A stretch of 64,000 bases of DNA from Thermosipho sp. (in: thermotogales) (lineage in GTDB: Bacteria; Thermotogota; Thermotogae; Thermotogales; Fervidobacteriaceae), in the NCBI GenBank assembly GCA_017656335.1, contig JACDOA010000001.1:186001-250000 (forward strand), in the 5' to 3' direction. The position numbers and the translations under genes were made by a program. The notes below the pieces were generated by a model that ran no database searches, was not told where the DNA came from, and saw nothing but the letters and a program-made list of their open reading frames with translations. Shown piece after piece: positions 1 to 64,000 of this stretch (positions are counted from its first letter, which is position 1; each line of letters starts with the position of its first letter).

Positions 1-626
1 AAGAATTTCCTAATGTAGAAATAATTAGTGGTGGGCTTAGAAAAAATTATATGATGACTGGTTTAGATGAAAGTTTCGATAGGGTAATATTTTTTGGTTA
101 TCACTCATCAATTGGAACAAAATATTCTACAATGGATCATACTTATTCATCATCTTCAATATACAACATATGGATTAATGGCACAATAGTTAATGAAGCG
201 CTTATTAATGCAGCGTTTGCTGGTCTTTTCAATGTTCCAATAAGTATGGTAATTGGAGATGACAAACTTAAAAATGAATTAAAAGTATTCAAAAATCTTT
301 TTTATGTAGAAACTAAAACATCACTTGGTAGATATTCAGCAAAATTAAAACCTATGAAAACTCTGCTTGAAGAAATTGAATTAAAAGCAAAAGAAATGAT
401 TTCAAAACCCAAAAATATCTTTACAGTATTTAAATTTGAGTCACCTATTGAACTTATTGTTGAACTTTCAGATACAAGTAGGGCGGATTTAGTTGAAATC
501 TTACCCTTGACAGAAAGAATAGATGGAAGAAAAATAAAAGTTGTTCATTCTGAATATCAAGTAATATTTGATACAATATTATCGATTGCATTTTTATGTC
601 AGGTAGCAAAAACTATAGGGAGGTGA
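1..626 (+). CDS. M55 family D-aminopeptidase (DppA-like), 5' end outside window
   Basis: C-terminal part of a zinc-dependent M55 D-aminopeptidase. The frame is open from base 3, so the first ATG (51) is internal and the gene starts upstream of the window. Seen: GYHSSIGT followed by DHTYSSS near bases 110-160, matching the conserved His segment of DppA, and a Glu-containing NEALINAAFAG segment. Family members form large rings that release D-amino acids from peptides in the cytoplasm. The stop lies 4 bases before ptb, so both are probably one operon for peptide or amino-acid catabolism. Family assignment is good; the natural substrate is unknown. Confidence 0.85.
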   Translation, partial: EFPNVEIISGGLRKNYMMTGLDESFDRVIFFGYHSSIGTKYSTMDHTYSSSSIYNIWINGTIVNEALINAAFAGLFNVPISMVIGDDKLKNELKVFKNLFYVETKTSLGRYSAKLKPMKTLLEEIELKAKEMISKPKNIFTVFKFESPIELIVELSDTSRADLVEILPLTERIDGRKIKVVHSEYQVIFDTILSIAFLCQVAKTIGR

Positions 627-630
627 ACTA

Positions 631-1515
631 ATGCTGCAATCTTTTCAACAAATCATTGATATTGCCAAAGGAAAAAACGCAACAATCGCCTTAGCAGGTG
701 CCGAAGATATAGAAGCAATTAAAGCTATAAAAAGTGCTCTAGATTTTGGAATTAGAGGTATACTTGTTGGAAATAAAGATATAATCAAGAAGCATCTAGA
801 AACTTTACAAATCGATCTTCCAATAGTTCATTCAGAAAATGAAACTGAATCTTCCGAAAAAGCTGTAAAGTTAATTAATGAAGGAAAAGCAAATATTTTA
901 ATGAAAGGTTTAGTAAAAACAGCTACACTTTTAAAAGCTGTTTTAAATAAAGAATGGGGGCTACGAACTGGAAATCTTTTATCACATGTAGCTATACTTG
1001 AAACACCTGGACTTGATAGATTAATCTTTGTTACTGATGGTGGTATGATTATAAAACCAGATCTCAATCAAAAAGTTGGAATAATACAAAATGCTGCTAA
1101 TTTGGCCCATGATCTTGGATATGAAAAACCCAATGTAGCTTTAATTGCTGCTGTCGAAGTTGTAAATCCTGACATGCCAGAAACTATGGAAGCTGCTATA
1201 ATTTCAAAAATGGCAGATAGAAAGCAAATTAAAGGATGCAATATAGATGGGCCGTTAGGTTTGGATAACGCTTTGAATCTTATGGCTGCTCAAATAAAAA
1301 AAGTAGAAAGTGAAGTTGCAGGAAAAGCTGATATTTTGGTCGTTCCCGACATTCATAGTGGAAACTTCTTAGGAAAATCTGCAGTATATCTTGCAAAAGG
1401 TAAAATTGCAGGGTTAGTTATTGGAGCTAAAGTTCCAATTATAATAGTATCTAGAGCTGATTCAAGTGAATCAAAAAGAAATTCAATTGCTTTAGCTGCA
1501 GCTATAAGTAAATAA
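631..1515 (+). CDS. ptb: Phosphate butyryltransferase
   Basis: Interconverts an acyl-CoA (butyryl- or branched-chain) and acyl phosphate in the cytoplasm; with an acyl kinase this yields ATP by substrate-level phosphorylation. The 294 aa fit Ptb better than the longer Pta. Seen: acyltransferase-type segments AGAEDIEAIKAI near residue 22, LMKGLVKTATLLKAVL near 90 and DGPLGLDNAL near 205. The ATG follows GGGAGGTGA closely. No butyrate kinase is in the window; it may lie upstream. The downstream neighbour is carbamate kinase, another ATP-yielding kinase. Substrate chain length cannot be read from sequence. Confidence 0.9.
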   Translation: MLQSFQQIIDIAKGKNATIALAGAEDIEAIKAIKSALDFGIRGILVGNKDIIKKHLETLQIDLPIVHSENETESSEKAVKLINEGKANILMKGLVKTATLLKAVLNKEWGLRTGNLLSHVAILETPGLDRLIFVTDGGMIIKPDLNQKVGIIQNAANLAHDLGYEKPNVALIAAVEVVNPDMPETMEAAIISKMADRKQIKGCNIDGPLGLDNALNLMAAQIKKVESEVAGKADILVVPDIHSGNFLGKSAVYLAKGKIAGLVIGAKVPIIIVSRADSSESKRNSIALAAAISK

Positions 1516-1529
1516 AAAGGAGGGGAATT

Positions 1530-2468
1530 ATGAAAAAGTTAGCAGTAGTTGCTATTGGTGGAAATGCGGTAAATAGACCTGGAGAAAAGGCAACAGCAGA
1601 AAATATGTTTAAAAATTTAAGTGAAACTGCTAAGTTCATTTCAAAGATGTTGGATGAATACGATATTGCAATAACTCACGGGAACGGTCCCCAAGTAGGA
1701 AATCTTTTAGTGCAACAAGAAATTGCAAAAGATAAAATTCCACCTTTCCCTATTGATGTAAATGATGCACAAACTCAAGGTAGCTTGGGGTATATGATTG
1801 CTCAGACTTTATATAATGAATTAAAAGAAGAAGGGAAAGAATATCAAATTGCTGCTGTTGTAACTCAAATTGTTGTAGACAAAAATGATCCAGCCTTTCA
1901 AAATCCAACTAAACCTGTTGGACCTTTTTATTATGAAAAAGAAGCTAAAAAACTAATTGAAGAAAAAGGATGGATTATCAAAGAAGATGCAGGTAGAGGT
2001 TGGAGAAGAGTAGTACCTTCTCCAAAACCGTTAGATATAATTGAAAAAGATGTGATAAAATTATTAATGTCTAATGATGTCATTGTTATCGCAGCAGGTG
2101 GCGGAGGAATTCCTGTAGTTCTAGAAGATGGTAAAATTAAAGGAGTAGAAGCAGTAATTGATAAAGATAGAGCAAGCGCTCTTTTGGCAAAAGAAATAAA
2201 TGCCGATGTTTTGATAATACTTACAGGTGTTGAAAAAGTTTATCTAAATTATGGCAAAGAAAATCAAATAGAATTAAATACATTAACTACTTCTGAAGCA
2301 AAAAAATACCTCGCTGAAGGACATTTTCCAAAGGGGAGTATGGGACCGAAAATTGAAGCTGCAATAGATTTTGTCGAATCTACTGGTAAAGAATGTATAA
2401 TTACTGATATGACTGTTCTTGATAAAGCTCTGAGGGGAGAAACGGGAACAAAAATCATTAAGGGGTGA
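1530..2468 (+). CDS. arcC: Carbamate kinase
   Basis: Transfers phosphate between carbamoyl phosphate and ADP, the ATP-yielding last step of arginine/citrulline or purine fermentation. The 312 aa match the family. Seen: the N-terminal AIGGNAVNRPGE loop, THGNGPQVGNLL near residue 50, an AAGGGGIPV segment near 190 and KGSMGPKIEAA near 270, all hallmarks of the amino-acid kinase fold in this family. It has a strong AGGAGGGG site and lies 14 bases after ptb. No arginine deiminase or ornithine carbamoyltransferase is in the window, so the carbamoyl phosphate source is open. Confidence 0.93.
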   Translation: MKKLAVVAIGGNAVNRPGEKATAENMFKNLSETAKFISKMLDEYDIAITHGNGPQVGNLLVQQEIAKDKIPPFPIDVNDAQTQGSLGYMIAQTLYNELKEEGKEYQIAAVVTQIVVDKNDPAFQNPTKPVGPFYYEKEAKKLIEEKGWIIKEDAGRGWRRVVPSPKPLDIIEKDVIKLLMSNDVIVIAAGGGGIPVVLEDGKIKGVEAVIDKDRASALLAKEINADVLIILTGVEKVYLNYGKENQIELNTLTTSEAKKYLAEGHFPKGSMGPKIEAAIDFVESTGKECIITDMTVLDKALRGETGTKIIKG

Positions 2469-2472
2469 AATT

Positions 2473-3333
2473 TTGATTAAAGTATTGATCCCTCAGGCTC
2501 TTTTAGAGGACCTGAGGGAATTTTTATACAACCATCAAAATGTGATTTTTGAAATTTATAATTTAAATTTTTTTGAAAAGTTGAAAGAAGAAAACTGGGA
2601 TATTGTTTATTTTGAAAACCAGCAAATTTCTATTCCAGGGAAAATTGTTGTTAATACTATAAAAGAATTGGAACTTGCTGTATTGATGTTAGAAGAAAAG
2701 TTCAAATTTGAAGATTTAAAAAGAAAGTTTGATATGCTTTTTTCATCACCTGAACTTCAAGGACCTGTAATAAGAAATTTTCTTGAACAATTTTTAGCAA
2801 AGAACAAAAATGCCTTAGAGGTTTCTTTGAAGTATGAACAAGGAATAGTAATTGAAGAATACAAAAAATTTCTTTCCCAATCCATGCCTTTTACAAAAAT
2901 AAAATTTTCAACAAATAAAGGTGTTGCCATTCCTCCTCTTAGAAAAAGAAAAGAAGATATTCCTTATATGGTTGATAAGATTTTATCGTCGATCTATTCA
3001 AAACACAAGAATTTAATTAAAAGAATCCCCGATGAATTAGAATTAACATTACTAAAAGAATACAACTGGCCTGGAAATACTAAAGAATTAATAAAAGTGA
3101 TACACAATTATGCCTCAACTGGTTTAATCAACATTCCCGGCAAAAACATCACAAAATTTGAAAAAATTAATCTTCCCAAATTAACAAATAGTTTAGTAAA
3201 ACATATTGAAAAAAAATACATCAAACTTGCCTTAAAAAATTCTAAATCACGTAAAGAAGCTTGTAAATTATTAAACATGAATTACAAAACCCTCTCTTAT
3301 AAGATAAAATTGTATAGATTGGATGATAAATAA
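2473..3333 (+). CDS. Degenerate sigma-54-activator-like regulator (AAA+ core lost, Fis HTH kept)
   Basis: The 286-aa protein carries only the end of a bacterial enhancer-binding protein. Residues about 156-168 read PPLRKRKEDIPYM and about 197-206 YNWPGNTKELIKVI, both canonical for the C-terminal part of the AAA+ domain, and residues about 245-283 form a Fis-type helix-turn-helix. No Walker A, Walker B or GAFTGA loop is present, so ATP-driven activation of sigma-54 polymerase is not expected. The N-terminus starts like a receiver or PRD-less sensor domain (IKVLIPQ). TTG start behind GGGGTGA, 4 bases after arcC. Likely a DNA-binding regulator of the preceding catabolic genes; this role is inference. 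A terminator-like hairpin lies in its first codons. Confidence 0.6.
   Translation: MIKVLIPQALLEDLREFLYNHQNVIFEIYNLNFFEKLKEENWDIVYFENQQISIPGKIVVNTIKELELAVLMLEEKFKFEDLKRKFDMLFSSPELQGPVIRNFLEQFLAKNKNALEVSLKYEQGIVIEEYKKFLSQSMPFTKIKFSTNKGVAIPPLRKRKEDIPYMVDKILSSIYSKHKNLIKRIPDELELTLLKEYNWPGNTKELIKVIHNYASTGLINIPGKNITKFEKINLPKLTNSLVKHIEKKYIKLALKNSKSRKEACKLLNMNYKTLSYKIKLYRLDDK
2489..2525 (+). terminator. Terminator-like hairpin inside the 5' coding end of the regulator
   Basis: Bases 2489-2497 pair perfectly with 2511-2519 (TCCCTCAGG/CCTGAGGGA), with an inner CTCT/AGAG helix, followed by five T at 2521-2525. It has the form of an intrinsic terminator 20 bases after arcC but lies in codons 6-16 of the TTG-started regulator. 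It may attenuate transcription into the regulator. Confidence 0.65.
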
Positions 3334-4035
3334 ATGGTGGTTGCAGTTTTACTTTTCGGAGGTAAAGGCGAAAGATTTAATAAAAATATACCCAAGCAAT
3401 TCTATAAACTATTTGGAAAAACAATTCTTGAACATACTATTGAAAAGTTTATACTTCCCTACATAGATAACATAATAATTGTAACTAATCCAAAATATCT
3501 CACTGAAACGCTTGAAATTACAAAAAAATATAATTGTTCTAAAAAAATTCAAGTAATTAAAGGGGGAAAATGTAGAGAAGAATCGACATTAAATGCTATA
3601 AATTTTTTAAAAAAATATTTAGATAAAGAAGATATAGTGTTGATACACGATGGAGTACGACCATTTGTTTTTCCAGAAATTATTATCGAAAATATTAAAA
3701 CTACAGAGAAATTTGGAAGTGCAGTTACAGCAATTCCTTCTGAAAACACTATTGGTATAGTTAGAAATAATATAATAGTGGAATTTCCGGATCGAAAAAA
3801 TACTTATACTATTCAAACTCCTCAAACTTTCAAATTTGAAATTCTAGAAAATTCCTTTATGAAAAATCTTGAAAAAATATGTTCATTTACTGATGATTCC
3901 TCTGTAGTAAAAAGCGCAGGTTACCCTGTTTATATTGTCCCAGGAAGTAAAATGAATATTAAAATAACTACCAAAGAAGATATTCTGTTTTCTGAATTTA
4001 TTATTCGGAGTGAGAAAAATGAAAGGAATTTATAA
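3334..4035 (+). CDS. ispD: 2-C-methyl-D-erythritol 4-phosphate cytidylyltransferase
   Basis: Third step of the MEP isoprenoid pathway: MEP plus CTP to CDP-ME. The 233 aa are typical. Seen: the nucleotide-binding loop LLFGGKGERFNKNIPKQF at residues 6-23 (usual A-A-G-x-G-x-R-M pattern with F-G-G here), IHDGVRPF near 104 and a TIQTPQTF segment near 157. ATG directly abuts the regulator stop. A second MEP enzyme, dxr, is encoded at 47420. The C-terminus overlaps the next membrane-protein gene by 17 bases, indicating coupled translation. Confidence 0.95.
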   Translation: MVVAVLLFGGKGERFNKNIPKQFYKLFGKTILEHTIEKFILPYIDNIIIVTNPKYLTETLEITKKYNCSKKIQVIKGGKCREESTLNAINFLKKYLDKEDIVLIHDGVRPFVFPEIIIENIKTTEKFGSAVTAIPSENTIGIVRNNIIVEFPDRKNTYTIQTPQTFKFEILENSFMKNLEKICSFTDDSSVVKSAGYPVYIVPGSKMNIKITTKEDILFSEFIIRSEKNERNL

Positions 4036-5047
4036 AAAGGTTTTTTTATCAATTTTGATAAGTTTTTCTATAATCACAATCTTTCAAATGCTATATTCAA
4101 AAAACTTCAATATTTTTTCGGTTCTAAAATTTCCCTTAAATGTACTTCTCATTAATTTTTTCATTTTATTTTTAGTTTATTTCATTAATGCTCTAAGATT
4201 ACAAATGTTATTAAAATTCTTTGGCTATAAATTTCCTTTTAAGGAATCATTCAAAAATATATTCTTCGGAGCTTTTTTCACTTTTATAACACCAATGTCA
4301 ATAGGAGGACAACCATATCAAATTTATCATTTAGTAAAAAATAATATTAAAGGAACTGACGCAACAAACATAGTTATATCCAAAACACTCGAAATTTCTT
4401 TTGTAATTCTTTTTCTAGATTTGATTTTCATAAAAAACGTTTTAAAATTTATGCCAAAAAGCTTTGGATTATCAATAATATTAATTGGCTTTTTTGTTGG
4501 TTTATCAATTTCATTTGCTATCTTTCTAAGCTTTGTAAATCGGAAAATTCTCAAGAAATTTCTTTTATTTTTAATTAAAATTTTTAAGTTAAACCATACT
4601 GAAGAAGAAGTTGACAACTGGATAGATAATTTACAAAAAAGTATTAAAACTTTGTGGTTAAAAAATCCATGGCTACTAATATTGGATATGTTTCTTTATT
4701 TTATAACCCTTCTTCTTTATAATTCTATTCTTTTCCTGATTGTTAAAACCTTTTTTGGAGGAGAAATCTCATTTTTCTCTTTATTAGCCATTCTTGTAAT
4801 GATGAACACTGTAGCTTATTATGTCCCAACCCCTGGTTCAAGCGGAGGAATTGAAGGAACTTATCAAGTAGTATTTTCAGATTTATTTGGCCCTGCAAAT
4901 GCTATTAATATAATTACTATTTACAGATTCGTAACATTTTATGTACCTTTAATTTTAGGAACTATTTTCTTTACAATTTCTAGTAAAAAAGATAAAATGA
5001 AAGTGGTAAATGGAGGTGACAAATTTGTTAATAACAAAGGACACTGA
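4019..5047 (+). CDS. Lysylphosphatidylglycerol synthase TM-region / UPF0104 family membrane protein
   Basis: Integral membrane protein of about 342 aa with seven to eight hydrophobic segments and the family signature VPTPGSSGGIEGTYQ near residue 280; NALRLQMLL near 58 and TPMSIGGQPYQ near 90 also fit this family. Members are flippase-like domains of MprF or stand-alone proteins of unknown lipid substrate. No soluble lysyl-transferase domain is fused here. I chose ATG 4019, which has GGAG 8 bases upstream, over an in-frame GTG at 4010. It overlaps ispD by 17 bases. Function in this organism is not known. Confidence 0.8.
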   Translation: MKGIYKKVFLSILISFSIITIFQMLYSKNFNIFSVLKFPLNVLLINFFILFLVYFINALRLQMLLKFFGYKFPFKESFKNIFFGAFFTFITPMSIGGQPYQIYHLVKNNIKGTDATNIVISKTLEISFVILFLDLIFIKNVLKFMPKSFGLSIILIGFFVGLSISFAIFLSFVNRKILKKFLLFLIKIFKLNHTEEEVDNWIDNLQKSIKTLWLKNPWLLILDMFLYFITLLLYNSILFLIVKTFFGGEISFFSLLAILVMMNTVAYYVPTPGSSGGIEGTYQVVFSDLFGPANAINIITIYRFVTFYVPLILGTIFFTISSKKDKMKVVNGGDKFVNNKGH

Positions 5048-5258
5048 TTTTGAAACAATTGCCACAAAATTTCCTTATTTGATAACTCCGTTATTAGAAA
5101 TGGGTATAAAAGTAATAGAATGTGGGGATGTTAAATGGGGCACTCTTGGTGAAGAAATAGAAAAACTTGGGTTGAATGTAAGTGAAATTCTAACAAAATT
5201 AAATAAAATTGTTGATGAACACGGTGGACCTGAAAAAGAACTAAATTTAAATATTTAA
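5025..5258 (+). CDS. DUF1858 domain protein
   Basis: Small soluble protein of 77 aa consisting only of a DUF1858 domain: ITKDTDFETIATKFPYL followed by LLEMGIKVIECGD and a C-terminal helix. Such domains often occur alone or fused to hybrid-cluster or ScdA-type proteins and are thought to bind ligands or metals; no function is established. The start is most likely TTG 5025, since GGAGGTGA occupies 5012-5019; the in-frame ATG 5010 lies inside that ribosome site. It overlaps the end of the membrane-protein gene and sits 11 bases before the DUF47 gene. Confidence 0.8.
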   Translation: MLITKDTDFETIATKFPYLITPLLEMGIKVIECGDVKWGTLGEEIEKLGLNVSEILTKLNKIVDEHGGPEKELNLNI

Positions 5259-5269
5259 GGAGGGAAAAT

Positions 5270-5941
5270 ATGAAAAGATTTATTGACCGATTATTTCCTG
5301 AAATATCACCGACAAAATTATTAAGTGAACATGCTGAATTTTGTTTTAAATCCGGAAAATTAATTCCTGAAATTTTAAATTCATATTTTGAAGGAAAAGA
5401 TGTTCTAAAATATTCAGAAGAAATCGATAAATATGAATCTCAAGCGGATGGAATAAAAACAAAACTTCGTGAAATTTATACAAAACTGAAATGGAGCTAT
5501 TTTGATAGAATTGATGCTCTTGAAATTATACACAACCAAGATACAATAATTGATGCCGTAGACGATTTTGTCAAAGTTCTTACTATGAATAAAGTGGAAG
5601 ATTGTCCTGAAGAAATTATATTAAAAATTAAAGATTTAGGAAACCTTGTCTATGGTTCCATAAAACTAATGAAAATGTCAGTTGATGAACTTAAATTAGT
5701 GGTTGAATCTGACTTTTCGCCTGAGGAAATTTTAAAGGAAGACAATATCACTTTCGATGTTGAATTCGATGAAAGTTCAACTGACAAACTAGGTATTGAA
5801 ATTGGAAGGTTGATCTTTAAGCAAAAAAATAATTTGAACCCAGTAGATCTAATTTTCCTAAATAACATTGTAATTTTGTTAATGAAAATTTCAGACAAAG
5901 CAGAAAATGTTGTTGAAAGAATAAGAATGATCATAAGATAA
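5270..5941 (+). CDS. DUF47 / PhoU-like accessory protein of PiT transport
   Basis: All-helical 223-aa protein of the DUF47 (PhoU-related) family, with the acidic, E/D-rich helices such as KYESQADGIKTKLREIYTKL that bind metal clusters in PhoU-like proteins. Ahead of pit genes, DUF47 proteins are regarded as modulators of the phosphate transporter. The next gene (12 bases away, AGGAGG site) is a PiT permease, which supports this. Cytoplasmic; no signal peptide or membrane segment. Confidence 0.88.
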   Translation: MKRFIDRLFPEISPTKLLSEHAEFCFKSGKLIPEILNSYFEGKDVLKYSEEIDKYESQADGIKTKLREIYTKLKWSYFDRIDALEIIHNQDTIIDAVDDFVKVLTMNKVEDCPEEIILKIKDLGNLVYGSIKLMKMSVDELKLVVESDFSPEEILKEDNITFDVEFDESSTDKLGIEIGRLIFKQKNNLNPVDLIFLNNIVILLMKISDKAENVVERIRMIIR

Positions 5942-5953
5942 GGAGGTTCAAAA

Positions 5954-7147
5954 ATGATACTAATTATTCTGGCATTCATTGTAGGCTTTGGAATGGCCTT
6001 TTCAATTGGAGCTAACGATGTTGCAAATAGTATGTCAACTGCTGTAGGCGCTAAGGCAATTACTCCCAAACAGGCAGTTTTGATAGCATCTATTTTAGAA
6101 TTTTCAGGTGCTGTATTATTTGGAACACACGTTACTAAAACTATTGCAAAAGGAATTGTAAATTTAGAACTGATTAATAATTCAAATTATATTCTTATTG
6201 GAGCTTTTTCGGCTTTAATCGCTTCTATTATATGGGTTTTACTTGCAACATACTGGGGAATGCCCGTTTCCACTACGCACTCGATAGTTGGTGGAATGGT
6301 CGGTTTTGGCCTAGCTGCTGGTGGTTTTAATGTTATAAATTGGATTGTACTTTTAAAAATAGTTTTAACTTGGGTTATATCACCCTTAATTGGTGGAGCA
6401 CTCGCATTTGTAATATTCAAATTTATTTCCTGGTCTATTCTTCATAGAAAACACCCTGCAAAAGCTGCAAAATTAGTTGCCCCAATTCTTCTAGGATTAA
6501 CCTTTTATATTATCGGTACACTCTTTGTTATAAAAACTTTAAAAGAAAATATGGGTTTGGGAAATTTAATTGGAATAATCACCGCTTTTATTGTTTTTGT
6601 TTTATCTTTTATCTTTCTTCATAAAATGTCCTCAGATAAAAATGAATATTCAATCGTAGAAAAAGTATTTAAAAATGCCCAGATAGTTACATCTTGTTAT
6701 GTTAGTTTTTCACACGGTGCAAATGATGTAGCAAATGCCGTAGGACCTTTGGCATTAATTTATATTATATTAACCACACAAAATTTTTCTAGTGAAATTA
6801 CAATACCCACTTATATTTTAGCACTCGGTGGTTTAGGGATTTCACTTGGAGTTGCAACTTTAGGCCATAAAGTTATGAAGACTGTTGGAGAAGATATAAC
6901 AGAGTTGAATAATTCTAGAGGTTTTTCTATTGACTTTGCAGCTGCAACAACAGTACTATTGGCGTCAACATTTGGAATGCCAATATCAACAACTCACACT
7001 GTTGTTGGTGCTGTATCTGGTGTTGGGTTTGCGAGAGGTATAGAAGTTGTAAACGTTGGAATTTTAAAAAATATTATCATTTCCTGGTTTGTAACTGTCC
7101 CATTTGCTGCAATTGTAAGTGCCATTTTATTTCTGATTTTAACCTAA
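5954..7147 (+). CDS. pit: PiT family inorganic phosphate transporter
   Basis: Low-affinity phosphate permease driven by H+ or Na+. The 397-aa membrane protein has two inverted PiT halves, each with the diagnostic GANDVAN motif (about residues 21 and 254), and paired MPVSTTHS/MPISTTHT segments near 108 and 341. About ten to eleven hydrophobic spans. Paired with the DUF47 protein just upstream, the usual arrangement. The coupling ion cannot be decided from sequence. Transcription probably ends shortly after; a new TATAAT box for mutS2 follows at 7155. Confidence 0.95.
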   Translation: MILIILAFIVGFGMAFSIGANDVANSMSTAVGAKAITPKQAVLIASILEFSGAVLFGTHVTKTIAKGIVNLELINNSNYILIGAFSALIASIIWVLLATYWGMPVSTTHSIVGGMVGFGLAAGGFNVINWIVLLKIVLTWVISPLIGGALAFVIFKFISWSILHRKHPAKAAKLVAPILLGLTFYIIGTLFVIKTLKENMGLGNLIGIITAFIVFVLSFIFLHKMSSDKNEYSIVEKVFKNAQIVTSCYVSFSHGANDVANAVGPLALIYIILTTQNFSSEITIPTYILALGGLGISLGVATLGHKVMKTVGEDITELNNSRGFSIDFAAATTVLLASTFGMPISTTHTVVGAVSGVGFARGIEVVNVGILKNIIISWFVTVPFAAIVSAILFLILT

Positions 7148-7154
7148 TATATGA

Positions 7155-7160
7155 TATAAT
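7155..7160 (+). promoter_or_regulatory. Putative -10 box of mutS2
   Basis: Perfect TATAAT at 7155-7160, 31 bases before the mutS2 ATG. The -35 region is poor (TTCTGA at 7131-7136, 18-base spacing), so this is a tentative call. Confidence 0.45.
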
Positions 7161-7190
7161 CTCTTTAGATTTTACGTGAGGAGAAAATAA

Positions 7191-9485
7191 ATGGAAATAA
7201 GTAAATTCATTGACTGGGATTTAATATTTGAAAAAATCCGGAAATTGGTTTTTTCAGAATATGGAAAGGAACATCTTGAATTTCTAATCAACAATCAACC
7301 AAATGAAATTGAATATGATTACTTACAAGAAATATTTGAAATTCTTGTTTCTTTTGGCCTACCTTCTTTTCAAAAAATACCAGATATTAGACCCATCTTA
7401 AACAAAATTGAAAACAATTTAATTCTTGAACCGGAAGAAATTTTTGAAATTAAAAATTTTCTTGTAATTGTTGAAGAAATTAAAAAGATCTTTCAAAGTA
7501 CTCGATATAAATTATCTTTTTATTTTTCTAATCTTTCAAATTATTCACTTTTAATTAGCGAAATTGATAGAATCTTTGATGAAAACGGAGAAATCAAAGA
7601 TAACGCTTCTCCTAATCTTCAAAGTATACGAAAAAATATTAAAAATCTATACTCTGAAACTAAAAGAAAAATTGATTCTTTTATAAACAATAACTCTAAT
7701 TATTTACAAGATCAAATCTATACAGTCAGAAATGGAAGATATGTCTTTCTTTTAAAACCCAATGCAAGATCAAAATTTCAAGGTATTGTTCATGGAACTT
7801 CCTCATCAGGAGCTACTTTATATTTTGAACCTCAAGAGTTTATAAAATTAAACGATGAAATTCAAATCTTAAAAAGTGAAGAAAAAATTGAAATAAATAA
7901 AATTTTAAGAAACATTACTATGAAAATATTTGAAAAACAAAATAATATAATTAAAGACATAAAATTAGTTGGTCATTATGACTCTTTAAGTGCTCGTGCT
8001 AAATTTGCAAAAGAAAACAACGCAATAGTTGTGAAACCTCAAGGAAGATATTTGAAATTAGTTAACGCACGACATCCATTAATTGAAAAAGATAATGTAG
8101 TTCCAATTACAATTGATTTACCTGAAGATAAAAAAGGTCTGATAATAACTGGTCCCAATACAGGTGGAAAAACGGTAACTTTAAAAACAATTGCGCTTTT
8201 TATTTTCATGTCCCAAAAAGCTTTTCCAATTCTCGCAGATACCGGTACACGTATTCCAGACTTGAAATTGTTTGTTGATATAGGGGACGCTCAAAACGTT
8301 GTTGAAAATCTTAGTACTTTTTCTTCCCATATAATAAGAATAATTTATGCACTCAAAAACGCTGATGAAAATTCTCTGGTAATTATTGATGAATTAGGCT
8401 CTGGTACGGATCCTTTTGAAGGAAGTGCTTTAGCATTAAGTATTATTGAAGAGTTAATCGAAAAAAATATAAAATTTATTATTACTACACATTTAACCAA
8501 TGTAAAATTGTATGCAATGGAACACCAAGACATTTTAACTGCTTCTATGGAATTTGATATGGAAACATTAAAACCTACTTACAAGGTTTTACTAAATATC
8601 CCTGGAGCATCGCATGCGTTTGAAATTTCTATGAAGCTTGGCCTATCTGAAAATATTATTAAACGTGCTGAAACTTTTATGTCGAAAGATCATTTGAAAA
8701 TAGAAAATCTAATTAAAGACCTTAATTCTAAAATCAGTGAGCTTGAAAGAAAAAAAGAAAATTTAGAAAAGCTCTTAAAAGAATATGAATTACTCAAAGA
8801 AAATTACGAAAAAAAATATAACATTTTAAAAGTTAAGAAGATTGAAGAACTTGATAATGAAATTAAAAATCTATATAAGGAAATTCGTTCAGCTAAAAAA
8901 AATTTACAACTTGCGATGCATAGTGTAAAAATTAGAAGTGAATCTCTTTTAAAGAAAAGACTCCATGAATTAGAAAAAACACAAAAAAATTTCGAGAAAA
9001 TGGAAGAAGTTATAGATACAATGAAGAATCCAATTGTAGATAACAAATTAGAAATTGGTTCTTATGTAAAAATCAAAGAAGGAACAGCAATTGGAAAAAT
9101 TATTGACAAAAGAAGTGATGATAAGTACTTGGTTGATTTTAATGGATTAAAAGTTGAAATTAAAAAGAACAAATTAGTCCCTGCCAACCCTCCTCAAGAT
9201 GTTGATAGCTCATCTTCAATTTCTTTTCCAACATCAAAAATTTTAGAAAAAAATGAAATTGATTTACGAGGAAAAACAGTTGAAGAAGCTTTAGAATTAC
9301 TTGACAAATTTATTGATGACCTTATTCTATCTGATTATAATTCAGCTTACATTATTCATGGAAAAGGTACGGGTAGTTTGGCTTCTAATATTTGGAATTT
9401 TCTTCGTAAAGATACTCGAATAAAAAAATATAGGTTTGGTCGTCCAAGCGAAGGTGGTATTGGAGTCACCTACATTGAAGTTTAA
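7191..9485 (+). CDS. mutS2: Endonuclease MutS2
   Basis: MutS paralog that acts on recombination intermediates or stalled ribosomes rather than in mismatch repair. The 764 aa have the full MutS2 layout: helical core, ATPase with Walker A GPNTGGKT near residue 320, IIDELGSGTDPFEG Walker B near 397, a long coiled coil (about 500-620), a KOW-like segment near 625, and a C-terminal Smr domain (DLRGKTVEEA near 690; HGKGTG near 725) that gives nicking activity. No mismatch-recognition domain I. ATG behind TGAGGAGA. All key motifs are present. Confidence 0.96.
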   Translation: MEISKFIDWDLIFEKIRKLVFSEYGKEHLEFLINNQPNEIEYDYLQEIFEILVSFGLPSFQKIPDIRPILNKIENNLILEPEEIFEIKNFLVIVEEIKKIFQSTRYKLSFYFSNLSNYSLLISEIDRIFDENGEIKDNASPNLQSIRKNIKNLYSETKRKIDSFINNNSNYLQDQIYTVRNGRYVFLLKPNARSKFQGIVHGTSSSGATLYFEPQEFIKLNDEIQILKSEEKIEINKILRNITMKIFEKQNNIIKDIKLVGHYDSLSARAKFAKENNAIVVKPQGRYLKLVNARHPLIEKDNVVPITIDLPEDKKGLIITGPNTGGKTVTLKTIALFIFMSQKAFPILADTGTRIPDLKLFVDIGDAQNVVENLSTFSSHIIRIIYALKNADENSLVIIDELGSGTDPFEGSALALSIIEELIEKNIKFIITTHLTNVKLYAMEHQDILTASMEFDMETLKPTYKVLLNIPGASHAFEISMKLGLSENIIKRAETFMSKDHLKIENLIKDLNSKISELERKKENLEKLLKEYELLKENYEKKYNILKVKKIEELDNEIKNLYKEIRSAKKNLQLAMHSVKIRSESLLKKRLHELEKTQKNFEKMEEVIDTMKNPIVDNKLEIGSYVKIKEGTAIGKIIDKRSDDKYLVDFNGLKVEIKKNKLVPANPPQDVDSSSSISFPTSKILEKNEIDLRGKTVEEALELLDKFIDDLILSDYNSAYIIHGKGTGSLASNIWNFLRKDTRIKKYRFGRPSEGGIGVTYIEV

Positions 9486-9519
9486 ATCATTCCTAATTTT
9501 TCCATCATCCATCTGGTGT

Positions 9520-9525
9520 TATAAT
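9520..9525 (+). promoter_or_regulatory. Putative -10 box of the ahpD-like/polA operon
   Basis: TATAAT at 9520-9525 in the 63-base gap after mutS2, followed by GGAGGGG and the ATG at 9549. No convincing -35 hexamer is visible. Confidence 0.45.
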
Positions 9526-9548
9526 ATTTATTTAGGAGGGGACATAAA

Positions 9549-9914
9549 ATGAGTCTTGATTCATTCAAAAAATTCAGAGAAAAGATGAACGAACTTATAT
9601 TGGAAAAAGGAACTTTAAATACAAGAAGATTTTTTAACTTAGACAGTAATGTTTATAAAAAAGGGGCACTAGATGAAAAATCAAAAGAATTAATGGGATT
9701 AGTTGCATCAATGGTTCTTAAATGTGATGATTGTATTACATATCACATTATTAGATGTGTTCAATTGGGAGTTTCAGATGATGAATTTTTTGAAACTTTT
9801 GATGTAGCTTTAATTGTAGGGGGATCAATTATTATTCCCCATTTAAGAAAAGCTGTTAATTTACTTGAAGAAATTAGGGAGATGCAAAAAAGTGGCAAAG
9901 ATGTTTCTATTTGA
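9549..9914 (+). CDS. Carboxymuconolactone decarboxylase / AhpD-like protein
   Basis: The 121-aa single-domain protein of the CMD/AhpD fold. It carries CDDCITYHI near residue 59, i.e. the CxxC plus downstream His that form the redox or proton-relay centre in AhpD-like proteins. Likely a small thiol-dependent peroxide-defence protein or a gamma-carboxymuconolactone decarboxylase-type enzyme; the CxxC favours the redox role. Its end overlaps polA by 23 bases. Substrate unknown. Confidence 0.82.
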   Translation: MSLDSFKKFREKMNELILEKGTLNTRRFFNLDSNVYKKGALDEKSKELMGLVASMVLKCDDCITYHIIRCVQLGVSDDEFFETFDVALIVGGSIIIPHLRKAVNLLEEIREMQKSGKDVSI

Positions 9915-12573
9915 TGGAACAGGCTTGGTTTATAGAGCATATTTTGCTCTTGATCAATCTTTAAAAACTTCAACAGGATATCATACAAATGCTGTATATG
10001 GTGTCACAAAAATGATAATAAAATTTTTAAAAGAACATATTCAAACTGAAAAAGACGCTTGTGCATTTGTTTTAGATTCAAAAGGCGGAAGTACTTTTAG
10101 AAAACAAGTTTTAGAAACTTACAAAGCCAATCGTCCAGAAACTCCAGAAATTTTACTTGAACAGATTCCTTACATTGTTGAAGTAATTGAAGCACTTGGC
10201 ATGAAAGTATTAAAAATCCCAGGTTATGAAGCAGATGATATTATTGCTACCTCAGTTCAAAAATTTTCAAATAAATTTGGCGAAATTGATATTGTTACTG
10301 GCGACAAAGATTTACTACAGCTAGTGAAAAATAATGTATTTGTGTGGCGTGTGGAAAAAGGAATTTCAAATATCGTTTTGTATACAAGGGAAAAAGTTAT
10401 AGAAAAATACGGGATTTATCCAGAACAATTTGTAGATTATTTGGCGCTTGTAGGAGATCCTATTGATAACATCCCCGGAGTAAGAGGAATTGGGAAGAAA
10501 ACAGCTGTCTCTCTTCTAAAAAAGTATGGTAATGTTGAAAATATTTTAAAAAATATTAATAAACTAACACCAAAAGTTAAAAACGCTATTGAGAATTATA
10601 AAGAAGACCTTGAAAAAAGCCTAGAACTTGCAAAACTTTTATATGATGCACCTATAGAATTTAAATTCGACGAATTTGTTTATCGAGGTTATAATCCAAA
10701 TAAATTACTTGAAGTTCTTAAAAAATATGAATTTTCGAGTATTATTCGCGAGTTAAATCTTTATTCAACAGAACTTTCTTCAACTTACATTGTTGTTGAT
10801 AACAATGATAAACTTTCTAGTTTAAAAAAAGAAATTGATGAAATTCGCTCATTCTCTATTGATACTGAAACAACTTCATTGGATCCATTTGACTCTAAAC
10901 TTGTTGGAATCTCAATAGCCACTGCCGAAGGAAAAGCATATTATATTCCTATTTCACATCAAAATGGTAAAAATATAGAAAAAAATGAAATAATTGATTT
11001 TTTGAAAGATTTGCTCGAATCAAATAAATACAATATAATTGGTCAAAATTTGAAATACGATTATAAAATATTTAAAATGAACAATATTGATCCTCAAGTC
11101 CCCCATTTTGATACGATGATTGCTGCTTACCTTTTAAATCCAGATGAAAAACGCTTTAATTTGGACGAATTGGCTTTGAAATATTTAGGTTATAAAATGA
11201 CTTCATTTGATGAAGTTGTAGATACATCTACACCTCTATTTGCAAATGATTTTTCATTCGTGCCAATTGACAAAGCAGCAAAATACTCATGTGAAGATGC
11301 AGATGTAACTTACAGATTATTTAGAAAATTAAGTAGAAAAATATACGAAAAAAATCTTGATAAACTTTTCCACGAAATTGAATTACCTTTAATTAATGTG
11401 TTAGCACAAATGGAGCTCAATGGTGTTTATTTTGATAAAGAATATTTAGAAAAACTCTCAAAAGATTATGGTAAAAAAATGGATGAACTCCAAGAAAAAA
11501 TATTTGAAATTGCTGGTGAAAAATTCAATTTAAATTCTTCTAAACAGGTCGCTTATATCTTATTTGAAAAATTAAATATACCCACTGTTAAAAAAACCTC
11601 TAAAGGGAGTTTTTCAACTGATGCAGAAGTATTAGAAATATTATCTCAAGAATACGAAATAGCAAGATTGATTCTTGAATATCGTAAACTTCAAAAACTA
11701 AAAAGCACTTATTTAGATTCCTTACCAATGGAAATAAATCCAAAAACAGGACGAATTCATTCTAGTTTTCATCAAACCGGAACTTCAACGGGACGTTTGA
11801 GTAGCTCAGAACCAAATTTGCAAAACCTCCCCACAAGAAGTGACGAAGGAAAAGAAATTAGAAAAGCTATTAAACCTCAAGATAATAATTGGTGGATTGT
11901 TGGAGCGGATTATTCTCAAATTGAACTCAGAATACTTGCTCACGTAAGTGAAGATAAAAATTTAATCGAAGCTTTCAAAAATAATTTAGATATCCATACA
12001 ATAACGGCAGCAAATATTTTTGGAATTTCAGAAAAATTCGTAACAGAAGAAATGAGAAGGGTTGGAAAAATGGTTAATTTTGCCATTATTTACGGTGTTT
12101 CACCGTATGGTTTAGCAAAAAGAATTGGTTTAAATGTTTCTGAAACGAAAAAAATAATCGATAATTACTTCAAATTCTACTCCGATGTTTTTGAATATAT
12201 AAAAAAAACAAAAGAATTTGCCAGAAAAAATGGCTATGTTGAAACTCTTTTTGGAAGAAAAAGAGAAATTCCTCAATTAAAATCCTCAAACGCTAATAAA
12301 CGTAGCGAAGGAGAAAGAATTGCCATTAATACTCCTATTCAAGGTACAGCTGCTGATATTATTAAAATAGCTATGATAAGAATTCACAAGAAAATTAAAG
12401 AAAGAAAATTAAAAAGCAAAATGATTCTCCAAGTTCACGACGAGTTGGTATTTGAAGTTCCCGAAGAGGAATTAGAGACAATGAAAAAAATAATTAAAAA
12501 CGAAATGGAAAATGCTGCAAAATTAAAGGTTCCTCTTTTTGTTGAATTATATCAAGGAAAAGAGTGGGAATAA
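9892..12573 (+). CDS. polA: DNA polymerase I
   Basis: Repair and primer-removal polymerase of 893 aa. Order: 5' nuclease (FLFDGTGLVYRAYFALD at the start, DKDLLQL near 143), 3'-5' exonuclease with intact SIDTETTSLDP (about 320) and further acidic motifs, then family A polymerase with ADYSQIELRILAH (motif A, about 670), RRVGKMVNFAIIYG (motif B) and LQVHDELVFE (motif C). The proofreading residues are retained, unlike Taq. I chose GTG 9892, with AGGGAG upstream and an N-terminus matching the family, rather than an ATG at 9865. Ends overlapping xseA (TAATG). Confidence 0.97.
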   Translation: MAKMFLFDGTGLVYRAYFALDQSLKTSTGYHTNAVYGVTKMIIKFLKEHIQTEKDACAFVLDSKGGSTFRKQVLETYKANRPETPEILLEQIPYIVEVIEALGMKVLKIPGYEADDIIATSVQKFSNKFGEIDIVTGDKDLLQLVKNNVFVWRVEKGISNIVLYTREKVIEKYGIYPEQFVDYLALVGDPIDNIPGVRGIGKKTAVSLLKKYGNVENILKNINKLTPKVKNAIENYKEDLEKSLELAKLLYDAPIEFKFDEFVYRGYNPNKLLEVLKKYEFSSIIRELNLYSTELSSTYIVVDNNDKLSSLKKEIDEIRSFSIDTETTSLDPFDSKLVGISIATAEGKAYYIPISHQNGKNIEKNEIIDFLKDLLESNKYNIIGQNLKYDYKIFKMNNIDPQVPHFDTMIAAYLLNPDEKRFNLDELALKYLGYKMTSFDEVVDTSTPLFANDFSFVPIDKAAKYSCEDADVTYRLFRKLSRKIYEKNLDKLFHEIELPLINVLAQMELNGVYFDKEYLEKLSKDYGKKMDELQEKIFEIAGEKFNLNSSKQVAYILFEKLNIPTVKKTSKGSFSTDAEVLEILSQEYEIARLILEYRKLQKLKSTYLDSLPMEINPKTGRIHSSFHQTGTSTGRLSSSEPNLQNLPTRSDEGKEIRKAIKPQDNNWWIVGADYSQIELRILAHVSEDKNLIEAFKNNLDIHTITAANIFGISEKFVTEEMRRVGKMVNFAIIYGVSPYGLAKRIGLNVSETKKIIDNYFKFYSDVFEYIKKTKEFARKNGYVETLFGRKREIPQLKSSNANKRSEGERIAINTPIQGTAADIIKIAMIRIHKKIKERKLKSKMILQVHDELVFEVPEEELETMKKIIKNEMENAAKLKVPLFVELYQGKEWE

Positions 12574-14030
12574 TGGATAGAATTATTGAATTCAACGATC
12601 TTATAGATTTGTATGAATATATAAACCGAAAAATTGAATTGTCAGGATTAACAAGTGAAAAGTTTAGATTTTATGCTGACGTTGTCAGAGCAAAAAGTCA
12701 TAAAACAGGTTTGTTTATTAGTGTTTCCCAACCATATTCAACGCGATATGGCTCTAGAAATATAGAAATTACAGTTTATGTACCTGCAAAACTTGGAAAT
12801 GTGATTTTATCAAGGTTGGGTTTAAAATCTTCTAATGAGCTTGTTGGTAAAAAATGGATATTCCAGGGACGTTTATCATTTTACAAAGATAGAATGAGTT
12901 TTACTTTTTATGCTGATACAATTGCTCCTGTTGGAGATTCTGAAATTGAAAAACGTCGAAAAGAGATTTTAAATGAATTAAAGATTCAAAATCTTTTGAT
13001 GACTGAAATTCATGATTTATCTGAACTTGAACCTATTAAAAAAATAGCAATAATTTCTTCAAAAACAGCTGCAGGATATGAAGATTTCTTGAAAAACTTA
13101 ACTGTTCCCTTGCTTTATAGACCTATTGTTCATTTATATGAATCTCCGATGCAAGGTGCTGAAACAGCCACTGGTATTATTTCAGCTTTGAATAAAATTC
13201 GAGCTTCACAAATTGATTATGATGTTGTTGTAATTGCGCGTGGTGGTGGAGCAAGTAGTGATTTAATGTATTTTGATGATTTAAAACTTGGTATAGAAAT
13301 TGCTAATTTCAATAATTACTGTCCTGTTCTTTCTGGAATAGGTCATGAACGAGATTTCACTATTCCAGATTATGTTGCTTGGAAAAGATTTGCAACGCCA
13401 ACTGAGGTCGCTAGAGCAATCTCTAAACAGATCGAAGATAACATTAAAAAATTAGACAATAACTGGAGAGAATTTGAAATAGTTATGATAAACTTCTTAG
13501 ATAAATACGACAGGAAAACAGATGAATCTATCTTACAAATCATCAATAATTCAATAAACTCTAATTTAAAAACTCTAACTAAAAATTCCATTGATAACTT
13601 AAAAAATATAAAACAATTTATCAATTTTACATTTTCTTCTCTTCAAAAGACTATTTCGGCTGATTTTATTTCATATCTTTCTGATTCAATTAATAATGAG
13701 TTAAGAAATAACATTAAATTTCTTGAAAATTTTAAAACAATTATCTCACAAAATCTTAATTCTAAAATTTCACATAAAGATGAACAATTAAATGAAATTT
13801 TCGATTCTCTTTTGGCAAAAAGAGAATATGCTGCTATTCTCTTTGGTGGAGCCGTACTAAGAAAAGAAGAAAACTTTGTAAAAAGCGTTAAACAAGTAAA
13901 ACTTGGTGACTATCTCAAAGCTTTCCTAAAAGATGGAACTTTAAATTTAAAAGTTGTCAAGGAAAAAAATACTGACAAAAAGAAGGAGGAAATTGATGCA
14001 TATGGAGGAAATACTCTCTTTAAATTCTGA
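12573..14030 (+). CDS. xseA: Exodeoxyribonuclease VII large subunit
   Basis: Catalytic subunit of ExoVII, which degrades single-stranded DNA into oligomers that are processed further. The 485 aa contain an N-terminal OB-like domain, the catalytic core with ISSKTAAGYEDF (about 164), ARGGGASSDLMYFDD (about 223) and SGIGHERDFTIPDYVA (about 255), then a long helical arm. ATG 12573 overlaps the polA stop (TAATG); an in-frame GTG at 12564 lacks support. xseB follows with overlap, as expected for a two-subunit enzyme. Confidence 0.93.
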   Translation: MDRIIEFNDLIDLYEYINRKIELSGLTSEKFRFYADVVRAKSHKTGLFISVSQPYSTRYGSRNIEITVYVPAKLGNVILSRLGLKSSNELVGKKWIFQGRLSFYKDRMSFTFYADTIAPVGDSEIEKRRKEILNELKIQNLLMTEIHDLSELEPIKKIAIISSKTAAGYEDFLKNLTVPLLYRPIVHLYESPMQGAETATGIISALNKIRASQIDYDVVVIARGGGASSDLMYFDDLKLGIEIANFNNYCPVLSGIGHERDFTIPDYVAWKRFATPTEVARAISKQIEDNIKKLDNNWREFEIVMINFLDKYDRKTDESILQIINNSINSNLKTLTKNSIDNLKNIKQFINFTFSSLQKTISADFISYLSDSINNELRNNIKFLENFKTIISQNLNSKISHKDEQLNEIFDSLLAKREYAAILFGGAVLRKEENFVKSVKQVKLGDYLKAFLKDGTLNLKVVKEKNTDKKKEEIDAYGGNTLFKF

Positions 14031-14283
14031 AGAGATGGAAAAATTAAGTTTTAATGATTTAGTAGAAAAAATCGAAGAAATCAAAGACTATTTTCATCAA
14101 AATGAGGTCGATATTGAATTGGCATTAAAGTTATATGGTAAAGCAGTTGAACTTCTAGCTATTGCTAGAGCAAAATTAATTAATTTTAAGAAAGAAAAAG
14201 AAGAAATAGATGAAAAATATAGGGAATTTCTAGAAAGACTTGAAAGGGAAGAAAATGGAGGAGAAGAAGAAAATCTTTTCTAA
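13996..14283 (+). CDS. xseB: Exodeoxyribonuclease VII small subunit
   Basis: Short helical protein of 95 aa with the XseB pattern: SFNDLVEKIEEIKDYF, then DIELALKLYGKAVELLAIARAKL and an acidic tail. It binds the XseA helical arm. Start at ATG 13996, directly after AAGGAGGAAATTG; an upstream in-frame start at 13954 would lie deep within xseA. Overlaps xseA by 35 bases and the next gene by 29, so translation is coupled. Confidence 0.85.
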   Translation: MHMEEILSLNSEEMEKLSFNDLVEKIEEIKDYFHQNEVDIELALKLYGKAVELLAIARAKLINFKKEKEEIDEKYREFLERLEREENGGEEENLF

Positions 14284-14797
14284 CATCTTTGAAATATTCT
14301 ATATATTTTTTACCACCTCTTTGTTTGCACTAGGAGGTGGTTATGCTATGGTACCTGTCTTTCAAAAAAGACTTTCTAAGTATATAGACGAAGATGAATT
14401 TCTAAAAATTTTGGCTGTTGCTCAATCTATCCCTGGACCAATTGCTATTAATATTGCCGTGTTGTTGGGAGAAGCAATATTGGGTTTTTGGGGTGCTATT
14501 ATTGCTGTAATTGGAGTAATTATTCCACCAGTAGGTGCTATTGTGTTATTTGGAAGTTTAGTTAATGCTTATTCTGACAATATATATTTAAAAGGTTTTT
14601 TCAAAGGTGTCTATGGTTCCATAATTGGCCTGATACTTGGAGTATTGTATTCATTAATTAAAACACAAAAATGGAATTTTGCAAAGATTTTTATTCTTAT
14701 TGTTTCAATTTTTATTTCAATTATTTTTAAAAATCTAGTTATTTTGTTCTTTTTATTTATTGTATGGTGGTGTTATCATGATAAAAAAAATTGCTGA
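14255..14797 (+). CDS. Chromate transporter (ChrA) half-size protein
   Basis: Short-chain CHR-family membrane protein of about 180 aa with one CHR domain. Seen: TTSLFALGGGYAMVPVFQ near residue 17, then SIPGPIAINIAVLLG near 55, both canonical. Short-chain members normally occur as two adjacent, oppositely oriented halves that pair; only one is here, since the next gene is a sirtuin. It may form a homodimer or pair with a distant partner. ATG 14255 with AAAGGGA is preferred over 14240. Substrate could be chromate, sulfate or another anion. Confidence 0.85.
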   Translation: MEEKKKIFSNIFEIFYIFFTTSLFALGGGYAMVPVFQKRLSKYIDEDEFLKILAVAQSIPGPIAINIAVLLGEAILGFWGAIIAVIGVIIPPVGAIVLFGSLVNAYSDNIYLKGFFKGVYGSIIGLILGVLYSLIKTQKWNFAKIFILIVSIFISIIFKNLVILFFLFIVWWCYHDKKNC

Positions 14798-15500
14798 TTT
14801 AATTCTAAATCTCCCTACTGTTGCCTTTACAGGAGCAGGAATCAGTACAGAAAGTGGTATACCAGATTTTAGAAGCGAAAACGGAATTTATTCAAAATAT
14901 GGAAAAGAAGTTTTTGACATAAATTATTTTTACAATAATCCCAAAAAATTTTATGAATTTGCTAAGGAAGCTTTTTTACCGATGTACAATGCTTCACCAA
15001 ATTCGGCTCATAGATTACTGGCAATGTTGGAAGAAAAAGGTTATTTACTTGGAGTAATCACACAAAATATAGATAATTTACACTTCAAAGCAGGTTCTAA
15101 ATATGTTGCTGAACTTCATGGGAATGCAACAAAATTTTATTGTACAAAATGCAAAAAAAGATATTCAATAAAAAAAGTTTTAGAATCACATTACTGTAGT
15201 TGTGGTAGTTTGATTAGACCTGATATTGTTTTTTTTGGTGAAAATTTGCCTGATGAAGATTGGGAAATGTCATTGAATTTTATTGAAAAAGCAGAGGTAA
15301 TGATTGTTATTGGTTCATCTCTTGTAGTTTACCCTGCTGCTTATTTACCTATTTTGTTCAAAAGAAAATCAGGCAAACTTGTAATAATCAACAAAACAAT
15401 AACAGCGTTAGATGATATTGCTGATATTAAAGTCAATTCTTCCGCAACTGAATTCGCTGAAAATCTTTTAAACTATTTAAAAGAAAAAGGAGTTTTTTAA
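14778..15500 (+). CDS. cobB: NAD-dependent protein deacylase (sirtuin, Sir2/CobB)
   Basis: Removes acyl groups from protein lysines using NAD+. The 240 aa hold all sirtuin motifs: FTGAGISTESGIPDFR near residue 18, TQNIDNLH near 95, catalytic HG in AELHGNA near 115, a four-cysteine zinc site (CTKCK and CSCG, about 122-143) and VIGSSLVVYPAAYLP near 182. ATG 14778 overlaps the ChrA gene by 20 bases. Acetyl-CoA synthetase, a common target, is not in the window. Confidence 0.94.
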   Translation: MIKKIADLILNLPTVAFTGAGISTESGIPDFRSENGIYSKYGKEVFDINYFYNNPKKFYEFAKEAFLPMYNASPNSAHRLLAMLEEKGYLLGVITQNIDNLHFKAGSKYVAELHGNATKFYCTKCKKRYSIKKVLESHYCSCGSLIRPDIVFFGENLPDEDWEMSLNFIEKAEVMIVIGSSLVVYPAAYLPILFKRKSGKLVIINKTITALDDIADIKVNSSATEFAENLLNYLKEKGVF

Positions 15501-15501
15501 A

Positions 15502-16515
15502 TTGAAAAAAGTAATATTGCTCACTTTTATCATTTTATCTATTATTTTATCTATCACTTTTAGTTATGGTATTAATTTATATGAATATAAATATCATGGA
15601 ATAACCATTTATAAATCACTTGGAACCCCTGTAGATCCTTTTTTTGATTATGATGAATTGACAATTTCAAATTGGGAACCTTTTGAGCCTGAACTGATAA
15701 CTATTAGAGAAGGAACACCAGTAATAATAATAATTCATGGCATTTCTCCAAAAGAAATAAACAAAAAAATCGATGATTATAAACTATCAATGATTGAAGC
15801 ATTTGAAAATTATGCTTCTAAAAATGCTGGTTTATATTTTTTTCTTTATCCAACCCTTTCTGTAAAGCTGGAATATTCCGCAAATAAACTCATAGAATAT
15901 ACTGAAAAATTTAATTCATTTTACGTATTTGCTCATAGTATGGGTGGAATATTATTGAGATATGCACTTCAAAATGAAAAATTCCAAAACAAAATTAAAA
16001 AGATTGTTTTTTCTGGAACTCCCCACCTAGGTTCACCGTTAGCAAACTTTATAATTTTAAAAAAACAATTTTTTAAATATTTTTATGGAAGTAAAATAGA
16101 ACTTTTAAAATATGCTATTATAACATCAAATATTTTTGATGGATCAATTGATGCACCAAATTATAGATACCTGATATTTGGAAAGAGATTTCCTAATATA
16201 CCTAAAAACATAGAAAGTTACAACTTCGTTGGAATTTTAGATTTTAATTTGAAAAATTCTAATATATTAAATATCATGAATTCAAAAATTTCATATTTTA
16301 TTGGATTAACAATGCTTAAATATGTTGTGGAAAATGTTTATCCTGAAAACTCTATTTTTCAAATTAATGATGGAATGGTTCCTTACTACAGCGCAATTCA
16401 AGATGCAAAATATACTTTGGTCTTCCATTCCACAAGTCATGCAGACCTTGCTATGAGACGTGATATAATAGAAAAGGCATTAGAAATATTTGAAATTAAA
16501 AAGGAGGAAAAATAA
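15502..16515 (+). CDS. Secreted alpha/beta-hydrolase, lipase-like
   Basis: Predicted exported esterase or lipase of 337 aa. An N-terminal hydrophobic signal segment (residues 5-24) is followed by IIIHGISPKE (oxyanion-type HG loop), the nucleophile elbow AHSMGG near 147 and SGTPHLGSPLANF near 172, typical of PGAP1/triacylglycerol-lipase-like folds; an acid and a late His (HSTSHADL near 313) are candidates for the triad. TTG start 1 base after the sirtuin stop. Its stop overlaps the start of a lipoprotein gene, so the two may work together at the cell surface. Substrate unknown. Confidence 0.75.
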   Translation: MKKVILLTFIILSIILSITFSYGINLYEYKYHGITIYKSLGTPVDPFFDYDELTISNWEPFEPELITIREGTPVIIIIHGISPKEINKKIDDYKLSMIEAFENYASKNAGLYFFLYPTLSVKLEYSANKLIEYTEKFNSFYVFAHSMGGILLRYALQNEKFQNKIKKIVFSGTPHLGSPLANFIILKKQFFKYFYGSKIELLKYAIITSNIFDGSIDAPNYRYLIFGKRFPNIPKNIESYNFVGILDFNLKNSNILNIMNSKISYFIGLTMLKYVVENVYPENSIFQINDGMVPYYSAIQDAKYTLVFHSTSHADLAMRRDIIEKALEIFEIKKEEK

Positions 16516-16994
16516 TGAAAAATAAACTTATTGTTCTAATTTTCATATTTATATTTCTGATTTCCTCTTGTTCAATATTTTTCAAAACTCCAGTTCCTAA
16601 TGGTAGTTTTTCATTAAGGAATGCACTCTTTATTTTAGATGGAAAATATAAGTTGGAAGAATATGGTTATATTGATTCTGTATTTAATGTTGAATTGGGT
16701 CAAGGAATATATGGTTTATTCTCAGGATTCGATGGGATGCTTAACATATTTAAATTCGACTCCCCTGAATTAACAAAGGAAAATTGGAAAAAACTGACTA
16801 AAATTTTCGGCAATCCTTTAAAGATAAATTATTTAAACATAAATCTTTTTGATAGGGGATATTTAAAAACCAATTTTGAAGGAATTAAGGTAATTTGTTG
16901 GTGGAAAGATAAATGGATATTTATTCTTTCTGGCAAAAACCCTGAAGACTTTTTTAACTATATCAATACTGTATATGAAATGGTGAGTATATGA
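16515..16994 (+). CDS. Predicted lipoprotein of unknown function
   Basis: The 159-aa protein starts with a lipoprotein signal: basic MKNK, hydrophobic core and lipobox LISSC with Cys19. The mature part has no domain I recognise; it contains a repeated aromatic/acidic pattern and the phrase [18 protein letters not shown] near the end. Start ATG overlaps the stop of the lipase-like gene and its end overlaps rnhB by 4 bases. It could be a surface partner or chaperone of the lipase-like protein; this is only context. Confidence 0.7.
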
Positions 16995-17644
16995 TCATAG
17001 CAGGGGTAGATGAAGCAGGGCGTGGTCCTCTCTTTGGCCCAGTTGTTGCTGCAGCTGTGGTTTTAAATAATGACAAAATAAGCGGATTAAATGATTCTAA
17101 ACTACTTTCACTAAAAACAAGAGAAAAACTTTTTGAGCTAATCATCCAAAATTCTTATTATGGAATTGGAATCGCATCTGCTTCAGAAATTGACAAATTA
17201 AACATTTTACATGCAACTGAATTAGCTATGAATAGAGCCCTTGAAAATTTACAAAACAAAATAAAATTTGATTTTGTGCTCATCGATGGTAAAAATCTGA
17301 CTTTAAATTTTCCAAGCAAATGTATTGTTAAAGGTGATTTATTAGTTAAAGAAATTTCCGCAGCTTCTATAATAGCAAAAGTTGTTAGAGACAAAATAAT
17401 GGTGGGCTTTTCCAAAATCTATAAAGAATACAAACTTGATGTTCATAAAGGATATCCAACAAAATTACACATGGAATTAATTAAAAAATATGGTATCACC
17501 CCTTTGCATAGGCTAACTTTTAAACCAGTTGTTAAAAATATTACTTTCGAAAAACTTGAAGATTGGCTTAAACGTGGTATTATAGATGAAGAAAGATATT
17601 TCAAAATTATTAAAAAAATGGGGGTGCCTCTTTTTGGAATTTAA
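16991..17644 (+). CDS. rnhB: Ribonuclease HII
   Basis: Cuts RNA-DNA hybrids, including single ribonucleotides in DNA. The 217 aa contain the hallmark [21 protein letters not shown] at the N-terminus with the DEAGRG metal-binding motif, LIDGKN near 97 and AKVVRDKIM near 130. Length is usual. It overlaps the lipoprotein gene (ATGA-type) and its 3' end overlaps thyX by 11 bases. Confidence 0.96.
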
Positions 17645-18320
17645 AGTATTAGATAAAGGTTTTGTAAAATTGGTTGATATGTTAGGTAATGATTTTTCTG
17701 CAGTAAGAGCTGCAAGGGTTTCTTATGGAAAAGGATTAAAAACACCTGAAAAAGACAAAAATTTGATTTTTTACCTTATGAAACACAGGCATGAAACTCC
17801 TTTTGAACATATTGTTTTCACTTTTCATGCTAAAACTCCTATATTTGTAGCAAGGCAATGGTTTAGACATAGAATAGGTTCTTTCAATGAAGCAAGTCTA
17901 CGATATACGGAATTAAAAGATGAGTTTTATATTCCAAATCATATTCGTGTTAATGATCTTGAAGACAAACAAAAAGGGATAATTATCGAAGATGAAAATC
18001 TTAAAAATAGGGCATTAGAAATAATTGAAAAATCTCTGGAAGATTCATATAAAACTTATAAAGAATTACTCGAAATGGGAATTGCTAGAGAAATGGCTAG
18101 AATAGTTTTACCAATGTCATCTTATACACAATTTTATTGGACCGTTAATGCCCGAAGTCTTATGAATTTTCTTGATTTAAGAGCTGACTCACATGCTCAA
18201 TGGGAAATTCAGCAATATGCCATTCATATTGCGGAAATCTTCAAAGAAAAATGTCCTTGGACTTATGAAGCATTTCTCAAATTTAGATATAAAGGTGACT
18301 TATTGAAAAATAGGGAGTGA
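17634..18320 (+). CDS. thyX: Flavin-dependent thymidylate synthase ThyX
   Basis: Makes dTMP from dUMP using FAD, NADPH and methylene-tetrahydrofolate. The 228 aa include the ThyX signature [14 protein letters not shown] near residue 75 and [21 protein letters not shown] near 165. I chose TTG 17634, which is preceded by GGGGGTG inside the end of rnhB; an upstream start at 17586 would add residues not seen in the family. folD, which supplies the folate cofactor, follows two genes on. Confidence 0.95.
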
Positions 18321-18324
18321 AAAA

Positions 18325-18672
18325 ATGAAACTTAAAGAAATTATTGAACTTTTAAATGCAAAAGTTATTGTTGATGGAAATATTGAGAACGTTGAAATTG
18401 AAAAAGTTACCGCTTCTGATTTAATGAGTGATGTTTTAGCCCTGGGGGAAGAAGGTTCTCTATTAGTAACTGGTTTATCAAGCCCTCAGTGCATTCGAAC
18501 TGCAGGAGTTGTTGGCATTCCAGCTGTATTAATTGTAAGAAATAGAGATACCATGCCCGAAACAATTGAAGCTGCTAAACTTTCTGGTATCATACTTTTA
18601 AGTACTAAATACAGTATGTTTGAAACTTGCGGCATTTTATATGCTAAAGGATTAAAACCTGTAAAAGTTTAG
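18325..18672 (+). CDS. DRTGG-domain protein
   Basis: Small 115-aa protein matching a lone DRTGG domain: LKEIIELLNAKVIVDG, then VTASDLMSDVLALG, and GIPAVLIVRNRDTMPETIEAAKLSGIILLST. Such domains are usually found between other modules in phosphotransacetylase or CBS proteins; in Thermotogae and Clostridia, stand-alone copies occur near hydrogenase or redox regulators. Ligand unknown, perhaps a nucleotide. Located 4 bases after thyX and 11 before folD, so in the same operon. Confidence 0.75.
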   Translation: MKLKEIIELLNAKVIVDGNIENVEIEKVTASDLMSDVLALGEEGSLLVTGLSSPQCIRTAGVVGIPAVLIVRNRDTMPETIEAAKLSGIILLSTKYSMFETCGILYAKGLKPVKV

Positions 18673-18683
18673 GAGGGAACGTT

Positions 18684-19511
18684 ATGCTAATTGATGTTAA
18701 ACCTTTAGCTAACACTTTAACAGAAAAAATAAATGAAAAAATAAATTCTTTAGGTATAACACCAAAGCTTGCAGCTGTTACTTATAAACCTGACAATTCA
18801 ACTGTAAGTTATTTAAAAAGTCAGCAGAAAATTGCAAAAAAATTTAATATTGATTATGAAATATTAGAATTGAATTCTCCAGAAAGTATCTTCAATGTTT
18901 TAAATGAATTATCAAACGATATGCATACTCATGGTATTTTTTTAACACATCCTCTTCCTGAAATTGATGAAATGGAAGCTTTAAATTCTATTAGTCCCAG
19001 CAAAGATGTTGAAGGAAGACATCCTTACAACCTTGGTATGTTAATATATGGAAAAGAAATTTTTGCGCCCTGTACCGCTGAAGCAGTTGTAAAAATTTTA
19101 GAGGAAATAATTGAAATAACAGGCAAAAATGTTGTTATAATTGGAAGAAGTTCTACTGTTGGAAAACCTTTATCAATAATGCTTTTAAGAAAAGATAGAA
19201 GCGCTACCGTAACTGTTTGCCATACTAGGACAAAAAATCTTGAAGTTCTTACAAAAAATGCTGATATCGTGGTCGCTGCTGCTGGAAAAGCAAATTTGGT
19301 TACTAAAGATATGATTAAAGAAAACAGTATTGTAATAGATGTTGGCATAAATGTTATTGATAATAAAATTGTTGGTGATGTTTCAAATGACGTGTCTGAA
19401 ATTGCAAGTGTAACACCTGTACCAGGTGGAGTAGGAAAAATTACAACTCTTCTCTTAATGGGACACGTCGTAAAGGCAGCGGAAATAATTCATAAAAACT
19501 TAAATAAATAG
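18684..19511 (+). CDS. folD: Bifunctional methylene-THF dehydrogenase / methenyl-THF cyclohydrolase
   Basis: Interconverts 5,10-methylene-, methenyl- and 10-formyl-tetrahydrofolate. The 275 aa contain the catalytic YLKSQQK segment near residue 34, GIFLTHPLPE near 88, IGRSSTVGKPLSIMLL near 152 for NADP binding and a C-terminal TPVPGGVGKITTLLLM. The canonical HPLP appears where QLPLP is common. Length is normal. Preceded by AGGAGGG. Together with thyX it links folate one-carbon flow to dTMP. Confidence 0.95.
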   Translation: MLIDVKPLANTLTEKINEKINSLGITPKLAAVTYKPDNSTVSYLKSQQKIAKKFNIDYEILELNSPESIFNVLNELSNDMHTHGIFLTHPLPEIDEMEALNSISPSKDVEGRHPYNLGMLIYGKEIFAPCTAEAVVKILEEIIEITGKNVVIIGRSSTVGKPLSIMLLRKDRSATVTVCHTRTKNLEVLTKNADIVVAAAGKANLVTKDMIKENSIVIDVGINVIDNKIVGDVSNDVSEIASVTPVPGGVGKITTLLLMGHVVKAAEIIHKNLNK

Positions 19512-19522
19512 GAGGTGTTCAT

Positions 19523-19888
19523 ATGAACAATATTGTTTACTCAGGAGTACCAGAAGGTACAACAAGTCAGCCAGTTACAACAGCTGCGCCAAGTGCGTCA
19601 AGTGGTCTTTTTCAAATGTTATTTTTGTTACTCATTTTCTTTGTCATGATGTACTTTTTAGTAATTTTGCCACAAAGAAAAAGAGAAAAAAAGTTTAAAG
19701 AAATGATTTCATCTATTAAACGTGGAGATACAATAGTTACATCTGGTGGTGTGGTAGGAAAAGTAATAGATGTAAAAAAGGATACTTTAAAAATCAAAAC
19801 AGCGAATACGACCGAACTCGAAATTTCTAAAGCATTTGTTGCTAGAGTAATCAAAAACAAAACGGAGGAAAACTCAGAGGAAAAATAA
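19523..19888 (+). CDS. yajC: Sec translocase accessory subunit YajC
   Basis: Single-span inner-membrane protein (121 aa) that associates with SecDF. A Ser/Thr/Pro-rich N-terminus precedes a strongly hydrophobic segment (about 31-51), then PQRKREKKFKEMISSIKRGDTIVTSGGVVGKV, the canonical YajC sequence. Lies 12 bases before secD, the usual order yajC-secD-secF. Confidence 0.93.
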   Translation: MNNIVYSGVPEGTTSQPVTTAAPSASSGLFQMLFLLLIFFVMMYFLVILPQRKREKKFKEMISSIKRGDTIVTSGGVVGKVIDVKKDTLKIKTANTTELEISKAFVARVIKNKTEENSEEK

Positions 19889-19900
19889 GGGGGTATATAA

Positions 19901-21334
19901 ATGCGCGCTGATAAGACAAGAGGCATTATTTCGCTTATAGTAATTGCCCTTGCATTCATAGCTCTTCTATGGCCGACAGCTAACGGTAAATATACAGGTT
20001 TAGCCAGTTTATTCAACAGAATAAAACTTGGACTTGATATTAGTGGTGGTGCAAGGATAGAGTATAAAGTAGATATCGATCAATCTGTGGAAAATCCATC
20101 GGCTGTTGTTGAAGATGTTTGGACAGTACTTAGAAATAGACTTGATATGGCAAATTACACAGAAGCAGTTGTTAAACAAACTTTTAGAGAAAACAATTCA
20201 TTTATTATTGTTGAAATTCCTGGAGCAACTGACACAGCAAAGGCAGAACAGTTAATTGGTTCTACTGGTGTCCTCTGGTTTGGACAAGTTATCGATGAAA
20301 CAACTTCTAATCCAAACATAGATCCGAATTTAATCAATAAAGCTAAAAGAGAAAATGCCCAATGGCTCCTTGGTAAAGACGGGAAAAAATGGTATCTTGT
20401 AAGGCAAGAAATTGATAAGATTTCAAATCTTAAACTCGTTTCACCAAAAATTGTTGAAGCTTTACCGCAAGTAGACAGAAACAACGTTGCTGGATATGTT
20501 GTTTCTTTCACCATGGCCAAGGAATATGCTGATATCTTTGCAAGAATTACTGAAAAACTTTACGTTCCAGAAGACATTTTAAATCAAGGCGGAATTGCGT
20601 ATGAACAAGCTCTTAAGAAAAGATTAGCAATCGTCCTTGACAATAGAGTACTGTTTGCTGGATTTGTCGTTTCAAAAATAACAGATGGTAAAGCACAAAT
20701 AAGGGGAAATTTCAATCTTGATCAAGCCAAGCAGCTTGCAGCCATTTTAAAAAGTGGTGCCTTACCTGCAAGGCTTGAAAAGGTTTCATCGGGATGGATC
20801 GCCCCTCTTTTAGGTGCTGATATAGTTTCTGCTTCTTTAAAGGCAGGATTACTTGGTGTAAGTATAGTTTTAATTTACATGATTATTGTATATGGTGTAA
20901 TGGGTGTTGTTGCTGATATTGCCCTTTTATACAATACTTTCCTTTTGCTTGGTATATTAGCTGCTACTGGATCAATACTTACTTTACCTGGTATAGCTGG
21001 TATCATTCTAACAATCGGTACAACGGTAGATGGAAATATTATTATATATGAAAGAATTAAAGAAGAAATAAGAAGAGGAAGCTCAATAAAAGCTGCAATT
21101 AATACTTCATTCTCTAAATCTTTCTTAACTCTTTTTGATGCTAACCTAACAACTATAATTGCTGGTTTGTTCCTTTATTATTTTGGTACAGGTACAGTTA
21201 AAGGATTTGCAATTACCTTAATTATTGGTGTTTTAGGTAGTTTATTTGTTAATCTGGTTGTTACCAGAGTATTAATTGATCTTTTCGCTGGAGCAATAAA
21301 AGTTAGAGGTGTTAAGGGAGGTGCCAGGGCATGA
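19901..21334 (+). CDS. secD: Protein translocase subunit SecD
   Basis: Proton- or sodium-driven accessory of Sec export. The 477 aa include an N-terminal membrane span, LGLDISGGARIEYKV (the D1 motif, with LDLxGG altered to LDISGG), the periplasmic P1 region, and six transmembrane spans with GTTVDGNIIIYERIKEE near 370, the conserved TM4 ion-path region. Ends in ATGA overlap with secF. Confidence 0.95.
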   Translation: MRADKTRGIISLIVIALAFIALLWPTANGKYTGLASLFNRIKLGLDISGGARIEYKVDIDQSVENPSAVVEDVWTVLRNRLDMANYTEAVVKQTFRENNSFIIVEIPGATDTAKAEQLIGSTGVLWFGQVIDETTSNPNIDPNLINKAKRENAQWLLGKDGKKWYLVRQEIDKISNLKLVSPKIVEALPQVDRNNVAGYVVSFTMAKEYADIFARITEKLYVPEDILNQGGIAYEQALKKRLAIVLDNRVLFAGFVVSKITDGKAQIRGNFNLDQAKQLAAILKSGALPARLEKVSSGWIAPLLGADIVSASLKAGLLGVSIVLIYMIIVYGVMGVVADIALLYNTFLLLGILAATGSILTLPGIAGIILTIGTTVDGNIIIYERIKEEIRRGSSIKAAINTSFSKSFLTLFDANLTTIIAGLFLYYFGTGTVKGFAITLIIGVLGSLFVNLVVTRVLIDLFAGAIKVRGVKGGARA

Positions 21335-22239
21335 GAGATTTCGTTGGAAAAAAGAATATATTTATTATAATTTCACTGATACTTATTGTGGCATCTCTTG
21401 TTAGTATTTTTACAAAAGGCTTTAACTTAGGTGTTGAGTTTTTAGGTGGTTCTGAGATTATACTTAGAGTTGAAGCTAATATTGATGAAGCAACAGTCAG
21501 AAATACAATTAAGGACCTGGCACCTGAATTTGAAAATGCACGTATTGCTAAAATCAAAAGTATTAATGATCCAGAAAATATTTCGAAATTCTCTATCTTA
21601 GTTTCACCAAAAGATGAAAATGGAAATCTTAAAGTCTATACTGGCGCAGAAAAAGAAGAAATTTCTAACAAAATAGTTCAAAAATTTGAAGAAAATAATT
21701 TAAAATCAGCTATTGTAGGATTCAATGAAACAAGTGGTTATGCCGCTCAAGAAATCAAAAACCTTACCTGGAAAGCTATTGTCTTTACACTAATTGCAAT
21801 TTTATTGTACATTACTGTTAGATTCCAATTTGTATTTGGAGTTGGTGCAATACTTGCTCTTATTCATGATGTTATTATTACTTTAGGATTTTTCTCATTT
21901 TTCCACTACGAATTAAACGTTGCAGCAATTGCAGCAGTACTCACATTAATCGGTTATTCTTTAAATGATACCATTGTTGTATATGATAGAATCAGAGAAA
22001 ACTTAAAAAGGCTTCGTGGAAGAAAAATTTCAGATGTTGTGAATGAAAGTATTAATCAGGTAATTAAAAGAACTATAAACACGTCTCTTACAACTTTCAT
22101 AGTAGTATTTCTTCTTCTTTTATTCTCAGGAAATAGTATTAAGCCATTTGCTTTTGGAATGTCAATTGGTGTTATAATCGGTACTTATTCATCCCTTTAC
22201 ATAGCTAGTCCAGTTGTAATTAAATGGATCAAAAGATAA
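21331..22239 (+). CDS. secF: Protein translocase subunit SecF
   Basis: Partner of SecD. The 302 aa show FNLGVEFLGGSEIILRV near residue 30, IGYSLNDTIVVYDRIRENL near 210 and TINTSLTTF near 250, all characteristic. ATG overlaps the secD stop by 4 bases. A hairpin terminator follows at 22261. Confidence 0.96.
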   Translation: MRDFVGKKNIFIIISLILIVASLVSIFTKGFNLGVEFLGGSEIILRVEANIDEATVRNTIKDLAPEFENARIAKIKSINDPENISKFSILVSPKDENGNLKVYTGAEKEEISNKIVQKFEENNLKSAIVGFNETSGYAAQEIKNLTWKAIVFTLIAILLYITVRFQFVFGVGAILALIHDVIITLGFFSFFHYELNVAAIAAVLTLIGYSLNDTIVVYDRIRENLKRLRGRKISDVVNESINQVIKRTINTSLTTFIVVFLLLLFSGNSIKPFAFGMSIGVIIGTYSSLYIASPVVIKWIKR

Positions 22240-22260
22240 AATCACAAAAAAATACTTTTT

Positions 22261-22292
22261 ATTGAGGGCTTTTTAAAGCCCTCAATAATTTT
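22261..22292 (+). terminator. Intrinsic terminator after secF
   Basis: Perfect inverted repeat 22261-22286 (ATTGAGGGCTTT with AAAGCCCTCAAT) followed by a short T tract. Marks the end of the yajC-secDF unit, just before the hppA ribosome site. Confidence 0.8.
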
Positions 22293-22307
22293 AGAGGAGG
22301 GAAAATT

Positions 22308-24257
22308 TTGGAATATTTTATTATTTCCGGAATAATTTCTCTTATTATCATTGTTTTTTTAACTTTTAGAATTCTTGATTATCCTACTGGTAATGAAAAG
22401 ACTACTGAACTTTCTTTAATTATTCAAAAAGGCGCAAAATCTTTTTTGTTTCAAGAATACAAGGTGTTTTTTCCTGTTGTCTTAATCATTGCAGCTATCC
22501 TAGGATTTCTTTTTAGCCTAAAAGCTGCTATAGCTTTAATTTTTGGTTCTTTTCTTTCAATACTTGCTGGATATATAGGAATGAGTATTGCAACAAAAGC
22601 AAACGCAAGAACAGCTTGGGCAGCAACTAAAAATTTAGGAGAAGCTTTAAAAGTTTCATTTTCAGGTGGAGCGATAATGGGTTTAACTGTTTCAACTCTG
22701 GGTATTCTTGGTTTAAGTGTTACTTATTTTTTAACAAAAGATATAAGTCTTATAAGCTTTTACTCTTTAGGTGCATCATTAGTCGCTTTGTTTGCTAGAG
22801 TTGGTGGAGGTATTTATACAAAAGCTGCAGACGTTGGAGCCGACATAGTTGGTAAAACAGAAGCAAACTTGCCAGAAGATGACCCAAGAAATCCTGCAGT
22901 TATAGCAGATAATGTTGGAGATAATGTTGGGGATGTTGCAGGTATGGGAGCAGATTTATATGAATCATATGTAGGTTCTATTTTTTCAGCTCTTGCACTC
23001 GGAAGCTATTATTTTAAGGAAACTGGTTTTTTTGCAGTAATTTGTGTTGTTGTTTTTGGTTTAATATCTTCTATAATTGGAATTATATACACTATAATAA
23101 ATTCTAAAAAATCGTCTGACCCTTCGAAAACTTTAAGAAAAGGTACCATTATGGCGAGTATATTGACTTTAATTTTCACTTTATTATATAGCATTTACAT
23201 TTCTTGGCTCCAAATCTTTTTTATTGTTTTGTTTGGTATTATTGTTGGTGTTTTTATTGGTCTTATTACTGAATGGTACACATCTGGTAAGAAAGTTAAA
23301 AACCTTGCAAAAAGTGCCATGATGGGGCCAGCAAATGTTATCATAAGTGGAACGGCTCTAGGAATGGAATCAACTTTTGTAATTACTATTTTAATTTCAA
23401 TAGCAGTTATCTTATCTTATGAACTTCTTGGATTATTTGGGGTAGCTCTATCAGGTGTTGGAATGCTATCTACTTTAGGTATTAGTTTGTCAGTTGATGC
23501 TTATGGTCCAATTGCTGATAATGCTGGTGGAATTGCTCAAATGGCTGAATTAGACCCCAAAGTAAGAAAAATCACCGACACTTTAGATGCTGTTGGTAAT
23601 ACTACTGCAGCAATGGGAAAGGGGTTTGCAATTGGTTCTGCAGCCCTGACAGCATTAGCTTTATTTTCAAATTTTAGCAATTTATCTGATTCTAAGACCA
23701 TTTTATTGACAAATCCATATTTATTTTTAGGCAGTTTAATTGGAGCAATGCTACCCTTTTTCTTTTCTGCTCTAACAATGCATGCAGTTGGTGAAACAGC
23801 AGACGAGATGGTAAATGAGATAAGAAGACAACTAAAAGAAATTCCAGGAATTTTAGTTGGTGAAAATAAACCTGATTATCAGAGATGTATTCAAATTGCA
23901 ACAAAAGGAGCTTTAAAAAAGATGGTCATCCCATCGATTCTGGCTATCCTTTCCCCTATTACTATTTATTTATTTTTTGGAACAACTGGAGTAGCTGGCT
24001 TATTAATTGGAGCTACTGTTTCTGGAGTAATGTTGGCAATATTTATGGCAAATTCTGGGGGCGCATGGGATAATGCAAAAAAATATATTGAAGAAGGTCA
24101 TTTTGGAGGAAAAGGTTCATTTGCTCATAAGGCAACAGTAGTTGGAGATACAGTTGGTGATCCTTATAAAGATACATCAGGCCCTTCAATAAATATTCTT
24201 ATTAAACTTATGGCAATAACTTCAATTGTCTTACTTACTGTTATAAGGGGGTTATAA
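22308..24257 (+). CDS. hppA: Membrane-bound, K+-dependent ion-pumping pyrophosphatase
   Basis: Hydrolyses PPi to pump Na+ and/or H+ across the membrane. The 649 aa contain the PPi site DVGADIVGKTEANLPEDDPRNPAVIADNVGDNVGD region (about 183-215; DVGADxVGK is diagnostic), many membrane spans and the C-terminal DTVGDPYKDTSGPS. The segment GNTTAAMGKGFAIGSAAL near 428 has Ala where K+-independent enzymes have Lys, so the K+-requiring class is expected. Na+ versus H+ is not decided. TTG start behind GAGGAGGG. Only 1 base separates it from the PFK-like gene. Confidence 0.95.
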   Translation: MEYFIISGIISLIIIVFLTFRILDYPTGNEKTTELSLIIQKGAKSFLFQEYKVFFPVVLIIAAILGFLFSLKAAIALIFGSFLSILAGYIGMSIATKANARTAWAATKNLGEALKVSFSGGAIMGLTVSTLGILGLSVTYFLTKDISLISFYSLGASLVALFARVGGGIYTKAADVGADIVGKTEANLPEDDPRNPAVIADNVGDNVGDVAGMGADLYESYVGSIFSALALGSYYFKETGFFAVICVVVFGLISSIIGIIYTIINSKKSSDPSKTLRKGTIMASILTLIFTLLYSIYISWLQIFFIVLFGIIVGVFIGLITEWYTSGKKVKNLAKSAMMGPANVIISGTALGMESTFVITILISIAVILSYELLGLFGVALSGVGMLSTLGISLSVDAYGPIADNAGGIAQMAELDPKVRKITDTLDAVGNTTAAMGKGFAIGSAALTALALFSNFSNLSDSKTILLTNPYLFLGSLIGAMLPFFFSALTMHAVGETADEMVNEIRRQLKEIPGILVGENKPDYQRCIQIATKGALKKMVIPSILAILSPITIYLFFGTTGVAGLLIGATVSGVMLAIFMANSGGAWDNAKKYIEEGHFGGKGSFAHKATVVGDTVGDPYKDTSGPSINILIKLMAITSIVLLTVIRGL

Positions 24258-24258
24258 A

Positions 24259-25269
24259 ATGAAAAGAGTAGGAATTTTATGTGTTGGTAATGATTCACCA
24301 GGTATAAATGCCGCAATACGTTCTGCAGTAGTAAAAGGATTAGATTTAAATATAGAGGTAATGGGAATAAAAGATGGTTTCGAAGGTTTAATAAACGATA
24401 ATCTTGATGTACTTTTAAGACCTAATGTTTCCAATATACTGCACCAAGGTGGAACTATACTTGGAACTTCTCTTTTTGTGCCTGAAGAAAAGGATTTAAA
24501 AGTCATAAAGAAAAAAATAGAACAGTATGGAATTTCATCTCTTATAATACTTGGTGGCAGAATTGCGGCAAAAGCAGCTTTAAATTTAATGAAAGAAAGT
24601 ATTCCTTCTGTTCTTATTCCTGCAACAATAGATAATGATCTATCTTTTTCGGATTTTTCCATCGGATTTTTCACTGCTGTTGAACATGTAACTAATGCTC
24701 TTGATATACTTCACTCTACTGCTGAAGCACATCATAGGGTAATGATTGTCGAAACTATGGGTAAACCTAACGGGTGGATTGCAATAGTTGGAGGTTTAGC
24801 TGGAGGAGCTGATTATATAATTACTTCTGTTGAAAAAGTCAATTTTGAGGAAATGCTTGAAATAATCAGAAAAAGATATGAAGGTAAAAAAAGATTCTCT
24901 TTAATTGTAGTTGAAAGTGGTGTTCCCATTCCTGATGAAATAAAAAAAGAATGTGGTTGTGATAATTTTAGTAATTCTTCAGAAATTATTGGAAAATATA
25001 TTGAAAAAAATTTAAAGGAAAAATTAGGAATAGAGTGGAGATATACAAATCTCGGATACTTACAAAGAGGCGGTTCTCCAACAGCAATGGATAGAATTAT
25101 AGCTACTCAAATGGCTGCTCATTCAATTGAAATGGTAAAAGCTGGAAAAAATTACCATGCAATTGGAATTACTGGATTTTCAATTTCCGAGGTTCCATAT
25201 TCTGAAACTATAATAAACTACAAACCTGTTGAATTTTATTTAAAGAATCTCACAAAACTCTTTTATTAA
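24259..25269 (+). CDS. Divergent phosphofructokinase-family protein
   Basis: PFK fold of 336 aa but with altered active-site loops. The N-terminal loop reads LCVGNDSPGINAAIR instead of LTSGGDAPGMNAAIR. The nucleotide/Mg loop GGDGS is GGRIA, losing the metal-binding Asp and the Gly that distinguishes ATP from PPi enzymes. The catalytic TIDND is kept (PATIDND, about 119), as is MGKPNGW for MGRxxG and LQRGGSP. Co-transcribed with hppA, which suggests a PPi or glycolysis link, but catalysis as a normal PfkA is doubtful. It may be a paralog with a different substrate or a regulatory protein. Confidence 0.75.
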   Translation: MKRVGILCVGNDSPGINAAIRSAVVKGLDLNIEVMGIKDGFEGLINDNLDVLLRPNVSNILHQGGTILGTSLFVPEEKDLKVIKKKIEQYGISSLIILGGRIAAKAALNLMKESIPSVLIPATIDNDLSFSDFSIGFFTAVEHVTNALDILHSTAEAHHRVMIVETMGKPNGWIAIVGGLAGGADYIITSVEKVNFEEMLEIIRKRYEGKKRFSLIVVESGVPIPDEIKKECGCDNFSNSSEIIGKYIEKNLKEKLGIEWRYTNLGYLQRGGSPTAMDRIIATQMAAHSIEMVKAGKNYHAIGITGFSISEVPYSETIINYKPVEFYLKNLTKLFY

Positions 25270-25278
25270 GGTGATATC

Positions 25279-26037
25279 ATGATTGTATTTTTAACGGATT
25301 GGGGTAATTCTCATTATGTTGGAATTTGCAAAGGTGTAATAAGACAGATAAGTGATGCTGAAATAATTGATTTAACTCATGAAATTTCTTCATTCAATGT
25401 AAGAGAGGCCATGTATATTCTTTCTAGATCTTTTTATCATTTCCCAAAAAACACTGTCTTTCTTGCGGTTGTTGATTATGGAGTAGGCAGTAGTCGCAAG
25501 GCAATTGCAGCAAAAACCCGAAATTATTATTTTGTTGGCCCTGATAATGGGCTATTTACATTAGTCTTTGAAGAAGAACCCCCACTGGAAATTAGAGAAT
25601 TAAATAATAAAAAATTTCATTACCTAAACTCAAATACTTTTCATGGTAGAGATATATTTGCCCCTGCAGCTGCGTATATTTCAAACGGGGATTTTAAAAA
25701 ACTAGGTGATTTATTACCAAATTACGCTACTATGCCCTATTTAAAACCTAAAAAGAACAAAAATTTAATTACAGGGGAAGTTGCTTACATAGATAAATTT
25801 GGAAATATTGAAACAAACATTCCTTTTGAATGGTTTGCTGAGATAGAAACACTTAAAATAAGAAGGAAAAGAAAGTTCTTTGAAATTCCTATAGTTGATT
25901 TTTATTCTGAAATTGAAACTGGTCAATTAATAGCTCATAACGATAGTACAGGATATTTAGAGATAGCAGTTAATCAAGGAAATGCTGCAAATATATTGAA
26001 TTTAGATTCTGGAGATCCCTTGGAGTTGATATTATAG
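25279..26037 (+). CDS. SAM hydroxide adenosyltransferase (DUF62 / SAM hydrolase family)
   Basis: Hydrolyses S-adenosylmethionine to adenosine and methionine using an activated water. The 252 aa have FLTDWGNSHYVG at the start, VDYGVGSSRKAIAA near 74 (canonical VDPGVGT/S-R with Pro to Tyr) and FHGRDIFAPAAAYI near 120, giving the Asp-Arg-His set of hydrolases rather than fluorinases. In many bacteria this gene sits beside ECF transporter genes, as it does here. Ends in overlap with the ATPase gene. Confidence 0.88.
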   Translation: MIVFLTDWGNSHYVGICKGVIRQISDAEIIDLTHEISSFNVREAMYILSRSFYHFPKNTVFLAVVDYGVGSSRKAIAAKTRNYYFVGPDNGLFTLVFEEEPPLEIRELNNKKFHYLNSNTFHGRDIFAPAAAYISNGDFKKLGDLLPNYATMPYLKPKKNKNLITGEVAYIDKFGNIETNIPFEWFAEIETLKIRRKRKFFEIPIVDFYSEIETGQLIAHNDSTGYLEIAVNQGNAANILNLDSGDPLELIL

Positions 26038-26741
26038 AATTATTTGCTAAAAATTTAACTGTTTTTTTAGGAAATAAAGTGATAATTGATAGAATTTCTA
26101 TAAGTTTCAAAACTAATGAAATAGTTTTACTACTTGGCCGTAATGGAAGCGGTAAATCCACTTTTTTAAAAGCTTTGGCAAGTTTACAAAAATACAGTGG
26201 CAAGATTTATACCTCTGAAGGCAAAGACCCATATTTAGTAACCGGTTATGTATTTCAAAATCCTGAAACTCAAATAATTGGAAGTACTGTTTGGGAAGAT
26301 GTTATTTTTGGTCTTGAAAACATTGGCTTACCTAGAGATGAAATTAAAAAAAGAGCAGAAAAAGCTCTAAAAATTGTTGGACTATATAAATTGAAAGATA
26401 TTGATCCACTAAATCTTTCGGGAGGTCAAAAGCAAAAACTAGCAATTGCATCGATTTTATCAATGGAACCTTCATTTTTACTTCTGGATGAACCTACAGC
26501 AATGCTTGACAAACATGATAGAAAAATTATAAAAAATCTTATAGAAGAACTTAAAAAACTTAATATTGGTATTATTATTGCTACTCATCATGCAGATTTA
26601 TTTTTAGATATTTCAGATAGAATTTTATTTTTAAGTAATGGGAAAATCATTTTTGATGGGAAAATAAATAATTATTTTGATCTTGTCAACAGGTTTTATC
26701 ACAAAGAAGGTGACGTTTATGGAACAAATAAAACATATTAA
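26031..26741 (+). CDS. ECF-type ABC transporter ATPase (CbiO/EcfA-like), probable non-AUG start
   Basis: ATPase of an energy-coupling-factor vitamin or metal importer. Seen: GRNGSGKST Walker A, FQNPETQIIGSTVWEDVIFGLENIGL (the ECF-type Q loop with QI), LSGGQKQKLAIASIL signature and LLLDEPTAMLD Walker B, plus H-loop. The GTG at 26079 would cut off the conserved strand preceding Walker A; the frame upstream encodes ELFAKNLTVFLGNKV, a normal ABC N-terminus, and is open to 25974 without ATG, GTG or TTG. I therefore place the start at ATT 26031, 5 bases after GGAG (ATA 26034 is the alternative). No EcfT or second EcfA is adjacent. Confidence 0.8.
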   Translation: MIELFAKNLTVFLGNKVIIDRISISFKTNEIVLLLGRNGSGKSTFLKALASLQKYSGKIYTSEGKDPYLVTGYVFQNPETQIIGSTVWEDVIFGLENIGLPRDEIKKRAEKALKIVGLYKLKDIDPLNLSGGQKQKLAIASILSMEPSFLLLDEPTAMLDKHDRKIIKNLIEELKKLNIGIIIATHHADLFLDISDRILFLSNGKIIFDGKINNYFDLVNRFYHKEGDVYGTNKTY

Positions 26742-27561
26742 AAATATCTTATCAAACTCTTCAGGTATTTCTATTGCAATAACAGGAGATAATAAAAGAT
26801 TTCTAAAAAATACCATTCAAAATCTTATTTATGAAATTGCTTCGTATGAAATTGATAAATATTTGTTTATTGATACAGATGAGTCTCCTAATATTAAGAT
26901 TGATGATATTAGAAATATTCAAGAATTTTTATCCTTTCGACCAGAAAAAGGCACAAAATTTGCCGTTCTATTCAGCGCAGAAAAACTTTTACCTGAAGCT
27001 GAAAATGCCCTTTTAAAAACTTTAGAAGAACCACCAAATTATGCTATTATTGTCCTTGTAACAACCAATTGGAATGCTCTTTTTTCTACTATTAAAAGCA
27101 GAGTTTTTAGGTATAACTTAAATACACCGCAAGATATATTTAAAAATGTAGATGATTTCTTTTTAAAAAAACTTATTTGGACCTTTCCAGATAAAGCAGA
27201 TGAAATTAAAAACAAAGATTTTGAAATACTAAGTTTGAATAAACTTTCCAAAGAAAATGACCAATTTAATATTTTTTACACTTTGTACACTTCAATTAAA
27301 GAAAGCATTGGTGATTTAAAGAAAATTAATAATTTAGCTAAATCATTTTCTAAAATAAAAAGTTTTGACTTTTTAAAGACAGTAGCGAAAGTTTCTGTCT
27401 GGATTGCAGAAGAATATTCACATTCAAAAAGTATCGATTATTACTTTATAAAAGAAATTGAGCGAATTTTATCATCAAAAATATCTAATTTTAACTATGA
27501 ATTGACGTATTACTTTATTTTGATTAGTTTAAATGACTCAATTAGAAAAAATGGACATTAA
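26719..27561 (+). CDS. holB: DNA polymerase III delta-prime-like clamp-loader subunit
   Basis: AAA+ clamp-loader protein of about 280 aa. Seen: sensor-type LPEAENALLKTLEEPPNYAIIVLVT near residue 92, diagnostic of DnaX/HolB, and SRVFRYNL near 128 (SRC region with Cys replaced by Val). The Walker A region is degraded (ITGDNKRFLKNT), normal for delta-prime, which does not hydrolyse ATP. Start at ATG 26719 with AAGGTGA upstream; it overlaps the ATPase gene by 23 bases. Confidence 0.88.
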   Translation: MEQIKHIKNILSNSSGISIAITGDNKRFLKNTIQNLIYEIASYEIDKYLFIDTDESPNIKIDDIRNIQEFLSFRPEKGTKFAVLFSAEKLLPEAENALLKTLEEPPNYAIIVLVTTNWNALFSTIKSRVFRYNLNTPQDIFKNVDDFFLKKLIWTFPDKADEIKNKDFEILSLNKLSKENDQFNIFYTLYTSIKESIGDLKKINNLAKSFSKIKSFDFLKTVAKVSVWIAEEYSHSKSIDYYFIKEIERILSSKISNFNYELTYYFILISLNDSIRKNGH

Positions 27562-27610
27562 TGTTTGTTAAATCTTTTTTTCCTTCCTTTATTTATTCTA
27601 ATAAGTAATG

Positions 27611-27616
27611 TATAAT
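27611..27616 (+). promoter_or_regulatory. Putative -10 box for the decarboxylase/ferredoxin operon
   Basis: TATAAT at 27611-27616 in the gap after holB, 33 bases before the TTG start at 27649. The -35 hexamer is not convincing. Confidence 0.4.
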
Positions 27617-27648
27617 TAAATTTGAAAATAAACAAAGGAGGAAAAACA

Positions 27649-28785
27649 TTGATTGACGCATTAGCTGCATTTTTTGAAAATACAGCTTTTTTACATTTAA
27701 CTTTTGGTAATATATTGATGTTTATTATTGCTGGATTATTGATCTATATTGCTATTGAAAAAGACGCTGAACCCTTATTGTTAATTCCTATAGCATTTGG
27801 TATAATTTTAGCAAATATTCCTCCCGACATCACTGGAATACTTAATCCTCCAACTAACGGTTCTCCTGGCGGCCTCTTGTGGTACATTCAACAAGGTTTA
27901 AATCTTGGAATTTATCCTCCTTTAATTTTTCTTGGTTTGGGTGCTTTAACAGATTTTTCTTTTATGTTATCTTACCCTATTACAATTTTTCTTGGTGGTG
28001 CTGCTCAATTAGGAATTTTTCTTACTTTTCTTTTTGCAAGATTCTTTGGTTTTTCTCTTAGACAAGCTGCTTCTATCGGAATAATTGGTGGAGCTGATGG
28101 TCCAACTTCAATTTTTATTTCATCTAAATTTGCTCCTGAACTATTATCTATAATTGCTATATCTGCTTACTCATATATTGCTCTTATTCCTGTCTTACAA
28201 CCAGTTGTTTCTAAACTTTTAACAACTAAAGAGGAAAGAAAAATTAAAATGAAACCACCCAGAAAGGTTTCTAAAAAAGAAAAAATTTTATTTCCTATTA
28301 TTACAACAATAGTTGTTGCTTTTATTGTTCCAAAAGCACTTCCATTGATTGGAATGTTAATGTTCGGAAATTTATTAAAAGAATCTGGAGTTGTAAAAAG
28401 ATTGGTTGAAGCTGCAAGTAGGTATATTCTTGATACCGTAACAATTCTACTTTGTGTCTCTGTTGGTTCTACGGCTAGAGCTGATCTTTTCTTAAAACCT
28501 AAATCCCTATTAATTTTTGGCATGGGAGCACTTGCATTTGTTTCAGCTATAACCTCAGGAATACTTTTTGCAAAGTTTTTAAACTTGTTTCTAAAAGATA
28601 AAATAAATCCTCTTATTGGAGCCGCTGGAGTTTCTGCAGTGCCTGATTCATCAAGAGTTGCCCAAAGAATTGCTCAGGAAGAAGATCCCAGCAACTTTAT
28701 TCTTATGCATGCAATGAGTCCAAATGTTGCCGGAGTGATTGGCTCAGCAGTCGTTGCAGGAATTTTCTTATCTTTAATCAAGTGA
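27649..28785 (+). CDS. Na+-pumping decarboxylase beta subunit (oxaloacetate/glutaconyl/methylmalonyl type)
   Basis: Integral membrane subunit that couples decarboxylation of a biotin-bound carboxyl group to Na+ export. The 378 aa show the family motif GIIGGADGPTSIF near 145 with the essential Asp, NGSPGGLLWYIQQGL near 65 and SVGSTARAD near 280. The TTG start at 27649 sits after AAAGGAGGA; an earlier in-frame TTG at 27622 is less likely. No alpha, gamma or biotin-carrier subunits are next to it, so the carboxyl substrate is open. Confidence 0.92.
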   Translation: MIDALAAFFENTAFLHLTFGNILMFIIAGLLIYIAIEKDAEPLLLIPIAFGIILANIPPDITGILNPPTNGSPGGLLWYIQQGLNLGIYPPLIFLGLGALTDFSFMLSYPITIFLGGAAQLGIFLTFLFARFFGFSLRQAASIGIIGGADGPTSIFISSKFAPELLSIIAISAYSYIALIPVLQPVVSKLLTTKEERKIKMKPPRKVSKKEKILFPIITTIVVAFIVPKALPLIGMLMFGNLLKESGVVKRLVEAASRYILDTVTILLCVSVGSTARADLFLKPKSLLIFGMGALAFVSAITSGILFAKFLNLFLKDKINPLIGAAGVSAVPDSSRVAQRIAQEEDPSNFILMHAMSPNVAGVIGSAVVAGIFLSLIK

Positions 28786-28794
28786 GGTGAATTT

Positions 28795-29025
28795 ATGCCT
28801 AAGAAAAGCTATATTGTGAAAATAAATTATGAATGGTGTAAAAATTGTGGAAATTGTTACCACGTATGTCCAACTTTAACTATTAAACAAGGAGAATTGA
28901 ATAAACCAATTGTTGAAGACCATTCTGCTTGTATTGGATGTCTTATGTGTGAAAATTTGTGCCCAGATTTTGCAATTGATGTTGTAGAAAACGTAAGCAT
29001 TAAAGAAGGTGAAAAAAATGGATAA
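28795..29025 (+). CDS. 2x[4Fe-4S] ferredoxin-like subunit of a 2-oxoacid oxidoreductase (KorD-type)
   Basis: 76-aa ferredoxin-like protein with two four-cysteine clusters: CKNCGNCYHVCP near residue 16 and CIGCLMCENLCP near 45. It immediately precedes the oxidoreductase alpha subunit gene, overlapping it by 8 bases, so it is probably its delta subunit, passing electrons to a soluble ferredoxin. A basic N-terminus (MPKKSYIVKINYEWC) is typical of this subunit. Confidence 0.88.
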   Translation: MPKKSYIVKINYEWCKNCGNCYHVCPTLTIKQGELNKPIVEDHSACIGCLMCENLCPDFAIDVVENVSIKEGEKNG

Positions 29026-30184
29026 CAAAAAGATTGTTTTTTGGCAAGGAAATGAGGCAGCAGCATATGGCGCTATCAAAGCTGGATGTAGATTTTATGC
29101 TGGCTATCCAATTACTCCTTCTTCGGAAATTGCCGAAACTATGGCACGTGAACTCCCCAAACATGGTGGTGTATTTATTCAAATGGAGGATGAAATTGCA
29201 AGTGCTGCTGCAATTATTGGAGCTTCACTAGCAGGAGTAAAATCAATGACCGCAACAAGTGGCCCGGGATTCAGTTTAATGCAAGAAGCACTCGGTTATG
29301 CTATTATGACTGAAACCCCATGCGTATTTGTAAATGTTATGAGGGGTGGTCCCTCTACAGGACTTCCAACAAAACCTTCTCAAGGTGATATAATGCAGGC
29401 CAGATGGGGAACACATGGGGACCATGCAATTATAGCTTTATATCCATCGACTGTTGAAGAAGTCTATAAATATATTATTCATGCTTTCAACCTCTCTGAA
29501 ATTTATCGTACTCCTGTTATCTTTTTGATGGATGAAACTCTAGGACACATGAGGGAAACTTTTGAATTACCTTCAGATAAAGAAATAGAGATTATCAAAA
29601 GAATTTCTGAAAAAGATCTTGAAGAGGAAGAAATTTTTGTACCATATGCTGAAAGTGAATATGCTGAACCAACTCCTAATGCATTAATTGAAATGGGTAA
29701 AACTCGTTTCCATGTTTCTGGACTTGTTCATGATGAATCAGGTTTTCCAAATGCCACTTATGAAACAGCCGAAAAATTAATTAAAAGATTAACCAATAAA
29801 GTAAAGCTTCATATTGATGAAATAACTTTATACGATGAATATTTAACTGAAGATGCAGAAGTATTAGTTATAGCATACGGTGTTGTTGCCAGAAGTGCAA
29901 AAGAAGCCGTTAAGATTGCAAGACAAGACAGAATGAGAGTTGGTTTATTTAAACCTATTACAATATGGCCTATACCTGTTCACGAACTGAAAAAAAGATT
30001 GTCAAAAGTAGAAGCTGTAGTAATTCCAGAAATGAACCTTGGACAATATGGAAGAGAAATATTAAAATTAATAAAACCTAGTACAAAAGTTAAATTCATT
30101 AACAAAGTTGGAGGAGAGTTAATCACTCCTGAAGAAATACTTGATGGAATAAATGAAGTATTAACTGAGGGATTTGATTTTTAA
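29018..30184 (+). CDS. korA: 2-oxoacid:ferredoxin oxidoreductase alpha subunit (KorA/VorA type)
   Basis: Subunit of a CoA-dependent 2-oxoacid oxidoreductase, oxidising 2-oxoglutarate or branched-chain 2-oxoacids. 388 aa. Seen: GNEAAAYGAIKAGCRFYAGYPITPSSEIAE at the start, TATSGPGFSLMQEALGYAIM near 83 and RGGPSTGLPTKPSQGD near 110, all typical of the pyrimidine-binding subunit. ATG 29018 has AAGAAGGTG upstream; GTG 29009 lies in that site. The TPP-binding beta and gamma subunits expected next are absent; a broken Cys-rich gene follows instead. Substrate preference cannot be told. Confidence 0.88.
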   Translation: MDNKKIVFWQGNEAAAYGAIKAGCRFYAGYPITPSSEIAETMARELPKHGGVFIQMEDEIASAAAIIGASLAGVKSMTATSGPGFSLMQEALGYAIMTETPCVFVNVMRGGPSTGLPTKPSQGDIMQARWGTHGDHAIIALYPSTVEEVYKYIIHAFNLSEIYRTPVIFLMDETLGHMRETFELPSDKEIEIIKRISEKDLEEEEIFVPYAESEYAEPTPNALIEMGKTRFHVSGLVHDESGFPNATYETAEKLIKRLTNKVKLHIDEITLYDEYLTEDAEVLVIAYGVVARSAKEAVKIARQDRMRVGLFKPITIWPIPVHELKKRLSKVEAVVIPEMNLGQYGREILKLIKPSTKVKFINKVGGELITPEEILDGINEVLTEGFDF

Positions 30185-30465
30185 TGGATTGAGTCGAAAT
30201 TTTAGACAAATTACAAGACAACTTAGAAACTATCTGTCCAAAATATGTACAGTGTGGATATTGCTGTAAACATACCCCTTGTTATTACGGTAAATGGGAT
30301 AATGAAAAACAGCAATGTATTTATTTAACTGAAAACAATTTATGTGGAATATATGATAAAATTATCGAACTTGAAAAAGATATACCAAAATCCGAAAGAA
30401 TGTTTGGTTCAGGATGTTGCTTAAATTTTATGAACCCAGAAAGACTTCAAAAACTTCAAAATTAA
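30184..30465 (+). pseudogene. Cys-rich YkgJ-like small protein interrupted by UGA at codon 3
   Basis: ATG 30184 overlaps the korA stop (TAATG) with GAGGGA upstream, but codon 3 is TGA (30190-30192). The frame then stays open for 90 codons and encodes a Cys-rich protein: CPKYVQCGYCCKHTPC near residue 17, followed by CIYL, LCGIYD and GCC. This cysteine layout resembles YkgJ/UPF0153 metal-binding proteins. TGG to TGA would explain it (MDWVEIL). Downstream ATT at 30199 could give weak initiation. Read as recent nonsense mutation, recoding or sequence error; selenocysteine is unlikely. Confidence 0.6.
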
Positions 30466-30485
30466 TAAAAAAGATAGAAGATAAA

Positions 30486-30517
30486 TAAAAAGAGGAGCAA
30501 TTTAGCTCCTCTTTTTT
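30486..30517. terminator. Bidirectional terminator between kor operon and tRNA-Asp
   Basis: Arms 30488-30498 and 30505-30515 (AAAAGAGGAGC/GCTCCTCTTTT) with a 6-base loop, flanked by A on the left and T on the right, so it can serve both strands: the korA region (+) and tRNA-Asp (-). Confidence 0.85.
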
Positions 30518-30518
30518 G

Positions 30519-30596
30519 TGGCGGGGACGACGGGATTTGAACCCGCGGCCACCGGTGTGACAGACCGGCGTGATAACCAGGCTTCACCACGTCCCC
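30519..30596 (-). tRNA. tRNA-Asp (GTC)
   Basis: Minus-strand cloverleaf of 78 nt with encoded CCA (TGG at 30519-30521). Acceptor GGGGACG pairs with CGTCCCC, and GGTTCAAATCC forms the T loop. The anticodon loop CTGTCAC between CCGGT and ACCGG gives GTC. A consensus promoter lies upstream at 30622-30650. Confidence 0.97.
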
Positions 30597-30621
30597 GACT
30601 CTTCATCAGCAACCGATATAT

Positions 30622-30650
30622 ATTTTGCCATAAATTCTATAACTTGTCAA
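30622..30650 (-). promoter_or_regulatory. Promoter of tRNA-Asp
   Basis: On the minus strand TTGACA (complement of 30645-30650), 17-base spacer, CAAAAT (complement of 30622-30627). The -35 hexamer is perfect and the -10 matches four of six. About 26 bases upstream of the tRNA 5' end. Confidence 0.7.
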
Positions 30651-30679
30651 CACTTTAAAAGTTTAAAAATTTACTTTTT

Positions 30680-31387
30680 TTATTTATCTATACTTACTAA
30701 TTCGTTAACTTTTCCTTTATCATATAAATTTTTAGCTATATACAAAAAAGGAGTATCTGCTGCAGCCACAATCCATTTAAAAATATATGTTGTCCAGAGA
30801 ATACTCCAAAATACATTTAATTCAAATACTCCCCAAAATGCTATAAAACAAAATACAACACTATCTATTAACTGAGAAATCATTGTAGAAAAATTATTTC
30901 TCATCCAAAGAAATTTTTTCTGAGGAAATTTATTTTTCCACATATGATAAGCCCATATATCATGAAGTTGAGAAAGCCAATATGCAGAAAGAGAAGCTAT
31001 TACAATTCTTGGCATAAAAGAAAAAATAGTGGTTAAAGCTTCCTGTGAAAAATCCGATGTATCTGGCTTAAATATAATTGCAATTTGCATTAAAACAGTC
31101 ATAGTAATCAAACTTGCAAATCCAACAATCACTGCCTTACGTGCTTCTTTTTTCCCATGATTTTCCGAAAGAATATCTGTTACCAAAAAGGTAGTTCCAT
31201 ATACTATATTTCCTAAAGTTGCAACAAAACCAAAAAGCTCCACTGTTTTTACTACCTGAATATTTGCTATAATCGCCGCTATTGCAGTCCATATATACAA
31301 ACCAGTTTTTCCTAAAAACCTGTAAAATATCAAAATGCCAACAAAATTAACAATCATCATGATAATCCACAAAAGTTCATTTGACAA
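30680..31387 (-). CDS. yhhQ: Queuosine precursor transporter YhhQ / VUT family
   Basis: Membrane protein with six hydrophobic segments that imports a queuosine precursor. Seen: VYGTTFLVTDILSENHGKKEARKAV near residue 62, the hallmark of DUF165/YhhQ, and a late conserved aromatic-rich region with FWGVFELN. The start at TTG 31387 is placed 8 bases after GGAGGTG; the upstream GTG at 31396 lies within that ribosome site. About 235 aa, normal for the family. It stands alone after the degV terminator. Confidence 0.9.
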   Translation of the reverse strand: MSNELLWIIMMIVNFVGILIFYRFLGKTGLYIWTAIAAIIANIQVVKTVELFGFVATLGNIVYGTTFLVTDILSENHGKKEARKAVIVGFASLITMTVLMQIAIIFKPDTSDFSQEALTTIFSFMPRIVIASLSAYWLSQLHDIWAYHMWKNKFPQKKFLWMRNNFSTMISQLIDSVVFCFIAFWGVFELNVFWSILWTTYIFKWIVAAADTPFLYIAKNLYDKGKVNELVSIDK

Positions 31388-31433
31388 AGCTCCCACCTCC
31401 GAATGTTATTGATTTGGATTGTTGGTAAAAAAT

Positions 31434-31466
31434 AAAAAAAGCTACTGCTATTATAGCAGTAGCTTA
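31434..31466 (-). terminator. Terminator of the clpC-radA-degV operon
   Basis: Inverted repeat 31439-31449 with 31455-31465 (AAGCTACTGCT/AGCAGTAGCTT) next to a run of seven A on the plus strand, which reads as a T tract on the minus strand. Lies directly after degV. Confidence 0.88.
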
Positions 31467-31484
31467 ATCAATTTTCAACAATTT

Positions 31485-32351
31485 TTATTCTAAAACTTCA
31501 ATTCCAAATCCAGCCATTCCAATTCCAACATGGGTGGATATTACTTTTCCAGTATTTGAATAATCAAAAAACTCAACATCATATCTTTCCTTAATTAATC
31601 TAAGCATTTCATCAATGTCCTCTTTTGCATTACAATGAATACCTATTAAACCTATCTTTTGCCCTATTTTTACACCTTCCTCTTCCATTTTTCGCAAAAT
31701 CATACTGTATGCCTTTTTAGAGCCCCTAGCTTTATCAAAAGGAATCATTTCTCCTTCTTCATTAATATAAACTCCAACTTTTAACTTTAAAAGATTTCCA
31801 ACAAATCCTGAAACTTTATTAATTCTGCCACCCTTGACTAAAAAATTAAAATCAGAAACAAAGAAAATGGCGTGAAATTTTTTATTTTTCCTGGCTTCTT
31901 GTATTTTACCCACAACTTCATCTAAAGATAAACCTTTATCCAAAAGTTCTCTAGCATACCTTGCAACTAATGGAATAACAGCGGAAGCTAATTTTGTATC
32001 AACCACTCTTATAGGAATATCAAATTCTGAAGCAGCAAGATTTGCGGAATTAAAAGTACCAGACATCTTTGTCGAAATTGTAAGAACTAAAATGCTCTCA
32101 TAACCTTCATTAATCGCTTTTGTATAAGCATTTTTAAAATCAGCTACTGAAGGTTGAGAAGTAGTTGGTAATTTTTCCGCTTTAACGAGTCTGTCATAAT
32201 AATCCATTAATTGTTTAACATCCCTTGTATCAGGTTCTGTTTTATCATCCTCCCATACAATATATAAAGGAACAATATCAATATCATACTTTTCTAGCCA
32301 GGAAACTGGAATATCAGAAGTACTATCCACTATGATCTTAGTTTTTTCCAT
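31485..32351 (-). CDS. DegV family (fatty-acid-binding, FakB-like) protein
   Basis: 288-aa DegV fold. Seen: VDSTSDIPVSWLEKYDIDIVPLYI at the start, LPTTSQPSVADF near 79, SILVLTISTKMSGTFNSANLA near 103 and an FLVKGGRINKVSGFVGNLLKLK segment near 185. DegV/FakB proteins bind a fatty acid and can present it to a FakA kinase; no kinase gene is in the window. Last gene of the clpC operon, followed by a strong terminator. Confidence 0.93.
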   Translation of the reverse strand: MEKTKIIVDSTSDIPVSWLEKYDIDIVPLYIVWEDDKTEPDTRDVKQLMDYYDRLVKAEKLPTTSQPSVADFKNAYTKAINEGYESILVLTISTKMSGTFNSANLAASEFDIPIRVVDTKLASAVIPLVARYARELLDKGLSLDEVVGKIQEARKNKKFHAIFFVSDFNFLVKGGRINKVSGFVGNLLKLKVGVYINEEGEMIPFDKARGSKKAYSMILRKMEEEGVKIGQKIGLIGIHCNAKEDIDEMLRLIKERYDVEFFDYSNTGKVISTHVGIGMAGFGIEVLE

Positions 32352-32361
32352 TGTACCCCTC

Positions 32362-33684
32362 CTAATCTTCTATTATAAAATTGTATAAATCTTTCAGAGT
32401 TTTTATTTTAATTATTCCTTCACTGTTAATATTATCATATGGAATAATTATTTTTTCATAACCTGCTTTTTTAGCATTTTCTATTCTTTTTTTTAAGTTT
32501 GGAACCTTTCTTACACTACCGTCAAGTCCAACTTCACCAATTAAAACCATTTCCCCTAAAAACCTATTAAAAAGAGAGGATAAAATTGAAGATGCAATTG
32601 CTAAATCACAAGCAGGATCAGTAATTTTTAAACCACCAGATACATTAACATATATATCATGAGAATCAATAGGTAAATTCAGATGTTTGGAAATAACTGC
32701 GGCAAGAATAATTATTTTTCTTACATCTATACCGTGACTAATTCTTCTAGCAGTTGCTATTCTATCTCTGGAAACCAAACTCTGCACCTGAATTAAAATT
32801 GGACGTGTTCCTTCAAACAATGAAGCAACAACATTACCAGGCATATTGCTATCCTCAACAAAGATCATATCTTTTAGTTCTTTTAACCCTGAGCTCAACA
32901 TTTGAAATACAGCTATTTCACCGCTTGGGCCAAATCTATTTTTTAATACTCTTAAAATCCTTAAATCAGTCGTTTTCTCTCCCTCAAAATATATCACAGT
33001 ATCGACAATATGTTCTACTAATTTAGGACCAGCAATATTTCCTTCTTTGTTAACGTGTGCAATTAATAAGGTAGGAATACCAGAATCTTTAGAAAATCTT
33101 CTAATTTTTTCAACTACTGTTCGTATTTGTAGAACTCCTCCAGGAACTCCATCCACTGAATTAGAATAAATGGTTTGCACAGAATCAAAAATAACAAAAA
33201 CTGGATTATGCTTTCTAACTGTCATAAGCAAACTTCCAATTTCATTTTCTGTAGTTACATAAATGTTTTTTTTACTAATATTCAAGCGATTGGAACGCAG
33301 ACCAATCTGGGCAACACTTTCTTCGCCACTTACATATAGAACACTTCCAAATGAGGATAACTTTTCACTCAATTGTAATGCAAGAGTACTTTTACCAACA
33401 CCAGGTTCTCCACCCAATAAAATTACCTGGCCAGATACAATTCCTCCACCTAATAATGTATCAAGTTCTTCATATTGAGTTGATAGTCGCTTATTATTTT
33501 CTATCTTTGAAGCATCATCTAGCAAAAGAACAGCGGAATGCTGTTCATTTGCTTTTCTATTACTTTCGTCAATTTTAATTTCTTTTGCTGTGTTCCATTC
33601 AGAACAAACAGGACATTTTCCAAACCATTTAGGAGATTCATATCCACAGTTATCACATACGTAAAAAGTTTTCTTTTTAGTCAT
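32362..33684 (-). CDS. radA: DNA repair protein RadA (Sms)
   Basis: RecA-related branch-migration helicase aiding recombinational repair. The 440 aa have the zinc finger CDNCGYESPKWFGKCPVC (about residues 9-26), Walker A GGEPGVGKST near 85, the RadA-specific KNRFGPSGE near 245 and a C-terminal Lon-protease-like domain. Overlaps clpC by 8 bases. This radA next to clpC order is common in Firmicutes. Confidence 0.95.
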   Translation of the reverse strand: MTKKKTFYVCDNCGYESPKWFGKCPVCSEWNTAKEIKIDESNRKANEQHSAVLLLDDASKIENNKRLSTQYEELDTLLGGGIVSGQVILLGGEPGVGKSTLALQLSEKLSSFGSVLYVSGEESVAQIGLRSNRLNISKKNIYVTTENEIGSLLMTVRKHNPVFVIFDSVQTIYSNSVDGVPGGVLQIRTVVEKIRRFSKDSGIPTLLIAHVNKEGNIAGPKLVEHIVDTVIYFEGEKTTDLRILRVLKNRFGPSGEIAVFQMLSSGLKELKDMIFVEDSNMPGNVVASLFEGTRPILIQVQSLVSRDRIATARRISHGIDVRKIIILAAVISKHLNLPIDSHDIYVNVSGGLKITDPACDLAIASSILSSLFNRFLGEMVLIGEVGLDGSVRKVPNLKKRIENAKKAGYEKIIIPYDNINSEGIIKIKTLKDLYNFIIED

Positions 33685-36130
33685 TCTTCACCTTTACTTT
33701 TTTATTTTTTTTCTTTTTAAAAACAATTTTCCCGCTTTGGTAAGTACATAAAATTGTATCTCCACTTTCAAATTTACCTTTTAATAACTCTTCCGCCAAT
33801 GGATCTTCAATGTATCTTTGAATTGTACGTTTTAAAGGTCTTGCACCAAATGATGGATCATATCCTTCTTGAACTAAAAAGCTCTTCGCTGATTTTGAAA
33901 GTTCTAATTTAATTTCTTTTTCAGCTAATCTTTCTCTTATATCTTTTAGAAGTATGTCAATAATCTTTTTGATGTGTTCTTCATTTAACTTGTGGAATAC
34001 TACAACCTCATCTATTCTATTCAAAAATTCTGGTCTGAAAATCTTTTTAACTTCCTCTAAAACTTTTTCTTTCATTTCTTTAAAATCAATTTCTTCAGAG
34101 GAATCTTCAACAAAGCCCAAGGTCTTTTTACCGGATACAATTTGCGCTCCTCCAATGTTGCTTGTCATAATAATTATCGTATTCCTAAAATCAACAACGT
34201 GTCCCTGAGAATCTGTTAATCTTCCATCATCCATTATTTGAAGCAACAAGTTAAAAACATCAGGATGTGCTTTTTCTATTTCATCAAACAATATAACAGA
34301 AAATGGTCTTCTTCTTACCTTTTCAGTTAATGTTCCTCCTTCTTCATATCCAACATAACCGGGAGGTGCACCTATTAACCTTGAAACTGAAAATTTCTCC
34401 ATATATTCGCTCATATCGAATCTAATTAATGCCTTATCGTCTCCAAATAAATATTCTGCAAGTGTTTTAGCAAGCTCAGTCTTACCAACACCTGTTGGTC
34501 CAAGGAACAAAAATACACCAACTGGTCTTTTTGGATCTTTCAAACCACTCCTTGCTCTTCTAATTGATCTTGCTATGGCTCTTACTGCCTCATCTTGACC
34601 AACTATTCTATTATGTAATGCACTTTCAAGTTTCAATAACTTTTCACTTTCTCCTTCTTCAAGTTTTTTCAATGGTATTCCTGTCCAATTTGAAACTACC
34701 TCTTCAATTTCAGGAACATCAACAACAACTATACTAGACTCAACATTTTCGCGCCACCTATTGTATCTTTTCGCATATTCTTCTTTCAATTTGGTTTCTT
34801 TTTCTTTCAGTAAGGCTGCTTTTTCATAGTTCTGATCAGCAACAGCTAATTCTTTTTCAATTTTTATATTTTCTATTTCCATTTTAAACAACTGTAAGTC
34901 AGATGGCATCACAAAAGCCTTTAACCTTGATCGTGCACCGGCTTCATCAATTACATCAATTGCTTTATCTGGTAAGAAATGATCAGTAATATATCTCTGT
35001 GAGAGATAAACTGCAGCTTCTAAAGCCTTTTCAGAATATTTAACCCTATGATGAACTTCATATTTATGTTTTAAGCCTTTTAAAATATCCAAAGTCATTT
35101 CAGTAGATGGCTCTTGAATATATATTTTTTGAAATCTTCTTTCAAGAGCTGCATCTTTTTCAATATATTGTCTGTACTCATCTGGTGTAGTTGAACCAAT
35201 ACATTTAATTTCACCACGAGCAAGTGATGGTTTTAAAATATTAGCAGCATCAACTGCTCCTTCAGCTGAACCAGCACCAACAATCATGTGGATTTCATCT
35301 ATAAAGAGAATAATATCCTTTTCTTTTCTGAGAATTTGAAGAAGTTTTTTCATTCTCTTTTCAAATTCACCGCGATATTTTGTTCCTGCAACTAAAGCTG
35401 CAACATCCAGAGAAAAAATTATCTTTCCTTTTAATGGTTCAGGCACTTCACCAGCAACAATTTTTTGGGCTAATCCTTCAACAATTGCAGTTTTTCCAAC
35501 ACCCGGATCCCCAATTAACACGGGGTTATTTTTCTTTCTTCTAACTAGAACTTGCATAACCCTTTCAATTTCAGCTTCTCGACCAATAACGGGGTCTAAA
35601 TCCCCTTTTAAGGCTAATTCTGTTAAATTTATTCCAAAACCTTCTAATTGCCTTGTTCTTTTTGAAATTTCATTTGTTGTATCTTCAAAAATTCCTTCCT
35701 CGGGCATTGTTCCTGCCAGCTCCCTTCTTAAATGCTGCAAGTCCACACCTATTTTCTTGAGTATGTGAACCGCAATCCCTTCACCTTCTCTTAAAATCCC
35801 CAATAACAAATGCTCAGGTTCTATCTTTTCTTCTCCCAATCTCTTTGCTTCTTCATATGCTAATTCAGTCACCCTTTTAGCACGAGGAGTCATTTGCGGT
35901 GACATTATAAATCCCCGCATTCCCATGCCAACTATTGAAATGATTTCATTTCGAATTCTTGAATAATTTATACCATGATTTTCTAAAATTGCCTTCAAAC
36001 TACTTTCATTTAATTTCAAGATTGCTAGAAGAATGTGCTCAGTTCCAACATAAGAATGTCCCAATTCTTTTGCTTCTTCCTGAGCATTAACAAAAACTTT
36101 TGCGGACCTCTCAGAAAATTTATCAAACAT
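33677..36130 (-). CDS. clpC: ATP-dependent Clp protease ATP-binding subunit ClpC
   Basis: Hsp100 unfoldase that feeds ClpP. The 817 aa comprise the N-domain with two repeats (1-145), D1 ATPase (GDPGVGKTAIVEG near 200), a UVR-type coiled middle region (NYEKAALLKEKE near 424) and D2 ATPase (LGPTGVGKTELAKTLAEYLFG near 545). The UVR segment marks it as ClpC rather than ClpA/ClpB. A near-consensus promoter lies upstream. No McsA/McsB genes are near. Head of the clpC-radA-degV operon. Confidence 0.96.
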   Translation of the reverse strand: MFDKFSERSAKVFVNAQEEAKELGHSYVGTEHILLAILKLNESSLKAILENHGINYSRIRNEIISIVGMGMRGFIMSPQMTPRAKRVTELAYEEAKRLGEEKIEPEHLLLGILREGEGIAVHILKKIGVDLQHLRRELAGTMPEEGIFEDTTNEISKRTRQLEGFGINLTELALKGDLDPVIGREAEIERVMQVLVRRKKNNPVLIGDPGVGKTAIVEGLAQKIVAGEVPEPLKGKIIFSLDVAALVAGTKYRGEFEKRMKKLLQILRKEKDIILFIDEIHMIVGAGSAEGAVDAANILKPSLARGEIKCIGSTTPDEYRQYIEKDAALERRFQKIYIQEPSTEMTLDILKGLKHKYEVHHRVKYSEKALEAAVYLSQRYITDHFLPDKAIDVIDEAGARSRLKAFVMPSDLQLFKMEIENIKIEKELAVADQNYEKAALLKEKETKLKEEYAKRYNRWRENVESSIVVVDVPEIEEVVSNWTGIPLKKLEEGESEKLLKLESALHNRIVGQDEAVRAIARSIRRARSGLKDPKRPVGVFLFLGPTGVGKTELAKTLAEYLFGDDKALIRFDMSEYMEKFSVSRLIGAPPGYVGYEEGGTLTEKVRRRPFSVILFDEIEKAHPDVFNLLLQIMDDGRLTDSQGHVVDFRNTIIIMTSNIGGAQIVSGKKTLGFVEDSSEEIDFKEMKEKVLEEVKKIFRPEFLNRIDEVVVFHKLNEEHIKKIIDILLKDIRERLAEKEIKLELSKSAKSFLVQEGYDPSFGARPLKRTIQRYIEDPLAEELLKGKFESGDTILCTYQSGKIVFKKKKNKKVKVKND

Positions 36131-36171
36131 TATTTCACCGCCCTTTCTGTCCGCTGCTCAGCTTTATTTCT

Positions 36172-36200
36172 ATTATACCTTATAAACCTCAAAATATCAA
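36172..36200 (-). promoter_or_regulatory. Promoter of clpC operon
   Basis: Minus strand TTGATA (complement of 36195-36200), 17-base spacer, TATAAT (complement of 36172-36177). Spacing and -10 are ideal and it sits 42 bases before the clpC ATG. No CtsR-type heptad repeat was seen next to it. Confidence 0.78.
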
Positions 36201-36206
36201 TTTTAA

Positions 36207-38486
36207 TTAATTTAAAATAATTTTTTCAATAAAATCCTTATTGAAATCAAAATCATAATCTGAAAAGATTGATTTACCGAGAATAATAACTTCTCCATTT
36301 CCAACCTTAACACTAACTCCTAAAATTACTTTATCAACAGGTATAGCATCGTTATTTCTGTCTCTATCCTCGGTTGTTGCAGTATTGGATTCCAGTAAGA
36401 TTTGAACATCTTTCTCGTTTACAATTAATGAACAAGGGCTGTACAACCTTACTCCATCAACCAAAATTTTGTAATAGGCGCCATAGTTATTAATATTATC
36501 AATTACTTGATCGTCATTAAATCTTACATTAACCCCCAAATGTTCTAAGACCTCGTTCATGTCTTTTGTATTTCCACCATCAGAATAATCACTTTTGCTT
36601 GTTAAAATAAGTTCTCCTCCATCCTTAACAAAGTCAACAATATTTTTAATCTCACCTTTTGAAAAACCTTTTCCATTTTGTATTACTAAAACTCTACAAT
36701 TTAGGTTACCTAACTTGTTCACATACTCAACAGTTAGACCTTTTGATTTTAAAAACTGTTCAAATTTTGTTAGTTTATCTGAGCCATAATCATTAAGATG
36801 TCCAATATCGACAAACACCTTATTTGTTATTAATTTTGAATTTTCTTTTAAATTAAAGTAATTCTTTATATCTTCAATATTTAGGTTTTTGCCTTTGATT
36901 TTTTGCTTATAAATTTCTAAATATTTTTCATCGCTACCTGGAATTATTATAATTTCTCCTGAAAATTCCTTTAATGCATTAATTTCCTGAGGCAACAAAT
37001 CTTTAGAAAAGTCAAAACCACCTTCCTTTGGAGTTGGAATTATTAGAATATCAACATTTTCAAAATTATCTAACATTCTTTTAGAAAACATAATTTTATA
37101 ACCTTCTTTTTCAAAAAGTGGGATCAACAATTTTAAATAATCAATATGATCATTTTCATGAAGAACATCAATAAGAATTGTCTTTCCAGATTTTTTCTCA
37201 ACATTGAAAACGAATGATTGAATAAGTATATTATTAACAAAGAACTTTATAACATGAACTCCCTCTTTTAGATTTGAAATTTCGACATTATCATTCTTTT
37301 CTTCATATGGTTCAAAAACCATCTCTTTTACCACCAATTCATTATCATTATCCAAAACTTTAAAATTAATTTTTACCCCCTTGTTTGAAGTATTATAGAT
37401 ATCATAGAAAACCCTTACACTTTCTCCAGAAAACAATTCCATCTTATTTTTTCTAATATTATTTACAAATACTTTTGAGTTTGCTTGAAACCAAATGGGA
37501 GATGTAACTATCTCATTTGCATCCTGCTGTTTGGCGTATATAAAATACCATTCATATCCATCGGGAATAGTGATTTCAATGTTTGTTGAATATTTACTTA
37601 AATTTGGTCTAAACTCAACAACAGTACCACTTTGTGAAATTAATGCAAAATAAGAAAGAATATCACTATCTTCATATTCAAAATACAACGTTGCAGTTGA
37701 TGGAATACTATTCACAATGTCGCCCATTATATAATCATCATATGAAAAGTCAATTTTTACATTTTTATCTTCACTACCAAATGTATGTCTCTTCCAAAGG
37801 GCATCCATAATATCTTCGTATGTTAAATTATCAGCTATTATACCTGTCCGGGCTTCATTAGCACTTCCCCAATTAGGTTTGTGATTGTCTTGCCCTACAG
37901 TTGCCCCTAAATGCCATCCTTTATTTAATGCAACAAAATAATTCCCAAACATTTCTTCACTTATGACATCACCTAAAGCCCAATTACCATTACCTACTTC
38001 TATTAAATTCATATATAAATCAGCTTCTGGAAAATATTCGAAATCATTAAAAGTTCCAAATGTATTAATTGGATGATTGAATTGCCCAAGCTTTTTATGT
38101 TCAATCAACCATTTATAAAATCCTTCAATTGAACTATCCATATTTCTTGAAATCCAATCAGTTGTCTCATATACGTTTATATGACCTATCCCAGATGTCC
38201 ATTCAAAACCCTGTAATGCTACAAATTTTTCAGGAATTGTAGCTTTCTCTGCAGCAAGTTTAGTTAAAACGGGCTTTTCTTTTCCCTCGATTAATTGTGT
38301 AAAATAATAAGCGTGATCGGTAATTGCCTGGACATCCACATAGTTTTTAGCATGTTTATACGCATCTTCTGGACACAAACTTCCATCTGAATACGATGTG
38401 TGAGCGTGAAGATTTCCATAATAAATATTCGAAAATACTGTAAGTGAGATAAATATAAAAATTAAAACAAATAAAAACCTTTTCAT
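36207..38486 (-). CDS. Secreted PHP-domain protein with a C-terminal GATase-like region
   Basis: Predicted exported protein of 759 aa with a signal peptide (residues 1-20). An N-terminal PHP metallophosphoesterase follows: GNLHAHTSYSDGSLCPEDA (about 24-42), DVQAITDHA, QFNHPIN and GATVGQDNHK, giving His/Asp metal ligands. A middle region with beta-rich segments follows, then a C-terminal part with LVIQNGKGFSKGEIKNIVDFVKDGGELIL, like GATase1/ThuA-type folds. Such cell-surface PHP proteins may hydrolyse phosphodiesters or glycans; the substrate is unknown. Divergent from acyP. Confidence 0.75.
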   Translation of the reverse strand: MKRFLFVLIFIFISLTVFSNIYYGNLHAHTSYSDGSLCPEDAYKHAKNYVDVQAITDHAYYFTQLIEGKEKPVLTKLAAEKATIPEKFVALQGFEWTSGIGHINVYETTDWISRNMDSSIEGFYKWLIEHKKLGQFNHPINTFGTFNDFEYFPEADLYMNLIEVGNGNWALGDVISEEMFGNYFVALNKGWHLGATVGQDNHKPNWGSANEARTGIIADNLTYEDIMDALWKRHTFGSEDKNVKIDFSYDDYIMGDIVNSIPSTATLYFEYEDSDILSYFALISQSGTVVEFRPNLSKYSTNIEITIPDGYEWYFIYAKQQDANEIVTSPIWFQANSKVFVNNIRKNKMELFSGESVRVFYDIYNTSNKGVKINFKVLDNDNELVVKEMVFEPYEEKNDNVEISNLKEGVHVIKFFVNNILIQSFVFNVEKKSGKTILIDVLHENDHIDYLKLLIPLFEKEGYKIMFSKRMLDNFENVDILIIPTPKEGGFDFSKDLLPQEINALKEFSGEIIIIPGSDEKYLEIYKQKIKGKNLNIEDIKNYFNLKENSKLITNKVFVDIGHLNDYGSDKLTKFEQFLKSKGLTVEYVNKLGNLNCRVLVIQNGKGFSKGEIKNIVDFVKDGGELILTSKSDYSDGGNTKDMNEVLEHLGVNVRFNDDQVIDNINNYGAYYKILVDGVRLYSPCSLIVNEKDVQILLESNTATTEDRDRNNDAIPVDKVILGVSVKVGNGEVIILGKSIFSDYDFDFNKDFIEKIILN

Positions 38487-38518
38487 GCTATTCCTCCTTA
38501 TTTTGCCGATTTATAATT

Positions 38519-38524
38519 ATTATA
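38519..38524 (-). promoter_or_regulatory. Putative -10 box of the PHP gene
   Basis: TATAAT on the minus strand (complement of 38519-38524) in the AT-rich 85-base gap between the divergent PHP and acyP genes. No clear -35. Confidence 0.4.
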
Positions 38525-38571
38525 CTATATAAAATCAATTATTTTATGTTAAAATAAATAAGGTGATTGTC

Positions 38572-38841
38572 ATGAAATGGATTCAACTAAGTATCTATGG
38601 TGTAGTTCAAGGTATCGGTTTTAGAAACTTTATTAAAAATAAAGCCAAACTTCTTGGAATTAAAGGTTATGTAAAAAATGAATTTGATGGTTCAGTAACA
38701 GTAGTTGCTGGTGGTAATGATAGCCAATTAGAATCTCTAAAAGAATACATTAAAACTGGCAATGGTTATAGTGTGGTATATAAAATGTTTGAAAAAGAAA
38801 TTCCTCCTCAAACATTTGTTGATTTTTTCATCCTCTACTGA
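38572..38841 (+). CDS. acyP: Acylphosphatase
   Basis: Hydrolyses acyl phosphates to carboxylate and phosphate. 89 aa with GVVQGIGFRNFIKNKAK (catalytic Arg in the VQGxGFR loop) and GYVKNEFDGSVTVVAGG with the catalytic Asn. Start at ATG 38572 after AAGGTGA; an upstream GTG at 38563 is less likely. First gene of a short plus-strand run. May counteract acyl phosphates from ptb-type metabolism, although this is inference. Confidence 0.94.
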   Translation: MKWIQLSIYGVVQGIGFRNFIKNKAKLLGIKGYVKNEFDGSVTVVAGGNDSQLESLKEYIKTGNGYSVVYKMFEKEIPPQTFVDFFILY

Positions 38842-38856
38842 TTTGAGGTGAAAGTT

Positions 38857-39333
38857 ATGTGGTTAATTTTAAGTGATTCTCACGATAACATGAACAAAGC
38901 AAAAGAAATCGAAAAAATTATTGAAAAATATTCTGTTGAAGTTGTCTTTCATTGCGGCGATTTTGTAGCGCCATTTATTCTTCCATACTTTATAAAAGAT
39001 AATATTGAATTTTTTGGAGTTTTTGGAAACAACGATGGTGAAAAACTTCTTTTAACTCAAAGATCAAACAGTAAAATAAAAGTTGGCCCACGTGATCTAA
39101 CAATAAATAATTACAGAATTTTAATGATGCATGAGCCTTTTATATTAGAAGCTGCAAAAATGAGTAATTTATATGATTTCATATTTTTTGGCCATACACA
39201 CGAAATCTATACTGAGAAAGCAGAAAAATCATTAATAATTAATCCTGGTGAATCTTCAGGATGGCTTACTGGAAAAGCAAGTATTGCACTTTTAGAACCT
39301 GAAAACAAAACCTGGGAAATTTTATTTTTGTGA
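38857..39333 (+). CDS. YfcE/MJ0936-type metallophosphodiesterase
   Basis: Small calcineurin-like phosphoesterase of 158 aa. Metal-binding motifs are visible: LSDSHDN (D-x-H), HCGDFVAP (GD), FGVFGNNDGE (GNxD), MMHEP and FFGHTHEI (GHTH). Members cleave phosphodiesters in vitro with unclear physiological substrates. Start at ATG 38857, with GAGGTGA 9 bases upstream. Close behind acyP, so likely one transcript. Confidence 0.92.
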   Translation: MWLILSDSHDNMNKAKEIEKIIEKYSVEVVFHCGDFVAPFILPYFIKDNIEFFGVFGNNDGEKLLLTQRSNSKIKVGPRDLTINNYRILMMHEPFILEAAKMSNLYDFIFFGHTHEIYTEKAEKSLIINPGESSGWLTGKASIALLEPENKTWEILFL

Positions 39334-39342
39334 GGAATTTTC

Positions 39343-39990
39343 ATGTGCAGAATGATTGGTTTTTCTTTTAAAAATGATACTTTAATTAATGATCTGTTTA
39401 AATCACTTCAAGATATGTCAAAAAATGGACTAAAAAGCCCACATCTTCATGGCTTTGGAATTTACGCAATCAATGAATACAACGAGGTTTTATTTCATAA
39501 ATTTGAAGAGCCTATCTATGAAAAAGAAGTGTCTTTTCCAAGTTTAAAAATTGGAATAATTCACGCAAGAAAGGCTTCTCCAGATTTTCACATAGGTTTT
39601 CTACAAATACATCCTTTTATTGATCGTAATGGAACTGCTTTTTGCCATAATGGTACAATTCATACTTTAAAAAGAGAAAATATTTTTAAAAGTGACAGTT
39701 ATGAATATTTTTTGAAGATTAAAAATTTTACTGATACAAATGATCTCTCAAAAAAATTAAAAACATTTATTCAAGAAAATGAATTTACTGGACTAAACTT
39801 TTTGATGATAAAAGATGATAAACTATATGCTTTTTGCTATTTTAATAAAGATCCAGAATACTATACCATGTGGCATTCTGAAAATGTTATTTCTTCTGAA
39901 AGTTTAGGCTCAAATTTTAAAATGGTAAAAAAAGGTGAGCTTTTAATTTTTGAAAACGGAAAATTAATTTTTAAAGACATTGTTATATAA
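39343..39990 (+). CDS. Class II glutamine amidotransferase (YafJ-like)
   Basis: 215 aa, starting MCRMIGFSF so that Cys2 becomes the N-terminal nucleophile after Met removal. Also seen: LHGFGIYAINE, GIIHARKAS near 72 (Arg-Ala-S loop) and FCHNGTIH near 103, typical of Ntn-type amidotransferases of the YafJ group. No synthase domain is fused, so the ammonia acceptor is unknown. Followed by a new promoter region for the corA leader. Confidence 0.9.
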   Translation: MCRMIGFSFKNDTLINDLFKSLQDMSKNGLKSPHLHGFGIYAINEYNEVLFHKFEEPIYEKEVSFPSLKIGIIHARKASPDFHIGFLQIHPFIDRNGTAFCHNGTIHTLKRENIFKSDSYEYFLKIKNFTDTNDLSKKLKTFIQENEFTGLNFLMIKDDKLYAFCYFNKDPEYYTMWHSENVISSESLGSNFKMVKKGELLIFENGKLIFKDIVI

Positions 39991-40005
39991 ATTATTATTA
40001 AGTGG

Positions 40006-40011
40006 TATAAT
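40006..40011 (+). promoter_or_regulatory. Putative -10 box upstream of the corA leader ORF
   Basis: TATAAT at 40006-40011 in the gap after the amidotransferase. The leader ATG is 33 bases downstream, giving room for the AGGAGGTGA site. No good -35 at 17 bases; TTGTTA at 39980 has 20-base spacing. Confidence 0.5.
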
Positions 40012-40043
40012 TAAAAAAAGTCAAAATAGGAGGTGAAAAAGGG

Positions 40044-40103
40044 ATGAGTAGCGAGAGTTATACTAGTAGTTATTCAGATGAACCTTTACCACGACCACCG
40101 TAG
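40044..40103 (+). CDS. 19-codon corA leader peptide ORF
   Basis: ATG 40044 follows a very strong AGGAGGTGA (40029-40037) and encodes MSSESYTSSYSDEPLPRPP before TAG at 40101. Its second half combines two acidic residues and four prolines (DEPLPRPP), the kind of nascent chain known to destabilise ribosomes at low Mg2+ and to control mgtA through MgtL in Salmonella. The stop is 24 bases before the Mg2+/Co2+ transporter corA. TTTACC (40086-40091) inside the ORF can pair with GGTAAA (40118-40123) at the corA ribosome site. I infer a Mg2+-sensing leader; there is no homology evidence. Confidence 0.6.
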   Translation: MSSESYTSSYSDEPLPRPP

Positions 40104-40127
40104 TAAAAAAGAAAAGGAGGTAAAATT

Positions 40128-41054
40128 ATGGTAAAATTCTACACCACAAAAGATAACAAAATTGTGGAAATTGAGAAATTCGTTCCAAATTCTTTGATCA
40201 AAGTAGTCGATCCTTCCGCTGATGAGATTCATATGCTTTCCAGCCTTTTACAATTCGACCCTGACTTTATATACGACTCATTAGATGATGACGAAAGAGC
40301 GCGTATAGAAATTGATGATGACGTTATTTTGATAATTTTAAAGATTCCCAAAAAATTTAATGGCAATTCAAAAATTCCATATAAAACTGTTTCAATGGGT
40401 ATTATTATTGGTAAAAACTACACAATATTCTCGACTCGAGGACCTATCGAATTTATTGATCATATGATAGAAAACAACAAATTTGAAATTACAAAAACAA
40501 GTAGAATGATTTTTCAACTTTTTTTATTAAACGCTAAAATTTTCTTAGGATATTTAAAAGAGGTTAATAAAACAATAAGTATAATTGAGGAAGAATTACA
40601 TAAATCAATGAAAAACAAAGAATTAGAAGAAATGATGTACCTTGAAAAAAGTCTGGTTTACTTTACTACTTCATTGAGATCAAATGAAATTATGATGGAA
40701 AAACTTTTGAGAGGAAATATTTTAAAGATACAAGAAGAAGATCGAGATATATTAGAAGATGCTATTATTGAAAATAGGCAGGCAATAGAAGTTTCAAATA
40801 TATTTAGTGATATCTTAGCCGGTATGATGGATTCATACGCTTCAGTTATTTCTAATAATTTGAATATTGTCATGAAAATTCTAACTGTTGTTACTATATT
40901 AATGCAAATTCCTACTATTATTACAAGTTTCTATGGAATGAATGTTTCATTACCACTTCAGAATAATCCTTTTGCTTATGTTCATGTAATTATTTGGTCT
41001 GTAGGTACAATAATTTTGGCTTTAGTATGGTTTAAAAGAAAAAAATGGTTGTAA
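40128..41054 (+). CDS. corA: Magnesium/cobalt transporter CorA
   Basis: Pentameric channel-like Mg2+ uptake protein. 308 aa with an acidic N-terminal cytoplasmic domain, a long stalk helix and two C-terminal membrane spans; the diagnostic YGMN motif is present (FYGMNVSLPLQ, about residue 268) and the C-terminus is basic (KRKKWL). Strong AAGGAGGT site. It follows the proposed leader ORF and is followed by a strong terminator. Confidence 0.95.
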   Translation: MVKFYTTKDNKIVEIEKFVPNSLIKVVDPSADEIHMLSSLLQFDPDFIYDSLDDDERARIEIDDDVILIILKIPKKFNGNSKIPYKTVSMGIIIGKNYTIFSTRGPIEFIDHMIENNKFEITKTSRMIFQLFLLNAKIFLGYLKEVNKTISIIEEELHKSMKNKELEEMMYLEKSLVYFTTSLRSNEIMMEKLLRGNILKIQEEDRDILEDAIIENRQAIEVSNIFSDILAGMMDSYASVISNNLNIVMKILTVVTILMQIPTIITSFYGMNVSLPLQNNPFAYVHVIIWSVGTIILALVWFKRKKWL

Positions 41055-41058
41055 AATT

Positions 41059-41082
41059 AAATCCCCCAGTTGGGGGATTTTT
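41059..41082 (+). terminator. Terminator of corA
   Basis: Perfect 10-bp stem AAATCCCCCA (41059-41068) with TGGGGGATTT (41071-41080), 2-base turn, then T. Directly after the corA stop at 41054. Confidence 0.88.
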
Positions 41083-41430
41083 AATTGGCTCAGACATTGC
41101 TGTAAAATTAACGTTAAAAATAAAAGTAATCAACTTTTTGTATTACATAACTATCAAAGATAATTTGACAAGTTTTTAATAAAAATCCTAATTTATTTCC
41201 AACAATATTTTTAGTATCTTTACTTACCACATAATTAATATAAAACCTCAAAATATCACATTATTAAAGTTCAAAGTATTTAATCCATTTTTCAAAAATA
41301 AGATACTATTCAAATTTTCTTTTTTGCATTAAAGTCAAATTTCTGAAATCGCTTTTCTCATCAAATCCCACAAAATTACATTATTAATCAATAAATTTTC
41401 ATACTTTTCAATAATTCACTTTAATGCATT
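41083..41430. other. AT-rich non-coding interval between corA and cas2
   Basis: No ORF with a ribosome site and no CRISPR repeat unit were found. Imperfect direct repeats of the form CAAAAT-ACATTATTAA occur near 41253 and 41373, and an inverted pair GCATTAAAGT/ACTTTAATGC near 41327 and 41419. These may be a decayed array or just AT-rich noise. Confidence 0.4.
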
Positions 41431-41694
41431 TTACAAAACAAAGGCTTCAAAATTCTTTTTTACACCAACAATAACCTTTTCAAAATTCTTTAAATTTGCT
41501 ATCTTGTAAATATAAATTGAATCTCCTTTTGCATTTATTATTTTCTTAATTTCGCTTAAACATTTCAACAAACGACTTTCGGTTATCTCACCTTCAAAAA
41601 CTGAATTTTGAGACCAAAATAAATACTGCTTTAATTTTTTTTTCACTTTATTTACTCGTTTTTCTTTTACATCATATGAATTTATAACAAACAT
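41431..41694 (-). CDS. cas2: CRISPR-associated protein Cas2 (orphan)
   Basis: 87 aa with the Cas2 ferredoxin-like pattern: FVINSYDVKEKRVNKVKKKLKQYLFWSQNSVFEGEITESRLLKCL. The usual N-terminal acidic residue is in YDV. Cas2 works with Cas1 to insert spacers. No cas1, effector or repeat array is in the window, and the gene ends a minus-strand run ABC-recG-radical SAM-ltaE. It may be a leftover or a toxin-like VapD relative; sequence fit favours Cas2. Confidence 0.8.
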   Translation of the reverse strand: MFVINSYDVKEKRVNKVKKKLKQYLFWSQNSVFEGEITESRLLKCLSEIKKIINAKGDSIYIYKIANLKNFEKVIVGVKKNFEAFVL

Positions 41695-41762
41695 CCTACC
41701 ACCACGCCTTAAAAGGTCTATAGTTCTTATCTTTTAATAAATGCTTTATACAAAATTCTCAA

Positions 41763-42791
41763 TCACTTATTTTTAAAATATTCATGTGTTTTTTCAACCA
41801 CAAAATCAATATCTCTTTTCTTTATCCAATAGTGAGTTACAAATCTAAAAATTCCATCTTCTGGTGGATTTATTTTAATTCCATTTTTAAGAAGGTAGTC
41901 AATAAATTCATTTTCATAAAATACTTTATTAATCTTAAAAAACACCATATTTATTTGAACTTCCTCAACTACCTTAATATAACCCAATTCCTCAAGTTTC
42001 ATTGCTAAATACTTTGCATTTTCGTGATCCTCATATAATCTGAATCTCATTTTTTCCAGTGCTATAATACCGGCTGCTGCCAATATGCCAGCCTGCCTCA
42101 TACCTCCACCCATTATTTTCCTTTTTTTTCTAGCTATTTGGATAAATTCTTTGGAACCTACTAACAATGAACCAACTGGAGCACATAGACCTTTAGAAAG
42201 ACAAAAACTTACTGAATCAGTGTATTTAGCTATTTCCTTTGGATCAATATTTAATGCCGTAGCAGCATTAAATATTCTTGCACCATCTAGATGAATTGGA
42301 ACATTATATTTATCTGCAATTTCTCTTATTCTTTTGAAATTTTCAATTGGAATAACTCTTCCATTAGAATGTGCATTCTCTAAACAAATTAATCCCGTTT
42401 CTGGAAAATGAATATCTTCTACTTTCCTTATCTTTTCCTCAACTTTTTCAGGAGGAAGTGCCCCTTTGTCTGTTTCTATTGTTCTTAATTGAACTCCCGC
42501 AATTATTGAAGCTGCACCTGCTTCATGTTGTACAATATGAACATCATCTCCAAGTATTACTTCATTTCCTCTTTCACAATGGGTAAACAAAGATAACTGA
42601 TTGGCAAATGTTCCACTTGGAACGAAAATTGCATCTTCTTTTCCCAAAATATCTGCAGCTAATCTTTCCAATCTATTAACCGTAGGATCATCACCGTATA
42701 CATCGTCTCCAACCTCTGCATTTGCCATTGCTTTTCTCATTTCTTCAGTTGGTTTTGTAACTGTATCACTTCTTAAATCAATGTATTCCAT
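41763..42791 (-). CDS. ltaE: L-threonine (allo-threonine) aldolase
   Basis: PLP enzyme splitting threonine to glycine and acetaldehyde. 342 aa, start [42 protein letters not shown], with the [11 protein letters not shown] segment near 168 and the PLP-lysine region [18 protein letters not shown] near 195. All family features are present. Lies 41 bases after the radical SAM gene. Glycine produced could feed the glycine cleavage system. Confidence 0.95.
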
Positions 42792-42834
42792 TCTATCCCC
42801 CCTTGCAGATGAATTAAAACATTTTTTCTTTTCT

Positions 42835-43749
42835 TTACTTTAGAAAATTTCTTGCAATTTTTTCTAAATTTTCTGAATAAATAAAATGATTGTATGGTTC
42901 ATCTCCGGGATTTTCATTGTAAAAAGGTCTTGTACAAAAAGTACATCCAGAAGTCATAAATGCTTTTCCGAGCCCAATAAAATACTCAACTTCTATGTTT
43001 TTCAAATTCCCATTTTCATCAAAAACAAATCTATCTTCAGATATTTCCTTTTCGAATATCAAATACCTAGCAAGTTGAATTTTTCTATATCTTTCTTTAG
43101 ATGGTGGTGTTAAATTTTCAAATCTTGTTCCCTTAATTGGAGTAAAAGCAAAAAGAGCTACATTAACATTTAAACTTTTCATTTTAATGAAAAATTCAAT
43201 TAATTCTTTGTCCGTTTCTCCCATTCCGACAATTACATGTGTCGTTATTCTTCCTGGATATTTCTCAGAAGATTCTCTAATTAAATTTAATGTTTTAAAA
43301 TATTCCCCACCTCTAATTTTTCTAAACAGTTCTGGGTTAACCACATCTACCGAGATTCCAACAGTATCGGCTCCATTGTCAAAGTACATTTTTACCTCAC
43401 TAAAATTTAAAGCCCTTACAGATACTGAAACCTTGTAATTTTTTAAATATTTCAAAAGTTCAATTAAATCTTTTCGGTAGTCTGGATAACTAACTACCTG
43501 AATACAAATTCTTTTCAATTCATTTATTTTTGATAACCTTTCTAATTCATCAATTGAAATTTCTTTCCAAATGATTCTAGAAAGAAATTTATTTTCTACT
43601 TTAGCGCTCTTTGCATGACTGCAAAAATGACAATCAAAAACACACTTTCCATCCAGCATAAAATACGCTGTTTCCATTTTTATTTTATTTTTTACTTTTC
43701 CTAGCATTCCCAATGTCCCATATGATGCTCTTAAAATCAATGAAATCAC
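42835..43749 (-). CDS. Biotin-synthase-like radical SAM protein
   Basis: 304 aa with the radical SAM cluster CVFDCHFCS (Cx3Cx2C) near residue 36, [15 protein letters not shown] for the SAM-binding region, [15 protein letters not shown] near 130 and a late [17 protein letters not shown] motif that may bind a second Fe-S cluster. The fold resembles BioB and the split archaeal-type lipoyl synthases (LipS). A lipoyl role would fit the glycine theme with ltaE, but the substrate is not known. Between recG and ltaE, same strand. Confidence 0.7.
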
Positions 43750-43758
43750 CTCAATAAC

Positions 43759-46083
43759 TTATCCTATTTCTAGAAGTTTCAACCTTTCTCTGTAAATTTC
43801 TTTCACTTTATTTAATAGAAATTCGTATTGTTCTGCATTTTTAATGATATATTCTGCATCTTCTCTTGCAACAGCCATGATTTCAACATCATTTACTATA
43901 TCTGCAACCTTAAATTCTGGCAATCCATGTTGCCTTACTCCAAGAAATTCTCCTGGCCCTCGTAATTTAAGATCAAACTCAGAAATTTTAAATCCATCAT
44001 TTGTTGAGGCAAAAAATTGTAGTCTTTCCCAGGTCTCTCTAGAAACATCACCTACTGTTAAATAGCAGTAAGATTGCCTTGAACTTCTTCCAACTCTACC
44101 TCTTAATTGATGAAGTTGTGCAAGTCCAAATCTTTCAGCATTCTCAATAACCATTACCGTTGCGTTGGGAACGTCAATACCAACTTCAATAACAGTTGTA
44201 GAAACCAAAATTTTAATTTCACCCTTTGAAAATTTATACATAACTTCATCTTTCTCCGAATCACTCATTTTCCCATGAATTAACCCCATTGGAATTTCTG
44301 GAAAATAATTTTTTGTCAAAGATTCGTACATTGTAGTTGCAGCTTTAACAGCCAATTTATCAGAATCATCAATTAAAGGATATACAATATATGCTTGACC
44401 ACCTTCTTCAATTTCACTTCTTACAAACTTATATACTTCTTCAATTTTTGATTGATGAACTAAAAAAGTTTTTACAGGTTTTCTACCTTTCGGCATTTCA
44501 TCTATAATTGAAACATCTAAGTCACCGTAAACGGCAAGAGAGAGAGTTCTTGGAATCGGTGTCGCCGTCATGACAAGCGTATCTACAACTTTTCCTTTGC
44601 TTATAAGCTCTTTTCTCTGTTCAACTCCAAATCTATGCTGCTCATCGATAATTACAAATCCTAAATTTTTAAATTTTACATCCTCTTGAATTAATGCATG
44701 GGTTCCTATAACAACATCAATATCTCCATCTTTTAATGCATTTTTTATTCTTACTTTTTCAGAATTTGATGTAGCACCTATAAGAAGAGCAACCTTAATT
44801 CCAAATTTAACTAAATCATTATACATTTTTTTAAAATGCTGAATAGCAAGGATAGAAGTAGGAGCCATAACTGCTGATTGAAAACCTGCTTCGTAATTAT
44901 CTAAAATTGCAAGTTCTGCAACAATTGTTTTCCCCGAACCCACATCTCCTTGAAGCAGTCTATTCATTGGTTTTTCAGATTGAAGATCATTTTTTATTTC
45001 TTCATACACCCTTTTTTGCGCATTTGTTAACTCAAATGGTAATTCACCGATTAACTTCTTAGAATATTTGCCTGTAAATTCTTTTGGAATCCCACCTATT
45101 TTCTCAGTGTTTTTTCTAGAATATAAAAATGCTAGTTGAAGGTATAAAATTTCTTCATATGCGAGTCGAAAACGTGATTTTCTTTGATGATACATGCTTT
45201 TTGGAAAATGCATTCCGGTATATGATTCGTATATATCCAATAAATCTCTTTTATCTCTTAAATCATCTGGCAAATTTTCTGAATAGTTATAAATTTCATA
45301 CAAATTTTCTTTCAAAAGATTTCTTATTACATTTTGATTTAATCCTTCAGTTAAAGGATAAATCGGAAAAATCTCACGTGCATTATCTTTTAAAATCTCT
45401 ATTTCCGGATTCTGTACTTCAAGTGCTCCATAAAAACCTTTTTTTACTGTTCCATACACATACACTTCTTTTCTCAAAAATGTCTTTAAAATATTCTCCA
45501 TGTAATCTTGATTAAACCATTTTAAAAGAAGTTGGTAGATTCCATCTGATAAAACAGCACTTATTATTGTCAAATTCCCTCGTTTTGTTTTTTCAATATT
45601 AGTTATTACTCCTTTTGTTACAACTTTTTCTCCCTCTTTTAAAAGCGAGATAGGAATCAATTTTCTTCTATCTTCATAATCTCGAGGAAAAAATTCAAGA
45701 AGATCTTCTAGTGTGCTTATTCCAAGTTTACCAAGCTTTTGAGACCTTTTAGGTCCAACTCCTTTAATATATTTTACGGGTGTATCAAGTGGTTTAAGAC
45801 CTTCTTTTTTTTCAACAGTATATACCAAATGCATTCGCTTAAATCTTTTAATCATTCCTGGTATGTACTTCATTCTTTTCGTTATTCTTTCTTCTGAAAT
45901 TTTTCGCATTTCCACAATATAATTATAAAAATCCTGAAGTTTCGCTTTTACTTCAGGATCGTTTAACAAAGGATCATCAATTCTTTCATAATTATCTTCA
46001 ACATATTCTATAAGCGCATTTGGATTATCTAAATAACGTGGTATTTCATCAAAAAAATCCTCAATTAAAAGTGGAATGTACAT
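43759..46083 (-). CDS. recG: ATP-dependent DNA helicase RecG
   Basis: Branch-migration helicase for stalled forks. 774 aa with a Thermotogales-type N-terminal extension, then TPVKYIKGVGPKRSQKLGKLGI (wedge start, about 93), an OB domain, SF2 helicase motifs GDVGSGKT (Walker A near 383), DEQHRFG (DEXH near 482), MTATPIPRTL and the RecG C-terminal GRVGRSSRQSYCYL and FAST/LRGPGEFLG. Overlaps neither neighbour; 3 bases from the ABC ATPase. Confidence 0.96.
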   Translation of the reverse strand: MYIPLLIEDFFDEIPRYLDNPNALIEYVEDNYERIDDPLLNDPEVKAKLQDFYNYIVEMRKISEERITKRMKYIPGMIKRFKRMHLVYTVEKKEGLKPLDTPVKYIKGVGPKRSQKLGKLGISTLEDLLEFFPRDYEDRRKLIPISLLKEGEKVVTKGVITNIEKTKRGNLTIISAVLSDGIYQLLLKWFNQDYMENILKTFLRKEVYVYGTVKKGFYGALEVQNPEIEILKDNAREIFPIYPLTEGLNQNVIRNLLKENLYEIYNYSENLPDDLRDKRDLLDIYESYTGMHFPKSMYHQRKSRFRLAYEEILYLQLAFLYSRKNTEKIGGIPKEFTGKYSKKLIGELPFELTNAQKRVYEEIKNDLQSEKPMNRLLQGDVGSGKTIVAELAILDNYEAGFQSAVMAPTSILAIQHFKKMYNDLVKFGIKVALLIGATSNSEKVRIKNALKDGDIDVVIGTHALIQEDVKFKNLGFVIIDEQHRFGVEQRKELISKGKVVDTLVMTATPIPRTLSLAVYGDLDVSIIDEMPKGRKPVKTFLVHQSKIEEVYKFVRSEIEEGGQAYIVYPLIDDSDKLAVKAATTMYESLTKNYFPEIPMGLIHGKMSDSEKDEVMYKFSKGEIKILVSTTVIEVGIDVPNATVMVIENAERFGLAQLHQLRGRVGRSSRQSYCYLTVGDVSRETWERLQFFASTNDGFKISEFDLKLRGPGEFLGVRQHGLPEFKVADIVNDVEIMAVAREDAEYIIKNAEQYEFLLNKVKEIYRERLKLLEIG

Positions 46084-46086
46084 ATC

Positions 46087-46770
46087 TCACCTCAAAACTT
46101 TTTCTTCAACAATCTTTCCACTATCCATTCTAATTATCCTATGTGCCTTTTCAGCAACATTTGGATCGTGGGTAACAATGACAAAAGTTGTTCCAAATTC
46201 CTTGTTCATTTCCAGAATTATGTTCATTATTTCTTCACTATTTTTTGTGTCCAAAGCTCCCGTGGGCTCATCAGCCCACACAATTTTAGGATTATTAATT
46301 AGTGCCCTTGCAATTGCTACTCTCTGCTGCTCACCTCCGGACATTTCATTGGGATATGCCTTTGCTCTGTGCTCAATATGTAATCTTTCAAGCCATTCAT
46401 TTGCTTTTTTTCTCACTTCTCCAACAGGATAAGTTTTAGATACCAAAAGCGGAATTTCAACATTTTCAACAGCGGTTAATACCGGTATTAAATTAAAAAA
46501 CTGAAAAATAAAGCCCATATTTTGAGCTCTAAATTTTGTTTTTTCTTCTTCTTTCATCTTGGTTATATCTTTTCCTAAAACTAAAACTTCACCTTCTGTT
46601 GGCGTATCAAGACCTGAAAGACAATTTAAAAGGGTTGTTTTTCCACAACCAGAAGGACCCAAAATTGCAAGAATTTCACCTTCTTCAATCTCAAGTGAAA
46701 TTCCCTTTAAAGCGGGAAAAGGATTCTTTTTTCCATAAAATTTTTTGAGATTTTTCGCTTTAACTATCAT
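46087..46770 (-). CDS. MacB/LolD-type ABC transporter ATPase
   Basis: 227 aa with the whole ATPase set: GPSGCGKTTLLNCLSGLD (Walker A near 36), FQFFNLIPVLTAVENVE (Q loop), MSGGEQQRVAIARALINNPKIVWADEPTGALD (signature plus Walker B) and THDPNVA. This subclass normally serves FtsX-like permeases in lipoprotein release or drug/peptide export. No permease is adjacent; the next gene is recG. Head of a minus-strand transcript. Confidence 0.92.
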   Translation of the reverse strand: MIVKAKNLKKFYGKKNPFPALKGISLEIEEGEILAILGPSGCGKTTLLNCLSGLDTPTEGEVLVLGKDITKMKEEEKTKFRAQNMGFIFQFFNLIPVLTAVENVEIPLLVSKTYPVGEVRKKANEWLERLHIEHRAKAYPNEMSGGEQQRVAIARALINNPKIVWADEPTGALDTKNSEEIMNIILEMNKEFGTTFVIVTHDPNVAEKAHRIIRMDSGKIVEEKVLR

Positions 46771-46786
46771 ATTATCATCTCCGTGT

Positions 46787-46792
46787 TATAAT
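46787..46792 (+). promoter_or_regulatory. Putative -10 box of thiN-dxr
   Basis: TATAAT at 46787-46792, 38 bases before the thiN GTG, in the divergent gap with the ABC ATPase. The -35 is not recognisable. Confidence 0.45.
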
Positions 46793-46829
46793 CTAATTGT
46801 ATTATATCACGATAACTGGAGGTACAAAA

Positions 46830-47441
46830 GTGAAAGTTTCAATTGTTTTAAACGGAAATTTAGAAAAATTAAACCTCAATCAAACTGATTACATTATTGC
46901 AGTTGATGGGGGCGCAAATCTACTCTTTAAAAATAATATTTTCCCCAACACCATTATTGGAGATTTAGATTCAATTGATAATAAGAAACTTAATTTCTTC
47001 AAAAAAAATGGAGTAGAAATTTTAAAGTTTCCTCAAGAAAAAGATGAGACAGATTGTGAACTTGCAATAAAATATGCAATTTCAAAAAACGCATCAGAAA
47101 TCGAAATTTTAAATTTCTACGGTGAAAGACTTGACATGGTTTTAGCTTTATTTGGCCTAATGAAAAAATACAATGTAAAAATTATCGCTAAAACTGAAAA
47201 AGTTGATATAGGTATTTTAAGAGAAACTTATGAAATGGAAACCAAAAAGGGCGAAATGTGGTCTTTTATTGCACTTTGCAAAGCAAGACTTTCTTTAAGT
47301 GGCTTTAAATATGAATTCAATGGATATATGGAATTTAATAATCCAATCGGAATTAGTAATATTACAATTTCAAACAAGATCAAAATTGAAGTTTTTGAAG
47401 GTGAGGTGATTTATTTTAGATGGAAAATAAATCCATTGTAA
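46830..47441 (+). CDS. thiN: Thiamine pyrophosphokinase
   Basis: Makes thiamine diphosphate from thiamine and ATP. 203 aa. Seen: IAVDGGANLLFKNNIFPNTIIGDLDSI near residue 25 with the conserved DGG and GDLDS, KDETDCELAIKYA near 70 with the catalytic D-x-T-D, and a beta-rich C-terminal half. Start set at GTG 46830, 6 bases after GGAGGT; an earlier start at 46797 lacks a site. Overlaps dxr by 22 bases. The TPP product serves KorB-type enzymes and DXS of the MEP route. Confidence 0.9.
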   Translation: MKVSIVLNGNLEKLNLNQTDYIIAVDGGANLLFKNNIFPNTIIGDLDSIDNKKLNFFKKNGVEILKFPQEKDETDCELAIKYAISKNASEIEILNFYGERLDMVLALFGLMKKYNVKIIAKTEKVDIGILRETYEMETKKGEMWSFIALCKARLSLSGFKYEFNGYMEFNNPIGISNITISNKIKIEVFEGEVIYFRWKINPL

Positions 47442-48490
47442 TTCTAGGCGCAACCGGTTCTATTGGAACCCAAACCTTGAAAGTTATTAAAAAGCTTCAA
47501 GGTTTTGAAATTGCAGGTATCGTATTTGGTAAAAATTTAAATCTTGCAAGAAATATCATAAAAGAGTATAAAATTGAAAATTATTATTCTCCTTTTTATC
47601 CTAACTACAAATTTTCATCTTTAGAAGAATTTTTAGAAGCACTTCATCCTGACATAGTTGTTTCTGCAATTCCTGGATTTGATGGCATGATTTCATCTTT
47701 AAAAGCCATTAAATATACAAAAAGACTTGCTCTAGCTACTAAGGAGGCTCTGGTATGTGCAGGTCCATTTATTAAGAAAGAGTGTAAAAATAACAATGTA
47801 GAACTGATACCTATTGATAGTGAACATTCTGCTATTTTTCAACTCTTTGATAATTTTGTAGAAAGAATAATTATTACTGCTTCTGGAGGAGCAGTAAGAG
47901 ATAAAAAAGTAAGCAAGCTCTCTAAATTAACTCCAAAGGACATTTTAAAGCATCCTGTTTGGAACATGGGTAAAAGAATAACTGTTGATTCTTCCACTAT
48001 GGTCAACAAAGCATTTGAAGTGATGGAAGCATATGAATTGTTTGAAACAAATAATATTGACGTTTACATTCATCCAACAGGTACTGTGCATGGAGCAGTA
48101 CTTTTAAAAGATGGTACTGTAAAGATTCACTTTGGATTTCCAGATATGAAAATCCCAATTGCATATTCACTAACATATCCAGAAAGAAAGTATATAAATC
48201 CTAATTGGCCAGAATTTTCTTCAAAAAATTTTGATTTTTGTGAAGTAAGTTCTGAAAAATATCCCGTTTTCTTTTATGGTAAATCAATCATTAACAATCT
48301 TTCAAAAAGAATTGCATTTAATGCTGCTGATGAAGTTGCGGTAGAACGTTTCTTAAAAGAAGAAATAAAATTCACAAAAATTTCTGAAATTATAATTGAA
48401 ACATGTGAAAGGATTAATGAAAAAGTTAATTCAATCGAAGATATTATTGAAATTGATAAATTTTCAAGAGAATATGCTAGAAACATTTAA
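47420..48490 (+). CDS. dxr: 1-deoxy-D-xylulose 5-phosphate reductoisomerase
   Basis: NADPH-dependent step of the MEP isoprenoid pathway giving MEP. 356 aa: NADPH-binding ILGATGSIGTQTLKVI at the start, ATKEALVCAG near 107, PIDSEHSAIFQLF near 133 with the metal-binding D/E, and SGGAVRD, GKRITVDSSTMVNKAFEVMEA near 187, the canonical substrate loop. Translation is coupled to thiN. Works with ispD at 3334. Confidence 0.95.
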   Translation: MENKSIVILGATGSIGTQTLKVIKKLQGFEIAGIVFGKNLNLARNIIKEYKIENYYSPFYPNYKFSSLEEFLEALHPDIVVSAIPGFDGMISSLKAIKYTKRLALATKEALVCAGPFIKKECKNNNVELIPIDSEHSAIFQLFDNFVERIIITASGGAVRDKKVSKLSKLTPKDILKHPVWNMGKRITVDSSTMVNKAFEVMEAYELFETNNIDVYIHPTGTVHGAVLLKDGTVKIHFGFPDMKIPIAYSLTYPERKYINPNWPEFSSKNFDFCEVSSEKYPVFFYGKSIINNLSKRIAFNAADEVAVERFLKEEIKFTKISEIIIETCERINEKVNSIEDIIEIDKFSREYARNI

Positions 48491-48497
48491 AATATGA

Positions 48498-48503
48498 TAT
48501 AAT
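48498..48503 (+). promoter_or_regulatory. Putative -10 box of the cobalamin riboswitch transcript
   Basis: TATAAT at 48498-48503, just after the dxr stop and about 17 bases before the riboswitch begins. The -35 region is poor. Confidence 0.55.
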
Positions 48504-48519
48504 AATTTTGAAACTGAAT

Positions 48520-48665
48520 AAACTCCACCCTTTCGCAAAAGGGAAGTCGGTGAAAATCCGACACGGGGACGCCACCGTAACCGGGGACGAAATCCACAAA
48601 TGCCACTGGGCTTTGCCTGGGAAGGCGTGGAAAGTAGGATGATCCGGAAGTCGGGATACCTTTTG
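48520..48665 (+). ncRNA. Adenosylcobalamin riboswitch aptamer
   Basis: Consensus elements appear in order: AAAAGGGAAGTCGGTGAAAA (from 48537), CCGACACGGGGACGCCACCGT, the B12 box GCCACTG (48602-48608), TGGGAAGGCG (48618-48627) and GGATGATCCGGAAGTC (48637-48652). This matches the cobalamin class. It precedes btuF-btuC, giving the expected feedback: bound B12 stops expression of the importer. Boundaries are approximate. Confidence 0.95.
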
Positions 48666-48670
48666 CGGAA

Positions 48671-48712
48671 GGGACGGAAACCACCTTTACGGTCCCTAAA
48701 GGTGGGCGTTTT
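48671..48712 (+). terminator. Riboswitch expression platform: terminator with a competing helix
   Basis: Terminator stem CCACCTTTA (48681-48689) with TAAAGGTGG (48697-48705), then GCGTTTTT. GGGAC (48671-48675) can instead pair with GTCCC (48692-48696) in the loop, which may form an alternative structure. Points to transcriptional control of btuF. Confidence 0.82.
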
Positions 48713-48738
48713 TCTTTAAAAAATATGGAGGTGAAAAC

Positions 48739-49620
48739 ATGAAAAAAGTGCTGAGTTTGGTAATTTTATTTGTTTTAATTTTAAATGCGTATCCATTAAC
48801 CGTGGTTGATGATGCTGGAAGGATAGTAAATATTGAAAACGTTCCTCAAAGAGTTGTTTCAGCTGCTCCAAATGCTACCAGATTTTTAATTTCACTTGAT
48901 CTTCAAGACAAAATAGTTGGTGTGACCGATTGGGATAGTTTTAATGCTGAAAAAATAGGAAATCTTGTTCCTTTAAACGTTGAAAAAATTCTTTCACTTA
49001 AACCTGATCTTGTTATAACTTTTGGTGGTTTTCAACTACCTGATGCAAAAAAACTTGAAAAGTTTGGCTTAAATGTTCTTGTTTTAAACCCTGTTTCATT
49101 AAATGATATTTCAAAAGATATTGCACTTCTTGGGGCTGTTTTTGAAAAAACTAATGAAGCAAAAAAGATTGTTGAGGAAATTCAAAGCACCATTACAAAT
49201 TTTGGAATTAAAACTTCAAAAATTCCATTTGAAAATAGACCAACAGTTTTCTTTACTATTACAACTCCAAATGATGAAACAAAAGAATTATGGACAGCGG
49301 GTACTGGTTCATATATTAATGAATTGATTACAATTGCTGGTGGTGTTAATATTACTGCTCCTTACTCTGGTAATAATGGCTGGCTTCCTATTAATTGGGA
49401 ATTTTTGATATATAATAATCCTGATATAATTATAATTGCAACTTATGATGAACCCAATAAAACAATTAAAACGATTAAAAACAGTGAAATTTTTGGAAGT
49501 TTAAAAGCAATAAAAAACAACAAAATTCTTATTGTTGATGGAAATGAAATCAGCCAAATATCTCCTGATATAATAAAATATCTTGATATATTCTACAATT
49601 TCTTTTATGGAGGAAATTAA
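48739..49620 (+). CDS. btuF: Cobalamin-type ABC transporter substrate-binding protein
   Basis: 293-aa exported binding protein of the BtuF/FhuD class. Signal peptide: basic start, hydrophobic core and cleavage near AYP/LT (about residue 19). Mature part has RVVSAAPNATRFLISLDLQDKIVGVTDWDSF and NVEKILSLKPDLVITFGG, typical of this cluster. Placed behind a cobalamin riboswitch, so cobalamin or a corrinoid precursor is the likely ligand. Overlaps btuC by 1 base. Confidence 0.92.
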   Translation: MKKVLSLVILFVLILNAYPLTVVDDAGRIVNIENVPQRVVSAAPNATRFLISLDLQDKIVGVTDWDSFNAEKIGNLVPLNVEKILSLKPDLVITFGGFQLPDAKKLEKFGLNVLVLNPVSLNDISKDIALLGAVFEKTNEAKKIVEEIQSTITNFGIKTSKIPFENRPTVFFTITTPNDETKELWTAGTGSYINELITIAGGVNITAPYSGNNGWLPINWEFLIYNNPDIIIIATYDEPNKTIKTIKNSEIFGSLKAIKNNKILIVDGNEISQISPDIIKYLDIFYNFFYGGN

Positions 49621-50609
49621 TGAACAAAGATCTTTTCTTTAAGTATGGAAGAATAATTATACCTTTGTTATTTATTTTTACTTTAATAATTAACCTTTCT
49701 CTTGGAAGTGTAAAAATTCCATTAATTGAAATTTTTAAATCATTATTTAGTGATAGTCAGACTCATTTTTTAATTTGGAATTTACGTTTTCCAAGAATTT
49801 TAATGGGAATTATCTCAGGAGCCGGACTTGCTGTTGTCGGCTCCGTTTTTCAAACAATAATGAAAAATCCATTGGTTGATCCTTACTTGATAGGAACTTC
49901 TGCTGGCGCCGGATTTGGTGCGGTTTTAGCAATTTATATAGCTGCATCGTTTTATAAATATTTTAGCATTACTCTTTTTTCCTTTTTCTTTTCTTTTTTA
50001 GCTTCATTTTTGACTATTCTTTTAGCTAGAAGGAAGGGGATTATTCCAATAACTCATTTGATTTTATCCGGTGTTCTTATAAGTACTACATTTTCTTCGG
50101 GAACTATTCTTCTGATAAACTTTTCAAGAAGAAATATAACAAATGCATATGTATGGCTTTTCGGTAGTTTATCTGGAATTACTTTTAATGATTTAATCAT
50201 TCCCTCAATATCAGTTATAGCCTTTTTTGTATTTTCTCTACTCAAATCAAAAGAGCTAGACACGATAGCAATTGGGGAGGAAGAAGCCAAAATATTAGGA
50301 GTTGAAGTTGAAAGAGAAAAATGGATTTTTTATCTTTTTGGTGCATTTGTAATTTCTACAATTGTCTCAAAAGTAGGAATAATTGGTTTTGTTGGATTAA
50401 TTATTCCACATGCTGCACGAATATTAACTGGAAGCAAACATAAATATAGTTTAATTGGAAGTTTTCTATTGGGTGGAGTCTTTTTATCGTTTTCAGATAC
50501 AATTGCCAGAACAATTGTTTCACCTATTGAAATACCAATTGGAGTAATTACTTCATTTATTGGGGCTCCATTAATGTTTGTTTTACTTAAAAGAGGTGTT
50601 TCGAAATGA
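49620..50609 (+). CDS. btuC: Cobalamin-type ABC transporter permease
   Basis: 329-aa FecCD/BtuC permease with about ten spans. Seen: RFPRILMGIISGAGLAVVGSVFQTIMKNPLVDPYLIGTSAGAGFGA near residue 57, GFVGLIIPHAARILTGSKHK near 257 and a C-terminal IGVITSFIGAPLMFVLLKR. Together with the preceding binding protein it forms the importer controlled by the riboswitch. The ATPase BtuD is not in this operon; the next gene is a HAD phosphatase overlapping by 4 bases. Confidence 0.94.
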   Translation: MNKDLFFKYGRIIIPLLFIFTLIINLSLGSVKIPLIEIFKSLFSDSQTHFLIWNLRFPRILMGIISGAGLAVVGSVFQTIMKNPLVDPYLIGTSAGAGFGAVLAIYIAASFYKYFSITLFSFFFSFLASFLTILLARRKGIIPITHLILSGVLISTTFSSGTILLINFSRRNITNAYVWLFGSLSGITFNDLIIPSISVIAFFVFSLLKSKELDTIAIGEEEAKILGVEVEREKWIFYLFGAFVISTIVSKVGIIGFVGLIIPHAARILTGSKHKYSLIGSFLLGGVFLSFSDTIARTIVSPIEIPIGVITSFIGAPLMFVLLKRGVSK

Positions 50610-51415
50610 TATTTTTAAATGACAATTCTAGAAATAAATTAAAAAAAATTAAACTTTTTGTACTTGATATTGATGGCACTTTTTCTTTAAGTGGAAAACC
50701 TCTTCCAGGTGCAAAAGAATTTATTTCAACAATCAAAAATCAAAATAAACATTTTGTTTTTTTAACAAACAACTCTAATAAATCTTTGGAAGAATATGTT
50801 TTTGAATTTAAAAAACATAATATTGACGTTTCAAAAAAACAAATCTTTACTGCTGGGATTGAAACAGCTGAATATATTTATCAAAAATTTGGGAGAAGAA
50901 AAATTTATATTGTTGGCACAAATGCTATTAAAGAAATTTTTTCAAAATATGGTCATGAAGTTGTTGAAAACGAAGAACCAGATATAGTTGTAATTTCTTT
51001 TGATAAATCTTTAACATACGAAAAACTTGCAAAAGCATCTGTATATGTATCAAAGGGTAAACTATTTGTACTTACAAACCCCGATCTAAATTGTCCCTCA
51101 AAAGATGGACCAATTCCAGATACTGGTTCAATTGCATCAGTTATTGAAAAAGCATCTGATAAAAAACCCAATATAGTATTTGGAAAACCTGACCCATTAA
51201 TATTAGAAATGATAATTAAAAAATTTAATGTAAAAAAAGAAGAAACATGTGTAATAGGAGACAGGTTATATACAGATATTTTACTGGGAATAAGAGCTGA
51301 AGTAACAACAATTTTAGTTTTAACAGGAGAAGCAAAAGGGGAAGATATTAAGAACTCTAATATTAAACCAGATATTATCGCTAAAGATTTAGGTGAAATC
51401 GCCAAATTTATATAA
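50606..51415 (+). CDS. HAD superfamily IIA phosphatase (NagD/PNPase-like)
   Basis: 269 aa. Nucleophile motif FVLDIDGTF near residue 21, LTNNSNKS near 56 (motif II), a long IIA cap, and GDRLYTDILLG near 217 with the metal-binding Asp pair. NagD-like enzymes dephosphorylate sugar phosphates or nucleotides. It overlaps btuC, so it is in the riboswitch operon; a role in salvage of B12 nucleotide-loop phosphate is conceivable but only inference. Ends just before a strong terminator. Confidence 0.9.
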   Translation: MIFLNDNSRNKLKKIKLFVLDIDGTFSLSGKPLPGAKEFISTIKNQNKHFVFLTNNSNKSLEEYVFEFKKHNIDVSKKQIFTAGIETAEYIYQKFGRRKIYIVGTNAIKEIFSKYGHEVVENEEPDIVVISFDKSLTYEKLAKASVYVSKGKLFVLTNPDLNCPSKDGPIPDTGSIASVIEKASDKKPNIVFGKPDPLILEMIIKKFNVKKEETCVIGDRLYTDILLGIRAEVTTILVLTGEAKGEDIKNSNIKPDIIAKDLGEIAKFI

Positions 51416-51444
51416 AAAAATGGGAGCTTAAGCTCCCATTTTTT
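51415..51444. terminator. Bidirectional terminator between the HAD gene and tmRNA
   Basis: Perfect palindrome: AAAAAATGGGAGCTT (51415-51429) with AAGCTCCCATTTTTT (51430-51444). Serves the btu operon (+) and tmRNA (-). Confidence 0.88.
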
Positions 51445-51445
51445 C

Positions 51446-51807
51446 TGGTGGAGGCGGCGGGAATCGAACCCGCGTCCGAAAGTAGATACCCTCGAGCTTC
51501 TCCGAGCGCAGTCCGTGTTTTAGATTTCGGGTTTGAAGCGCCCACGGACAGGCTCTTCAAACCCTATCCTTCCTAGTTTTTCACGACTTTGGGCGGAAGG
51601 AAAACCCAAGTCGCTAGGCTGGTTATGTCACGCCCTGACCAGAACCCCAGCCAAGTTCTGGTAGGACGGCAGCTTTTTTAATTAAGCTGCAAGAGCAAGT
51701 TCTTCGTTGGCACTTATCTTTTTCCTGGACTTTTGATAACGAGGAGCCCAGGAAACCTCGGCTCGCTTCTCGAGGGTATCTACCCCCGTCGAGACCAGTT
51801 CGCCCCC
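51446..51807 (-). ncRNA. ssrA: Transfer-messenger RNA
   Basis: About 362 nt on the minus strand. The tRNA-like ends pair (GGGGGCG with CGCCTCC) and CCA is encoded at 51446-51448; the 5' end shows GGGGGCGAACTGGTCTCGAC. The resume codons read ANEELALAA and stop (complement of about 51681-51710), an Ala-Ala-ending tag as expected for ClpXP targeting. Rescues stalled ribosomes. Internal pseudoknots were not folded. Confidence 0.95.
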
Positions 51808-51841
51808 ATATTGTTATGACTTTGAAATGCTTATAAAAGTT

Positions 51842-51868
51842 CCAAAAAAAATGGCCCCTTCAGGGACC
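51842..51868 (-). terminator. Terminator-like hairpin between tRNA-Leu and tmRNA
   Basis: Minus strand GGTCCCTGAAGGGGCC forms a stem with a short loop and is followed by a run of eight T (A run at 51843-51850 on the plus strand). It may end tRNA-Leu transcription partially or wholly before tmRNA. Confidence 0.65.
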
Positions 51869-51872
51869 TTGT

Positions 51873-51961
51873 TGGTGCCGAGGGCGGGACTTGAACCCGC
51901 ACGGGCCATAATGCCCACATGGCCCTCAACCATGCGTGTCTGCCTATTCCACCACCTCGGC
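51873..51961 (-). tRNA. tRNA-Leu (GAG)
   Basis: Minus-strand 89-nt type II tRNA with long variable arm and encoded CCA (TGG at 51873-51875). Acceptor GCCGAGG pairs with CCTCGGC. The anticodon loop TTGAGGG between CATGG and CCATG gives GAG. A near-consensus promoter lies just upstream. Confidence 0.96.
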
Positions 51962-51973
51962 ATCACTAATAGT

Positions 51974-52002
51974 ATTATACCATATTTACTAAGTTTCGTC
52001 AA
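51974..52002 (-). promoter_or_regulatory. Promoter of tRNA-Leu (and perhaps tmRNA)
   Basis: Minus strand TTGACG (complement of 51997-52002), 17-base spacer and TATAAT (complement of 51974-51979), 13 bases before the tRNA. One of the best promoter matches in the window. Confidence 0.88.
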
Positions 52003-52066
52003 TCACCTTTTTTACTTGACTTACGCCGCTTATACCGCTTTTATTATATCATTTACCAAAATTTTT

Positions 52067-52471
52067 TCAAGTGTTTTTCTTAATAAGTAGCTGTAGAGTC
52101 TTCCATGCAAGTAGAAAACATTTTATTCTCATTGGATAATTTTTTATTTCAGATAACTCGGATATTAAGCCTAACTTTTCCTTGTCATATTCGCTACCAT
52201 TTACCATCAAATTAACATTTTCTATTAACTCTTTAACTTCTTCTAAGGATTTACCTATTATATTTTCGATCATTAAATTAGCAGAGGCCTGGCTAATAGC
52301 ACAACCAATCCCTTCAAATTTTGCATCAATCACTTTATTATCTTCAAGTTTTACATAAAGGATAATTTCATCACCACAGGAAATATTTTTTCCTTCTTGA
52401 ACTATTGCATTGTCTATTTTTCCTTTATACTTTTTCAATCTCGAGTAATCCATAACTAGTTCATTGTACAT
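52067..52471 (-). CDS. sufU: SufU-type Fe-S assembly protein
   Basis: 134-aa IscU-like protein with conserved cysteines in [17 protein letters not shown] and IKCFLLAW. The C-terminal pattern fits SufU of Gram-positive-type Suf systems, which act as a zinc-dependent sulfur acceptor for SufS. Last gene of the suf operon and overlaps sufS by 11 bases. Confidence 0.9.
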
Positions 52472-53708
52472 TAAACCACTCCTTAATTTTTTTTATTCCT
52501 TCAACTAGAATATCTATATCTTCATTAGTGTTATAAACATAAAAACTTACCCTGCATGTTCCATTTGGAAAGACGGAAAGTTTGCTTTCATTTTTTAAAA
52601 TACCCATTAGAGGTTGCGCACAATGATGACCACTTCTTACAGCAACTCCAAATTTTTCATCCAAAAGATGTGCTAAATCATGTGGATGAACTCCATCTAA
52701 ATTGAAACTAATAATACCTAAGTGTCTTTCATCTAAAGGACCATAAATTTCAAGGCCATCAATTTCTTTTAACTTTTCTAAAGCATAAAATGTAAGATCA
52801 TAAATATGATTTTTGATCTCTATAAAACCAATATTCTCTAAATATTTTATAGTTTTACCAAATCCTACTATTCCAGCTATATTTGGAGTTCCTGCTTCAA
52901 ATTTATACGGTATGTCATTAAAGGTAACATCAGAAAAACTCACTCTATCAATCATTTCTCCACCGTACAAAAAAGGTTCCATTACTTCTAAATATTTTTC
53001 TTTTCCATACAAAACTCCAACCCCAGTTGGTCCAAGCATTTTATGCCCAGAAAAAACCAGAAAATCTACATTCAATTTTTTAACATCAATTTTTTTATGT
53101 GGAATTAATTGAGCTCCATCGACTATCAAAATTGCTTCTGGAAAAATGCTTTTTATATATTCAATATTAATTTCTTGTCCAGTTACATTCGAATGCCCAG
53201 TTATACTAACAACTTTTGGTTTAAGTTCTTTAAATTTTAAAAAATCCTGCTCTTCAAGAGTACCAAGTCTACCTGATGGTTTTACAAATTCAACATTAAA
53301 ACCATGAAATTTAGATAATCTAACCCAGGGAACAAAATTTGCATGATGTTCCACAGCTGAAATTAAAACAACATCATTTTCTTTTAAAAAGCAGTTTCTG
53401 ATCAAACTTTCAACAATTAAATTTATAGACATTGTTGTACCACTTGTAAATATAATTTCTTCCTTTTTAGCATTCAAAAAAGAAGCAAGGATATTTCTTG
53501 ATTCTTCCATCATTTCTGTAGATTCTGAAGAGAGAGTATGAACAGCTCTATGAACATTTGAATAATGTTTTAAGTAAAAGTCTGAAATTTTTTCAATTAT
53601 AGGCTTAGGTTTTAATGTGCTTGCGGCATTATCCAAATATACCAATCTATTCCCATTGATAGTTCTGAAAAGTACCGGGAAATCATTTCGAATACTGGAT
53701 AAGAGCAT
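52461..53708 (-). CDS. sufS: Cysteine desulfurase SufS
   Basis: PLP enzyme that extracts sulfur from cysteine for Fe-S clusters. 415 aa with VYLDNAAST at the start, HHANFVPW near 118, [17 protein letters not shown] near 208 (PLP lysine) and [10 protein letters not shown] near 340 carrying the active cysteine. Group II type. Overlaps sufD by 26 bases. Confidence 0.95.
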
Positions 53709-54825
53709 TTTTAACCAGCTCCTCTAAATTAAATTGCGAAAGTTCTAAAATTAAAGATTCAAATATTCCCTTAATTATACTGTTTTTTGCTTCCTCTTCT
53801 GAAAACCCCCTAGTCATTAAATAAAAGATAGAATTTTCATCAATTGGAGCAGAACTTGCAGCGTGTGAAGCAACAACTTCATTTTCATCAACCAGTAGAC
53901 TTGGAATAGCCTCCATTTTTGACTCTTTTGAAAGTAAAATACACTTTTCTTCTTCGACTGCTTCGATGTTTTTTGCCCCTCTTTTTATATCAAGTATACC
54001 ACGAAATACTATTTTTGAATTTCCGGATAATGCACCATTTGCTTTAACTTTTCCAACATTTCCTTTTCCAATAAACTTCAAAAGATATAATATATCAAAA
54101 ATTGCATTTTTATTGCCAAGAAAATAAGGTTTAATATCAACGTTAGAATTTTCTCCGAGCATTTTAACACCTAAATAACTTGCAACTTTTCCATTTCCGG
54201 TAACAAAATCTCTAATTTTGATATTTGAACTATTTTTAGCCCAAATAAACATATTATTTGTACCAAATGAATTTTCATTTGAAAAATATAGGTTATAAAT
54301 ATTTAAAGTTGCCCCATCTTCTACAATAAATCTATCAGTATTATTTGAAAAGATTTTATTTGTTATTATTCTTATTAATGTCAAGTCACCTGAAACTTTA
54401 TAAAAATTGTTTGTTATCTTATCTGAATACTTTTTAATGATAACTTCTTTTTTATCAATTTCATAAAATTCTCCCTTAAAAGAAAAAACATCGGATAACA
54501 AAACAAATTTTCTATGACTTCCTTCAAAATCATATTTAGAAATAATTTCTAAATCTTTTTCTTTTAAAGATTCAAGATAATTTTCATATTTATAGTCCGG
54601 TAATTTTATTTTATTAAAATTCAATCTTTTCCAAAGCGGAAAACCAATTTTGATATACTCTCCATATTTTTCCACTACATATTTTTTTGCAAATTCATTT
54701 TTCAAAGAATTAATTACATTTACAAAAACTTTTTCATCATAATCTTCTTCAAAAAATTCTTTAGGTTTTAATACTACTGCTTTTTCATTATTTAAAACTA
54801 ATTCAAGAGTTTTTTCCATATTCAC
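53683..54825 (-). CDS. sufD: Fe-S cluster assembly protein SufD
   Basis: 380 aa: a beta-helix core with the C-terminal signature [33 protein letters not shown], shared with SufB, including the conserved His used in the SufBC2D scaffold. N-terminal half is divergent, as usual for SufD. Lies between sufB and sufS. Confidence 0.93.
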
Positions 54826-54828
54826 ACC

Positions 54829-56220
54829 TCACCCTATTGACGATTCAATTTCCATTTCAATCAATCTGTTTAATTCAACAGCATATTCAAATGGAAGACT
54901 ATTTACAATTGGTTCTATAAACCCTTTAACTATTAAACTTTTTGCTTCAACTTCTGATAACCCACGAGTCATGAGATAAAAAATTTGTTCATCCTTAATT
55001 CTTCCGATTCTTGCTTCATGTCCAATATCAGAATCACTGTTATAAACTTCTATTATAGGTACTGTATCACTTTTTGAGTTATTGTCTAACATTAAAGCAG
55101 AACATTGAACATGCGATTTGCTTTTTTTTGCTTCATTACCAATTCTTAATAGCCCCCTATAAAATGCCCAACCACCGCCAGCACTTATACTTCTAGCATC
55201 AATTGTTGAACTTGTATAAGGAGCAAGATGTACAACTTTCGAACCCGTATCCAAATGTTGACCAGGACCAGCGTAAGTAATTCCTAAACTTTCAGATTTT
55301 GAACCTTTTCCTTTCAAAATTGTCATAGGATAGAGCATTGTTTTCATGCTTCCTAGCGATCCTGAAACCCAAGACATAACACCATTTTCTTCCACAATAG
55401 CTCTTTTAGTATTTAAATTATAGGTATTTTTGCTCCAATTTTGAATTGTCATATATTTTACTTTTGCATTCTTTTTTACATAAATTTCAACCATTCCAGT
55501 GTGAAGATTAATTACATTGTATCTTGGCGCAGAACAACCTTCAATAAAGGTAACTTCAGAACCTTCATCAGCAACTATAATAGTGTGTTCAAGTTGACTC
55601 ATACCAGGATTACTCATAAGAAAATATGCTTGAAGAGGCAGAGGAACTTTTACACCTTTGGGAACATATAAAAAGGTACCACCACTCCAAACTGCACCAT
55701 GAAGAGCTGCAAATTTATGGTCGTGTGGTGGAACAAGCTTCATAAAATACTCTTTAACAAGATCAGGATATTGTTTTACAGCTGTTTCCATATCAAGGAA
55801 TATAATTCCAAGTTTTTGAAGCTCATTTTTTATATTTTGATAAACTATTTCAGAATCAAATTGCGCTCCAACACCTGCAAAATATTTTCTTTCAGCCTCA
55901 GGGATTCCTAATCTATCAAAAGCATTTTTAATTTCATCAGGAACCTCATCCCAAGTTGTTGTCTTTTTTGCTTTAGGTTTGATATATGGAATAATTTTAT
56001 TTAAATCTACCTCTGAAATATCAACACCAAATCTTGGATCATGCCAAGTTTGAAATATTTTCAAAGATTTAATTCTTAGTTCCTTCATCCAATTTGGTTC
56101 ATTTTTTACTTCAGAAATTTCCTCAATAATTTTCTTTGTTAATCCAGGAAGCGCTTTATATTCAATTTCGATATCAGCCACATAATTAAATTTGTCTTCA
56201 TTAAAGTCAATATTTTGCAT
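54829..56220 (-). CDS. sufB: Fe-S cluster assembly protein SufB
   Basis: 463-aa scaffold protein. Seen: FAGVGAQFDSEIVYQNI near residue 115, GGTFLYVPKGVKVPLPLQAYF near 180, EGCSAPRYNVINLHTGMVEIYV near 225 and [24 protein letters not shown] near the end. Forms the SufBC2D complex with its operon neighbours. Length normal. Confidence 0.96.
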   Translation of the reverse strand: MQNIDFNEDKFNYVADIEIEYKALPGLTKKIIEEISEVKNEPNWMKELRIKSLKIFQTWHDPRFGVDISEVDLNKIIPYIKPKAKKTTTWDEVPDEIKNAFDRLGIPEAERKYFAGVGAQFDSEIVYQNIKNELQKLGIIFLDMETAVKQYPDLVKEYFMKLVPPHDHKFAALHGAVWSGGTFLYVPKGVKVPLPLQAYFLMSNPGMSQLEHTIIVADEGSEVTFIEGCSAPRYNVINLHTGMVEIYVKKNAKVKYMTIQNWSKNTYNLNTKRAIVEENGVMSWVSGSLGSMKTMLYPMTILKGKGSKSESLGITYAGPGQHLDTGSKVVHLAPYTSSTIDARSISAGGGWAFYRGLLRIGNEAKKSKSHVQCSALMLDNNSKSDTVPIIEVYNSDSDIGHEARIGRIKDEQIFYLMTRGLSEVEAKSLIVKGFIEPIVNSLPFEYAVELNRLIEMEIESSIG

Positions 56221-56224
56221 AATG

Positions 56225-56968
56225 TCACTCCTTTACTATTGCATATCCTTTTTCTTCAACAGCGTTTGCAATTTCAATTCCGCCACTTTTTACTATCTTT
56301 CCATCAATGTATACATGTACATTATCAACATCAAGATAATCTAAGATTCTCTTATAATGAGTAATAATCAAAACAGAAGTTCCTCTTTTTCTTATTTCCA
56401 TTATTTGATTAGCTACAATTCTCAAAGCATCAACATCAAGTCCTGAGTCAATTTCATCCAAAATTAATAATTTCGGTTTTAAAAAATAGGCTTGTAAAAT
56501 TTCAGATTTTTTCTTTTCTCCACCTGAAAAACCAACGTTCAAAAACCTATCAAGAAAATCATTGGAAACGTTAAGTCTTTGAATTCTTTCTTTTAAAATG
56601 TTATTGAGTTGACTAAAAGTGTCCTGATCTCCATGAAGTTTCCGATAAGCAGTGATTAAAAAAGAGCTGAATTTTATTCCTTCAATTTCAAAAGGATTTT
56701 GAAAGGTCATAAAAATACCTTTCATAGCTCTTTCATTTGGGGATAAATTAACAATACTTTCTTCTTCAAATAAAATATTTCCTTTGGTAATTTTATATTT
56801 TGGATTTCCCATAATTACATTTGCCAGCGTAGATTTACCAGAACCATTAGGCCCCATTATTGCATGAAGTTCATTAGTATTAATTTCCAAGTTAACCCCT
56901 TTTAAAATTTCTGTGCCATCTTCAGCTAAACTAGCATGTAAATCTCTAATTTGAAGCAATTTATTCAT
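56225..56968 (-). CDS. sufC: Fe-S assembly ATPase SufC
   Basis: 247-aa ABC ATPase of the SufBC2D scaffold. Motifs: MGPNGSGKSTLANVIMG (Walker A near 38), MTFQNPFEIEGI (Q loop), GFSGGEKKKSEILQAYFLKPKLLILDEIDSGLDVDAL (signature and Walker B; SGGEKKK is SufC-type). Preceded by GGAGGAGA. First gene of sufCBDSU. A symmetric palindrome covers its leader. Confidence 0.96.
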   Translation of the reverse strand: MNKLLQIRDLHASLAEDGTEILKGVNLEINTNELHAIMGPNGSGKSTLANVIMGNPKYKITKGNILFEEESIVNLSPNERAMKGIFMTFQNPFEIEGIKFSSFLITAYRKLHGDQDTFSQLNNILKERIQRLNVSNDFLDRFLNVGFSGGEKKKSEILQAYFLKPKLLILDEIDSGLDVDALRIVANQIMEIRKRGTSVLIITHYKRILDYLDVDNVHVYIDGKIVKSGGIEIANAVEEKGYAIVKE

Positions 56969-56980
56969 TCTATCTCCTCC

Positions 56981-57002
56981 TTAATTAGTTATACCTAATT
57001 AA
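56981..57002 (-). promoter_or_regulatory. Palindromic operator candidate in the suf leader
   Basis: Perfect 8-bp inverted repeat TTAATTAG (56981-56988) and CTAATTAA (56995-57002), 6-base spacer, placed between the -10 box and the sufC ribosome site, so a bound repressor would block initiation. An IscR/Rrf2- or Fur-like regulator is plausible. Confidence 0.55.
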
Positions 57003-57030
57003 AGTATACCATAATTATTTAAATTGTAAA
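57003..57030 (-). promoter_or_regulatory. Promoter of the sufCBDSU operon
   Basis: Minus strand TTTACA (complement of 57025-57030), 16-base spacer, TATACT (complement of 57003-57008). Abuts the palindrome. Confidence 0.65.
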
Positions 57031-57074
57031 CCTTCATTAGATTATTACTACATAAGAATATAAAATATTAAAAA

Positions 57075-57102
57075 GAGGGCTGGTTTTTAAAAACCAGCCC
57101 TC
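57075..57102 (-). terminator. Terminator of groES-groEL
   Basis: Perfect 14-bp inverted repeat 57075-57088 with 57089-57102 (GAGGGCTGG.../...CCAGCCCTC), next to an A run that is a T tract on the minus strand. 30 bases after the groEL stop. Confidence 0.9.
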
Positions 57103-57131
57103 ACTTATTGTTGAACTTCTTTATTACTCAA

Positions 57132-58757
<1,626 letters not shown>

Positions 58758-58773
58758 TCACCTCCTTAATTTA

Positions 58774-59046
58774 TTAGTCTTCAATTTTTGCTAAGATATC
58801 GTCCAAATCAATAATGATATAATCTTCATCTTCAATTTTTATTTCCGTACCAGAATATTTTGAAAAGATTACCTTATCGCCAACATGAATATCAACATCA
58901 GAATCTTCGATATTTCCAACTGCGATAACCTCAGCTTTCATGGGTTTTTCTTTTGCAGTATCAGGAAGAACAATTCCGCCTTCTGTTCTTTTTTCCTCTG
59001 TAATTGGCTTTATCAAGAGTCTTGAACCAAGTGGTAATACTTTCAT
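58774..59046 (-). CDS. groS: Co-chaperonin GroES
   Basis: 90-aa lid of GroEL. Seen: [41 protein letters not shown] with the mobile loop, and [23 protein letters not shown]. Start at the ATG giving MKVLPLG (59046), 7 bases after AAGGGGGT; the ATG at 59052 is too close to that site. CIRCE precedes it. Confidence 0.96.
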
Positions 59047-59074
59047 GATCATACCCCCTTTCAAAATTTTTGTG

Positions 59075-59101
59075 TTATCACTCTAAACCATTGACTGCTA
59101 A
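59075..59101 (-). promoter_or_regulatory. CIRCE element (HrcA operator) upstream of groES
   Basis: TTATCACTC (59075-59083), 9-base spacer, GACTGCTAA (59093-59101). This matches the CIRCE consensus TTAGCACTC-N9-GAGTGCTAA at 16 of 18 positions and lies between the promoter and the groES start, the standard position. HrcA repressor binding is expected; hrcA itself is not in the window. Confidence 0.88.
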
Positions 59102-59105
59102 TTTA

Positions 59106-59133
59106 AGTTTACCAAATTTCTCTGAAATGTGAA
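59106..59133 (-). promoter_or_regulatory. Promoter of groES-groEL
   Basis: Minus strand TTCACA (complement of 59128-59133), 16-base spacer, TAAACT (complement of 59106-59111), directly ahead of CIRCE. Confidence 0.6.
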
Positions 59134-59227
59134 ATCTGATTTAGAATGATTATGGATATTTATTGACAATTAAACGAAAATATATATCATTTTCTTGTTT
59201 TTTTGCATCAATTTACTAAAACATTAT

Positions 59228-59258
59228 AAAAAAAGGAAGGGAGGTCAACCTCCCTTCC
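59228..59258 (-). terminator. Terminator of tRNA-Ala
   Basis: 11-bp stem GGAAGGGAGGT (59235-59245) with ACCTCCCTTCC (59248-59258), flanked by seven A on the plus strand, i.e. a T tract for the minus-strand tRNA. Confidence 0.85.
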
Positions 59259-59261
59259 AAT

Positions 59262-59337
59262 TGGTGGAGCCGATGGGATTCGAACCCACTGCCTCTACCG
59301 TGCCATGGTAGCGCTCTCCCAATTGAGCTACGGCCCC
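59262..59337 (-). tRNA. tRNA-Ala (GGC)
   Basis: 76 nt on the minus strand with encoded CCA (59262-59264). Acceptor GGGGCCG and CGGCTCC pair with one wobble; the anticodon loop ATGGCAC between CTACC and GGTAG gives GGC. An upstream promoter is present at 59350. Confidence 0.97.
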
Positions 59338-59349
59338 ATTACATTGATT

Positions 59350-59378
59350 AATTTATCATATTTTGACAAATTAGTCAA
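59350..59378 (-). promoter_or_regulatory. Promoter of tRNA-Ala
   Basis: Minus strand TTGACT (complement of 59373-59378), 17-base spacer, TAAATT (complement of 59350-59355). The IS element begins about 75 bases further upstream, so the promoter is intact. Confidence 0.7.
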
Positions 59379-59488
59379 TATTTGTAAATGGTAAAATACG
59401 AAAGGTTCTTTCCAAAGATACTTGATACTTAAATTAATTGCAGTTATGTTCTTATACTGCTCCCCTGAAGAATTGGACAGAAGAAAAG

Positions 59489-59749
59489 ATGGCAATAATT
59501 CTGGAAGGGCTTCGTCAAGAAAAGAGTGTTTCTCAAATCTGTAGGGAACATGGAATTTCTCAAGCTCAGTATTACAAATGGCAAGACAAGTTTCTTGAAG
59601 GTGCAAAAGAAGGATTGGAAAACGGAAAGAAATCCAGAGTTCAACAACTTGAAGAAAAAATTGAAGAACTTGAAAAGGTAATTGGTAAACAAACCATAGT
59701 CATTGAGACATTAAAAAAAACAGTAATACATCCAGGAAACGGGAAATAG
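59489..59749 (+). CDS. IS3-family transposase OrfA
   Basis: DNA-binding subunit with an HTH of the HTH_Tnp_1 type (SVSQICREHGISQAQYYKWQDKFLEG) and a C-terminal leucine-zipper-like coiled coil (QLEEKIEELEKVIGKQTIVIETL). The start is uncertain: ATG 59489 is within the element, while CTG 59465 would add the common KNWTEE residues; a TTG at 59438 lies outside the IS. At the end, TTAAAAAAAAC (59711-59721) offers -1 frameshifting into orfB. Confidence 0.8.
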   Translation: MAIILEGLRQEKSVSQICREHGISQAQYYKWQDKFLEGAKEGLENGKKSRVQQLEEKIEELEKVIGKQTIVIETLKKTVIHPGNGK

Positions 59750-60582
59750 TATTATTGCTTGTTAATAAAGGATTTAGTATATCAGAAGCGTTGAAATATT
59801 TGAAAATCAGTCGAAGTACATATTACTACAAACCTTGAAAATACAATAGAAGGACAAAAGAAGAAAAAACACTCAAGGAAATAGAAGAACTAAAAAAAGA
59901 GCATCCATACTGGGGATATCGTTGAATCTGTGCTATGTTAAAGAAAAAAGGCAATAATATCATCAATCACAAGAAGGTATATCGAATAATGAAAGAAAAT
60001 GGATTACTCATTAAAGTAAAACATAAAAAAGCAAGTAGAACCATTCAAAAGAAAATAAAACCAAATAGACCTAGAGAGGTACTTGGAATAGATATGATAA
60101 AGGTATACACAAGAGATGGTGGTTTTGCATATTATGTAGCAGTAATAGATTGGTATACAAGAGAAATACTTGGATCGGAAATAAGTCTAAGGTGTAGAAC
60201 AGAAGAATGGTTAAAAGCTTTGAACAAAGCTTTAAATAATGGATATCCTAAAGGAGTACGAGGAAAAGAAGTAAAACTGGTAAGTGATAATGGAAGTCAA
60301 CCGACAAGCAGGAAGTTTTTGGAAGAATGTAATGTGTTGGGGATAAAGCAGATATTCACAAGCTACAACAATCCAAAAGGAAATGCAAATACAGAAAGAT
60401 ATTTTAGAACATACAAAGAAGAAGTTGCATGGGTAATGGATAATCCAGGATATGAAGAGCTAATTGAAAAAACGAAGATGTTTGAGAGATTTTACAATGA
60501 AGAATATCCACATAGTGCGCTAGGATACAAGAGTCCAAAAGAGGTATTTGAAAAAAACTTAAGCTTACACAAAATTACTTGA
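59707..60582 (+). pseudogene. IS3-family transposase OrfB (rve/DDE), two internal TGA
   Basis: Frame -1 to orfA. The rve integrase core is intact: LGIDMIKVYTRDGGFAYYVAVIDWYTREILG (first Asp), LVSDNGSQ (second Asp) and NANTERYFRTYKEE (Glu), then a normal end ALGYKSPKEVFEKN. Upstream helix region STYYYKP and WGYR are each followed by TGA (59836, 59923), where family members have Arg or similar. So full OrfAB cannot be made; the ORF from ATG 59935 alone lacks the N-terminal part. Confidence 0.85.
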
Positions 60583-60612
60583 GTTTTTGTCCAGTTTTTT
60601 GGGTGAATTACA

Positions 60613-61891
60613 ATACCTAGTATATATAAGAGTAAGAAAGTTGCAATCACAGGAAATGATAAACAGCTAAGACCAAGCTCTCAGTTTATGGCAAGATGGG
60701 ATTCATCCGATGAGGAAGAAGAATTGAAAACAGCAGCCGCAGTTGAAAAGGAAAGTTTATTAGATCTTGCAAAAGTAAATTTTGATAGTACTCATCTTTT
60801 ATTTCATTATAGATCTCAGTATGAGGAATTGATAAATTTTTCAAATCATGCATTTTATGAAGGTAAATTATATATTGCACCAAATATTGAGAAAAACGAA
60901 AATTATAAACCTATTGAAAGAATAAAAGTAAATGGAGTTTGGAAAAATAGGCAAAATTTAGAAGAAGCGAATGAAGTAGTTAAGCTTGTTAAAAACATTT
61001 TGATGGAAAGAAAAGAAAATGAAACTATTGAAATAATTACATTCAATATTAATCAAAAAGATTTAATAGAGGATTTATTAGATGAAGAGGCAAGAAATGA
61101 TGCAGTTTTTGAAGAGTTGTATAATAAAGAATTATATAGAAGAGAAAATGAAGAGGATAAGAGTATTTTTGTTAAAAACATAGAAAATGCCCAGGGAGAT
61201 GAAAGAGATATAATAATTTTTTCAATAGGATATGCACCTGATGAAAATGGGCGTTTAAGATTTAATTTTGGTGATTTGCCAAAGGAAGATGGGGAAAATA
61301 AGTTAAATGTTACTGCCTCAAGGGCAAAAAAGAAAACATATTTAATAACTTCAATTGAACTGGAAGATTTAAGGGTTGAAAACTCAAAAAACAAAGGTCC
61401 AAAATTGCTTAAGGAATACTTAAAATATGTAGGAGCAATATCTAATGGGAACGAAAATGAAGCACGTGAAATTCTTTATGCTTTGTCCGGAATATCTTCA
61501 AATAGCAAAAGTAAATGCGAATCGTTGTTTGACAGTATATTTGAAGAGGAGGTTTCTGAAAAACTTGAAAGCAGTTCTGTAATAGTTGAAAACAGCTTAG
61601 AATTATGAACTCAAATAGAAACCTCAGGATATAGAATAGATCTTGGAGTATATAATCAAGTAAAATCAAAATATATTCTTGGTATAGAATGTGATGGTGC
61701 TACTTATCATTCTTCAAAATCTGCACGCGAAAGGGATATTCATAGACAAATTTTTAGAATCAAAAGGTTGAAAAATTATGAGAACTTGGAGTAAAAATTG
61801 GTGGGAAAATCCCAATAAAAAGATTGAAAGAATAGAAAATAAGATAAAATTACTTATTCAAAATGATGTAGAAGATAGCTTAGTAGTTTAA
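60613..61891 (+). pseudogene. 3' remnant of SF1 (Upf1-like) helicase with C-terminal Vsr-like nuclease domain
   Basis: Begins exactly at the IS right end in mid-gene. Frame 1 reads KKVAITGNDKQLRPSSQF (motif III), LLFHYRSQYEELINFSNHAFYEGKL, then IENAQGDERDIIIFSIGYAP and LNVTASRAKKKTYLITS (motifs V/VI). TGA at 61606 follows; the frame then continues as SGYRIDLGV and GIECDGATYHSSKSARERDIHRQIF, a Vsr/MTES_1575-type nuclease core. One missing T in the T5 run at 61751 shifts frame, and the end reads (TGA)KIMRTWSKNWWENPNKKIERI. The 5' half is gone. Such genes are phage-defence or repair candidates. Confidence 0.8.
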
Positions 61892-62220
61892 AAAATAATT
61901 GCTGAACTTTTGAATGAAACATTATCGAAGTTCAAGTTCATTGTATGCTTTACTAGCCAGTTTTCTTTTGCTTGACTTGAAGTTTTTAATGTTGTAATGT
62001 ATTAGGTTATAACTATTTTGTAAGAAAGTTAAAAATAATAAAATGTATTTTTAACTTGGATTCCTATTTTTCTTTATCTGTTTATGTTAGAATTGCTTTG
62101 AAATGCACTTATTTATTGTTAATGAATTATTTTTTGTAAGCCTAAAGGATTTTGAATGATCTAAATATTTGCTAATTTCAAAATTGAAAGTTATCTTGTG
62201 TAAGTTTGTCAGAGTATTTT
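61892..62220. other. Non-coding interval, no recognisable feature
   Basis: AT-rich stretch after the helicase remnant. I see no ORF with a ribosome site, no repeat and no clear terminator. Only scattered short frames are present. Confidence 0.5.
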
Positions 62221-62418
62221 GTGTTTAGAATTGTAGATAGTCACGAAGATGTTGGTCAGATTTGAGATAATATAATGGGGGTAAATGTAATTGAGGATAA
62301 AATACTTGTGAAACATCAAAGAAAAGTGAGGATTTGACAGATATGGTAACACTACCCAAAAACTTTTTTTGAGAATACTTTGGGCGTGTTGGTTGAAGAA
62401 AAATATCAAAAGTATTAA
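62221..62418 (+). pseudogene. Decayed reading frame of unknown family
   Basis: Read in one frame from GTG 62221 the stretch gives 65 residues such as FRIVDSHEDVGQI and NIMGVNVIEDKILVKHQRKVRI, interrupted by TGA at 62263 and 62335 and TAA at 62347, ending in ...LGVLVEEKYQKY at TAA 62416. The composition and absence of random stops elsewhere suggest an old gene. Family not recognised. Confidence 0.4.
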
Positions 62419-63032
62419 GTGTTTTCTTCCAATATTTCTGGCACTATCGGTAATATTGTCTGTTACATTTTCATTTTTGGAAGTAAAAAGAGTTAAAAGC
62501 CATCTGTTGCACGTTTATCTTAGAAACGAATAAAAGCTGCTTGAAACTACAAAAACATGGAAAGATGGTACTAAGCCTGTTCTTCCTTCAAGCAACATTG
62601 AGGAACTTGAAAAAACGGTAATACAACTTAGAAGAGTCATGAAACGGGTTAACGAAACTTACGAAGAAACAATGAGATTGGAAGATATATTCGAAAAAAT
62701 CATTCAGGCGGCTACTAATCCGATACTGTTTGTAAACAATAAGTTATATATTGGTGTGTTACGGGTATGATATGTCAGATATTCCTGTTTTCCAAAAAAA
62801 GAATACCAAGTAAGGACTATATGATACCACGAATGAACAGGTTGAAATTTGCCAGCCTCCTGAGTCCAAAAAGGGGGAAAAGTTATAATAATCGAAGATT
62901 ACGCAGACAAAAAGCTGAAACACAAGAAAATAAACTACGTGTACCAGATTATTTCGAAATCCTTCGAATTGAATGAGTTGTTGAAAATCATAGCAGAACT
63001 TGGAAATGAGAGAACGTCTCAGGAGGTGCTCC
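62393..63032 (+). pseudogene. Broken membrane/sensor-like gene remnant
   Basis: From TTG 62393: an N-terminal membrane span (FLPIFLALSVILSVTFSFL), a TAA at 62531, a helical linker (NIEELEKTVIQLRRVMKRVNETYEETMRLEDIFEKII) and a short PAS-like start (QAATNPILFVNN). After about 62745 the sense continues only with two or three frame changes (YDMSDIPVFQKK; NEQVEICQPPESKKGEK; IIIEDYADKKLKHKKINYVYQ...), ending at TGA 63030-63032. It resembles a sensor or signal protein, but the family is not certain. Confidence 0.45.
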
Positions 63033-63080
63033 AATGAAAAAAAGAAAGGTGTGTAATTGCTGGTGGGTTGGACACTAAGC

Positions 63081-63136
63081 TGTATCCCTCCCTGGATATT
63101 TTTATAGGTAAAAGACAAAGGAGAAGGAGGGATACA
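63081..63136 (+). promoter_or_regulatory. Long-range hairpin covering the TDT-gene ribosome site
   Basis: Perfect 11-bp inverted repeat TGTATCCCTCC (63081-63091) and GGAGGGATACA (63126-63136), 34-base loop. The 3' arm contains the AGGAGGGA ribosome site and ends 1 base before GTG 63138. Formation would block translation. Confidence 0.6.
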
Positions 63137-63137
63137 T

Positions 63138-64000
63138 GTGAGGATTGTCAGGGATTTTTCGCCATCTTGGTTTGCAGTAGTTATGGGAACAGGAATACTA
63201 GCAAACACAAGCCTCATATACTCGGAAAAAGTCCATATCCTGCTTCCATTTTCAAAATTTCTTTTCTACCTTAATGTAACGTTGTTTTTTATAATCCTTA
63301 TACCATGGATTCTAAGGTGGATCCTTTACCCGAAAAACGCAATGGAGGATCTTGTTCATCCCATATTTTCTAATTTTTATCCAACATTTTCGGTCGCCAT
63401 GCTAGTACTTTCGGGAAACTTTTATGTGTTTATAAAAAGCGTTTCCGTTTCTTTCACATTCTGGCTTCTTGGAACGGTGTTTACAATGTTTTTCTCTGTC
63501 TTCATTCCTTACCTCGTATTCAAGGGTGAACATGTGAAGATTGATCATATATGCCCTGCATGGTTTATTCCTCCAGTGGGGCTTATTGTCGTTCCTATTA
63601 TGGGTTCTGTTTTTGTAAAAATATTTTCAGGCACACTAAATCTTACGATTGAGCTTATCAACTATGTGTGTTGGAGTTCTGGCTTCTTCCTGTACATATC
63701 GCTCTTTGCTATAGTAATGTACAGGTTCATTCTCCATACACCTCTTCCCAATACTCTGGCACCAACGATCTGGATAAACCTCGGTCCTATTGGTGCAGGA
63801 ACCGCCGCACTCTTAAATATGATGAGTTCAACAACCGTACTGCAAAACAATGCGTCATTTAAAGCATTCGGATACATATTTTGGGGGTTTGGAATCTGGT
63901 GGGTTGCAATGGCTATTGTTATGACACTACATTATCTGAGAAAACTGAAGCTTCCATTTACCACATCATGGTGGGCCTTTACATTCCCACTTGGAGCATA
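63138..64000 (+). CDS. TDT (tellurite-resistance/dicarboxylate/sulfite) family transporter, 3' end outside window
   Basis: Frame open from GTG 63138 to the window end (287 codons). Starts VRIVRDFSPSWFAVVMGTGILAN, the family signature, then alternates strongly hydrophobic spans; FSVFIPYLVFKGEHVKIDHICPAWFIPPVGLIVVPIMGS, with the conserved PxWxIPP segment, and LGPIGAGTAALLNM near 225 are typical of TehA/Mae1-type channels. Substrate may be malate, sulfite or tellurite-related anions. Its ribosome site lies in a hairpin. Base composition is less AT-rich than that of most genes upstream. Confidence 0.88.
   Translation, partial: MRIVRDFSPSWFAVVMGTGILANTSLIYSEKVHILLPFSKFLFYLNVTLFFIILIPWILRWILYPKNAMEDLVHPIFSNFYPTFSVAMLVLSGNFYVFIKSVSVSFTFWLLGTVFTMFFSVFIPYLVFKGEHVKIDHICPAWFIPPVGLIVVPIMGSVFVKIFSGTLNLTIELINYVCWSSGFFLYISLFAIVMYRFILHTPLPNTLAPTIWINLGPIGAGTAALLNMMSSTTVLQNNASFKAFGYIFWGFGIWWVAMAIVMTLHYLRKLKLPFTTSWWAFTFPLGA

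Follow-up and report, generated by a model that had tools for sequence, protein, structure and literature searches.

A conserved acidic/proline leader peptide precedes corA in Thermotogota and may adjust its expression to Mg2+

In the 64-kb window (the whole stretch of DNA that was analyzed), corA is preceded by a short leader ORF encoding MSSESYTSSYSDEPLPRPP, and comparable leaders precede the gene in most of the sampled Thermotogota genomes that carry this transporter. Judged from the sequences, the ORF is almost certainly real and not a product of chance. Control of corA by leader translation is likely, and from sequence and analogy we favor, with moderate confidence, a translated cis-acting leader that would set corA expression by how well ribosomes complete it, cytoplasmic Mg2+ being the likely signal.

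The features of the locus are listed in Table 1. The leader has 19 sense codons between the ATG and the TAG at 40101-40103 (ATG AGT AGC GAG AGT TAT ACT AGT AGT TAT TCA GAT GAA CCT TTA CCA CGA CCA CCG TAG), and the corA ATG lies 24 nt past its stop; the ORF position, the DEPLPRPP end, and the 24-nt distance given in the initial annotation were all confirmed. A strong ribosome site was described there as well: among the intergenic SD-led short ORFs of the window, the corA leader is the only one that has a full AGGAGGTG and stands directly before a gene, and the SD core GGAGGTG is retained in all loci of the window's family (f1). Shortly before the leader SD there is an extended -10-like box, so that the 5' leader would be too short for an aptamer; a consensus promoter scan returned no full-promoter score for this box. 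The initial annotation had noted neither the box nor the terminator-like hairpin that follows corA. The downstream protein belongs to the CorA family (Pfam PF01544, E 1.5e-50) and is also matched by solved CorA structures. Its score falls below the NCBIfam cut-off for TIGR00383, which points to a shorter, 308-residue CorA subfamily. Upstream of the unit (38848-39990) are genes for a calcineurin-like phosphoesterase and a weak class-II glutamine amidotransferase-like protein, the latter kept as a neighbor in several relatives, not all.

Table 1. Features of the corA locus (positions in the 64-kb window)
Feature	Position	Strand	Basis or remark
Extended -10-like box, TGG-TATAAT	40003..40011	+	Just 5' of leader; recurs in most related loci
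Leader ribosome-binding site, AGGAGGTG	40028..40035	+	Full SD
corA leader ORF, MSSESYTSSYSDEPLPRPP-stop	40044..40103	+	Sequence, cross-genome conservation
D-E-P codons, acidic/Pro cluster, putative ribosome-destabilizing element	40077..40085	+	Conserved; function suggested by MgtL EPDP (PMC11282234)
R-P-P-stop, conserved leader end	40092..40103	+	Slow elongation/termination would be expected
corA ribosome-binding site, AGGAGG	40115..40120	+	11 nt past leader stop
corA, 308-aa CorA-family Mg2+ transporter	40128..41054	+	Pfam, similarity to solved CorA structures
Hairpin resembling an intrinsic terminator, 3' of corA	41060..41083	+	Sequence

Our sample comprised 103 Thermotogota genomes, 41 of which hold this CorA, and leaders were counted by inspecting the upstream regions. 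An intact leader is present in 32 of the 41: 9/9 in f1, 8/8 in f9, 14/15 in f11, 1/3 in f4, and 0/6 in the Thermotogaceae-type family f3. The f3 genes lack the leader, so it is dispensable in places, and none was seen on inspection of the upstream regions of the T. maritima-type CorA loci (L021-L030). The f4 count leaves out one relict, L015, a relative of L013: its start codon is ACG, the frame E-V-A-R-N-A-E-M-P-T-R-P-P-stop is kept upstream of corA, and the Pro/Arg codon changes are synonymous. The ACG may represent decay, a non-canonical start, or a sequence error. The initial annotation suggested an alignment over Thermosipho and Fervidobacterium. All nine f1 genomes that have this CorA also have the leader; Fervidobacterium-type relatives (genus g3 of f1, name assumed) do not carry this CorA and mostly have MgtE. 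The same holds for f1 genera without this CorA in general, whereas MgtE was not found in the nine f1 genomes with CorA, that of the window included. Together with the absence of the Mg2+ M-box (ykoK, RF00380) from all 103 genomes by a search that detected its positive controls, this points to corA as the probable principal Mg2+ importer, controlled by the leader.

The leaders take the forms MSSESYTSSYSDEPLPRPP, MSSDSFSRYSDEPLSRPP, and MESYGSYSDEPLPRPP in f1, MDYFSCSEDPLSRPP and MDSSSSSKDVVSLPP in f9, MELYSSEGDLPP and MELYSSESEPPL in f11, MESASNTEIPLRPP in f4, and MDCFNCDDDSKYKPP at L052 (from a MAG labelled Fusobacteriales), each followed by a stop codon. Their ends differ by lineage (DEPLPRPP, SEDPLSRPP, or ELYSSESEPPL before the stop). 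The acidic/Pro cluster is kept as DEP, EEP, DDP, or EDP in f1 and in genus g20 of f9, and PP-stop ends all nine f1 leaders, the eight f9 leaders, and that of L013; most Mesotoga-type leaders end in PPL-stop and one in MPN-stop. Over the last eight leader codons pN/pS is 0.17, the variable columns are distributed 2/0/7 over the first, second, and third codon positions, and when columns were shuffled 5000 times, the amino acids came out equally constant in only 3 cases. The core proposal of the initial annotation, an acidic/Pro-rich, MgtL-like leader before corA, had been staked in advance on conservation, and it survived: the peptide reaches far beyond close strains while its synonymous sites drift. 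The leader is also retained at loci whose upstream neighbor gene differs (at least L006 and L008). When the 103 genomes were searched for an SD-ATG-PP-stop pattern, the matches that are evident as in-frame leaders precede corA; the leftover matches before other genes are not evident in-frame leaders and are about as numerous as in the reversed control. A second corA-like fragment (G012:C1:189255-189533) is broken, with one in-frame TAA. An independent small protein that has a function of its own, such as a CorA partner, would also look translated and be under purifying selection, yet the length (12-19 aa) and N-terminus of the peptide vary freely, it has no hydrophobic segment, it is found only before corA, and unrelated acidic-Pro peptides take its place in Bacillota; we give this explanation hardly any credence.

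Next to the peptide, RNA structure was considered. It had been suggested that TTTACC inside the leader (40085-40090) pairs with GGTAAA at the corA SD (40119-40124), so that leader ribosomes would break or allow the pairing. The six complementary bases do exist in the window, and 4-5 bp persist in some f1 relatives, but sister genomes with the leader lack the pairing (L003, L004, L010, and L031-L036), and so do the f9 loci, in which the peptide is kept. No conserved secondary structure above shuffles was detected in the compact leaders of f1 and f9 (mean z -0.22), and in the computed fold of the window sequence the corA SD is unpaired (P 0.91). We rejected this pairing as a candidate, and an RNA switch of this kind is very improbable. 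Nor were mgtQ-type alternative stem-loops that hide and free the transporter SD found in the window or the compact loci, and no Rfam element matched the corA locus of the window. With a gap of 24 nt between leader and corA and no structure above chance, a Rho-dependent terminator looks unlikely in the window's form. The leader stop lies 7-15 nt before the corA SD in 18 compact loci. Kosmotogaceae-type leaders end 80-130 nt upstream of corA, and there the corA SD lies masked within a strong hairpin (mean z -2.7). Pairing of the leader with an arm of this hairpin is no better than in shuffles (mean z -0.38), and of the 16 pairs that RNAalifold gave for the Mesotoga-type hairpin, one is compensatory. 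What can be read from the sequences is a conserved peptide with its position and motif, and hairpins in relatives.

Sensing of Mg2+ via ribosome destabilization appears to be the best-supported mechanism, on the grounds of motif, context, and precedent. In the scheme that we infer, with Mg2+ as the signal, ribosome drop-off, slow termination, and a defined ON/OFF sign, 70S ribosomes at low Mg2+ would pause or fall off while making the acidic/Pro stretch (window, SDEP; elsewhere, SEDP, SESEPP, or EPDP), which would leave the corA start free and allow CorA to be made. At adequate Mg2+, ribosomes would reach the end of the leader; on the compact form they would pause at R-P-P-stop, the leading edge lying over the corA SD, and corA initiation would be held down; the Kosmotogaceae-type and Bacillales relatives may instead use an SD-hiding RNA hairpin as the output. 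The window peptide has no exact EPDP repeat; its DEP occupies residues 12-14, and one acidic residue (E4) stands near the start. We know of no demonstration of ribosome drop-off in thermophiles. The ribosome footprint reaches ~16 nt from the P site (PMC7544508), and a ribosome at the leader stop would thus cover ~10 nt beyond it, i.e., the edge of the corA SD. Queued ribosomes stack ~27 nt apart (PMC7544508), and the P-site to P-site spacing of 30 nt in the window is close to this distance, which makes occlusion borderline. Were termination coupled to reinitiation, the sign would be the opposite. In a constitutive version of this coupling, a strongly initiated short cistron would load ribosomes that reinitiate at corA 20-30 nt downstream, and no Mg2+ would be sensed. 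The strong leader SD, the short distance, and the lack of RNA structure in compact loci are compatible with such coupling. It needs no particular peptide, however, yet the C-terminal amino acids of the leader are strongly constrained, leaders before corA in other phyla again have acidic-Pro content, and the Kosmotogaceae-type leaders stop far upstream; we regard it as unlikely.

Acidic-Pro leaders in Bacillota were first revealed by a CorA profile scan and inspection of the upstream regions, and a set of 24 Bacillales loci was taken from further genomes, none of which had been used to form the idea. At 12 of the 24 loci, an SD-led leader carries a [DE]P[DE]P motif (EPDP, EPEP, or DPDP) among its first 16 residues, against 0/400 other ORFs from the loci retrieved and 0% of shuffles. 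A looser acidic-Pro motif occurs at 19 of 24, vs. 3/400 other ORFs and 0.9% of shuffles; it was defined after the leaders had been seen, and the genomes, being related, do not count as independent, so that all these values are frequencies, not probabilities. The motif is mostly at residue 8, and the leader stops 12-47 nt before corA. The codons right after the motif, as a rule GAGGAAG (Glu-Glu), can base-pair with a CTTCCTC-like segment near the leader end, and this anti-SD segment is also complementary to the corA SD; the two pairings have a mean z of -2.3 each over the 24 loci. If ribosomes dropped off at EPDP, GAGGAAG would remain open and could capture the anti-SD; if they translated past EPDP, the anti-SD would be able to hide the corA SD. 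The likeness to MgtL that the initial annotation had put forward is thereby strengthened, the Bacillales corA leaders carrying an EPDP-type motif with a translational switch attached. EPDP/EPEP/DPDP leaders with the three-way leader : anti-SD : corA-SD arrangement are those at L083, L091, L114, L127, and L163-L187.

The same leaders bear on another alternative, in which the conserved R-P-P-stop is a termination-arrest signal responding to EF-P activity, charged tRNA-Pro, release factor, or polyamine instead of Mg2+. The logic of such arrest would resemble that of TnaC or RAPP peptides. No feature of the f1 and f9 leaders is more constant than PP-stop, and Pro-Pro and RAPP-type motifs do stall ribosomes; on the other hand, the Mesotoga-type leaders depart from this end, the Bacillales leaders have no PP end and keep [DE]P[DE]P near the start, and the constant partner is a Mg2+ transporter. 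We consider arrest of this sort quite improbable. In Clostridia, MDADP/MDCDP/MDSDP leaders were found at 12 of 29 loci compared with 3% of shuffles, and two more conserved leader families, MDVGPSYRR... and MDSGPEHSC..., precede corA (L060, L085, and L100; L065, L067, and L209). Several Fusobacteriota have MDTYS-type leaders before corA: those at L236-L240, L242, and L244 are short (MDTYSWWNNKKN, MDTYSLCYKKI, and similar, each with a stop) and share an M-acidic-x-Tyr-Ser start with the Kosmotogaceae-type leaders. A wider scan under a stricter SD-spacing rule gave 16 hits among 75 corA loci, and no leader was found in many of the distant phyla in it; the trait is therefore patchy.

The EPDP of MgtL causes Mg2+-dependent ribosome drop-off (PMC11282234). 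The leader of the window shares with the MgtL leader of mgtA in Salmonella and E. coli its small size, an SD of its own, and a place 5' of a Mg2+ importer gene. Its conservation is at the peptide level, and in Thermotogota an acidic-Pro cluster (DEP, EDP, or ESEPP) falls within the first ~30 residues. In MgtL the acidic/Pro EPDP is near the N-terminus, as in the Bacillales corA leaders, and the leader, long and structured, acts through Rho-dependent transcription termination. No comparable structure is present in the leader of the window, which reads DEP...RPP-stop and ends close to the corA SD; we claim no sequence homology. In the 8-aa ORF mgtQ before mgtB of Salmonella, D2 and E5 control exposure of the mgtB SD (PMC8092293). 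This translation-level control has the logic seen in the three-way switch of Bacillales and is similar to the hairpin of the Kosmotogaceae-type genomes, but mgtQ is inside an operon and its Pro codon acts via RNA, whereas the window's leader has a conserved PP-stop and no alternative stem-loops. In enterobacteria corA is controlled by corL, a leader ORF likewise located before it; in E. coli, corL translation responds to Mg2+ and runs inversely to the expression of corA. The corL leader differs in having few acidic/Pro residues, Rho, and structured RNA (PMC11552253). The corA RNA motif is found only in gamma-proteobacteria (PMC6429828). The RAPP/RGPP arrest peptides found to date stand mainly before genes for localization, TonB, or copper functions, and most of them have a signal or TM segment (PMC12992588); they share with the window's leader an Arg/Pro-Pro near the C-terminus of an upstream ORF, but the latter ends in PRPP (SRPP in relatives), not RAPP or RGPP, and is hydrophilic. 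The initial annotation knew of no such leader in this lineage, and in the open-access literature, subscription papers lying outside the search, we found no description of one in Thermotogota, Bacillota, or Fusobacteriota.

The preservation of the leader across Thermotogota and the look-alikes before the same gene in Bacillota and Fusobacteriota suggest that bacteria far from Salmonella probably also sense low Mg2+ by the translation quality of a short leader. On sequence and precedent we would propose more tentatively, as a possibility short of even chances, that Thermotogota, Bacillota, and Fusobacteriota at the least control corA through acidic/Pro leaders that sense Mg2+, a widespread and repeatedly remodelled mechanism. 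The form in the window would be a minimal one without an RNA switch in which a ribosome terminating slowly at R-P-P-stop covers the transporter start. If so, the direct use of ribosome stability to sense Mg2+, which to date has been worked out in Salmonella and E. coli, would be a general bacterial strategy extending to thermophiles and Gram-positives, and the compact form of Thermotogota would stand out among nascent-chain regulators for its simplicity. The Bacillales leaders, with EPDP and a readable anti-SD switch, are directly testable in laboratory Bacillus. Elsewhere in the window, a cobalamin riboswitch (RF00174) precedes genes for a periplasmic binding protein and a FecCD permease, a probable B12 or corrinoid ABC uptake operon, with a HAD hydrolase gene behind it (48498-51415), and a tmRNA with an adjacent tRNA lies on the minus strand at 51446-51961.
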